Assembly (NCBI RefSeq): GCF_000716335.1
Contig: NZ_KL591004.1
Location: forward strand, 12,521-45,848
From: Streptomyces sp. NRRL S-118
Lineage (GTDB): Bacteria > Actinomycetota > Actinomycetes > Streptomycetales > Streptomycetaceae
Direction of reading: 5' to 3'
Length of the DNA: 33,328 nucleotides
A model generated the notes under the pieces. It saw only the letters and a list, made by a program, of their open reading frames with translations, was not told where the DNA came from and ran no database searches. Numbering within the stretch: position 1 is the first letter of the stretch; every line of letters begins with the position of its first letter. Shown here in pieces: positions 1-33,328 of this stretch. The translations under genes were made by a program, and so were the position numbers.

Positions 1-70
1 CTCCACCCCGCGTCGGTGAACACCACCTTACGCCATCGGAGCGGAGATCATCACCATTTACTGCCGCGCC

Positions 71-529
71 CTACGCGGCGCCCGGAATCCTGGCCGTGCT
101 GATGGCGATGCGGTTCCAGGTGTTGATGGTGAAGATGAGGGCCAGGAGCCGTGCCAGCTCCTCCTGCGGGAAGTGGGCCGCGGCGCGCGCGTAGACCTCG
201 TCCGGCACCCCGGACGCGGCGACCAGCGTGACGGCCTCGGTCAGCGCGAGGGCCGCCCGCTCGCGCTCGCTGAAGAAGTGCGCGGCGTCCTTCCAGACGG
301 CGACCATGTGCAGCCGCTCCTCGCTCTCACCGGCCTTGCGCGCGTCACGGGTGTGCATGTGCAGGCAGTACGCACAGCCGTTGAGCTGCGAGGAGCGGAT
401 CTGGACGAGTTCCACGAGGGCGGGGTCGAGGCCCTCGCGGGCGGCGGCGTCGAAGCCGATCAGGGCCTTGAAGGCCCTCGGGGCGGCCTGGGCGAAGTCG
501 AGCCGGGAAACCGTGTCCGTGTGCGTCAT
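71..529 (-). CDS. AhpD-like carboxymuconolactone decarboxylase family protein
   Basis: This 152-aa protein has the AhpD/CMD family core: Glu40 followed by a CxxCxxxH motif (Cys52, Cys55, His59) in the helix reading [10 protein letters not shown]. In this family the cysteine pair and histidine carry peroxidase or disulfide-reductase chemistry with a proton relay. The reading frame is open a further 20 codons upstream, but I chose the ATG at 529 because the family fold begins just after it and the longer form would overlap the divergent regulator gene. Only about 47 bp separate it from the divergent MocR-type gene, so the two probably share a promoter region and the regulator may control this gene. 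The actual substrate cannot be read from sequence. Confidence 0.9.
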
Positions 530-576
530 GCCGTCGAATCTACGGCCCGGAAAGACCGGCTGTAGGGTGCACTTCC

Positions 577-2049
577 ATGCCGGAATCATGGGTCAATTCC
601 GCGGAGCGCACCGGCTCCGACCTGCACCTGGAGCTGCCCGCGACCGGCAGCCGCCGGGCCGCGGTGAGCGCCGCGCTGCGCGACGCCGTACGCAGCGGCA
701 GGCTCGCCCCCGGTACGCGCCTGCCGCCGTACCGCTCGCTCGCCGCCGACCTCGGACTGGCCCGCAACACGGTCGCGGACGCGTACGCCGAGCTCGTCGC
801 CGAGGGATGGCTCACCGCCCGCCAGGGGTCCGGCACCCGTGTCGCCGCCCGGGCCGTGCCGGCGAGGACGGCCAGGGCGACGAGAGCGGCCGCAGCGGCC
901 CCGGCTGCCGGACCGGCGGGAGCCGCGCGGACGGTGGGCGAGGCCGGCCCGCCCGTCCGCCACGACCTGCGGCAGGGCTCCCCCGACGCCGCGTCCTTCC
1001 CCCGCACCGCCTGGCTCGCCTCCGCCCGCCGGGCCCTGAACGCCGCACCGCACTCCGCCTACGGCCCCGGCGACCCCCGGGGCCGCATCGAGCTGCGCAC
1101 GGCGCTCGCCGCCTACCTGGCCCGCGCGCGGGGCGTGCACACCTCGCCCGAGCACATCGTCGTCTGCTCGGGGTTCGCCCACGCTCTGCGCCTGCTGTTC
1201 GGCGACCGGGTGCTGCGCGGCCCGCTGGCCGTCGAGTCGTACGGACTCGGCTTCCACCGCTCGCTCCTGGAGGCCGCCGGGACGCCCACCGTCCCGCTCG
1301 CGCTGGACGAGGACGGGGCCCGTACGGAGGAACTGGAGTCCCGCACCGGCGTCCGGGCCGTACTGCTCACCCCCGCCCACCAGTTCCCCACCGGCGGTCC
1401 GCTGCACGCGCGGCGCCGCGCGGCGGTGGTCGACTGGGCCCGCGCGCGAGGCGGCCTGATCCTGGAGGACGACTACGACGGCGAGTTCCGCTACGACCGC
1501 GAGCCGGTCGGCGCCCTCCAGGGCCTCGACCCGGACCACGTCCTCTACGCCGGCTCCGTCAGCAAGAGCCTCTCGCCCGCCGTGCGGCTCGGCTGGATGG
1601 TCCTGCCCCCGCACCTCGTCGGGCCCGTGCTGGCCGCCAAGGGCGAACGGGAGGCGTGGGCAAGCGTCCTGGACCAGCTCACCCTCGCTGACTTCATCGC
1701 GTCGGGCGCGTACGACCGTCACGTGCGCCGGATGCGCCAGCGGTACCGCCGCCGCCGCGACCGGCTCGTCACCACCCTCGCCGCTCGCGCGCCGCACCTC
1801 GTCCCCACGGGCATCGCGGCCGGCCTCCACGCCGTCCTGCGGCTCCCGCCGGGCACCGAGCCCTCCGCGGTACGGGCGGCCCGCCGCCTGGGCGTCGCGC
1901 TCGACGGCCTGGCCGCCTTCCGCCACCCGGCCGCCACCATGCCCGCCCAGGACGGCCTGGTCGTCGGCTACGCCACCCCGGCGGACCATGCCTACGGCCC
2001 GGCCCTGGAGGCCCTGTGCGCGGCGCTGCCGCCGGCGGGTGGGCGGTGA
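577..2049 (+). CDS. MocR/PdxR-type regulator: GntR winged helix fused to a PLP-dependent aminotransferase-like domain
   Basis: The 490-aa protein starts with a GntR winged helix (about residues 20-85, with the typical [19 protein letters not shown] recognition region). An Ala-rich linker to about residue 125 follows, then a fold-type I aminotransferase domain. The PLP-contact motif DDYDGEF begins at Asp298, and the Schiff-base lysine is Lys330 in [14 protein letters not shown]. MocR proteins sense PLP or amino-compound ligands and activate or repress adjacent genes, often divergent ones; here that is the AhpD-like gene. A TAGGGT -10-like hexamer at 563-568 lies so close to the ATG that the mRNA may have almost no leader. 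Ligand and target are inferred only. Confidence 0.92.
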
Positions 2050-2059
2050 GCCACGAAGA

Positions 2060-2090
2060 AGCCCCGGACCGGGAATGCCGGTCCGGGGCT
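2060..2090. terminator. Bidirectional intrinsic terminator
   Basis: Perfect 13-bp inverted repeat (AGCCCCGGACCGG) with a 5-nt loop between the MocR-type gene and the tRNA-Lys gene, which converge here. The stem can serve both transcripts. There is no long T-tract, as is common in Streptomyces. Confidence 0.85.
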
Positions 2091-2096
2091 GCGCGG

Positions 2097-2169
2097 TAGG
2101 CCGTGTGGGACTCGAACCCACAACCAACGGATTAAAAGTCCGCTGCTCTGCCAATTGAGCTAACGGCCC
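2097..2169 (-). tRNA. tRNA-Lys (TTT anticodon)
   Basis: A 73-nt cloverleaf on the minus strand. The acceptor arm GGGCCGT pairs with ACGGCCT, with discriminator A. The anticodon loop carries TTT within ACTTTTAAT, and the T-arm contains GGTTCGAGTCC. No CCA is encoded. Confidence 0.96.
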
Positions 2170-2178
2170 GCGACCCGC

Positions 2179-2184
2179 AGCATA
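2179..2184 (-). promoter_or_regulatory. Putative -10 box of tRNA-Lys
   Basis: TATGCT on the minus strand ends 9 nt before the mature tRNA-Lys 5' end. The same hexamer is used in front of the tRNA-Glu gene. No convincing -35 box was found at 17-18 nt. Confidence 0.45.
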
Positions 2185-2572
2185 TCCGGGCGCCTCGCGT
2201 TGTGCCGAGCATAGCCCTCCTGGGTCCGGGAGCCGATCGAGTATCGGTTCCCGGGCCCGGGCGGCCGGTGCCGGAGCGGCGTCTTGTGCGAGGCCCAGCC
2301 GCTGCCGGCCGTGTCGGCGAACCGCCGCTCCTTGCCCTACGGCCGGATCACCGCCTCCGGCGGCAGGTCGGCGGCAGGAGCGGGAGCGGCGCCCGGCGGC
2401 GCGAGGCCGAGGCCGCAGGCGGTGGCGAGGGCCGTGGTGGCGGTGACGCCGCGGGTCAGGGCGTTTCCGCCCAGGGGGATGCTCCTCGGTCGAGTACGGG
2501 GAGTGCGTGCAGTACGTGGAGTACGTGCGTGCCCCGCATGCGCACGCACGCGGCGCGGCGGCGGAACGAGGA

Positions 2573-2635
2573 CCGCCGTGGCACCGGGCGGACCGGCGAC
2601 CGGCGTACCGGTCGCGGCCGCCGGTGCCACGGCGG
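2573..2635 (-). terminator. Large composite hairpin, likely terminator of the FG-GAP protein gene
   Basis: Perfect 15-bp arms (CCGCCGTGGCACCGG at 2573-2587 and its complement at 2621-2635) enclose a second perfect 8-bp hairpin (GCGACCGG at 2596-2603, CCGGTCGC at 2608-2615) with a 4-nt loop. It lies 80 nt past the stop codon at 2715 of the minus-strand secreted protein gene. Confidence 0.65.
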
Positions 2636-2714
2636 ATCGCAGAGGGCGTGGAGACGCCCGTCAGGCCGTCAGGACGTCAGGCCGCCCATCGGCTTCAGTC
2701 GGCCCTTCAGCCCG

Positions 2715-5700
2715 TCAGAACAGGCCCTTGTAGCCCTGGTAACCGGTGCCGACCTTCACGGTCGACGACAGCGACCCGGACGCGTTGCCCGCGTTGCGCA
2801 GCAGGTTGCCCGCGGTGTCGCGGGAGATGAGGTCCGGCCGGCCGTCACCGGTCATGTCGCCGACGCCGACGATGGCGTCGCGCCCGGCGCCCCAGTTCTG
2901 GAAGAGCAGCACCCGGCTGCGGAACGGACCGGTGGTCCTGCCGTCCACCCGGTACAGGGTGTTCGCGCCGTCGAGCAGCAGCAGGTCGCCGATGCCGTCG
3001 CCGGTGAGGTCCCCGGCGCCGACGATCCGCCGGTAGCCGGACCAGTTGGTGTGGATGACGCGGCCCGCGGCGAGCTTGCCGTCGGCGGTGCCCTCGAAGA
3101 GGTACATGTCGCCGTTGGACGCACGGCGGCCGATCAGGTCGGGGCGCCCGTCCCCGGTCTGGTCGCCGGCGGACACCAGGACGTTGTACGCGCCCCAGCC
3201 GGTGCCGAGCGCCGCGCGCGGGCCGGTGCTCTTCACGACGCCCTTGCAGTCGCCGTCGTACCGGAAGAGCTCCCCGGCCGTCGTGCGCACGAGTACGTCG
3301 TTGCACTGGTCGCCGTTGAGGTCCCCGAAGGGCACGACGTGCTGGGCGGCGCTCCATCCGGCCGCGGCGGTGTAGGTACGGGCCGTGCCGGCGTACTCGT
3401 TGGCGGAGAGCGTGCCGGAGGTGGTGAGCGCGAACAGCTCGCCCGCCTTGTCGCCGTCGTAGTCGCGGAACGCCGGGCGCACGGGGGCGGGGGCCGGGGT
3501 GCTGCCGGTCACGGTCACCGTGCCGGTCACCGCCAGGTCGGCGCCCAGCCCGTCGGCGGCCTTGGCCGTCAGGGTCCAGGTGTACGACCCGTTCCGTACG
3601 GCCTCGCCGGCCGTGTTCTTCCCGTCCCAGGCGGCGTCGATCCGGCCGCGGCCCTCGGACCCGGAGATCGTGCGCACCACGGTCCCGGTGGCGGCCTCCT
3701 TCACCGTGATCTGCCAGGCGCCGGTGGGCTTGGAGATCCACCAGCTGCCCGACCAGCGCTGACCGGTCTGGGCCAGGTCCAGCGCCGTGCCGGTGACGGA
3801 GGTGTCGATCACCGTGACGGCGGGCGCGGGGACCCCGGTGGGGACGATGCGGACACGCTCGTCGTCACCCGCGTACGCGACGCGGCCGCCGAAGCGGTCG
3901 ACGGTCCAGCCCGTACGCCGCTGCGTGGACGACCCGAGGTCCGCCGCGCTCACCAGGGTGCGCTGCGGCAGATCGGCCACCGCACCCGAGACGGGCAGCC
4001 CGTTGTGCAGGTCGAAGAGCGTCAGACCGGTGTTCTTCTCCGGGTCCTGGTGGACCAGGTAGCCGTCCCCGAGCAGGACGTTGCGGCCGGGCGCGGTCAC
4101 GGTCCGCTTGGTCTGCCGGTCGTACACGCCCGAGCCCTTGACCCACCCGACGGTGTCCACGCACGCCCAGTACACCCAGCGGCCCGCGGCCTGGAGCTCG
4201 CTGGGGACGCAGTTGTTGGGGGTGGTGAACGATTCGCCGGCCGTACCGGCCGGGAGGCTCTTCGCGGTGATCCTGCCGCTGTCCAGGGCAGCGCTCCACA
4301 GCGTGGAACCCCATACGGCGGACGCGCCGCCGCTGAGGGGGAGCCTGGTCCCCGAGTCGGGTGCCTTGAACTCGACGGCGTAGTGCGTGCCACCCGTACC
4401 GTTGGCGATCACGCCGAACCTGCCGGAGAGGTCGGCGAGCACGGGGCTGTTCATGCCGGTCGTCAGACGCGGGCCCCACGCCAGCTCGCCGTTCTTGAAG
4501 AGCAGCGTCACGCCGCTGCCGGTGGCGTTCGCGCGGCCGTGGTAGCCGTCGCCACTGGCGAACATCGAGACGCAGCGCTCGTCGTCGTACCCCTCGTCGC
4601 CGACGCAGTTGCCGTCCCGGCCGCTCACCATCCAGTCCACGGTCGAGCGGACCGGCTGCGGCTGCCCGGAGGTGCTCAGCCAGGTGCTGCGGTACGCGCC
4701 GAGGTACGTGTGGGGCTGGTAGATCGTGCTGCTGTCGGCCGTGGTGAGGATGCCGCTGCCGAGGGAGAGCCCGTAGATGTGGGCGGGCGCGGGCTCGATC
4801 GTCGTCAGGCGGCGCACCTCCACCCCGCCGTCGGCCTTGGGCACGACGCGGTGGATGGCCCAGTCGATGTCGCCCTGCGCCGGGGGGTTGGTGGCGCCGG
4901 CGACCAGGACGGAGCCGTCGGGGGCGGTGGCCATCCCGCGCGCCAGCTCCAGCACCGCCTGGCTGTGACCCTCCTCGTCGAGCAGGCGGAACAGGGTGTC
5001 GCCGCGGTACTCGTTGTCCCCGGGGTTCTGCGTGGAGAGGCCGAGCACCGAGGTGCCGACCATCGCGTACTCCCCGTCACCGATGGGGTTGTTGCCGACG
5101 GTCCGGACGACCGCGTGCGGTGCGGCGCGGTCGAGGACGTCGACCATGCCGCGTCCGGTGCGCAGCCGCAGGATCGATTCTCCACCGAGCCGGAAGCCGT
5201 TCACCTCCCACGCGTTCTCGGGGTCCGGCCGGTCCGGCAGCGGCTTCGCCACACCGTCGGCCAGGTCCACGAGGGACCAGCTCGGGTTCGTCGCCTCGGC
5301 GGACGCCTTGTGGCGGAGGATGAGCGACCGCGCGTCGCCGTCCTCGACGCCCTGGAGGACCGCGCCCTCGGGGAGCCCGGTGACGGGCGTGTCCGTCACC
5401 TTGCCGGCCTCGTGGCGCAGCAGGTGGTAGCCGGTGGGTGCGTCCGCCGCTCCGGTCCGGGTGAGGACGCTGTCGCCGAACGTGCCGACGTACGCCTGGC
5501 CCTCCGGCAGCACGATGTCCGCGAACGGCGCGCCCGCACCCTTCTGGAGGGTGACGTGCGGCGCGGGGGAGGCGGAGTGGAGGGCGACCGTGTCGGAGCC
5601 CTGGCCGTAGTGGGCGCCGTCCGCGATCGGGAGCCGCTGCCAGCGGTCCCAGCTGCCCGAGTCGATGTCGAAGCGGGGCTTCTCCGGAAGCCGGGTGGTC

Positions 5701-5978
5701 AGCGGTGTCGCCGATCCGGTGGCGTAGTCGATCCACAGCAGGCGGTCGTCGCCCTCCTGCGCCAGCAGGTAGCCGGTCTCGCCGGCGTTGAGGATCGAGG
5801 TGCCGCGCGGCGCGAAACGCGGGGCCGGCGGCAGGACGGTCACGTCCGACGCCTCGGCGGCGGTGGCGGGCAGCGCCGTGACGGCGGATCCCGCCGCCGT
5901 CACGGTCGCCAGCGCCAGGATGAGAGCGGCACGGGCGCGGGCGTTTCCGCGCACACGGCCATTGCTCGTACGAGCCAA
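2715..5978 (-). CDS. Large secreted protein with FlgD-like Ig domain and C-terminal FG-GAP/VCBS repeats
   Basis: I chose the TTG at 5978 as start because a GGAGGG ribosome binding site sits 8 nt upstream and a signal peptide follows at once (basic start, then hydrophobic residues about 16-40 ending in ALPATAAEA). This gives 1087 aa. The central part, roughly 45-740, is a repetitive beta-rich region with many Trp and Gly residues, suggestive of a propeller. Residues about 745-820 look like the FlgD-type Ig domain (ending NGSYTWTLTAKA). At least five FG-GAP/VCBS-like repeats with DxNGD or DxTGD calcium-loop motifs follow (near 836, 882, 936, 986 and 1039). Such proteins are exported and bind surfaces or ligands. 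No catalytic residues are recognisable and the role is unknown. Confidence 0.88.
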   Translation of the reverse strand: MARTSNGRVRGNARARAALILALATVTAAGSAVTALPATAAEASDVTVLPPAPRFAPRGTSILNAGETGYLLAQEGDDRLLWIDYATGSATPLTTRLPEKPRFDIDSGSWDRWQRLPIADGAHYGQGSDTVALHSASPAPHVTLQKGAGAPFADIVLPEGQAYVGTFGDSVLTRTGAADAPTGYHLLRHEAGKVTDTPVTGLPEGAVLQGVEDGDARSLILRHKASAEATNPSWSLVDLADGVAKPLPDRPDPENAWEVNGFRLGGESILRLRTGRGMVDVLDRAAPHAVVRTVGNNPIGDGEYAMVGTSVLGLSTQNPGDNEYRGDTLFRLLDEEGHSQAVLELARGMATAPDGSVLVAGATNPPAQGDIDWAIHRVVPKADGGVEVRRLTTIEPAPAHIYGLSLGSGILTTADSSTIYQPHTYLGAYRSTWLSTSGQPQPVRSTVDWMVSGRDGNCVGDEGYDDERCVSMFASGDGYHGRANATGSGVTLLFKNGELAWGPRLTTGMNSPVLADLSGRFGVIANGTGGTHYAVEFKAPDSGTRLPLSGGASAVWGSTLWSAALDSGRITAKSLPAGTAGESFTTPNNCVPSELQAAGRWVYWACVDTVGWVKGSGVYDRQTKRTVTAPGRNVLLGDGYLVHQDPEKNTGLTLFDLHNGLPVSGAVADLPQRTLVSAADLGSSTQRRTGWTVDRFGGRVAYAGDDERVRIVPTGVPAPAVTVIDTSVTGTALDLAQTGQRWSGSWWISKPTGAWQITVKEAATGTVVRTISGSEGRGRIDAAWDGKNTAGEAVRNGSYTWTLTAKAADGLGADLAVTGTVTVTGSTPAPAPVRPAFRDYDGDKAGELFALTTSGTLSANEYAGTARTYTAAAGWSAAQHVVPFGDLNGDQCNDVLVRTTAGELFRYDGDCKGVVKSTGPRAALGTGWGAYNVLVSAGDQTGDGRPDLIGRRASNGDMYLFEGTADGKLAAGRVIHTNWSGYRRIVGAGDLTGDGIGDLLLLDGANTLYRVDGRTTGPFRSRVLLFQNWGAGRDAIVGVGDMTGDGRPDLISRDTAGNLLRNAGNASGSLSSTVKVGTGYQGYKGLF

Positions 5979-6179
5979 GTGAGTGTCCCTCCCCAGGACA
6001 TGAAGAGCAGGGGTTTCGGCATCGGCCGGATCCGGCCGGCGCGAGTGCGAGCGGAAGAGCCCCCCAGCCGATCCCCCCATGCGATGGCGCTGACCATAAC
6101 AGCACGCTCGTGGCTGAAGAAAGCCGGTTTCGAACCCGTTCAAAGGACGGGCGGGGAAAGAGACCCGGACAACGGAAAA

Positions 6180-6215
6180 CGGGCCCGCACGGCACCGGAG
6201 TGCTGTGCGGACCCG
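6180..6215 (-). terminator. Intrinsic terminator downstream of the DEAD-box helicase gene
   Basis: 16-nt arms (6180-6195 and 6200-6215) pair with two non-Watson-Crick positions and a 4-nt loop. It lies about 130 nt after the helicase stop codon and beyond the 7-bp tandem repeat, and upstream of the FG-GAP protein gene. Confidence 0.65.
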
Positions 6216-6258
6216 CCTGGTCCTGCTGGTCCGCCGGTCCTGCTGCCAGACGTCAACC

Positions 6259-6349
6259 GTCGGGCGTCAGGCGTCAGGCGTCGGGCGTCGGGCGTCAGGC
6301 GTCGGGCGTCAGGCGTCGGGCGTCAGGCGTCGGGCGTCAGGCGTCAGCC
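6259..6349. repeat. 7-bp minisatellite, 12 copies of GTCRGGC plus one degenerate
   Basis: Twelve uninterrupted heptamers (GTCGGGC or GTCAGGC) run from 6259 to 6342. A thirteenth, GTCAGCC, contains the helicase stop codon. The later copies alternate G/A and so form a 14-bp higher-order unit. The array is the 3' untranslated part of the helicase mRNA. Confidence 0.95.
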
Positions 6350-8443
6350 GTTGCGCTTCCAGCGCGGCTTGTCGTCACGACGGCCGTACGCGCGGTCCGA
6401 GGAGCCACCGGAGCGGAAGCCGCCGGAGGGGCGGTCGTCGCGGCGGTCGCGGTTGAACGGGCGGTCGCTGCCCCGGTGACCGCCGGACGGACGGTCGTCA
6501 CGACGGAAGCCGCCCGAGGGACGGTCGTCACGGCGGAAACCACCGGACGGACGGTCGTCACGGCGGAAACCGCCCGACGGACGGTCACGGCGGAAACCAC
6601 CGGACGGACGGTCGTCACGGTCACGACGCTCGAAGGAACGGCCACCACGGTCGTCGCGGTCGCGGTTGAACCCGCCACGGTCGCCCCGGTCGTCACGGTC
6701 CCGGTTGAAGCCACCCCGGTCGTCGCGGTCACGGCGCTGGAAACCGCCCGACGGACGGTCGTCACGGTCCCGGCGGAAGCCACCCCGGTCGTCGCGGTCA
6801 CGGCGCTGGAAGTTCCCGCGGTCGTCACGGCGGTCGTCACGGCGCTCGTCGCGCGGCTGCTCCGGCACGGAGACGGCGGCAGCGGCGGCCGCCTCCGCGA
6901 TCTCGGCCTCCGCGGCCTCCGTCACCTCGGCGACGGCGGCCTGCGGGTCGTCGCCGCGCTCCCGCGCCGCACGGGCCACCAGACGGTCGGCCTCCTCGCG
7001 CAGCTCGGCGGCCCGGCGCTGGAGGCGCTCCAGCTGCTTGGTCAGCTCGGCGACCTCGCGCTCGGCCTGCTTGGCCGCGTTGTTCGCGGAGTCCGCCTGC
7101 ACCTCGGTCAGGGACCGGGCGCCGGTGATCTCGGCGACCTCCGGGTCGAACGCCCCGGCACCGCCCACGATGTGGCGCGAGGCGTCCACGCCCGCGTCCT
7201 CCATCAGGCGGAAGATCTGGCGCCGCTGGTGCGGCAGGGCCAGCGAGACGACCACGCCGGACTTGCCCGCACGGGCCGTACGGCCGGAGCGGTGCAGGTA
7301 GTCCTTGTGGTCACCGGCGGGGTCCACGTTCAGGACGAGGTCGATGCCGTCGACGTGGATGCCGCGCGCGGCGACATCGGTGGCGACGAGCGCGTTGACG
7401 TACCCGTCCTTGAAGTCGGCCAGGGTGCGCGTACGGGCGCCCTGGGTCATGCCGCCGTGCAGCGCGTCGGCCTTCACGCCCGACTCGCGCAGCTGCTCCG
7501 CGATGCGGTCGGCACCCAGCTGGGTGCGGACGAAGATGATGGTGCGGCCCTTGCGGGCGGCGATCGCCGCGGTGACCGGCGCCTTGTCCTTCGGCTTCAC
7601 GACGAGGACGTGGTGGGTCATGGTCGTGACGTTGCCCTGGGCGCTGTCGACCTCGTGGCTGACCGGGTTCTTCAGGTAGCGCTTGACCAGCGTGGCGATC
7701 TCGTTCTCCATGGTCGCGGAGAAGAGCATGCGCTGGCCGCCGGCCGGGACCTGGTCGAGCAGCTCGGTGACCTCGGGCAGGAAGCCCAGGTCGGACATCT
7801 GGTCGGCCTCGTCGAGGACCGTGACCTGGACCTGCTCCAGCGAGCAGGCGCCGCGGTTGATGATGTCGCGCAGACGGCCCGGGGTGGCGACGAGGATGTC
7901 GACGCCGCGCTCCAGGGCGTAGATCTGGTTGCCCATGGACGTACCGCCGCAGACGACCTTCATCTTCAGGCCGAGCACGTCGCCGTACGGCTGGAGGGCG
8001 TCCGCGACCTGCATCGCGAGCTCACGGGTCGGGGTGAGGATGACGCCGCGGGGCTTCTTCTTGTCGGTGTGGCCGCCGGCCAGGGTCGCGAGCAGCGGCA
8101 GGCCGAAGGAGAGGGTCTTGCCGGAGCCGGTGCGGCCACGGCCGAGGATGTCCTTGCCGGCCAGGGCGTCCGGGATGGTCGCGGCCTGGATCGGGAAGGG
8201 GGCGGTCACGCCGTTCTGCGCGAGCTTGCGGACGATGCCCTCGGGCAGACCGAGGTCCCCGAAGGTGATGGTCGGCTCGGCGTCGGCGGCCTCATCGGCG
8301 ACGCTGTCGGCCTGGGCGGCGTCAGCGGACTCGGCGGCGTTGTCGGCCTCGGCGGCCTCGTCGGTCACTGCCTCTTCGACGGCCTCGACGAGCGCCTCGT
8401 CGGCCTCGGGCAGGACAGCGTGGTCAGAACTGAAAATGGACAT
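6344..8443 (-). CDS. DEAD-box ATP-dependent RNA helicase with acidic N-terminus and Arg/Asp/Gly-rich tail
   Basis: A 699-aa RNA helicase with all core motifs visible: Q-motif Gln86 with upstream Phe61, motif I GRTGSGKT (103-110), PTRELA, ATPGR, DEAD (211-214), SAT (242-244) and HRSGRTARAG (from 384). The core is preceded by an acidic Ala/Glu/Asp stretch (about 13-57) and followed by a coiled coil (about 450-495). A long tail from 530 to the end repeats RDDRPSGGF and RRDRDDRGGF units, typical of RNA-binding, condensation-prone tails. Proteins of this type unwind structured RNA and assist ribosome assembly or RNA decay, notably in the cold. The tail's repetitive DNA and the minisatellite at the stop codon suggest a slippage-prone 3' end. 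The start ATG has a GGAAGG sequence about 13 nt upstream, somewhat far. Confidence 0.95.
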   Translation of the reverse strand: MSIFSSDHAVLPEADEALVEAVEEAVTDEAAEADNAAESADAAQADSVADEAADAEPTITFGDLGLPEGIVRKLAQNGVTAPFPIQAATIPDALAGKDILGRGRTGSGKTLSFGLPLLATLAGGHTDKKKPRGVILTPTRELAMQVADALQPYGDVLGLKMKVVCGGTSMGNQIYALERGVDILVATPGRLRDIINRGACSLEQVQVTVLDEADQMSDLGFLPEVTELLDQVPAGGQRMLFSATMENEIATLVKRYLKNPVSHEVDSAQGNVTTMTHHVLVVKPKDKAPVTAAIAARKGRTIIFVRTQLGADRIAEQLRESGVKADALHGGMTQGARTRTLADFKDGYVNALVATDVAARGIHVDGIDLVLNVDPAGDHKDYLHRSGRTARAGKSGVVVSLALPHQRRQIFRLMEDAGVDASRHIVGGAGAFDPEVAEITGARSLTEVQADSANNAAKQAEREVAELTKQLERLQRRAAELREEADRLVARAARERGDDPQAAVAEVTEAAEAEIAEAAAAAAVSVPEQPRDERRDDRRDDRGNFQRRDRDDRGGFRRDRDDRPSGGFQRRDRDDRGGFNRDRDDRGDRGGFNRDRDDRGGRSFERRDRDDRPSGGFRRDRPSGGFRRDDRPSGGFRRDDRPSGGFRRDDRPSGGHRGSDRPFNRDRRDDRPSGGFRSGGSSDRAYGRRDDKPRWKRNG

Positions 8444-8716
8444 GCGAAATGCGAAACCTTCCGGAGTCTCGGCACGCGCCCGTCAACTCCGTGTTTCGCA
8501 ATTCGACCGCCTCGATGCGGTCAGCCACGGCAAGGGAGAGTACGCGCCACACGCGGCGCGCTTCTGTCGGCGCCGGGCAAATGGGAAATGGGATCAAACG
8601 ATCTACCACCATACGCACCCACCCCCACTCAACGCAAACCGGGCTGCGTCACACCGGGCCGGCGACCCCGCTCCGGCCGCGCCCGCACGGGGGTTTCCGC
8701 GCGCTTCACGCCACTC

Positions 8717-9343
8717 TCAGGCGGGCGCGACCTGCGGCGATGCATGCGGTTCGGCGAATTCGCCGGACACCGCGCGCATCGCCTCCGTCCGGGTGGTGTC
8801 CGCCGCCGGCGAGGCGGACGGCGAGTCCGACGGCTTCGGGTCCGGGTCGGTGGGCGGGTCCGTCGGGGTGGGCGTGGGCTCCGGCGGCGTGGTCGCGGGC
8901 GGCGTCGGCTCCTGACTCGGCGACGCACCGCCACCGTGTCCGCCGCCACCGTTCCCGCCGCCCGCGGGGCCGCCGTCCCCGCCGCCGCTCGGCGACGGCT
9001 TCTGCGGCCGCTCGCCGCCGGGGCCGCCCGCGCCCGGCTCGCCGGGCTTCCCGGAGGGAGCCGCGGACCCGCTCGGCGCCGCGGACGCCCCGACCTCGCG
9101 GGCCTCCGCACCGCCGGGCCGGCCGCCGGGGCCGCCCGCGGACCGCGGGTCGTGCCACCGGCCCGGCCCGGCTGCCCCGCCGTCCGGGTCGGCCGCCGCC
9201 GCACCCGAGGGCCCGGCCGAGCCGGACGGCGCGGGCCGGGCGCTCTCGTCGGTGACGCTCATGCAGCCGCTGAGGGAGCCTGCGGACGCCGCGACCGCGA
9301 GTGCGGTGACGGCCCATCGGACGGGGGCGGGCAACTGGCGCAC
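8717..9343 (-). CDS. Pro/Gly/Ser-rich putative lipoprotein
   Basis: The GTG at 9343 has an ideal GGAGG ribosome binding site 7 nt upstream and is followed by a lipoprotein signal peptide. It has basic residues, a hydrophobic AVTALAVAASAG core and the lipobox LSGC with Cys27 as the lipidation site. The mature part (about 180 aa) is low-complexity, rich in Gly, Pro, Ser and Ala, with a Pro/Thr/Asp run near the C-terminus and no catalytic motif. It is probably tethered to the outside of the membrane and disordered, spanning the cell wall. The reading frame is open further upstream, but that part is Arg-rich and lacks a signal sequence. Function unknown. Confidence 0.72.
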   Translation of the reverse strand: MRQLPAPVRWAVTALAVAASAGSLSGCMSVTDESARPAPSGSAGPSGAAAADPDGGAAGPGRWHDPRSAGGPGGRPGGAEAREVGASAAPSGSAAPSGKPGEPGAGGPGGERPQKPSPSGGGDGGPAGGGNGGGGHGGGASPSQEPTPPATTPPEPTPTPTDPPTDPDPKPSDSPSASPAADTTRTEAMRAVSGEFAEPHASPQVAPA

Positions 9344-9570
9344 GCGGGCACCTCCACAGGCACGGGACGGGGTCTCCCTGCCCAACTCCCCACGCCCCAC
9401 AAGGACACGCCCGGACGCAGGGGCCGCCGCATCCGCCACCCCCGGTCGTCGCCACCCCGGCGCTGGCCGCGGGGCACCCGGCACGGGCCGCCGGCCCCGG
9501 CACGGGACCCCGCACGGACACGGGACGGCACTCGGGCGCGGCACACCGGGCGCGTGCCGCCGCCTCCCCG

Positions 9571-9921
9571 TCAGCCGTAGCCCAGCTCGTGCAGCCGGTC
9601 GTCGTCGATGCCGAAGTGGTGGGCGATCTCGTGCACCACCGTGACCTCGGTCTCCGCGACCACGTCCTCGCGCGAGTCGCACATCCGCAGCGTCGGCCCC
9701 CGGTAGATCGTGATCCGGTCCGGCAGCACCCCCGCGTACCACTCGCCCCGTTCCGTCAGCGGGGTCCCCTCGTAGAGACCCAGCAGATCGGGATCGTCGG
9801 GCGACGGCTCGTCCTCCACGAACACCGCGACGTTGTCCATCAGCCGCGTCAGCTCCGGCGGGATCCTGTCCAGCGCCTCGGCGACCAGTTCCTCGAACTC
9901 CTCGCGCGTCATCTCCAGCAC
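9571..9921 (-). CDS. Small zincin-like metallopeptidase family protein (HExxH)
   Basis: A 116-aa protein with HEIAH at residues 97-101 followed by HFGIDDDRLHELGY, the zinc-binding arrangement of the small actinobacterial family long listed as a DUF and called metallopeptidase family. Start choice is uncertain: GTG at 9921 (VLEMTREEF) or ATG at 9912. The family is typically about this length and has no known substrate. The gene is divergent from the metallophosphoesterase, about 70 bp away. The region between it and the lipoprotein gene (9344-9570) shows no gene. Confidence 0.88.
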   Translation of the reverse strand: MLEMTREEFEELVAEALDRIPPELTRLMDNVAVFVEDEPSPDDPDLLGLYEGTPLTERGEWYAGVLPDRITIYRGPTLRMCDSREDVVAETEVTVVHEIAHHFGIDDDRLHELGYG

Positions 9922-9990
9922 CCGGCCATTGTCACGGATGACCCGGATGTACGGGCATAGCCGCCGGTCCGCACGGGCATACGTGCGCCC

Positions 9991-11580
9991 ATGGCTGCCC
10001 GAGCTGCCCTGCGCACCCCGTACGCCCGACTGCTCCGCCACTACCGCTCCCGCCACACCGGTCCCACCTCCGCGCTGGTGCACGCTCCGCACCCGTACGT
10101 CCGCGCCGCCGGGCTGGTCGTCGTCGTCCTGTTCGGCGCGTGGCTCGGCCTGCTGATCGTCGGCAGCGTCAGGACCCCGGTCGGGCCGATGGACACGAGC
10201 ATGACCCTCCGTCCGTCGCTCTCCGGGGGCACGAAGATCAACGTCTCACCGCTCGGCGCCCTCACCCTGGACTCGCACCACGCCCCCATCCGCCTCGACG
10301 TGGACGTCGACCAGCTCGACCCCGTACGCGCCCAGGCACTGGTCGAGCACCCCGAACGCCTGTCGGGCCTCCAGGAGGAGATCTCCCGGGACGTCGCCGA
10401 CGGCACGCGCGAGCTGGCGGTGCGCTCCTGCGTCGCGGTCGTCTCCGGCGCCACCGCGCTCGGCCTCGCCGTCTACCGCCGCCCCCGCCGCGCCCTGGCC
10501 GCGGGGGGCCTCGCCCTGGCGCTGCTCGCCGCCTCGGGCGCCACGGCCTTCGCCACCTGGAACCCCAAGTCCGTCCTGGAACCGAAGTTCTCCGGGCTGC
10601 TCTCCTCCGCGCCCTCCGTCGTCGGCAACGCCCGCTCGATCGTCAGCGAGTTCGACGTCTACCAGAAGGAACTGGCGCGGCTGGTCACCAATGTGACCAA
10701 GCTCTACGAGGCGACCTCGACGCTCCCGACGTACCAGCCGGACCCGGCGACGATGCGCGTGCTGCACGTCTCCGACATCCACCTCAACCCCGCCGCCTGG
10801 GAGATCATCCGGTCGCTCGTCGAGCAGTACCGGATCGACGTGATCATCGACTCGGGCGACACCATGGACCACGGCACCGCCGCCGAGAACGGCTTCCTGG
10901 ACCCGATCAGCGACCTCGGCGCGCCGTACGTCTGGGTCCGCGGCAACCACGACTCGCGGGCGACCCAGGAGTACCTGGAGGACCTCGACAACGTCCACGT
11001 CCTCGACGAGGGCCGCGCCGTCACGGTGGCGGGACTGCGGGTGGCCGGGACCGGGGACCCGCAGTTCACGCCGGACCGCTCGGTGGTGGCCGCCGGCGAC
11101 GACGCCGAGCGGGCGGCCGGAGCGCGGCTGGCGGCGGCCCTGCGCGCGCAGCGGAACGCGGGCACGCCCGTGGACATCGCGGTCGCCCACAACCCCGTGG
11201 CCGCGCGGGGGACCGACGGCGAGGTGCCGCTGGTCCTGGCGGGCCACGTCCACCGCCGCGAGACCACGGTCCTCCCGGAGGGCACCCGCCTGAGGATCGA
11301 GGGCTCCACGGGCGGCGGCGGGCTGCGCGCCCTGGAGCGCGACGAGCCGGAGAAGGTCCGCGCCTCCGTCCTCTACCTGGACCGCACCGAGCGGCGCCTG
11401 CAGGCCTGGGACGAGATCACGCTGGGCGGCCTCGGCCTGACGACGGCCGAGGTCAGCCGCCACCTCCCGGAGGAGAACCGCCCGGGCGCCCCCGCGCCCT
11501 CCTCCTCGTCCTCGCTCCCGGCGACCCCGACGCCCTCGCCGGACCGGGCCCGCACTCCCGCGTCGACGACCTCGCCGTAA
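9991..11580 (+). CDS. Membrane-anchored metallophosphoesterase
   Basis: A 529-aa protein with a membrane helix near residues 40-60 and another near 165-190, flanking an approximately 100-residue segment that should lie outside the membrane. A calcineurin-like phosphoesterase domain follows from about residue 255. Metal ligands are clear: Asp262 and His264 (SDIH), Asp290 (GDTMD), Asn319 and His320 (GNHD), the AHNP histidine, and GHVH (418-421). The C-terminal 40 residues are Pro/Ser-rich and disordered. The enzyme hydrolyses phosphoesters in a two-metal site; the substrate is not evident. It is the last chromosomal protein gene before the tRNA array. Confidence 0.93.
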   Translation: MAARAALRTPYARLLRHYRSRHTGPTSALVHAPHPYVRAAGLVVVVLFGAWLGLLIVGSVRTPVGPMDTSMTLRPSLSGGTKINVSPLGALTLDSHHAPIRLDVDVDQLDPVRAQALVEHPERLSGLQEEISRDVADGTRELAVRSCVAVVSGATALGLAVYRRPRRALAAGGLALALLAASGATAFATWNPKSVLEPKFSGLLSSAPSVVGNARSIVSEFDVYQKELARLVTNVTKLYEATSTLPTYQPDPATMRVLHVSDIHLNPAAWEIIRSLVEQYRIDVIIDSGDTMDHGTAAENGFLDPISDLGAPYVWVRGNHDSRATQEYLEDLDNVHVLDEGRAVTVAGLRVAGTGDPQFTPDRSVVAAGDDAERAAGARLAAALRAQRNAGTPVDIAVAHNPVAARGTDGEVPLVLAGHVHRRETTVLPEGTRLRIEGSTGGGGLRALERDEPEKVRASVLYLDRTERRLQAWDEITLGGLGLTTAEVSRHLPEENRPGAPAPSSSSSLPATPTPSPDRARTPASTTSP

Positions 11581-11586
11581 AGCGTT

Positions 11587-11616
11587 TTGGCGAACCGTCC
11601 CCGCATCCCATATGCT
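11587..11616 (+). promoter_or_regulatory. Promoter of the tRNA-Glu/Asp/Phe array
   Basis: TTGGCG at 11587-11592, an 18-bp spacer and TATGCT at 11611-11616, about 45 nt ahead of the mature tRNA-Glu. This is a good match to the principal sigma factor consensus of Streptomyces. Confidence 0.7.
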
Positions 11617-11661
11617 TCTCACGTCCCCGACGCGCTGACGAAGCGCCCAGGCGGGCCATCA

Positions 11662-11734
11662 GCCCTCATCGTCTAGTGGCCCAGGACGCCGCCCTTTCAA
11701 GGCGGTAGCACGGGTTCGAATCCCGTTGGGGGCA
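11662..11734 (+). tRNA. tRNA-Glu (TTC anticodon)
   Basis: A 73-nt cloverleaf. Acceptor GCCCTCA pairs with TGGGGGC (one G-U), discriminator A. The anticodon stem CCGCC/GGCGG encloses CTTTCAA, giving TTC. It is first of a three-tRNA array. Confidence 0.96.
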
Positions 11735-11744
11735 CGCATCACCG

Positions 11745-11767
11745 TGTGCGAGACTGGTTCTCGCACA
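11745..11767 (+). other. Hairpin between tRNA-Glu and tRNA-Asp
   Basis: Perfect 9-bp stem TGTGCGAGA / TCTCGCACA with a 5-nt loop in the spacer. A similar 7-bp stem (GCGGCTC / GAGCCGC, 11851-11868) separates tRNA-Asp and tRNA-Phe. Both probably help processing of a polycistronic tRNA precursor. Confidence 0.6.
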
Positions 11768-11773
11768 ATGCTT

Positions 11774-11848
11774 GGTCCTGTGGAGCAGTTTGGAGTGCTC
11801 GCCACCCTGTCAAGGTGGAGGCCGCGGGTTCAAATCCCGTCAGGACCG
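11774..11848 (+). tRNA. tRNA-Asp (GTC anticodon), copy 1
   Basis: A 75-nt cloverleaf with acceptor GGTCCTG / CAGGACC and discriminator G. The anticodon stem CCACC/GGTGG encloses CTGTCAA, giving GTC. It is identical over its whole length to the tRNA-Asp at 33224-33298. Confidence 0.96.
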
Positions 11849-11870
11849 CTGCGGCTCGCAAGAGCCGCGT

Positions 11871-11944
11871 GGCTGGGTAGCTCAGTTGGTACGAGCGTCC
11901 GCCTGAAAAGCGGAAGGTCGCCGGTTCGACCCCGGCCCCAGCCA
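11871..11944 (+). tRNA. tRNA-Phe (GAA anticodon), integration target of the AICE
   Basis: A 74-nt cloverleaf with acceptor GGCTGGG / CCCAGCC and discriminator A. The anticodon stem TCCGC/GCGGA encloses CTGAAAA, giving GAA. Its part from 11899 onward is the left att repeat, so the 3' half was supplied by the element and the gene was left intact. Confidence 0.96.
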
Positions 11945-11947
11945 CCG
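11899..11947 (+). repeat. attL, 49-bp direct repeat inside tRNA-Phe
   Basis: Runs from the 5' strand of the anticodon stem to 3 nt past the tRNA 3' end. It is identical to 26973-27021; the bases on both sides (T versus C before, T versus C after) differ, which fixes the limits. Confidence 0.95.
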
Positions 11948-11963
11948 TAGCCCCACCAGGGCA

Positions 11964-11997
11964 AACACCCCCATCGAAGATCTTCGGTGGGGGTGTT
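11964..11997. terminator. Element-encoded terminator behind tRNA-Phe and integrase
   Basis: 15-nt arms starting AACACCCCCA with a single G-U-type position, between the tRNA-Phe end and the integrase stop codon. It replaces the terminator displaced to 27026-27052 and can also end the converging integrase transcript. Confidence 0.8.
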
Positions 11998-12033
11998 CTC
12001 GTGCCGGCTACGCCAACCGGTACCCCAACGGGG

Positions 12034-13236
12034 TCACGAGAGGGCGTCTCCGAGCTTCCGCAGCGCCTTCCGCTGCTCGTCCAGCGACGCGTGGGCGTAG
12101 ACCTTCATCGTCACCCCGATGTCGCTGTGGCCGACGATCTGCCGGACGATGTGCGGCGGCGCCCCGAGGTCCAGCAGCAGGGACACGGCCGAGTGCCGGA
12201 GGTCATGGAAGCGGATGTCCAGACCCAGCCGCTTGCGGAGCGGGTGCCAGCTCCGCCGGAGGTTGTCCGGCTCCAGGGGCGTCCCGATGCGGGACGTGAA
12301 CACCAACCCGTGCTCCTTCCACTCGATGCCGGCGGCGGCCCGCTCCTGTGCCTGCCGCTCCTTGTGGTTGATCAGAGCCTTGGTCACGAACGGCGGGAGC
12401 GGGACCGTACGGACGGAGGAGAGCGTCTTGGGCCGGACGAGCATCAGCTCTCCGTCGACCCGCTGTAGCGCTCGCTCCACGATCAAGGTCTCCCTGTCCA
12501 GGTCCACGGCGGCCCACCGCAGCCCCAGCAGCTCGCCCCGCCGCATCCCCATGACCAGAGCCAGGACGTAGAGCGCGTGTAGCCGGTCCTCCTCTGACTG
12601 CCGGAGGAGGAGGCGAGCGTCTGCGACGCTGAGCCCCTTCCCGGTGTCGTACGTGGGCGTGGGGACCTGGACGAGCTGGGCGACGTTCCGGACGATCAGC
12701 TCCTCGCGTACGGCGTTCTGGAGCGCGTTCCGCAGCACGGCGTGGATCGACTGCACCATGCGGCGGGAGAGCAGCGACTTGCAGCACTCCCCCGCCGCGC
12801 AGCACTCCGGCTCTCGCCGCTCCTTGTCCCACCCGTGCTTGCAGCACTGGCACTCCGAGGCGACGCCGGCGAGCCAGGTACGGACCTCGGCGGCCCGAAG
12901 AGTCCGGATCTTCTTCCGGCCCAGCCCCGGGACCAGGTGCACACGGGCCACGCTCTCGTACCCCTGGTAGGTCTTGGGCCGCCGGTGGACCTTGACGACC
13001 TTGGCCAGCCAGTACGTGAGGTAGTCCTCCAGGTTCATGTTCGTGTCGGGAACCGGGATTCCCTGGTTCTCCTGAGCCTGGAGTCCGGTGATCTTCCCGC
13101 GTACCTCATCGCGGGTCTTGCCGTAGACGGACACCCGCTTACGGATGCCGCTGGTCGTCGTCACATAGACGCGACCGTGGTACGTGCCGTCCTTCCGGAT
13201 CGTGATACTTCCTTCGCCATTGGCACGCTTTGCCAC
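12034..13236 (-). CDS. int: AICE tyrosine recombinase (integrase)
   Basis: A 400-aa phage-type integrase that recombines attP with the tRNA-Phe attB. An AP2-like arm-binding domain lies at residues 5-40 (EGSITIRKDGTYHGRVYV), a SAM-like core-binding domain at about 68-180, and the catalytic domain from about 200. Catalytic residues are visible: Arg232 (MRRGELLGLRW), Lys270, His344 and Arg347 (HDLRH), His370 (VGH) and nucleophile Tyr380. The core-binding domain contains a cysteine-rich insertion with Cys129, 131, 132, 145, 146, 151 and 152, probably metal-binding. The GTG start at 13236 overlaps the xis stop by one base (TAGTG), so the pair is translationally coupled. It stops about 90 bp from attL, the usual AICE arrangement. 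Confidence 0.97.
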   Translation of the reverse strand: MAKRANGEGSITIRKDGTYHGRVYVTTTSGIRKRVSVYGKTRDEVRGKITGLQAQENQGIPVPDTNMNLEDYLTYWLAKVVKVHRRPKTYQGYESVARVHLVPGLGRKKIRTLRAAEVRTWLAGVASECQCCKHGWDKERREPECCAAGECCKSLLSRRMVQSIHAVLRNALQNAVREELIVRNVAQLVQVPTPTYDTGKGLSVADARLLLRQSEEDRLHALYVLALVMGMRRGELLGLRWAAVDLDRETLIVERALQRVDGELMLVRPKTLSSVRTVPLPPFVTKALINHKERQAQERAAAGIEWKEHGLVFTSRIGTPLEPDNLRRSWHPLRKRLGLDIRFHDLRHSAVSLLLDLGAPPHIVRQIVGHSDIGVTMKVYAHASLDEQRKALRKLGDALS

Positions 13237-13433
13237 TACGCGGCCTCCTTGAGCTGGTTCTGCATGAACGTGTGGAGGGCGTCGGCCGGCACTCGCCGGG
13301 CTCGGCCGACCGTGAAGCTGGGGAGTTGCTTGGTGCGGATCAGGTCGTAAACCTTGAAGCGGCTGAGCTTGAGAGCCGCCATGACCTCGGGCACGGTCAC
13401 AGCAATGTGCGTGGTGGGGAGAGAGGTCGTCAT
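13236..13433 (-). CDS. xis: Excisionase / MerR-like helix-turn-helix DNA-binding protein
   Basis: A 65-aa protein with a winged helix-turn-helix of the excisionase type (about residues 13-52: VPEVMAALKLSRFKVYDLI, then an Arg-rich wing GRARRVPADAL). It should bend attL and attR DNA and direct the integrase to excision. It sits immediately upstream of int with a one-base overlap, as in pSAM2-like elements. The repeat array of 13486-13686 begins about 50 bp upstream of its start and may carry its promoter. Confidence 0.9.
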   Translation of the reverse strand: MTTSLPTTHIAVTVPEVMAALKLSRFKVYDLIRTKQLPSFTVGRARRVPADALHTFMQNQLKEAA

Positions 13434-13485
13434 TCGCGATATCTCCTCGACAGGCGGTCGGGGCCGGTGGCCCCCCCTGGGAAGT

Positions 13486-13686
13486 CCGCTACATCCGCTA
13501 CGCCGCTACATCGCAGGTCAGCGGCGTGTTTTGTGTAGCGGGAAGGTTGGGTGTAGCGGCTACGCCGTTCACGGGTGGCCCGGATAGGGGCGCGCGTGGG
13601 GTGGGGGTGTAGCCGCTACACGTGTGGTTGCCGCTACACGAACAGGGGGTCTGAGCTGGGCTGTAGCGGCGTAGCGGATGTAGCGC
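13486..13686. repeat. Iteron-like array of TGTAGCGG octamers with a 24-bp inverted repeat
   Basis: Octamers CCGCTACA (13486, 13503, 13613, 13631; variant at 13495) and the complement TGTAGCGG (13534, 13552, 13662; variants at 13670 and 13679) fill the gap between the DUF3631 gene and xis and run into the end of the former. Positions 13487-13510 and 13662-13685 are perfect 24-bp inverted copies. TGTAGC-C-GCTACA at 13608-13620 forms a small palindrome. It may be the replication origin or a binding site for the regulator of xis-int. Confidence 0.85.
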
Positions 13687-14797
13687 TGTCCTGGGGCGGG
13701 GGCGGGCAGTAGCGGGACCAGGCGTCCTGGAGGTCTTTGGCGAAGTAGCCCTTGAGGATGCCGCCGGCCGTGCGGATGTTGCGGGAGGCGATGGGCTCGT
13801 TGTCGCTGGTCATGTACTCGCTGAGCATCTTGGACAGGCGCCGGGAGTCGAGCGGCTTGCCCTGGAGGTCGGCCCACGGGGCGTCTTCCAGGGCGTTGAG
13901 CCGGTCGAGGACGGCGATGGTGGGCAGCTTCTCCACCCCGACCAGTACGTGGTCGCGCAGGTCGGTCAGCAGCCGGACGCCGAGGGAGCCCTTGTCGTCG
14001 GCCTGGGATGCCCGGACCAGCTCCGCGCACGCGGCGCGGGCTCGTTTGGGCCAGTCCCCTCCGGCGGCGTCGGCGACGGCGAGGAGCGGTTCCCACACGT
14101 CGGCCGGCCGGTCTGTGACCCCGTCGGGCATGACGGGCCGCGCACCGCGGATCTGGTCCCGGATCTGGTCCGCCCACTTGGCGAGCCGGTCCCTAATGGC
14201 GTGACCTTGCTTCTCGTGGTCACCGATCCGGTAGGGCTCGACCTTCTCGTTGCGGGCCCGGCGGCGCATGCGGATAATCACGGAGCGGGTCAGGATCGTG
14301 TCCGGCAGGGAACCGAGACCGGCCACAGCGACAGCGCAGTAGGACGGGAAGCCCTGCACGGTCTGGTTGGCTCCGTCACCCACGCACCGGTACATCTTCC
14401 GTCCACGCCTGTGCCCGGCATTCAGGAAGCCCCGAAGCTGTTCGTTGTCCCCGGCCTTGGGCCCGAAGACGGTGTCGATCTCATCGAAAATGATCGTGGG
14501 CCGGTCCCCGTCCACCCCGGACACCGCACGGAACAGCGCGGAAGCGGAGGCGTCCACGGCGGCCATGCTGTTCGGTACCAGGGTCTCGATGACCTCCAGC
14601 GCACGGGACTTGCCCGACCCCGGTTCCGGGGAGAGGAACGCGATCCTCGGCGTGGAGTCGAAGGAGTCGAGCAGGTGGGCGTGTGCGTCCCACAGGGCCA
14701 CGGCGACGTAGGCGGCTTCGCGGGGGAAGACGTTGAAGCGGCGGTGGAAGGCTTCCACCTCGTTGAGCAGTGCGGCGCCGTCGATGGTGTCGGTCAT
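13634..14797 (-). CDS. DUF3631-type P-loop ATPase, putative AICE replication helicase
   Basis: A 387-aa protein. I chose the ATG at 14797 because it has GGAGG 8 nt upstream and forms an ATGA overlap with the preceding gene. Walker A is EPGSGKS (58-64) and Walker B is IIFDEID (102-108), followed by an arginine-rich sensor region (RSVIIRMRRRARNEK) and a C-terminal DUF3631-like part (KPLDSRRLSKML, then NIRTAGGILKGYF). DUF3631 proteins accompany primase-polymerases in actinobacterial elements and phages and are believed to be replicative helicases. The last codons (SATSATPLQPS) and the stop codon itself are built from the TGTAGCGG repeats, so coding and origin-like sequence overlap here. Confidence 0.88.
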   Translation of the reverse strand: MTDTIDGAALLNEVEAFHRRFNVFPREAAYVAVALWDAHAHLLDSFDSTPRIAFLSPEPGSGKSRALEVIETLVPNSMAAVDASASALFRAVSGVDGDRPTIIFDEIDTVFGPKAGDNEQLRGFLNAGHRRGRKMYRCVGDGANQTVQGFPSYCAVAVAGLGSLPDTILTRSVIIRMRRRARNEKVEPYRIGDHEKQGHAIRDRLAKWADQIRDQIRGARPVMPDGVTDRPADVWEPLLAVADAAGGDWPKRARAACAELVRASQADDKGSLGVRLLTDLRDHVLVGVEKLPTIAVLDRLNALEDAPWADLQGKPLDSRRLSKMLSEYMTSDNEPIASRNIRTAGGILKGYFAKDLQDAWSRYCPPPPQDSATSATPLQPSSDPLFV

Positions 14798-15213
14798 GCG
14801 GCGTGCCTCCCTTCGGTGAGCTGGGCGGGCAACCCGGTGCAGGCGGATCGGTGGGCGTCGTACTCGGCGACCAGCGCGGCGACGGCGTCGGGGCCGGTGG
14901 CGGTGCCGGTCAGTCCGCACCGGCAGGCGTAGGCGGCGGTGGGCAGGGCGCCGTGCCGGGTGGACCAGCGGGCGCCGTCGTAGTGGTGGCGGTAGATCGG
15001 CGGGGCGAAGATCCGGATGCCGGGGGTGTCCGGCGTCGGGTCGGCGCCCGCCCGTGCCGGGGACCGGTTCGAGCGAAGAGCAGTGACGACGCCCTTGCGG
15101 GCGGCGCCTCTCGGTTCGCCCACGGCCGCCGTGTCCACAGGCTGTGGGGCGGCGTGCGGGCCGATCGAGGCGCTGGTGAGGCAATCCAGGGCGGGGGGAG
15201 CGGGCGCCGTCAT
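14794..15213 (-). CDS. Hypothetical AICE protein with C-terminal Cys/His motif
   Basis: A 139-aa protein whose ATG at 15213 overlaps the primase-polymerase stop (ATGA) and whose stop overlaps the DUF3631 start (ATGA). It is therefore the middle gene of a tightly coupled three-gene replication unit. The N-terminal half is Ala/Pro-rich. The C-terminal 60 residues contain YACRCGLTGTATGP and AEYDAHRSACTG, a CxC...HxxxC pattern that could bind zinc. No named family recognised. Its position suggests an accessory replication or DNA-binding role. Confidence 0.75.
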   Translation of the reverse strand: MTAPAPPALDCLTSASIGPHAAPQPVDTAAVGEPRGAARKGVVTALRSNRSPARAGADPTPDTPGIRIFAPPIYRHHYDGARWSTRHGALPTAAYACRCGLTGTATGPDAVAALVAEYDAHRSACTGLPAQLTEGRHAA

Positions 15214-16142
15214 GCCGCCTCCCTGGGTGTGGCGTGGGCGATGACCCAGTCCATGGCGCTGCGGATCGTGGTGCGGCACTCGGCCGGCGGCAATCCGGTC
15301 GACTCCCCCGCCCCCTGGATTGCCTGCTCCGCCGCGGCTCGCGGGAGGTCGCCCCACGCGACGAACCGGGCGATCTTGCAGGCGCTTCGGTGCAGGGTGT
15401 TGTTGCGGCCGTTCGGCCCGCCCTGGCGCGCCGCGGCGATGACCGCGCATTCGCGTTCCAGCGCCACCTGGGCGGCCCGAGTGCCGTCCCGGAGCGGCGC
15501 CGGGGCGACCGTGGCGGGCTTGGCAGGTTGGGTGAGCAGAGCGGCCAGCCACGGGGGAAGCGGTGCGACGGGCGCGTCGTCGGTCACCTCGTAGGTGCCA
15601 TCGAGGGTGGTGCTGCCGGGGGCGACGACGTAGCCGCCCCAGGCGCGGGTGTCGATGTGTGGCCCGAGTCGGTTCACGCTGCACTTCAGTCGCACCCCGG
15701 CCGGGGCGGTGAAGTAAAGGTGCTCCCCTCCGCGGGCGGTCCGCACGCGGTAGGTGGCCGGGACGGTCTGCCCGGCGCGCTCGCAGAGCGCCGCGAAGGA
15801 AGTCGCGCCGTCAGGCGCTCCTTCTGGTTCTTCCGGCTTGACCGGGTCCAGGTCGATGACCAGCAGCCCGGCCGGGCCGGTCGCGACGCCGACGTTGTAC
15901 TGCCGCGTGGCCCATGTGGCGTGGATCAGGTTCGGGTTGGTGGTGGCGCGCTGCTCGGGGGTGCGGTGTCCTCCCGTGCAGCGCCCGGTGCCGGGGCAGG
16001 CTCGCTCCGGGTGGCCGGCGGGGCGCTTGGCGCGCGGGTGCAGGGGGATGACCGGCCAGTCGCGCTCGGCCGCAGACAGGGCGGAGGCGAGTAAGGGCAG
16101 GCAGGACAGATCGGCGGTGACGATCGGGGGAGGTTCGGGCAT
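15210..16142 (-). CDS. Bifunctional DNA primase/polymerase (prim-pol) replication initiator
   Basis: A 310-aa archaeo-eukaryotic primase-type protein. Motifs in order: VIPLHPRAKRP near the N-terminus, a Cys/His cluster CPGTGRCTGGH (Cys49, Cys55, His59), the metal-binding VIDLD (Asp97, Asp99), GGEHLYF (His141) and DTRAWGGYVVAPGS (Asp164), all typical of prim-pol domains. A C-terminal helical segment (about 225-305) follows. It should prime and perhaps extend DNA when the excised element replicates. I chose the ATG at 16142; the open frame continues upstream without a recognisable domain. A GGAG lies 9-10 nt upstream. It is coupled by ATGA to the next gene. Confidence 0.9.
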   Translation of the reverse strand: MPEPPPIVTADLSCLPLLASALSAAERDWPVIPLHPRAKRPAGHPERACPGTGRCTGGHRTPEQRATTNPNLIHATWATRQYNVGVATGPAGLLVIDLDPVKPEEPEGAPDGATSFAALCERAGQTVPATYRVRTARGGEHLYFTAPAGVRLKCSVNRLGPHIDTRAWGGYVVAPGSTTLDGTYEVTDDAPVAPLPPWLAALLTQPAKPATVAPAPLRDGTRAAQVALERECAVIAAARQGGPNGRNNTLHRSACKIARFVAWGDLPRAAAEQAIQGAGESTGLPPAECRTTIRSAMDWVIAHATPREAA

Positions 16143-16228
16143 GCTGGAGGTCTCCAGTTCTGTGAGAAGTGCTGGGAGACAAGGGCGGCCCCGGACTTTG
16201 GCGAGACGGGGGCCGCCTTTGGCGTCTA

Positions 16229-16696
16229 TCAGCGGTGGTTGATCGTGCCGGTGGCCTTGCCGAACAGGCCGGTGGCGGTGATGTTCTGCGTGACGTGCGG
16301 CGGTCCCGCCTTGCCTCCTCGTCGGCACGCGCCGAGGAGGACCGGCAGGGCGATGGCTCCGGCGGCGATGAGGGCAACGGTGGCCCACAGGGCGTGGCTC
16401 ATGGCGATCAGTCCCGGGGCTGCGTAGGAGAGCCCGACACCGGCGGCGGCGACGCCCCCGCCGATCGTCGGCGCGAGGAGAGCAGTGGTCTTGGCCCACC
16501 TCGGTACCGGCTGAGCGGCGACCGGCTGCGGGGCCAGGGCGGTGGGCTGCTGGGTGTAGGCCAGGGTCCTTACGCCGCCGGGAAGGGTCACCCAGCCGAC
16601 ACCCGGCGGGATCTCTTCCGGCAGCATCACCGGGCGCGGTAGCGGCCGCGACTGGCCGGTCAGGGTGGTGATCTCATACGGGGTCTGGGGATGCAC
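16229..16696 (-). CDS. Small AICE membrane protein with two transmembrane helices
   Basis: A 155-aa protein from the GTG at 16696, with GGGA about 8 nt upstream. The N-terminal half is Pro-rich and soluble (about 1-68). Two hydrophobic helices follow, roughly 70-96 (TTALLAPTIGGGVAAAGVGLSY) and 100-125 (ALWATVALIAAGAIALPVLLG), then a basic tail. It lies between the candidate clt repeats and the replication genes. Similar small membrane proteins in AICEs are often listed among spread (Spd) functions. This is an inference from position, not homology. Confidence 0.7.
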   Translation of the reverse strand: MHPQTPYEITTLTGQSRPLPRPVMLPEEIPPGVGWVTLPGGVRTLAYTQQPTALAPQPVAAQPVPRWAKTTALLAPTIGGGVAAAGVGLSYAAPGLIAMSHALWATVALIAAGAIALPVLLGACRRGGKAGPPHVTQNITATGLFGKATGTINHR

Positions 16697-16756
16697 AACA
16701 TGGTCCCTTCAACGCGTCGGACAGCGCCCCGCGGTGGGGTGCTGCCCGCTGCTCGG

Positions 16757-16899
16757 CTTGTCGTGTCGCTTGTCGTCTGACTTGTCGTGCGGCTTGTCGC
16801 TTGTCTTGTCTTGTCGCTTGTCGCCTTGCAGGTCAGAGCCCGTTTCGGGCCCCCACAGGGGCGCCCAGGGGCCTTCTCGCGGCCGAGGCGACAAGCGAC
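16757..16899. repeat. CTTGTCG repeat cluster, candidate clt transfer locus
   Basis: CTTGTCG occurs at 16757, 16769, 16781 and 16793 with an exact 12-bp period. It continues with CTTGTC at 16800 and 16805 and CTTGTCG at 16810 and 16817. A perfect 13-bp inverted repeat (GTCGCTTGTCGCC at 16813-16825, complement at 16887-16899) encloses a GC-rich segment with its own GCCCG/CGGGC stem. The cluster is non-coding and begins 7 bp after the translocase stop codon. TraB-type translocases recognise clusters of short direct repeats. Confidence 0.75.
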
Positions 16900-16905
16900 A
16901 GACGA

Positions 16906-19020
16906 CTAGTCCGTGGAGGTGCCACCGGGGGCGTGGCGGTGGTGGACGTAGCGGGTTTTGGTGCCCTCCCCGACCTTCACCGCGATCCCCTCTTCCGCCC
17001 AGGACTTGAGCCACCCGACGACCGTCTGCCGGGTGGTGCCGTGCTCGTCCGCCAGCGCGCGGGCGATCGCAGACGCCCCCGTGCCCTCCGGTCCGGCGTC
17101 CAGCAGCACGGCGAGCGCGGCATCCTTGGCTGCGTTGTCCTCGCTGCGCAGCGCGGACAGGTTGAGTCCCGCCGTGGGCGGCTTGTGGGGCGCCGGGGCG
17201 TCACCGCCGGGTTCGGGTGCGGTGGCGAACTGGGCGTCGATCTGCTCGCGGAACCTGCGCGCCAGTGCCTCCTCGTCCGTCTCAGCAACGGGCGCCTGAT
17301 CGTCGCGGAGCGCGGACAGGTTCAGCCCGCCGACCGGGCCGGTCGACATGGGGTGCTGCTCGGGGGCCTGTTCGGCGGTGGGGGTGTCGTCGCGGATCCA
17401 TGCGGTGCGGGCCATGTCCCAGCGGCGCGCGTAGTCCGGTCCTGCGGCCTTGGCCGAGATGGCGTCGAGGGTGGCGTGTCGATCGGAGGTGGCGGCGACG
17501 ATGTCGCGGATCTGGTTGGGCAGAATCCGCCAGGACTTGAACAGCCCCGCCGGTGACTCCGGTGTCCCCATGAACCCGGAACCCTTATACGGCGCCTGGT
17601 CGACGCGCAGGCCGCGCGAGCCGGGGAACTGCTTACTCAAGTCCATGCCTTCGGTCTCACCACCGGTCAGCGCGACACGGACTTTGGCTTCGCGGCGGAT
17701 CATCAGGTTGCCCAGGACCGATCCGGTCGCGCCGAGTGCGGTGAGGACGGTGCGGATGCCCATGGCGCGGGCGATCCGGATCACTTCCAGGATCTTGGCG
17801 GCCAGGGCACGGGACGGCTTGTCCGGAGCGGCGAGGATCTCGGCACCCTCATCGATCACGAGCATGATCTGAGGGATCCGGTCGCTGATGGGCAGCAGGT
17901 CCGTGTTCTCGCGCGACAGCAGGTCCTGGTACGCCATCTTGCGGTGCTTGGCGATCCTCACCGCCGCATCCAGCATCAGCATCGCTTCCTCGTGGGAAGC
18001 GGCCAGCCAGTCAATCCCCGGCCGCATCCCGCCGGTGGTCTGGCCGCTGGAATCGAGTGCAGGCCGTACCCACGGCAGGCCGGCCGATCCGGCGTTCAGG
18101 TCGATCACCCAGGTGAGGACGTCGGTGGCGCGGGCGAACCCGGCCAGGATCGTATGAACCATGTTCGTCTTGCCCGACCCCGTCGGCCCCACGACCAGCG
18201 CGCACTGTTCGCGCAGGTAGGCACGGATCTCATCTGCGTTCGTTCGAAGCCCCCAGGGGATGCCGGTGTAGACGGACAGGGGCGCATAGTCGGTGGGGTA
18301 GGTGATCTCGGCCTCCAGGACGTTGACCGTGGTCACGTCGATCAGGACGCGGCCCTGGTCGATGCCCTGCGAAGCGGTGGCGGTACAGCCGTGCGGCAAC
18401 CTCGCATCGGCCGACAGGCGGGCCGACTCACGCGCGATGCGGTCGTAGGTGGTGCCGCCCGCGGGAAGTTCGGCGTCGATGGTGAACCCGGTGCCGGTGG
18501 GCCACATCTCCACCGCCACCACCCGCACCGCGATCCCACAGACTCGCTGGATCCGGTCCACCCACTCTGCGGCGATCGCCCGCCGCTCGGCCGACAGTTC
18601 GCGGGCGACCTGCCGTTCGGCGGCGGCCAGAGCTTCCAGCTCGCGGGCTTCCTCGTGCAGGAGGGTGGCCCGGGCGGCGGCACCCATGCCCACGCCGATG
18701 GTGGCGAGCGACCCGAGCGCGGTCCAGGACAGGGGGCCGGTGGTCATGGCCCATGTCGTCCATCCCGCGCCGACGAGCCACGATGCGGCCCGCATGCCGA
18801 TGGTGCGGGCGGCGAGGCGGTTGCGGAGGCTGGTAATGGTGTGGCCGATCGCGCCGGCCGCGCCGATGGCGAGAGCCCAGGCGGGGGGCATGCCGGTGGC
18901 GGCGCCGGTGGTGGCGATGGCGAGGCATCCGGTGGTGGCGGACAAAGCGCCGGTCACGGGTCCGTGACCGGCGCTGTAGTCCCACACCGGCCCGGTGGTG
19001 GCCTGTGTGTTGGTGGTCAT
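16906..19020 (-). CDS. FtsK/SpoIIIE-type conjugative DNA translocase (TraB/TraSA-like)
   Basis: A 704-aa protein that should pump double-stranded DNA during mycelial transfer. Several hydrophobic segments occupy residues 28-115, and a helical region with Glu/Arg-rich coil follows at 120-160. The motor domain has Walker A GPTGSGKT (278-285) and Walker B IMLVIDE (385-391), with the FtsK-type HMM features WVIDLN and ALGATGSVLGN. The tail contains the octapeptide GLNLSALR twice (565-572, 618-625) and ends in a winged helix (about 635-690; TRQTVVGWLKSWAEEG), corresponding to the DNA-recognition domain of TraB proteins. It is two bases from the upstream 534-aa gene. The repeats directly downstream are its likely recognition site. 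Confidence 0.94.
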   Translation of the reverse strand: MTTNTQATTGPVWDYSAGHGPVTGALSATTGCLAIATTGAATGMPPAWALAIGAAGAIGHTITSLRNRLAARTIGMRAASWLVGAGWTTWAMTTGPLSWTALGSLATIGVGMGAAARATLLHEEARELEALAAAERQVARELSAERRAIAAEWVDRIQRVCGIAVRVVAVEMWPTGTGFTIDAELPAGGTTYDRIARESARLSADARLPHGCTATASQGIDQGRVLIDVTTVNVLEAEITYPTDYAPLSVYTGIPWGLRTNADEIRAYLREQCALVVGPTGSGKTNMVHTILAGFARATDVLTWVIDLNAGSAGLPWVRPALDSSGQTTGGMRPGIDWLAASHEEAMLMLDAAVRIAKHRKMAYQDLLSRENTDLLPISDRIPQIMLVIDEGAEILAAPDKPSRALAAKILEVIRIARAMGIRTVLTALGATGSVLGNLMIRREAKVRVALTGGETEGMDLSKQFPGSRGLRVDQAPYKGSGFMGTPESPAGLFKSWRILPNQIRDIVAATSDRHATLDAISAKAAGPDYARRWDMARTAWIRDDTPTAEQAPEQHPMSTGPVGGLNLSALRDDQAPVAETDEEALARRFREQIDAQFATAPEPGGDAPAPHKPPTAGLNLSALRSEDNAAKDAALAVLLDAGPEGTGASAIARALADEHGTTRQTVVGWLKSWAEEGIAVKVGEGTKTRYVHHRHAPGGTSTD

Positions 19021-19022
19021 GG

Positions 19023-20627
19023 TCAGACGTTCCAGCCCTTCTCTGCCTGGTGGCCGTTGCGGGGGTCCTCGTGGCGGGCGATGTCCTGTGCGTGGACGTT
19101 GCGGAACAGCGGTCCCATGTCCTCCGCCACGGCGACGGCGGCCATGACGGCACCGAAGGCGTCGTTGAACGAGCCCGCCACGTCTTTCTCCAGCGGAAAC
19201 TCGCTGTCGGACCGCTCGGCGAGAATCTTCATCACGTTCGCCACGCTCGTGAGCGCGGCCGGCAGGCCCTCGACCATGGAGAGGATTTCCATGCAGCCGT
19301 CGGGGTCGTAGTTGCTGGCGGCGGCTTCCATCTCCGCCGCATGGTCCTCGAACCGGAAACCAGACACGCTCTCTCCCTCACTGGTCGGGGCGGTGGTGGG
19401 TGCGGCGGGGACCAGGCCTGCCGGGCGGGCGGCGGTGTCCCCAATGTGCTCGGTGCCGTCGTCGGCCGCTTCCGCGTCGGCGGCGGTCTCGTCGTCCTGC
19501 TGCGCGTCGCGAATCTCCTGATCACGAGCCGCGCGCTGGTCTTGGGCGGCCTTCATCAGGCGCCGGTACAGGCGGCGGCCAGGGTGTTGCAGCCACGCCC
19601 ACCGCAACTTTCGCCCGAGCGGCGTGGTGACCGTGCCGACCAGCCCGAGCGCCCCGGCCAGCAGCGCGGCCAGGATCCGGCGGCCCTGGAACCGTGCGGC
19701 CGACCGCCACAGAGCCTTGCGGGCCCGCTTACGTGCAGGCGCCTTGCGCACGGCCGAACGCTGCTGGGCGACCGTGCCGCCGGTCCGCTGGTCGCGCGCT
19801 TTGCGGGCACGGTCCACAGCCGCCCGTCGCATGGCACCGGCCTTGTTCAACCCCGACGCGATCGCCCGGCCGATGGGACCCTTCTTCGCGGCCCCGGCGG
19901 TGCGGGTCTGCTGCTTGGCGTCGCGCCGTGAGTCGGCGACCTGGCGGCGGGCGCCGGTGGTCTCAGCACGGCGGGTAGCCCGCGAGGGTGCCGCCTTGCG
20001 CTGAGCGTCCCGCAGCGCTTTGACCTGTCCGAGACGACCACCGCGACCGGCGGTTCCAGCCGCCTGGGACAGGCCGGCCGCGCGGGCCAGACCGCTCCTT
20101 CCATCCCGGAAAGCCGAGGACTTTCCCAGGGTGGAAGGTGTGGCAGCGCGGTGGGCGGTGCCCCGGTGACTGGGCCGCCCGCCCGCCTTGCCAGCGCGAG
20201 CAGCGGCCTTAGTGGTGTCGGCGTTCCCGTTACGAGACTGCCGTACCACCCGCCCGGCCGACCCAGGAGGTGTCCCGCCCCGCGTGGCTCCTCGTCGGGG
20301 CGCCGTGGCCCGAAGGCTGCGGCGCGTGCTGCTGGGCTTGGTCTGCTGGCGGTGCTTGCGGGTAGCGGCGGCGGTGCCCAGGACGACCGCGCCGGTCGCG
20401 GCCAGGGCCAGGGCGACCGGGCCGCCGACCAGCGATGCGGTGGCCAGCAGGGAGGCGGTGGTGTTCGTGCCGGTCACCGCGAGGGGAACGACCGGCCACC
20501 CGCCAGGCGTGTGCTCCACCTCAGCCGCTGGTGCCGGGGCGGCGGGTGTGGGCTCAGGTTGCGGAGAGGGTGTGGTGTCCGGCGGGGCCTCGGGGCCCGC
20601 TACCGGGGTGAGGATGGTGTCCGTCAT
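19023..20627 (-). CDS. Large basic membrane protein of the AICE transfer operon
   Basis: A 534-aa protein from the ATG at 20627 with GGGAG about 10 nt upstream. A Pro-rich acidic N-terminus (1-45) is followed by a hydrophobic region (about 45-88) and a long Arg/Lys/Ala/Gly-rich, very basic segment (90-316). A single membrane helix (318-336) comes next, then an acidic hinge (370-395) and a compact C-terminal domain (420-534; MEILSMVEGLPAALTSVANVMKILAE). The basic segment could contact DNA or the membrane surface. It is immediately upstream of the translocase with 2 bp spacing, so a partner role in the transfer pore is likely. I do not recognise a named family. Confidence 0.75.
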   Translation of the reverse strand: MTDTILTPVAGPEAPPDTTPSPQPEPTPAAPAPAAEVEHTPGGWPVVPLAVTGTNTTASLLATASLVGGPVALALAATGAVVLGTAAATRKHRQQTKPSSTRRSLRATAPRRGATRGGTPPGSAGRVVRQSRNGNADTTKAAARAGKAGGRPSHRGTAHRAATPSTLGKSSAFRDGRSGLARAAGLSQAAGTAGRGGRLGQVKALRDAQRKAAPSRATRRAETTGARRQVADSRRDAKQQTRTAGAAKKGPIGRAIASGLNKAGAMRRAAVDRARKARDQRTGGTVAQQRSAVRKAPARKRARKALWRSAARFQGRRILAALLAGALGLVGTVTTPLGRKLRWAWLQHPGRRLYRRLMKAAQDQRAARDQEIRDAQQDDETAADAEAADDGTEHIGDTAARPAGLVPAAPTTAPTSEGESVSGFRFEDHAAEMEAAASNYDPDGCMEILSMVEGLPAALTSVANVMKILAERSDSEFPLEKDVAGSFNDAFGAVMAAVAVAEDMGPLFRNVHAQDIARHEDPRNGHQAEKGWNV

Positions 20628-20697
20628 GCTGGGCTTCTCCCTTCGGGAGGTCAGAGGCCCGGACGCGATGCTTTGGCCGGCAGCGTCCGGGCCGAAC

Positions 20698-21039
20698 TCA
20701 ACTGGCGATGCGCTGTTCCTCGCGGGCGATGCACGACCCGCACATGCCGTGTGAGCGCGGGATGCGATACCCCACGTCACGGCGACAGTTCGGGCAGATC
20801 CGCTGGGCGCCGTTCGCCCTGGCCAGGGCCGCCCAGCGAGCCGGGGTCATCGGCCGGACGGGCTTGGCCTGGTCGATCCGGTAGAGGTAGGCGACCAGCG
20901 GGCCCAGGCGGCGGCGCGGCCGTTCGAGCTGAGCGGCCACGTCCTGTCCGCCGGGCCGGAGCCCCATGGCGCGGAGTTGGCGGTAGGTGGCGTAGCCGTC
21001 CGGGGCCAGGCGCCACCGGTAGACGGGAAGCGCGGCCAT
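20698..21039 (-). CDS. Small zinc-finger protein (RRQRL-motif-type AICE protein)
   Basis: A 113-aa protein with an N-terminal YRWRLAPDGYATYRQLRAMGLRPGGQ segment and a C-terminal zinc ribbon of two Cys pairs (CPNC and CGSC, separated by RRDVGYRIPRSHGM). This combination matches a small protein common in Streptomyces AICEs, annotated as RRQRL motif-containing zinc-binding protein. Here the signature reads YRQLR rather than exact RRQRL. Its start overlaps the stop of the DUF2637 gene (TGATG). Probably a nucleic-acid-binding accessory protein of replication or transfer; not proven. Confidence 0.8.
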   Translation of the reverse strand: MAALPVYRWRLAPDGYATYRQLRAMGLRPGGQDVAAQLERPRRRLGPLVAYLYRIDQAKPVRPMTPARWAALARANGAQRICPNCRRDVGYRIPRSHGMCGSCIAREEQRIAS

Positions 21040-22016
21040 CAGCTCGCCGCGCCTTCCAGCTCACGCGGCGCGCTCCGGGAGGCGTCACGGAATTCCTGGT
21101 AGCGGGAGGACACCCAGCCGATCGACCAGCCGCACAGATCGGCAGCCGCCCGCACCGGCAGGCCCTCACCGAACGCGGCACGCACGATCCGGCGGGCGTG
21201 ATCCTCGCCAACCTTCTCGTTCACCGGCCCACCCGCTAGGAGCGCGGCGCGTTCACGAGCCTCGCGTTCCTCCCGCTGCCGACGCTCGGTTTCGCGGCGG
21301 GCCGCGGCTTCGCGTTCAAGGCGTTCACGCTCCCGCTGCTGCTGTTCACGCTCGCGTTCACGGCGTTCACGAGCCTCCCGCTCCGCCCGCTCCCGAGCCT
21401 CAGCCCGTTCGGCTTCCTCGCGCCGTGCGGCGGCCTCCCGCTCGGCCTGCTCACAAGCCAAGCGGGCTTCGTGTTCACGCTGTTCACGCGCCAACATGGC
21501 GGCGTGCTCGCGCTCCTCACGGGCCCGCCTTTCGGCTGCCTCCCGCTCGGCGGACGCCGCTTTCTGCCGCTCCATCTGCTCGGCGCGCTGCCGGGCGTCC
21601 AAGGCGGTCAGCGCGGCGGAGATGGCGCGACGGTAGGCCAGGCTGGTCTCTGCGGTGACAATCAGCAGCAGCGGCGCGACCGCATGCACCGCCACGCCTA
21701 CCAGGTCCCCTTTCAGGGCGGAGTCGGCGATGTTCAGGGCCAGGGTCATGCCGCCGGTCATCCACCGCAGCGCGATCGGCCACCGCCCGCCGTGCCCGCC
21801 CAGGCGGGCCAGGACAGCATCGAGACGGACGACGATGACCACGGCGGCGTCCACCACGAGCGGCAGGATTGGAGCCGTCCAATCCCAGGCATCCGGCGTG
21901 TGCTTGGCCATCAGCGGGGTGACGGTGAGAATCGAATAGAGCACCGCTCCGGAGACGATCAGCCACGTCCCGGCCGACAGAGCGCGCTCGGCTGAACGGA
22001 TCTGAACACTGTTCAT
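21039..22016 (-). CDS. DUF2637 membrane protein with long coiled coil and C-terminal helix-turn-helix
   Basis: A 325-aa protein from the ATG at 22016, which overlaps the upstream stop as ATGA. Four hydrophobic helices occupy about 15-125 (GTWLIVSGAVLYSILTVTPL, PLVVDAAVVIVV, MTGGMTLALNIADSAL, AVAPLLLIVTAETSL), the DUF2637 layout. A highly charged Arg/Glu-rich coiled coil follows (about 135-265), then a helix-turn-helix-like end (about 278-315; VRAAADLCGWSIGWVSSRYQEF). DUF2637 proteins are typical of AICEs and Streptomyces plasmids and are grouped with spread functions. The combination of membrane anchor, rod and DNA-binding end suggests it could tether element DNA to the membrane. That last point is inference. 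Confidence 0.85.
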   Translation of the reverse strand: MNSVQIRSAERALSAGTWLIVSGAVLYSILTVTPLMAKHTPDAWDWTAPILPLVVDAAVVIVVRLDAVLARLGGHGGRWPIALRWMTGGMTLALNIADSALKGDLVGVAVHAVAPLLLIVTAETSLAYRRAISAALTALDARQRAEQMERQKAASAEREAAERRAREEREHAAMLAREQREHEARLACEQAEREAAARREEAERAEARERAEREARERREREREQQQRERERLEREAAARRETERRQREEREARERAALLAGGPVNEKVGEDHARRIVRAAFGEGLPVRAAADLCGWSIGWVSSRYQEFRDASRSAPRELEGAAS

Positions 22017-22501
22017 CCAGCACCCCCGACCGCCCCGACAGCGGGCGCCAGGACCGAGCGGAAGCCGACCGTCGCGGGCTCGTGCGTGAACGCGATGCAC
22101 ACCCACGGCACGCGGTCCGCCGGCTGTTCCGTACGCGCCACCCAGCCGTCCATCGGCACGCCGTGGGTAGCGGCGTAGGCGTAGGCGTCCTCACGGGTGA
22201 GATGGATGCTGTGCGGCTCACCGAAGTGCAGCAGCAGCACCAGCTCCTGCCCCTCCAGCCGGGACACCTCCAGCTCCGCCCCCGCACGCGCCAGGGCGGC
22301 CCGAAGCTCCCACACCTCCTCACGGAGGATCGCCGCGTCACTCTCGGCCGACTCTGCCCGCTCCGTCAGCACGGCGAGAGCACGGAGGTGAGCGGCGTAC
22401 GCCTCGTCCGCCTGCCCCTGTACCTCCCGGGCCCGGATGCGGGCCTGGTGGGCGCGGTCGGTCAGCTCCCGCAGACGGCGGCGGGTCACCAGGCGGATCA
22501 T
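22013..22501 (-). CDS. Hypothetical AICE protein with N-terminal coiled coil
   Basis: A 162-aa protein from the ATG at 22501, coupled to neighbours on both sides by ATGA overlaps. Residues about 5-95 form a charged helical region rich in Arg, Glu and Ala (RRLRELTDRAHQARIRAREV). The rest is a small folded part (LVLLLHFGEPHSIHLTREDAYAYAATHGV, then WVCIAFTHEP). No named domain recognised. Its place in the operon suggests a transfer or spread accessory function. Confidence 0.75.
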   Translation of the reverse strand: MIRLVTRRRLRELTDRAHQARIRAREVQGQADEAYAAHLRALAVLTERAESAESDAAILREEVWELRAALARAGAELEVSRLEGQELVLLLHFGEPHSIHLTREDAYAYAATHGVPMDGWVARTEQPADRVPWVCIAFTHEPATVGFRSVLAPAVGAVGGAG

Positions 22502-22761
22502 GCGGCATCCCCCGTCCCGGCCACCACGCGGTTCGTCAGCTCCCGTCGGGCCGCCAGCACCCGGCGCCGAGCCCGCCGAATCCGGCGGGCGTCCAACTGC
22601 GACGGCGCACGGTCCAGCACGGTGATCTGCGCGTCCAGCAACTCGACCTCCGCCCGGATCAGCGGCATCTCGCGCTCGATCGCCTCCAGCTCCGCGGCCG
22701 ACGGTTCCCCGTCGAACGCGGAGGCGGTAACAACCGCCTGAAGTGCAACGATGTGCTTCAT
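22498..22761 (-). CDS. Small DUF6284-like AICE protein
   Basis: An 87-aa protein with GGGAG ahead of the ATG at 22761. Its pattern (MKHIVALQAVVT, then EPSAAELEAIEREMPLIRAEV, then LDARRIRRARRRVLAARREL) matches the small family I recall as DUF6284 in Streptomyces integrative elements. It is mostly helical with a strongly basic C-terminal half. It heads the run of ATGA-coupled genes, directly behind the hairpin at 22799-22828. Function unknown. Confidence 0.75.
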   Translation of the reverse strand: MKHIVALQAVVTASAFDGEPSAAELEAIEREMPLIRAEVELLDAQITVLDRAPSQLDARRIRRARRRVLAARRELTNRVVAGTGDAA

Positions 22762-22798
22762 GAGTCGTGGTCTCCCTAGCAGGTTCTACGGCTCGACA

Positions 22799-22828
22799 GC
22801 GGCCCCGGTGCTCCAACACCGGGGCCGC
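22799..22828 (-). terminator. Strong hairpin between the 52-aa gene and the rest of the transfer operon
   Basis: Perfect 12-bp stem GCGGCCCCGGTG with a 6-nt loop, 24 nt after the stop of the 52-aa gene and 38 nt before the start codon at 22761. It may be a partial terminator or attenuator that makes the small protein in excess over the downstream genes. Confidence 0.7.
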
Positions 22829-22851
22829 GCCGTATGAGGTGAGTGGTCGGG

Positions 22852-23010
22852 TCAGCCGCGCTTGCCGCCGCGCCCGTGGGCGGCGTCCAGCTCGGCGGCG
22901 GCGTTCTTGGCCTTGCCGGACGTGATCCGGTCGTAGACCTTCTGGCTGCGCTTGACCGCAGCCGACGTGGTCAGGTCGGAGGACTGCTGCTGCGACTTCT
23001 TGCCGAACAT
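22852..23010 (-). CDS. 52-aa basic protein, first gene of the AICE minus-strand operon
   Basis: A short frame from the ATG at 23010 to the TGA at 22852, with an excellent AAAGGAG ribosome binding site 7 nt upstream. The peptide starts MFGKKSQQQSSDLTTSAAV, continues with KRSQKVYDRITSGKAKNAAAEL and ends in a Gly/Arg/Lys tail (HGRGGKRG). It is basic, hydrophilic and helical in the middle. It is followed at once by a strong hairpin. Small proteins of this kind sit at the same place in other AICEs, but I cannot name a family. Possibly nucleic-acid binding. Confidence 0.75.
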   Translation of the reverse strand: MFGKKSQQQSSDLTTSAAVKRSQKVYDRITSGKAKNAAAELDAAHGRGGKRG

Positions 23011-23424
23011 GCGAACTCCTTTTGGTGCAGGCTCCGGCCGGCCAATCCGGCCCGGCTCCCCACGCCCCGCCCGTACGGCGCCCCATGAGGGGCCCGGACA
23101 GGCGGAGAGGCAACCGGCCGCAGCACCGAAGTGCGGCGGCGGTTCATGTCATGTCTCGCCTTCAGGAGCGCGCTCCCGTTGCAGGCCGCGAGACGGTGAC
23201 CTTTCGGTCTTGCCCTCCGGTTGACCAGGGACCCGGGACCCTCGGCCCGCTCTGTCCCGGGCCCCTTGACCTCAAGCGGCCCTGAGTCGGGCACGTCGAG
23301 GTCCCGCACCCCTCGGCCAGTTACACCGACCGGCGGGCACATCCCTAAGGTTCCCTAGGGTTCCCTGTGGTGTCAAGCGGTAAGCTAGGGAACCTCAGAG
23401 AAGCCACGACAGGGAGCGGGCGAC
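23011..23424. promoter_or_regulatory. Divergent control region of the AICE
   Basis: The 414-bp gap between the 52-aa gene and the GntR gene must hold promoters for both directions. It contains a stem of 11 pairs with one G-U-type position (GGGACCCGGGA at 23228-23238, TCCCGGGCCCC at 23255-23265) and, next to the GntR gene, the three operator-like repeats listed separately. No convincing gene is seen in it. Confidence 0.65.
23348..23395. promoter_or_regulatory. Three operator-like repeats AGGKTCCCTAG, putative GntR-repressor binding sites
   Basis: AGGTTCCCTAG at 23348-23358, AGGGTTCCCTG overlapping at 23357-23367 and the inverted copy CTAGGGAACCT at 23385-23395. A TAAGCT at 23381-23386 could be the -10 box of the GntR gene, so the inverted copy would overlap that promoter. 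This fits autoregulation and control of the divergent operon. Confidence 0.7.
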
Positions 23425-24180
23425 ATGGCAGGCCAGGCTGACAATCGGGCGCCGTACGCGAAGATTGCTGCCCATTACACAGAGCTGATTTCGACCGGCG
23501 AGCTACAGCCGGGCACCCTCCTGCCGAGCATCAAGAACCTCGCGGAAGAGTGGAAGGTGAGCACGGCCACCGCCGAAAAGGCCCTGCGCAAACTGCGCAA
23601 CGAGGGGCTCGTGCGAGGCATTCACGGCATTGGTACTGAGGTTCTCGACCAGCCCACGCCAATGTCCTCGGGCTCTCAGCGGCAGGACCGGGGCCGCCGC
23701 ACCGGGTCGAGCTGGGGAGACGGCGAGAGGTCCGACTCGCATCAAGCGGCCGTAGTGCCGGCGCCCGCCGAAGTGGCGCAAGCGCTGGATATTCAGCCCG
23801 GCGCCGATGTCATCCGTCGCAGCCGCGTATATAGGGACCGGCGCGGCATCGTCGCTCACAGCACGTCGTGGATCCCGGCCCGGTACGGCAAGCTGATCCC
23901 TCAGCTAGCGAAGAGCGAGCGCCTCACGGGTGGCACGTCACTCCAGCTCATTGCCGAAGCGACCGGCCACCCGATCAGCCACCGTATCGACTCCGCGTCG
24001 GCATCCCTGCTGACACCGGAGCATGCGCGGCTGCTGGAGTTGGACCCCGACAACCTGCCCACGGAGCCAGTGGTCGTCATGACGGCGAAGTTCGTCGACA
24101 GTGAGGGCAACATCGTGGAGTACGGCGTAGACCTTGGGGGTCCCGGCCGGACGTGGCGCACAGAATCGGAGGTCTCGTGA
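23425..24180 (+). CDS. GntR/UTRA-family repressor of the AICE (KorSA-like)
   Basis: A 251-aa protein from the ATG at 23425, with GGGAG 8 nt upstream. The N-terminal GntR winged helix (about residues 8-75; LLPSIKNLAEEWKVSTATAEKALRKL) is followed by a disordered linker rich in Arg, Ser and Gly. A UTRA effector-binding domain follows (about 105-245; DVIRRSRVYRDRRGIVAHSTSWIPARY). In pSAM2 the GntR-type KorSA keeps the element integrated by repressing the activator of replication and excision; no Pra-type activator is recognisable here. The gene overlaps the next one by GTGA, and the repeats just upstream are its likely operator. The UTRA ligand is unknown. Confidence 0.92.
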   Translation: MAGQADNRAPYAKIAAHYTELISTGELQPGTLLPSIKNLAEEWKVSTATAEKALRKLRNEGLVRGIHGIGTEVLDQPTPMSSGSQRQDRGRRTGSSWGDGERSDSHQAAVVPAPAEVAQALDIQPGADVIRRSRVYRDRRGIVAHSTSWIPARYGKLIPQLAKSERLTGGTSLQLIAEATGHPISHRIDSASASLLTPEHARLLELDPDNLPTEPVVVMTAKFVDSEGNIVEYGVDLGGPGRTWRTESEVS

Positions 24181-24854
24181 CGGTCATGGATGACACGCTC
24201 ACGAATGTGCTCGAAGCACGGCTAGGCGCACACCTGGCGGCCCGCAGGGCTGGCACAATCACGCCCGAAGCCGAAGCGGAGGTGGATGCCATCTCCCGGA
24301 CCCTGACGAGACCGATGCCTCCACGCCCGCCGCTCTGCGTCCTCATGGCCGGACTCCCCGGCTCGGGCAAGACCACCCTCTCCCGTGCGCTCACCGCTCG
24401 CGGGTTCGTACGCCTGTGCCCGGACGAGGAGATGTTCCGTCGGCATGGGGTCTATGGGGTGGACTTCCCCCGTGGTGTCTTCCCAACCCTTGAGCGTCCG
24501 GTCCTTGAAGACGTGGCGGCTGACCTCAGGGAGCAGCTCAAGGCAGGGCACGACGTGGTCGTTGACCACGGCTTTTGGACTCCGGAGGACCGGGCCAAGT
24601 GGCGAGCGATAGCCATCGACGCCGACGCGACTCCTGTGCTGGTCTACCTCGAAGCCAGCCATGAAGAGCTGTGGGAGCGGATCAGTACGCGCAACGAGTT
24701 CCACGCGAACGATCCAAACTCGATCTACTTCTCGGAGAGCGACCTACAGCGGTACCGCACCCGGTTCGTCCCCCCTCAGGCTGATGAGCCGCACCTGTCG
24801 TACGACGGTGATCCTGATCCCGTGATCAACGCGCTAGATGCCTCCCGAACCTGA
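24177..24854 (+). CDS. P-loop kinase-like AAA protein (AAA_33/zeta-like)
   Basis: A 225-aa protein. I chose the GTG at 24177 because it overlaps the GntR stop (GTGA) and GGAGG lies 4 nt upstream; the ATG at 24186 is an alternative. Walker A is GLPGSGKT (59-66), followed by RLCPDEEMF and VVVDHGFWTPEDRAKW (from about 126), then LVYLEASHEELWERISTRN. These mark small predicted kinases of the AAA_33 / zeta-toxin / polynucleotide kinase group that phosphorylate a small molecule or nucleic acid end. It forms a tight two-gene unit with the repressor, so it may answer to the same signal. Substrate unknown. No separate antitoxin is seen. Confidence 0.85.
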   Translation: MTVMDDTLTNVLEARLGAHLAARRAGTITPEAEAEVDAISRTLTRPMPPRPPLCVLMAGLPGSGKTTLSRALTARGFVRLCPDEEMFRRHGVYGVDFPRGVFPTLERPVLEDVAADLREQLKAGHDVVVDHGFWTPEDRAKWRAIAIDADATPVLVYLEASHEELWERISTRNEFHANDPNSIYFSESDLQRYRTRFVPPQADEPHLSYDGDPDPVINALDASRT

Positions 24855-24977
24855 CATGCCGGGAAGCAGACGCGCAGGTCAAGTCCGGGCCCGTCCATCT
24901 CACTTTCCGTACCAGTTGCTCACGCAGGTACCCGGAAAACCACACTCGCTGCCATCGCCCGGCTCTACGCTCCTCGT

Positions 24978-25682
24978 GTGAACCGAGCCTGGATGCGTCA
25001 GAAGCTCGTGTCGTTCGACGAGCTGGCAACTCAGTACTGGAACGTCCGGTATGCCAATGGAGATACGGAGAGCGAGCGGAGGTGGCTGTTCGAGGCAGAG
25101 CCCACCGTCGTAAAGATACTGAGTGCCCTTGGCCTCCCAGCGGTGGAGCTGGAAGTGCTGGGAGAAAGCGAGTGGCAGGACCTAACCATCAACCTCGACC
25201 CGGTACGGCGAGGCGTCGGCATCCTGACCGACATGGACGAGTGGGCCACTTACCTGGCACCGGACTCTCCCTCCCTGGAAGCGGATGGGCTTCACCCATG
25301 GGTGTGGGACGCGGCTCGTACCTTCTGGGAGTCGGAACACTATCGAGCCGCCGTCCATGCCGCCGCTACTTCGGTCAACGCCCATCTCCAGAACAAACTC
25401 GGTCGGCGTGACCTGTCGGACGCCAAGCTCGTCCAGGAAGCCTTTAGTGACAAAGCCCCGGAAGCAGGGAAGCCTCGCCTCCGGGTGGCGGGCGATCAAG
25501 CTGATCCCGGAGTGCAGACACGGCAGCGTGGCGCTCTCCAGCTTGGGCAGGGGGCCTATTTCGCCTTCCGGAATCCTGCTGCTCATGAGACCGGTGACCT
25601 GGCAGAGCAGGAGGCTATGGAGCAGCTAGCGACGTTCAGCGCGCTGGCCCGGCTGATCGATAGGTGCCAGGTCGTGACCTAG
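24978..25682 (+). CDS. TIGR02391 (Ymh-like) family protein with HEPN-type RNase motif
   Basis: A 234-aa protein. The C-terminal part (about 105-230) has the TIGR02391 signature: FWESEHYRAAVHAAATSVNAHLQ, DAKLVQEAF and AYFAFRNPAAHETGD. The last stretch contains RNPAAH (Arg198-His203), an RNxxxH motif like the catalytic motif of HEPN ribonucleases. The N-terminal 100 residues are an unrelated domain with no match I can name. The GTG start has no ribosome binding site, but TACGCT at 24965-24970 is placed as a -10 box for a transcript starting at or just before the start codon, so the mRNA may be leaderless. It is element cargo, plausibly a defence or stress protein; that role is inferred. Confidence 0.82.
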   Translation: MNRAWMRQKLVSFDELATQYWNVRYANGDTESERRWLFEAEPTVVKILSALGLPAVELEVLGESEWQDLTINLDPVRRGVGILTDMDEWATYLAPDSPSLEADGLHPWVWDAARTFWESEHYRAAVHAAATSVNAHLQNKLGRRDLSDAKLVQEAFSDKAPEAGKPRLRVAGDQADPGVQTRQRGALQLGQGAYFAFRNPAAHETGDLAEQEAMEQLATFSALARLIDRCQVVT

Positions 25683-25926
25683 GCGGTCGTGCATCCCAAA
25701 CGTTGAAATCTACTCGGCCGACGGGTCGAGGGCGCTTCATCTCTCACCCCTTGGCCGCCCGCTGTGCGCTGACCTGAACGGATGCGGGAGGTGCCCGGCC
25801 GGCCGACCCGCTTAGCGTGGTTGTGCAAGCCGCGCGACCGCCGACGGCGAGGCGGCGGAGAGGACCCACCTCCGAAAACACCACGGCCCGAACATCCCGG
25901 ACGGGCCCCAACGTGTCCGCGGCAAG

Positions 25927-26787
25927 CTAGCGACGCCACACGTTCACCTTCTCCCCGCCGAGCAGCGGTGCACCCTCCGGACCCTTCACGTGAGGGGCAA
26001 TCCACACAGGCCGATGCACCTGCCGCACCGGATACCACTGCTGTCGCCAGTGCCCTCGCACGATCCACTGATAGTGATAGTCGCGGTTACCAGAACCATG
26101 CGCGTTGCCGATCTTGGGGCGGCGTAGGTCGATCAGCCGCACGGACGCAGGCTCGTTGTTGATGCGTCGAAGACGTTTCCGGATCGCACGGCTTGGTGGC
26201 ACCTCTGAACAATCCGCAAGCGGTTGAACCATGAGAAGCCACGCAGCCCGCAGTGTCGTGACCAGGAAGTCGAACAGGTTCTTCTCCCGCGTCATGGCCG
26301 GCGCCTGATCAGCCATGGAGAACGGCAGAAGCCGAGGGCCCCCAAGGAGTGGCTCCGTACTGTCGCTCGGCTGAGCAATGGGAGTGATCCAGACACATCC
26401 CCCTTCCCCCGCTTCGCGCACGGCCCACGCAGCGCCATGGAGTGTCATAAGCGAGCCGTCCCAGTCTGCCCCCTGGAGTAGCGCCGGAGGAGCCTCGAAG
26501 GCCAGGACGCCAGTGAGCGAGGGGACATCCTGCGCTTCCATGTCAAAAAGTTCTAGCGACCCGCCGGCTGTCGCCGCCAGCTCTCCCATGGGGCCGGAGA
26601 CAGCGAACAGGTCACCATCGAGGGCATCAAGGACGATGGCCCGGAGGTCTGCGCCGTCAACTTTCAGAGTCTGGTAATAGTCCACGGTCGCAGCGTGGTC
26701 TTCCCAGTACTCTGCACCCTCGACGGATGCTGCGAAGGATCGGAGAGTGGCCCGCAGTTCGGGTAAATCGACGGCTCGTACCTGCAT
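25927..26787 (-). CDS. Hypothetical AICE cargo protein, 286 aa
   Basis: The ATG at 26787 has a near-perfect AGGAGGAG ribosome binding site. No named domain is recognised. The N-terminal half is acidic (VEGAEYWEDHAATVDYYQTL, then LFDMEAQDVPSLTGVL). A helical stretch (KNLFDFLVTTLRAAWLLMVQPLA) comes about residue 170-192. The C-terminal 80 residues are basic and aromatic (SRAIRKRLRRINNEP, then DYHYQWIVRGHWRQQWYPV and HRPVWIAPHVKGPEG), the look of a nucleic-acid-contacting domain that I associate with phage and mobile-element proteins. It is alone on its strand at the right end, facing the TIGR02391-like gene across 25683-25926, which holds only a weak GGCCCG/CGGGCC stem. Confidence 0.78.
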   Translation of the reverse strand: MQVRAVDLPELRATLRSFAASVEGAEYWEDHAATVDYYQTLKVDGADLRAIVLDALDGDLFAVSGPMGELAATAGGSLELFDMEAQDVPSLTGVLAFEAPPALLQGADWDGSLMTLHGAAWAVREAGEGGCVWITPIAQPSDSTEPLLGGPRLLPFSMADQAPAMTREKNLFDFLVTTLRAAWLLMVQPLADCSEVPPSRAIRKRLRRINNEPASVRLIDLRRPKIGNAHGSGNRDYHYQWIVRGHWRQQWYPVRQVHRPVWIAPHVKGPEGAPLLGGEKVNVWRR

Positions 26788-26972
26788 GTCTCCTCCTATG
26801 CGAGTGCTCTGGCAGGGACGCTACCGGCGGCGTGGCTGGCTCATCCCACTATTGGGCCAGCCGATGTGGGGCCCTTGGGCGTACGCCGACCCGTACGCCA
26901 ACAGCCACGCACAGCCCCGTCCTCCAGGGGCCCATGACGAACACGGGGACCTGGCGTCGCCCAAGCCGGACC

Positions 26973-27021
26973 CCGCCTGAAAAGCGGAAGGTCGCCGGTT
27001 CGACCCCGGCCCCAGCCACCG
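26973..27021 (+). repeat. attR, 49-bp tRNA-Phe 3' remnant
   Basis: Identical to 11899-11947. It holds the anticodon arm, variable region, T-arm and 3' acceptor strand, but no 5' half, so it is not a functional tRNA. It marks the chromosomal right edge of the element. Confidence 0.95.
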
Positions 27022-27025
27022 CACC

Positions 27026-27052
27026 AAGGCCCCGTCCTCCGGACGGGGCCTT
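27026..27052. terminator. Original tRNA-Phe terminator, displaced by the AICE
   Basis: Perfect 12-bp stem AAGGCCCCGTCC / GGACGGGGCCTT with a 3-nt loop, 4 nt after the attR remnant and followed by T. Before insertion it ended the tRNA array; now it can serve the converging ccdA-like operon. Confidence 0.85.
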
Positions 27053-27117
27053 TGCCGTACCCGGGTGCCGTACCCGGGCCGCCCCCGCACCGGGCGGCGC
27101 AGGGCGCGGCCCTCCGC

Positions 27118-27945
27118 TCACGCCCGCTCGCCCCGGTGCCGCCATCCGCGCGCGCCGAGGATGACAGCGGTCAGGGCCACCACCCCCAGCAGGAGCGCCC
27201 AGTCCGGCACCGCCCGCCCCAGCGCCGCCACCCGGGTCTCCAGTGCGTACGAGTCGTCCACGGTCAGCAGGCCCGGCAGGGCCGTGGTGCCGTCGAAGGC
27301 CAGGAACAGCGTGCCCAGCAGGACGAAGAAGACGCCGGACAGCACCGACGTGCTGTGCAGCCGCAGCCGGCCCAGCCGCAGCTCCCGGCCCCGCAGCCAG
27401 CCGCGCCGCCCCAGGTCGTAGCGATCCCAGAACAGCGCCAGCAGGAACAACGGCACCGCCATGCCCAGGGCGTACACCGCCAGCAGCAGGCCCCCGTACA
27501 CCGGGCTCCCGCTGACTGCGGCCACCGTCAGCACGCTGCCCAGGATCGGCCCCGCGCAGAACCCGGCGAGGCCGTACACCAGGCCCAGCGCGAACACCGA
27601 GAGCGCCGACGTCGGGCGGATCCGGCCGCTCGCCCCCGCGATCCGGCGCGAGGCGAAACCCAGGCCCAGGATCTGCACCACTCCCAGCGCGATGATCAGC
27701 CAGCCGCCCGCGGTCACGAGCACGTCCCGGTGGCCGTAGAAGAGCCGGCCCGCGAAGGACCCGGCGGCGCCCAGCGGAGCCAGCGTGGTCACGAGACCCG
27801 CGTACAGGATGCCGGTGCGGGCCAGCAGCCTCGCCGGGCTGTCGATGGAGTACGCGAAGAACGCCGGCAGCAGCAGCGCGCTGCACGGGCTCAGCAGCGC
27901 GAGCAGACCGCCGAGGAACGCCGCCAGGTAGCCGATGCCGCTCAT
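27118..27945 (-). CDS. ccdA: CcdA/DsbD-type transmembrane thiol-disulfide transporter
   Basis: A 275-aa integral membrane protein of the CcdA family, with about six to seven hydrophobic helices. The two conserved reactive cysteines are Cys21 in LLSPCSALLLP and Cys130 in GLAGFCAGPILG, each followed by a Pro as in DsbD/CcdA. It passes electrons from cytoplasmic thioredoxin across the membrane to extracytoplasmic thiol proteins. The extracytoplasmic partner is probably the DsbA-like protein encoded upstream, whose stop overlaps this start (ATGA). Length is slightly above the family minimum, with an extra C-terminal helix. Confidence 0.92.
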   Translation of the reverse strand: MSGIGYLAAFLGGLLALLSPCSALLLPAFFAYSIDSPARLLARTGILYAGLVTTLAPLGAAGSFAGRLFYGHRDVLVTAGGWLIIALGVVQILGLGFASRRIAGASGRIRPTSALSVFALGLVYGLAGFCAGPILGSVLTVAAVSGSPVYGGLLLAVYALGMAVPLFLLALFWDRYDLGRRGWLRGRELRLGRLRLHSTSVLSGVFFVLLGTLFLAFDGTTALPGLLTVDDSYALETRVAALGRAVPDWALLLGVVALTAVILGARGWRHRGERA

Positions 27946-28640
27946 CGCCCGGCCTCGCGCTTCGCCGCCTCGATGGCCTCCGTGAACGTCTCCATGGGCT
28001 GGGCACCGGCGATCGGCCGGCCGTTCACCAGGAACGACGGCGTCGACGTCGCGCCGAGCGCGTACGCCTGCTCCTGGTCCTTCGCGACGGCGCGCCGGGC
28101 CGCCTCGCTGTCCAGGTCGCGCCCGAAGCGGTCGAGGTCAGCCACCCCCGCCTCCCGCGCCAGCGCGAGGAGCCGCTCCTTGCCGAAGCCCTTCTCCTTG
28201 GCGCCCACGGCGTACGCGGCCTTGTGGAACTGCCAGAACCGGCCCTGCTGCCCGGCCGCCCACGAGGCACGCGCCGCGCCCTCGGAGGGCGCGCCGAAGA
28301 TCGGGAAGTTGCGCCACTCGATGCGCAGCGTGCCCTCGCGGACGTACTTCTCGATCAGCGCGGGCTCGGTGTCCCGGGCGAACTTCCCGCAGTAGCCGCA
28401 CTGGAAGTCCGCGTACTCGATGAGGACGACGGGCGCGTCGGCGCGCCCCACCGCCAGCGGGTCCTTGCCGTCGCGCCGGGCGTACGCCTCCAGCTCGGGA
28501 TGGACGCCCGTGCTCTGCGACCCGGCGACGACGGACGTGCCGGGTTCGGCGGGCTTGGTCGCGGTGTACGAGGCGAAGGCGGCCAGCGCGGCGGCGACGG
28601 CGACACCCGCACCGATGAGGTAGGGCTTGGACGTGGACAT
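27942..28640 (-). CDS. DsbA-family membrane-anchored thioredoxin-fold protein
   Basis: A 232-aa protein with an N-terminal signal anchor (about 7-27) and a DsbA-like domain. The active site is CGYC (Cys81, Cys84) in YADFQCGYCGKF, and the cis-proline is Pro201 in TSTPSFLVNGRPI. The inserted helical domain lies between them. It should act outside the membrane as a disulfide oxidase, isomerase or reductase. Coupling to ccdA by an ATGA overlap points to a reducing or isomerising pair. Confidence 0.94.
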   Translation of the reverse strand: MSTSKPYLIGAGVAVAAALAAFASYTATKPAEPGTSVVAGSQSTGVHPELEAYARRDGKDPLAVGRADAPVVLIEYADFQCGYCGKFARDTEPALIEKYVREGTLRIEWRNFPIFGAPSEGAARASWAAGQQGRFWQFHKAAYAVGAKEKGFGKERLLALAREAGVADLDRFGRDLDSEAARRAVAKDQEQAYALGATSTPSFLVNGRPIAGAQPMETFTEAIEAAKREAGR

Positions 28641-28698
28641 GGTGGAGCTCCTGAGCGCGGTGAAGTAGGGGACCGTACGGAGGGGATGCGTACGGCCC

Positions 28699-29067
28699 CT
28701 ATACGCGCAGCACCGACAGATCCACCGGGGACGGCCCCGCGAGCCACGGCGGCGCCCGCTCCGGCAAGACGGCCACGACCGCCGGGTCGTCCCGGTCCGC
28801 GGGCAACCGCGTGCCGGTGTGCGGCGCGGGCAGCAGCTCGGCCGCGGTGGCGGGCCGCGGGGGCACCGCGGGCGCCAGGCCGCCCTGGTCCTCCAGCGGG
28901 TCGCACCCGGGCGCCTGCCCTCCGGTGCCGGCGGTCACCGCGGCACCGGCGGTCGCCACGGGCGCGTCCTGAGCCGCCGCGGCGCCCGGGCCGCACACCA
29001 GCAGGGCGCCCATCAGCAGCAGGACGGCGGCGGCCGCACGGCACCACCGGCTGCCGGTGCAACGCAT
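28699..29067 (-). CDS. Small secreted or membrane-associated hypothetical protein
   Basis: A 122-aa protein. I chose the ATG at 29067 because GGGAGG lies about 9 nt upstream and a signal peptide follows (Arg-containing start, hydrophobic AAAAVLLLMGALLV, cleavage probably after GPGAAAA). The mature part is Pro/Ala-rich with a single Cys (PGCDPLEDQGG) and no known domain. It lies 58 bp upstream of the DsbA-like gene and so is probably the first gene of that operon and perhaps its client or partner; the single cysteine is compatible with that. Function unknown. Confidence 0.72.
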   Translation of the reverse strand: MRCTGSRWCRAAAAVLLLMGALLVCGPGAAAAQDAPVATAGAAVTAGTGGQAPGCDPLEDQGGLAPAVPPRPATAAELLPAPHTGTRLPADRDDPAVVAVLPERAPPWLAGPSPVDLSVLRV

Positions 29068-29162
29068 GCGCCACCGCCTCCCAAGATCGTTCGACTCGCC
29101 GGAAATGGTACGGGGAAATCGGTTCGCCACTCCGTCGCCGCGAGTGAGATCCTGGGTCAGGT

Positions 29163-32100
29163 ATGTCTACTTCCTTCGCCGACCTCCAGACCCTGCTGGC
29201 CGAGGTCTCGCTGCGCGACGCGCACCGGCTCGGCCGCCGTCTCGAAGGCTCCCGCCGCATCCGCAAACCCGAGGCCCGGCAGGCCGTCCTGGACGAGATC
29301 GCCGCCGAGGCGGGGAAGGCCGCCGCCCGCACCGCGGAGCGGGCTGCCCGCGTGCCGCGCGTCACGTACCCCGAGCAGCTCCCGGTCAGCCAGAAGAAGG
29401 ACGAGATCGCGGAGGCGATACGCGACCACCAGGTCGTGATCGTCGCCGGTGAGACGGGCTCCGGCAAGACCACCCAGATCCCCAAGATCTGCCTGGAGCT
29501 GGGCCGGGGCGTACGCGGCATGATCGGCCACACGCAGCCGCGGCGCATCGCCGCCCGCACGGTCGCCGAGCGGGTCGCGGAGGAGCTGAGGACGCCGCTG
29601 GGCGAGGCGGTCGGCTGGAAGGTCCGGTTCACCGACCAGGTGAACCCGGACGCCACCTTCGTCAAGCTGATGACCGACGGCATCCTGCTCGCCGAGATCC
29701 AGACGGACCGCGAGCTGCGCGCGTACGACACGATCATCATCGACGAGGCGCACGAGCGGTCGCTGAACATCGACTTCCTGCTCGGCTACCTCGCCCAGCT
29801 GCTCCCCCGGCGCCCCGACCTCAAGGTCGTGATCACCTCCGCGACCATCGATCCGGAGCGCTTCTCCCGCCATTTCGGCGACGCGCCCATCGTCGAGGTC
29901 TCGGGCCGTACGTATCCGGTCGAGGTGCGCTACCGCCCGCTCCTGGAGGAGGACTCCGAGGAGTCCGACCGCGACCAGATCACCGCCATCTGCGACGCCG
30001 TGGACGAACTCCAGTCGGAGGGCCCCGGCGACATCCTGGTCTTCCTCTCGGGTGAGCGCGAGATCCGCGACACGGCGGACGCCCTGGTCAAGAAGAAGCT
30101 CCGCAACACCGAGGTCCTCCCCCTCTACGCGCGCCTCTCGCACGCCGAGCAGCACCGCGTCTTCCAGCCCCACTCCGGGCGCCGCATCGTCCTCGCGACG
30201 AACGTCGCCGAGACGTCCCTGACGGTCCCCGGCATCAAGTACGTCATCGATCCGGGCACCGCCCGCATCTCCCGCTACAGCCACCGCACCAAGGTCCAGC
30301 GCCTGCCGATCGAGCCGGTCAGCCAGGCCAGCGCCAACCAGCGCAAGGGCCGCTGCGGCCGTACGTCGGACGGCATCTGCATCCGCCTGTACTCGGAGGA
30401 CGACTTCCTCGCCCGACCCGAGTTCACGGACGCCGAGATCCTGCGGACGAACCTGGCGTCGGTCATCCTCCAGATGACGGCGGCCGGGCTCGGCGACATC
30501 GAGAAGTTCCCCTTCATCGACCCGCCGGACCACCGCAACATCCGCGACGGCGTGCAGCTCCTCCAGGAACTCGGCGCGATCGACCCGGCGCAGAAGGACC
30601 CGAAGAAGCGCCTCACGCAGGAGGGCCGCAAGCTGGCCCAGCTGCCGGTGGACCCGCGGCTGGCCCGCATGGTGCTGGAGGCCGACAAGAACGGCTGCGT
30701 CCGCGAGGTCATGGTGATCGCGGCCGCGCTGTCCATCCAGGACCCGCGCGAGCGGCCGGCGGAGAAGCAGGCGCAGGCCGACCAGCAGCACGCCCGGTTC
30801 AAGGACGAGACGTCCGACTTCCTGGCGTTCCTGAACCTCTGGCGCTACATCCGCGAACAGCAGAAGGCGCTGTCCTCCTCGGCCTTCCGCCGGATGTGCA
30901 AGTCCGAGTACCTCAACTACCTGCGCATCCGCGAATGGCAGGACATCTATACGCAGTTGCGTACGGTCGCCAAGCAGATGGGCCTCCACCTCGAGGAGCC
31001 CTCGGCGGAACTGTCCGCCCCGGACGACCGCATCCACGTCTCTCTGCTCGCCGGGCTCCTCTCCCACATCGGGATGAAGGACGTCAAGGAGGGCGCGAAG
31101 AACGAGTACCTGGGCGCCCGCAGCGCCAAGTTCGCCGTCTTCCCCGGGTCGGCGCTGTTCAAGAAACCGCCGCGTTTCATCATGTCCGCCGAGCTGGTGG
31201 AGACCTCCCGCCTGTGGGCGCGGGTCAACGCGAGGATCGAACCCGAGTGGATCGAGCCGCTGGCCGGGCACCTGCTGAAGCGCACCTACTCCGAACCGCA
31301 CTGGGAGAAGGACCAGGCGGCGGTCATGGCGTACGAGAAGGTCACGCTGTACGGCGTGCCGATCGTCGCCCAGCGGAAGGTGAACTACGGGCGCATCGAC
31401 CCCGAGGTCTCGCGCGAGCTGTTCATCCGGCACGCCCTGGTGGAGGGCGACTGGCGCACGCACCACAAGTTCTTCGCGGACAACCGCAAGCTGCTGACCG
31501 AGGTCGAGGAGCTGGAGCACCGGGCCCGGCGCCGCGACATCCTCGTGGACGACGAGACGCTCTTCGACTTCTACGACCAGCGGGTGCCCGAACACGTCGT
31601 CTCGGGCGCGCACTTCGACTCGTGGTGGAAGCACAAGCGGCGCGAGGCGCCCGACCTGCTCGACTTCGAGCGCGAGATGCTGATCAACGAGAAGGCGGGC
31701 GCGGTCACCAAGGCCGACTACCCGGACTCGTGGCGGCAGGGCGCCCTGAAGTTCCGGGTCACCTACCAGTTCGAGCCGGGCGCGGACGCGGACGGCGTCA
31801 CCGTGCACATCCCGCTCCAGGTGCTGAACCAGGTCACCGACGAGGGCTTCGACTGGCAGATCCCGGGCCTGCGCGAGGAGGTCGTCACCGAGCTGATCCG
31901 CTCGCTGCCCAAGCCGATCCGCCGCAACTACGTCCCGGCGCCGAACTTCGCGCGGCGGTTCCTGGCCCAGGCGGTCCCCCTGCAGGAGCCGCTCGACGTG
32001 ACGCTCGCCCGCGAGCTGCAGCGGATGGTCGGCGTCCCGGTCGACGCCGGCGACTTCGACTGGTCGAAGGTCCCCGACCACCTGCGCATCACCTTCCGGA

Positions 32101-33113
32101 TCGTCGACGAGCGGCGCCGCAAGCTGGCCGAGGACAAGGACCTGGAGGCGCTGAAGCTCCAGCTGAAGCCGAAGGCCCGTCAGGCGCTGTCCAAGGCGGC
32201 CGCGGCCGCCACGGCCGGCCCCTCCGGCTCCGGGCAGTCCCTGGAGCGCACGGGCCTGACGGACTGGACGATCGGCACGCTCGTGCGGGTCTTCGAGACG
32301 CGGCGGGCGGGCCAGCCGGTCAAGGCGTACCCGGCGCTGGTCGACCAGGGCGGGAGCGTCGCCGTACGGCTCTTCGACACGGAGGCCGAGCAGGCGCAGG
32401 CGATGTGGCGCGGCACCCGCAAGCTGATCATGCTGAACATCCCGGTGAACCCGGCGAAGTTCGCGTCCGACAAGCTGACGAATCAGCAGAAGCTCGCCCT
32501 GTCCCGCAATCCGCACGGCTCGGTGCAGGCGCTGTTCGAGGACTGCGCGACCGCCGCCGCGGACCGTCTGATCGCCGACCACGGCGGGCCGGCGTGGGAC
32601 GAGGAGTCCTTCCGCAAGCTGTACGACCGGGTCCGCGCCGACCTCGTCGAGCTGACGATCCGTACGGTGGACCAGGTGCAGCAGATACTGGCGGCCTGGC
32701 AGGCCTGTGAGCGCCGTCTGAAGGCGACGAACAGCCTGACCCTGGTGAACAACGTCCAGGACGTGCGCGAGCAGCTCGCGGCGCTCGTGCCGGCCGGCTT
32801 CGTCACCAGGACGGGGCTGCGGCGCCTGCCGGACCTGATGCGCTACCTGGTGGCGGTCGACCGGCGGCTGCAGCAGATGCCGACGGCCGTCCAGCGCGAC
32901 ACCACGCGCATGGAGAAGGTCCACGAGATGCAGGACGAGTACGCCTGGCTGCTGGAGCAGATGCCGAAGGGCCGGCCGGTCCCCCAGGAGGTCCTGGACA
33001 TCCGGTGGATGATCGAGGAACTGCGCGTCAGCTACTTCGCCCACGCCCTGGGCACCGCCCACCCGGTGTCCGACAAGCGGATCCTGAAGGCGATCGACGC
33101 GGCCGTGCCGTAG
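29163..33113 (+). CDS. hrpA: HrpA-type DEAH-box ATP-dependent RNA helicase
   Basis: At 1316 aa it matches the full length of bacterial HrpA. Motifs: Walker A GETGSGKT (96-103), DEAH (194-197), SAT near 225, and motif VI QRKGRCGR (393-400). The helicase-associated domain and OB-fold follow, then a long C-terminal DUF3418 part from about residue 700. HrpA acts on structured mRNA and collided ribosomes in E. coli. The start at 29163 lacks a strong ribosome binding site, but the N-terminal residues (FADLQTLLAEVSLRDAHRLGRRL) are typical of the family. The small intergenic region upstream is shared with the divergent secreted-protein operon. Confidence 0.96.
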   Translation: MSTSFADLQTLLAEVSLRDAHRLGRRLEGSRRIRKPEARQAVLDEIAAEAGKAAARTAERAARVPRVTYPEQLPVSQKKDEIAEAIRDHQVVIVAGETGSGKTTQIPKICLELGRGVRGMIGHTQPRRIAARTVAERVAEELRTPLGEAVGWKVRFTDQVNPDATFVKLMTDGILLAEIQTDRELRAYDTIIIDEAHERSLNIDFLLGYLAQLLPRRPDLKVVITSATIDPERFSRHFGDAPIVEVSGRTYPVEVRYRPLLEEDSEESDRDQITAICDAVDELQSEGPGDILVFLSGEREIRDTADALVKKKLRNTEVLPLYARLSHAEQHRVFQPHSGRRIVLATNVAETSLTVPGIKYVIDPGTARISRYSHRTKVQRLPIEPVSQASANQRKGRCGRTSDGICIRLYSEDDFLARPEFTDAEILRTNLASVILQMTAAGLGDIEKFPFIDPPDHRNIRDGVQLLQELGAIDPAQKDPKKRLTQEGRKLAQLPVDPRLARMVLEADKNGCVREVMVIAAALSIQDPRERPAEKQAQADQQHARFKDETSDFLAFLNLWRYIREQQKALSSSAFRRMCKSEYLNYLRIREWQDIYTQLRTVAKQMGLHLEEPSAELSAPDDRIHVSLLAGLLSHIGMKDVKEGAKNEYLGARSAKFAVFPGSALFKKPPRFIMSAELVETSRLWARVNARIEPEWIEPLAGHLLKRTYSEPHWEKDQAAVMAYEKVTLYGVPIVAQRKVNYGRIDPEVSRELFIRHALVEGDWRTHHKFFADNRKLLTEVEELEHRARRRDILVDDETLFDFYDQRVPEHVVSGAHFDSWWKHKRREAPDLLDFEREMLINEKAGAVTKADYPDSWRQGALKFRVTYQFEPGADADGVTVHIPLQVLNQVTDEGFDWQIPGLREEVVTELIRSLPKPIRRNYVPAPNFARRFLAQAVPLQEPLDVTLARELQRMVGVPVDAGDFDWSKVPDHLRITFRIVDERRRKLAEDKDLEALKLQLKPKARQALSKAAAAATAGPSGSGQSLERTGLTDWTIGTLVRVFETRRAGQPVKAYPALVDQGGSVAVRLFDTEAEQAQAMWRGTRKLIMLNIPVNPAKFASDKLTNQQKLALSRNPHGSVQALFEDCATAAADRLIADHGGPAWDEESFRKLYDRVRADLVELTIRTVDQVQQILAAWQACERRLKATNSLTLVNNVQDVREQLAALVPAGFVTRTGLRRLPDLMRYLVAVDRRLQQMPTAVQRDTTRMEKVHEMQDEYAWLLEQMPKGRPVPQEVLDIRWMIEELRVSYFAHALGTAHPVSDKRILKAIDAAVP

Positions 33114-33122
33114 CCGGTGGCG

Positions 33123-33140
33123 GGTGACGGCCCCGTCGCC
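33123..33140 (+). terminator. Short terminator-like hairpin after hrpA
   Basis: 7-bp stem GGTGACG / CGTCGCC (one wobble) with a 4-nt loop, followed by TTGGG, about 10 nt after the hrpA stop codon. Confidence 0.45.
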
Positions 33141-33150
33141 TTGGGTGAGG

Positions 33151-33180
33151 TCGACCGGACCGTCTGACCTGCTGTACAGT
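33151..33180 (+). promoter_or_regulatory. Putative promoter of the second tRNA-Asp gene
   Basis: TCGACC at 33151-33156, an 18-bp spacer and TACAGT at 33175-33180, about 44 nt before the mature tRNA. This is the same geometry as the tRNA-Glu promoter. Confidence 0.5.
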
Positions 33181-33223
33181 TCTTCTCGCAGCCAAGCGCA
33201 GAACTCAACCGGCTGCGACTCCT

Positions 33224-33298
33224 GGTCCTGTGGAGCAGTTTGGAGTGCTCGCCACCCTGTCAAGGTGGAGGCCGCGGGTTCAAATCCCGTCAGGACCG
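33224..33298 (+). tRNA. tRNA-Asp (GTC anticodon), copy 2
   Basis: Identical in all 75 positions to the tRNA-Asp at 11774-11848; the flanking sequences differ. The sequence after it begins a hairpin (CATCC at 33315-33319, GGATG at 33324-33328) that is cut by the end of the window and is probably its terminator. Confidence 0.95.
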
Positions 33299-33328
33299 CA
33301 TCGATCGAAGCCCGCATCCTCATGGATG

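Follow-up and report, generated by a model that had tools for sequence, protein, structure and literature searches.

Which function is served by a dense cluster of short repeats placed between the replication genes of an integrative element and its excision gene? The cluster in question occupies positions 13486-13686 of a 33,328-nt stretch of Streptomyces sp. NRRL S-118 (referred to as the window), and a preliminary description of this DNA offered two alternatives, namely an iteron origin of replication or an operator linking replication to excision.

The element and its octamer array

The 3' end of a tRNA-Phe gene carries an exact repeat of 49 bp (11899-11947), which recurs at positions 26973-27021, and these repeats at both ends bound an element of about 15.1 kb. 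Int, xis and rep genes are present between them, and the element is taken as a putative prim-pol actinomycete integrative and conjugative element (AICE). Its minus strand encodes the tyrosine recombinase Int (12034-13236), the HTH_17/excise-type Xis (13236-13433), the DUF3631 protein RepAM (13634-14797; PF12307, E = 2.7e-63), in which an AAA+ domain is predicted to be followed by a C-terminal winged helix, a 139-aa ORF (14794-15213) and the prim-pol (15210-16499; PF09250, E = 1e-43). The 139-aa ORF shows ATGA overlaps with both neighbours, forming a rep operon, and a hypothetical protein is found in a similar place on the related plasmid L083. The DUF3631 gene probably starts at 14797, yielding 387 aa, and not at an upstream TTG; the longer ORF of 516 aa is regarded as an over-extension, since this ATG aligns with the first residue of an annotated plasmid homologue. 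Towards the other end of the element, genes for a GntR regulator, an AAA_33/zeta-like kinase and a Hypoth_Ymh protein are located on the plus strand, where the zeta-toxin-like kinase gene (24153-24854) adjoins that of the GntR-UTRA regulator (23425-24180). The likely tra region comprises two large ORFs without Pfam match. Among the relatives, L083 and L084 are complete circular records of 14,273 and 13,544 bp encoding Int, an HTH protein in the place of Xis, prim-pol and DUF3631, as well as TraB or FtsK as transfer proteins. Both records also carry the array; elements of this kind thus appear to occur in free circular form.

Within positions 13486-13686, eleven TGTAGCGG-type octamers were counted in both orientations (seven exact, four with one mismatch), where about ten had been reported before. 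The xis-side terminal block (13486-13510, minus strand) consists of three tandem octamers at 13486-13493, 13495-13502 (one mismatch) and 13503-13510, and the rep-side terminal block (13662-13686, plus strand), situated in the DUF3631 gene, of one exact octamer (13662-13669) and two with one mismatch (13670-13677 and 13679-13686). These blocks hold the arms of the perfect 24-bp inverted repeat (13487-13510 and 13662-13685, 151 bp apart), which was thus confirmed. The entire region 13487-13685 represents one imperfect inverted repeat with 80-nt arms that are 76% complementary. Inner octamers are located at 13534-13541 and 13552-13559 (plus strand, exact), at 13613-13620 and 13631-13638 (minus strand, exact; the latter spans the DUF3631 stop codon) and at 13608-13615 (plus strand, one mismatch), overlapping the 13613 octamer; an additional variant lies outside the array at 13708. 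Next to the xis-side block, the box CTGACCTGC (minus strand, 13513-13521; GCAGGTCAG on the plus strand) was observed, and a second, inverted box CTGAGCTG, differing from CTGACCTG by one mismatch, is located within the DUF3631 coding region (plus strand, 13651-13658). Between the first box and the inward octamer, a short A/T tract (13526-13535, with TTTT at 13529-13532) may represent the melting point. No DnaA box was found within 1.4 kb of the array, with up to one mismatch allowed; such boxes are not universal among iteron-type theta origins.

The array was described as lying between rep and xis. It is indeed located upstream of xis, whose start codon follows 52 bp beyond the array end, but it is not purely intergenic, as it overlaps the last 53 bp of the DUF3631 gene (13634-13686; stop at 13634). 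The frequency of the repeats exceeds chance by far, as had been stated: a 230-bp stretch of the element holds seven exact copies versus at most one in 300 dinucleotide shuffles, and the best count per stretch for any 8-mer was seven versus 2-4 in ten shuffles. Elsewhere in the 33.3-kb window, a single exact copy occurs at 30272. The 24-mer of the inverted repeat has no second occurrence across the 7.9-Mb genome, ruling out a genome-wide repeat family.

Arrays at DUF3631 genes of close and distant relatives

In a scan, 340 loci encoding a relative were found, of which the best 80 were retained, so that the sample leans to close relatives. Together with the window, two plasmids and eleven further genome loci, they form a set of 94, from which the duplicates L108, L109 and L115 were left out and in which L061 and L062 are identical over residues 1-300. 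In all 94 same-clade loci, an array was present at the 3' end of the DUF3631 gene, that is, multiple short repeats beside a putative initiator gene as in iteron-type theta origins. The comparison proposed in the preliminary description thus recovered the array at the same place, with a word that varies by class, and relatives having the same rep genes but no repeats, named there as counter-evidence, did not occur among these 94. The loci were assigned to the octamer classes TGTAGCGG (44 loci), GGTAGCGG (44) and TGTGGCGG (6, one of which, L025, shows a tie with CGTGGCGG), and most copies in any one locus share one class, indicating concerted change. In the consensus of all three classes, the box CTGACCTGC is accompanied by an A-rich tract and by three octamers at a spacing of 8-9 bp; this short tract is the only candidate for an A/T-rich opening region. 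In 90 of the 94 loci (all but L015, L020, L065 and L078), two or more octamer cores were detected within 34 nt after the box. Allowing either orientation, CTGACC[TA]GC occurs at 2.74 per kb in the array zones versus 0.127 per kb in the rest of the 94 loci.

Screening of 150 Streptomyces genomes for a 19-base box-plus-octamer pattern yielded 36 places in 26 genomes, while the reversed control occurred once. Of 30 pattern loci, 27 have a DUF3631 match beside the array. Both boxes are exact and inverted in L128/L150, L137, L139 and L153. In L126, L135, L141 and L144, the match is reversed relative to DUF3631, with the array still at the 3' end of the gene, and L124/L119 (genome G013) retains eight octamers and the box beside a C-terminal DUF3631 fragment only (query residues 295-365). 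The pattern loci without DUF3631 are L131, which has a single octamer, and L129/L151, which are one locus in genome G081; a second rep-less locus, in G189, originates from a wider search. These two islands (L186:8062-8983 in G081 and L239:8063-10346 in G189) carry two arrays in tandem, one of GGTAGCGG and one of TGTAGCGG, and this pair is present twice in inverted copies, whose arms match at 99.5% (187 bp) and 96.7% (424 bp); no DUF3631 match was found within 18 kb. The G081 island also shows a 39-residue prim-pol-like match, an integrase-like match 4 kb away and, by eye, a GntR-like ORF. Both islands may be satellites, decoys or remnants. Among 24 viral stretches matching the pattern, two hold an array and DUF3631, whereas 20 show only 1-3 octamers without DUF3631 and were taken as chance matches. 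The viral contigs L155 and L165 (4 kb) carry the box and 6-7 octamers without DUF3631 on the short contig; their octamers lie near an ORF resembling, by eye, a terminase large subunit.

More distant DUF3631 proteins (about 40% identity, 18 sister-clade loci) likewise have repeats at the gene, with other words, placed after the gene in 10 of 18 and in its 5' part in 8 of 18. The words after the stop codon, picked by eye among 7-mers occurring 3 to 7 times and without shuffle test, are of the TTGCCGTC type in L086-L089 and L092 and of the ACGAGTC type in L090, L094, L097, L101 and L102. CGGTCC(CC/GG)-type words, situated within the 5' part of the gene or immediately ahead of it, reach up to 6-12 copies in 300 bp (L085, L091, L093, L095, L096, L098, L099 and L100). 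With one-letter variants allowed at three places, the box accompanies all ten post-stop arrays and four of the eight 5'-part arrays, the expectation by chance being 0.01-0.07 each; L085, L091 and L095 are without box in the region tested, and the box of L096 lies just outside this region. An 8-mer scan revealed no array in L118, whose DUF3631 protein shows 29% identity; for L117 and L120-L123, the query found no match. The Nonomuraea element, which comes from another order, carries an AGCCGTA array without exact box after prim-pol and DUF3631, and the ORF beyond this array is HTH/xis-like by eye.

Prim-pol was not detected by tblastn in the 18 sister-clade loci, ten of which hold only about 0.5-2.1 kb upstream. 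Moreover, for 17 of the 18 DUF3631 places, a family search of 13 genomes listed no PF09250 match on the same contig at a distance of up to 100 kb, with distances compared by eye and some contigs of only 20-43 kb; at L087, a truncated match lies about 10 kb away. As 14 of these 18 arrays have the box, the element's own prim-pol is an unlikely box reader, and the DUF3631 genes without adjacent prim-pol suggest that the box is probably read by a host factor or by the initiators themselves.

The DUF3631 protein and octamer specificity

DUF3631 (RepAM) is predicted to be an MCM-like AAA+ ATPase with a C-terminal winged helix. The best fold matches of the structural model were MCM and other AAA+ replication proteins, at low Foldseek TM-scores to MCM (0.31-0.41). 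Cch and SaPI structures were absent among the 50 fold matches listed, and PDB sequence relatives of DUF3631 were not convincing. This prediction and the origin reading developed below oppose a published one: RepAM of pMEA300-type AICEs, which belongs to the same protein family, was predicted to be a rolling-circle initiator (Ghinet et al. 2011, after te Poele et al.; PMC3218068), and the term 'iteron' does not occur in the main text of that article. Accordingly, RepAM would be a nicking initiator and the array would mark its double-strand origin. Besides the published prediction, this explanation is favoured by an HAH motif, readable as HUH, in 42 of 58 aligned proteins, by the hexamer CTTGAT in 56 of the 94 array zones, and by the lack of a strict Walker A motif (GxxxxGK[ST]) in all 58 proteins. 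The motif may have prompted the rolling-circle (HUH) assignment, but it is missing in 16 of the 58 proteins, so that the conserved HUH motif of rolling-circle replicons was not found, and in the model it is located at a helix end ahead of the P-loop. Furthermore, G.GK[ST] is present in 49 and a Walker B-like motif in 57 of the 58 proteins, the best fold matches are MCM/AAA+ proteins, CTTGATA, which we take to be the pC194-like nick core, occurs in none of the 94 array zones, and even CTTGAT is absent in the window. A rolling-circle origin is therefore considered very improbable. In the window, the HAH motif, which is not conserved through the family, is encoded at 14675-14683 (DUF3631 residues 39-41).

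In order to compare the element's proteins, trees were calculated for 47 loci holding all four genes, and changes of octamer class were evaluated against 200 shuffles. The DUF3631 tree required 6 class changes (shuffled mean 16.4, minimum 11), whereas 14 were counted for prim-pol (16.1, 12), 11 for xis (16.2, 12) and 13 for int (15.8, 11). Using all available loci, the values were 7 for DUF3631 (94 loci; 35.4, 28), 25 for prim-pol (86 loci; 32.7, 25), 12 for xis (51 loci; 17.2, 13) and 21 for int (76 loci; 29.1, 23). In these trees, DUF3631 tracks the octamer class strongly and the other three weakly, and prim-pol was rejected as octamer reader on these values. Linkage would explain the weak associations; since the array adjoins the C-terminal coding region of DUF3631, linkage alone would also give co-inheritance with that gene. 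Identity scans were run for ten locus pairs. L029, whose octamer is TGTGGCGG, shares 84-96% identity with the window on the prim-pol side and from +200 onwards, compared to 42-81% in the segment between about -1100 and +200 relative to the DUF3631 stop. L007 has the octamer and the cassette (74-92%) in common with the window, its flanks much less so, and L019 and L026 are alike in xis/int (82-93%) with differing arrays. These profiles show that octamer array and DUF3631 gene can be exchanged as one cassette.

The same data bear on the proposed link to excision, in which the array would be an operator or accessory site for Xis/Int. Its end 52 bp before the xis start codon, the class association of xis (below the minimum of the 200 shuffles in the 47-locus trees) and a xis-like HTH_17 gene just upstream of DUF3631 in L100, which has its array in the 5' part, are in line with such a role. 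Closely related xis/int genes, however, occur with all three octamer classes (L019 and L027, TA; L015 and L026, GA; L029, TG), DUF2637 takes the place of xis after the array in L086, L090 and L101, and the class is tracked much better by DUF3631. The operator alternative consequently found no support as primary role and is regarded as highly unlikely; a secondary regulatory effect is possible.

Within DUF3631, residue 342 separates the loci without exception: Arg was found in 50 of 50 loci whose octamer begins with T and Lys in 44 of 44 that begin with G. The second-best alignment column has three exceptions. In the window, the codon of Arg342 is located at 13772-13774 (minus strand), and in the model of the C-terminal domain (pLDDT 88, pTM 0.80) the residue is placed in the first wing strand of the winged helix. 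A tree restricted to residues 1-300 requires 8 switches, the shuffled minimum being 25. Well-supported branches provide 2 to 4 independent pairs, which all point the same way; with so few, a sign test cannot reach 0.05, and a hold-out was made for this reason. It started with 55 additional loci identified by DNA pattern (the 30 mentioned, 23 new ones and the two viral loci of 24 with a DUF3631 match), of which 30 were dropped: four without DUF3631 match, one not covered, 24 at least 97% identical to training loci and one at least 97% identical to a kept locus. All 25 kept loci obey the rule (14 Arg/T, 11 Lys/G). Moreover, no match with both parts covered breaks it, in a search whose patterns admitted G or T alone as first octamer base. 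Judged by this covariation, residue 342 is evidently a specificity residue, and the single residue-base pair makes origin specificity directly testable.

The probable replication origin and its relation to other replicons

From the comparison of loci, namely the array position, the concerted octamer change, the tracking of the class by DUF3631 and the covariation of residue 342, the array very probably represents the replication origin, with the octamers as iterons that would be bound by the C-terminal winged helix of DUF3631, a putative MCM-like initiator helicase. The iteron-origin alternative of the preliminary description is thus supported by the arrays in 94 of 94 loci, by class tracking, cassette exchange and residue covariation, and further by arrays at DUF3631 genes without adjacent prim-pol and by the replacement of xis by DUF2637 in three loci. 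Several observations weigh against it: the arrays without DUF3631 nearby (G081, G189, L155 and L165), L118, without array in the 8-mer scan, the missing DnaA box and the very short A/T tract, the few independent switches (2-4) on well-supported branches, the weak class association of xis, int and, in the larger set, prim-pol, the arrays without box in L085, L091 and L095 (in the region tested) and without exact box in Nonomuraea, and, on the side of the protein, the low MCM TM-scores, the lack of strict Walker A motifs, the HAH motif in 42 of 58 proteins and CTTGAT in 56 of 94 zones.

Binding, opening, priming and direction of replication are steps that we infer. The two outward triple-octamer blocks, both of which have a CTGACCTG-type box on their inner side, would form a dyad, and this symmetric layout suggests two initiator complexes facing each other. 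The DNA would be opened near the A/T tract and the box, followed by helicase loading, priming by the neighbouring prim-pol or a host primase, and theta-type, probably bidirectional, replication of the excised circle. As DUF3631 matches were obtained in 217 of 392 Streptomyces genomes searched, a candidate origin is now defined by sequence for a widespread family, and RepAM is recast from a predicted rolling-circle nickase to a putative MCM-like initiator helicase.

Iterons commonly serve both origin and regulatory or copy-control roles. The DUF3631-bound array could accordingly be mainly an autoregulatory operator, copy-control or incompatibility site, the true origin being located elsewhere, and its position within the presumed rep-xis-int operon is compatible with this possibility. 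On the two free circles, however, octamers cluster here only (this word alone was scanned), the array is found at either end of the gene depending on the clade, and box and A/T tract would resemble an origin, so that this explanation is rated as improbable.

A functional cruciform, ssDNA or mRNA hairpin, e.g., a terminator or single-strand origin, is again very unlikely. The RNA fold of the window array reaches a z-score of -13.2, and a residual of -3.6 remains after shuffling of the sequence outside the octamers and boxes; a stem-loop was also suggested by the authors of the pWTY27 study as a structure that RepA may recognise (PMC3583192). Across 12 relatives, the residual nevertheless ranges from +0.5 to -5.0, the terminal blocks are tandem repeats, and in most copies the first base varies together with a protein residue. 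The strong strand fold is largely a by-product of the inverted sites.

For the array as an iteron origin, the nearest experimental support comes by analogy from the Streptomyces plasmid pWTY27, whose locus, comprising repAB and an iteron, replicates bidirectionally and whose RepA binds a long inverted repeat as determined by EMSA and footprinting (PMC3583192). It likewise has a prim-pol beside the initiator gene and an adjacent array of 300 bp in which one word is repeated in either orientation (GTGGGAAC/TTCCCAC; PMC3583192), but differs in the repeat word. The initiator of L244, a plasmid with the repeat word GTGGGAA, has 527 aa, no Pfam match and no significant similarity to DUF3631. SaPI Rep and the SCCmec proteins Cch/Cch2 are initiator helicases with a C-terminal DNA-binding domain; their iterons lie directly 3' of the helicase gene (a putative origin in SCCmec), primase or primase-polymerase genes are present, and the SCCmec region precedes a recombinase gene (PMC7581432). 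An AAA+ helicase fold with C-terminal DNA-binding domain is also predicted for the window protein, and the candidate array is situated directly downstream of its gene. SaPI/SCCmec proteins are of the DUF927 or D5 type, whereas Pfam assigns DUF3631, and no DUF927 or D5/Primase_Cterm domain, to the window protein; the word covarying with one wing residue and the near-constant box are further differences. An initiator helicase with iterons is thus of a known kind, to which DUF3631 was not linked in the literature found, and titles and abstracts of the open literature searched gave no description of a DUF3631-linked array origin. The iteron theta plasmid pFP11 (NC_006911.1, L240) also combines a prim-pol, an initiator and repeats (AGGGACGC) with an exact CTGACCTGC box, but its initiator is not DUF3631 and no integrase is annotated in the 10.8-kb stretch.

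The occurrence of the box downstream of other initiators was followed in seven plasmid records, hand-chosen from the 40 listed of 395 matching ones, besides three DUF3631 records. It was found in the prim-pol plasmids pFP11 and pSTS2 (Reps 82% related), in the D5-type plasmid L242, as two inverted copies in L244 and as the A variant in the DUF927 plasmid pFP4 (L246), where the initiator matches the pFP11 Rep weakly and over a short length. No box lies downstream in L245 (initiator a 39% relative of the pFP11 Rep) or in L247 (no annotated helicase gene next to prim-pol). For the six plasmids with an initiator gene, seven boxes were counted in 4.2 kb downstream versus eight in 53.6 kb elsewhere. 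The near-constant box may therefore mark a factor common to replicons with different initiators. As a tentative idea, less likely to hold than to fail in its full extent, actinobacterial prim-pol-type replicons might share a two-part origin code, in which iterons would be read by interchangeable initiators (DUF3631, pFP11-type, D5, DUF927 or pWTY27-like) and the box CTGACC(T/A)GC by a common, probably host, factor, e.g., a primase or loader. Residue 342 in the DUF3631 wing would partly determine repeat identity (Arg for T, Lys for G), and the rep-less chromosomal islands of G081 and G189, in which two octamer classes occur in inverted pairs, would use this code in trans, acting as satellites or as decoys directed at the elements.

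In the Nonomuraea element, a second cluster of 8-bp repeats (GGTGCCAC, seven copies in 300 bp; L241:1750-2150) was observed 4.2 kb upstream and could represent a transfer (clt-like) site. The record NZ_LT559118.1 is filed as plasmid I of Nonomuraea gerenzanensis; its size of 11.85 Mb suggests a chromosome.
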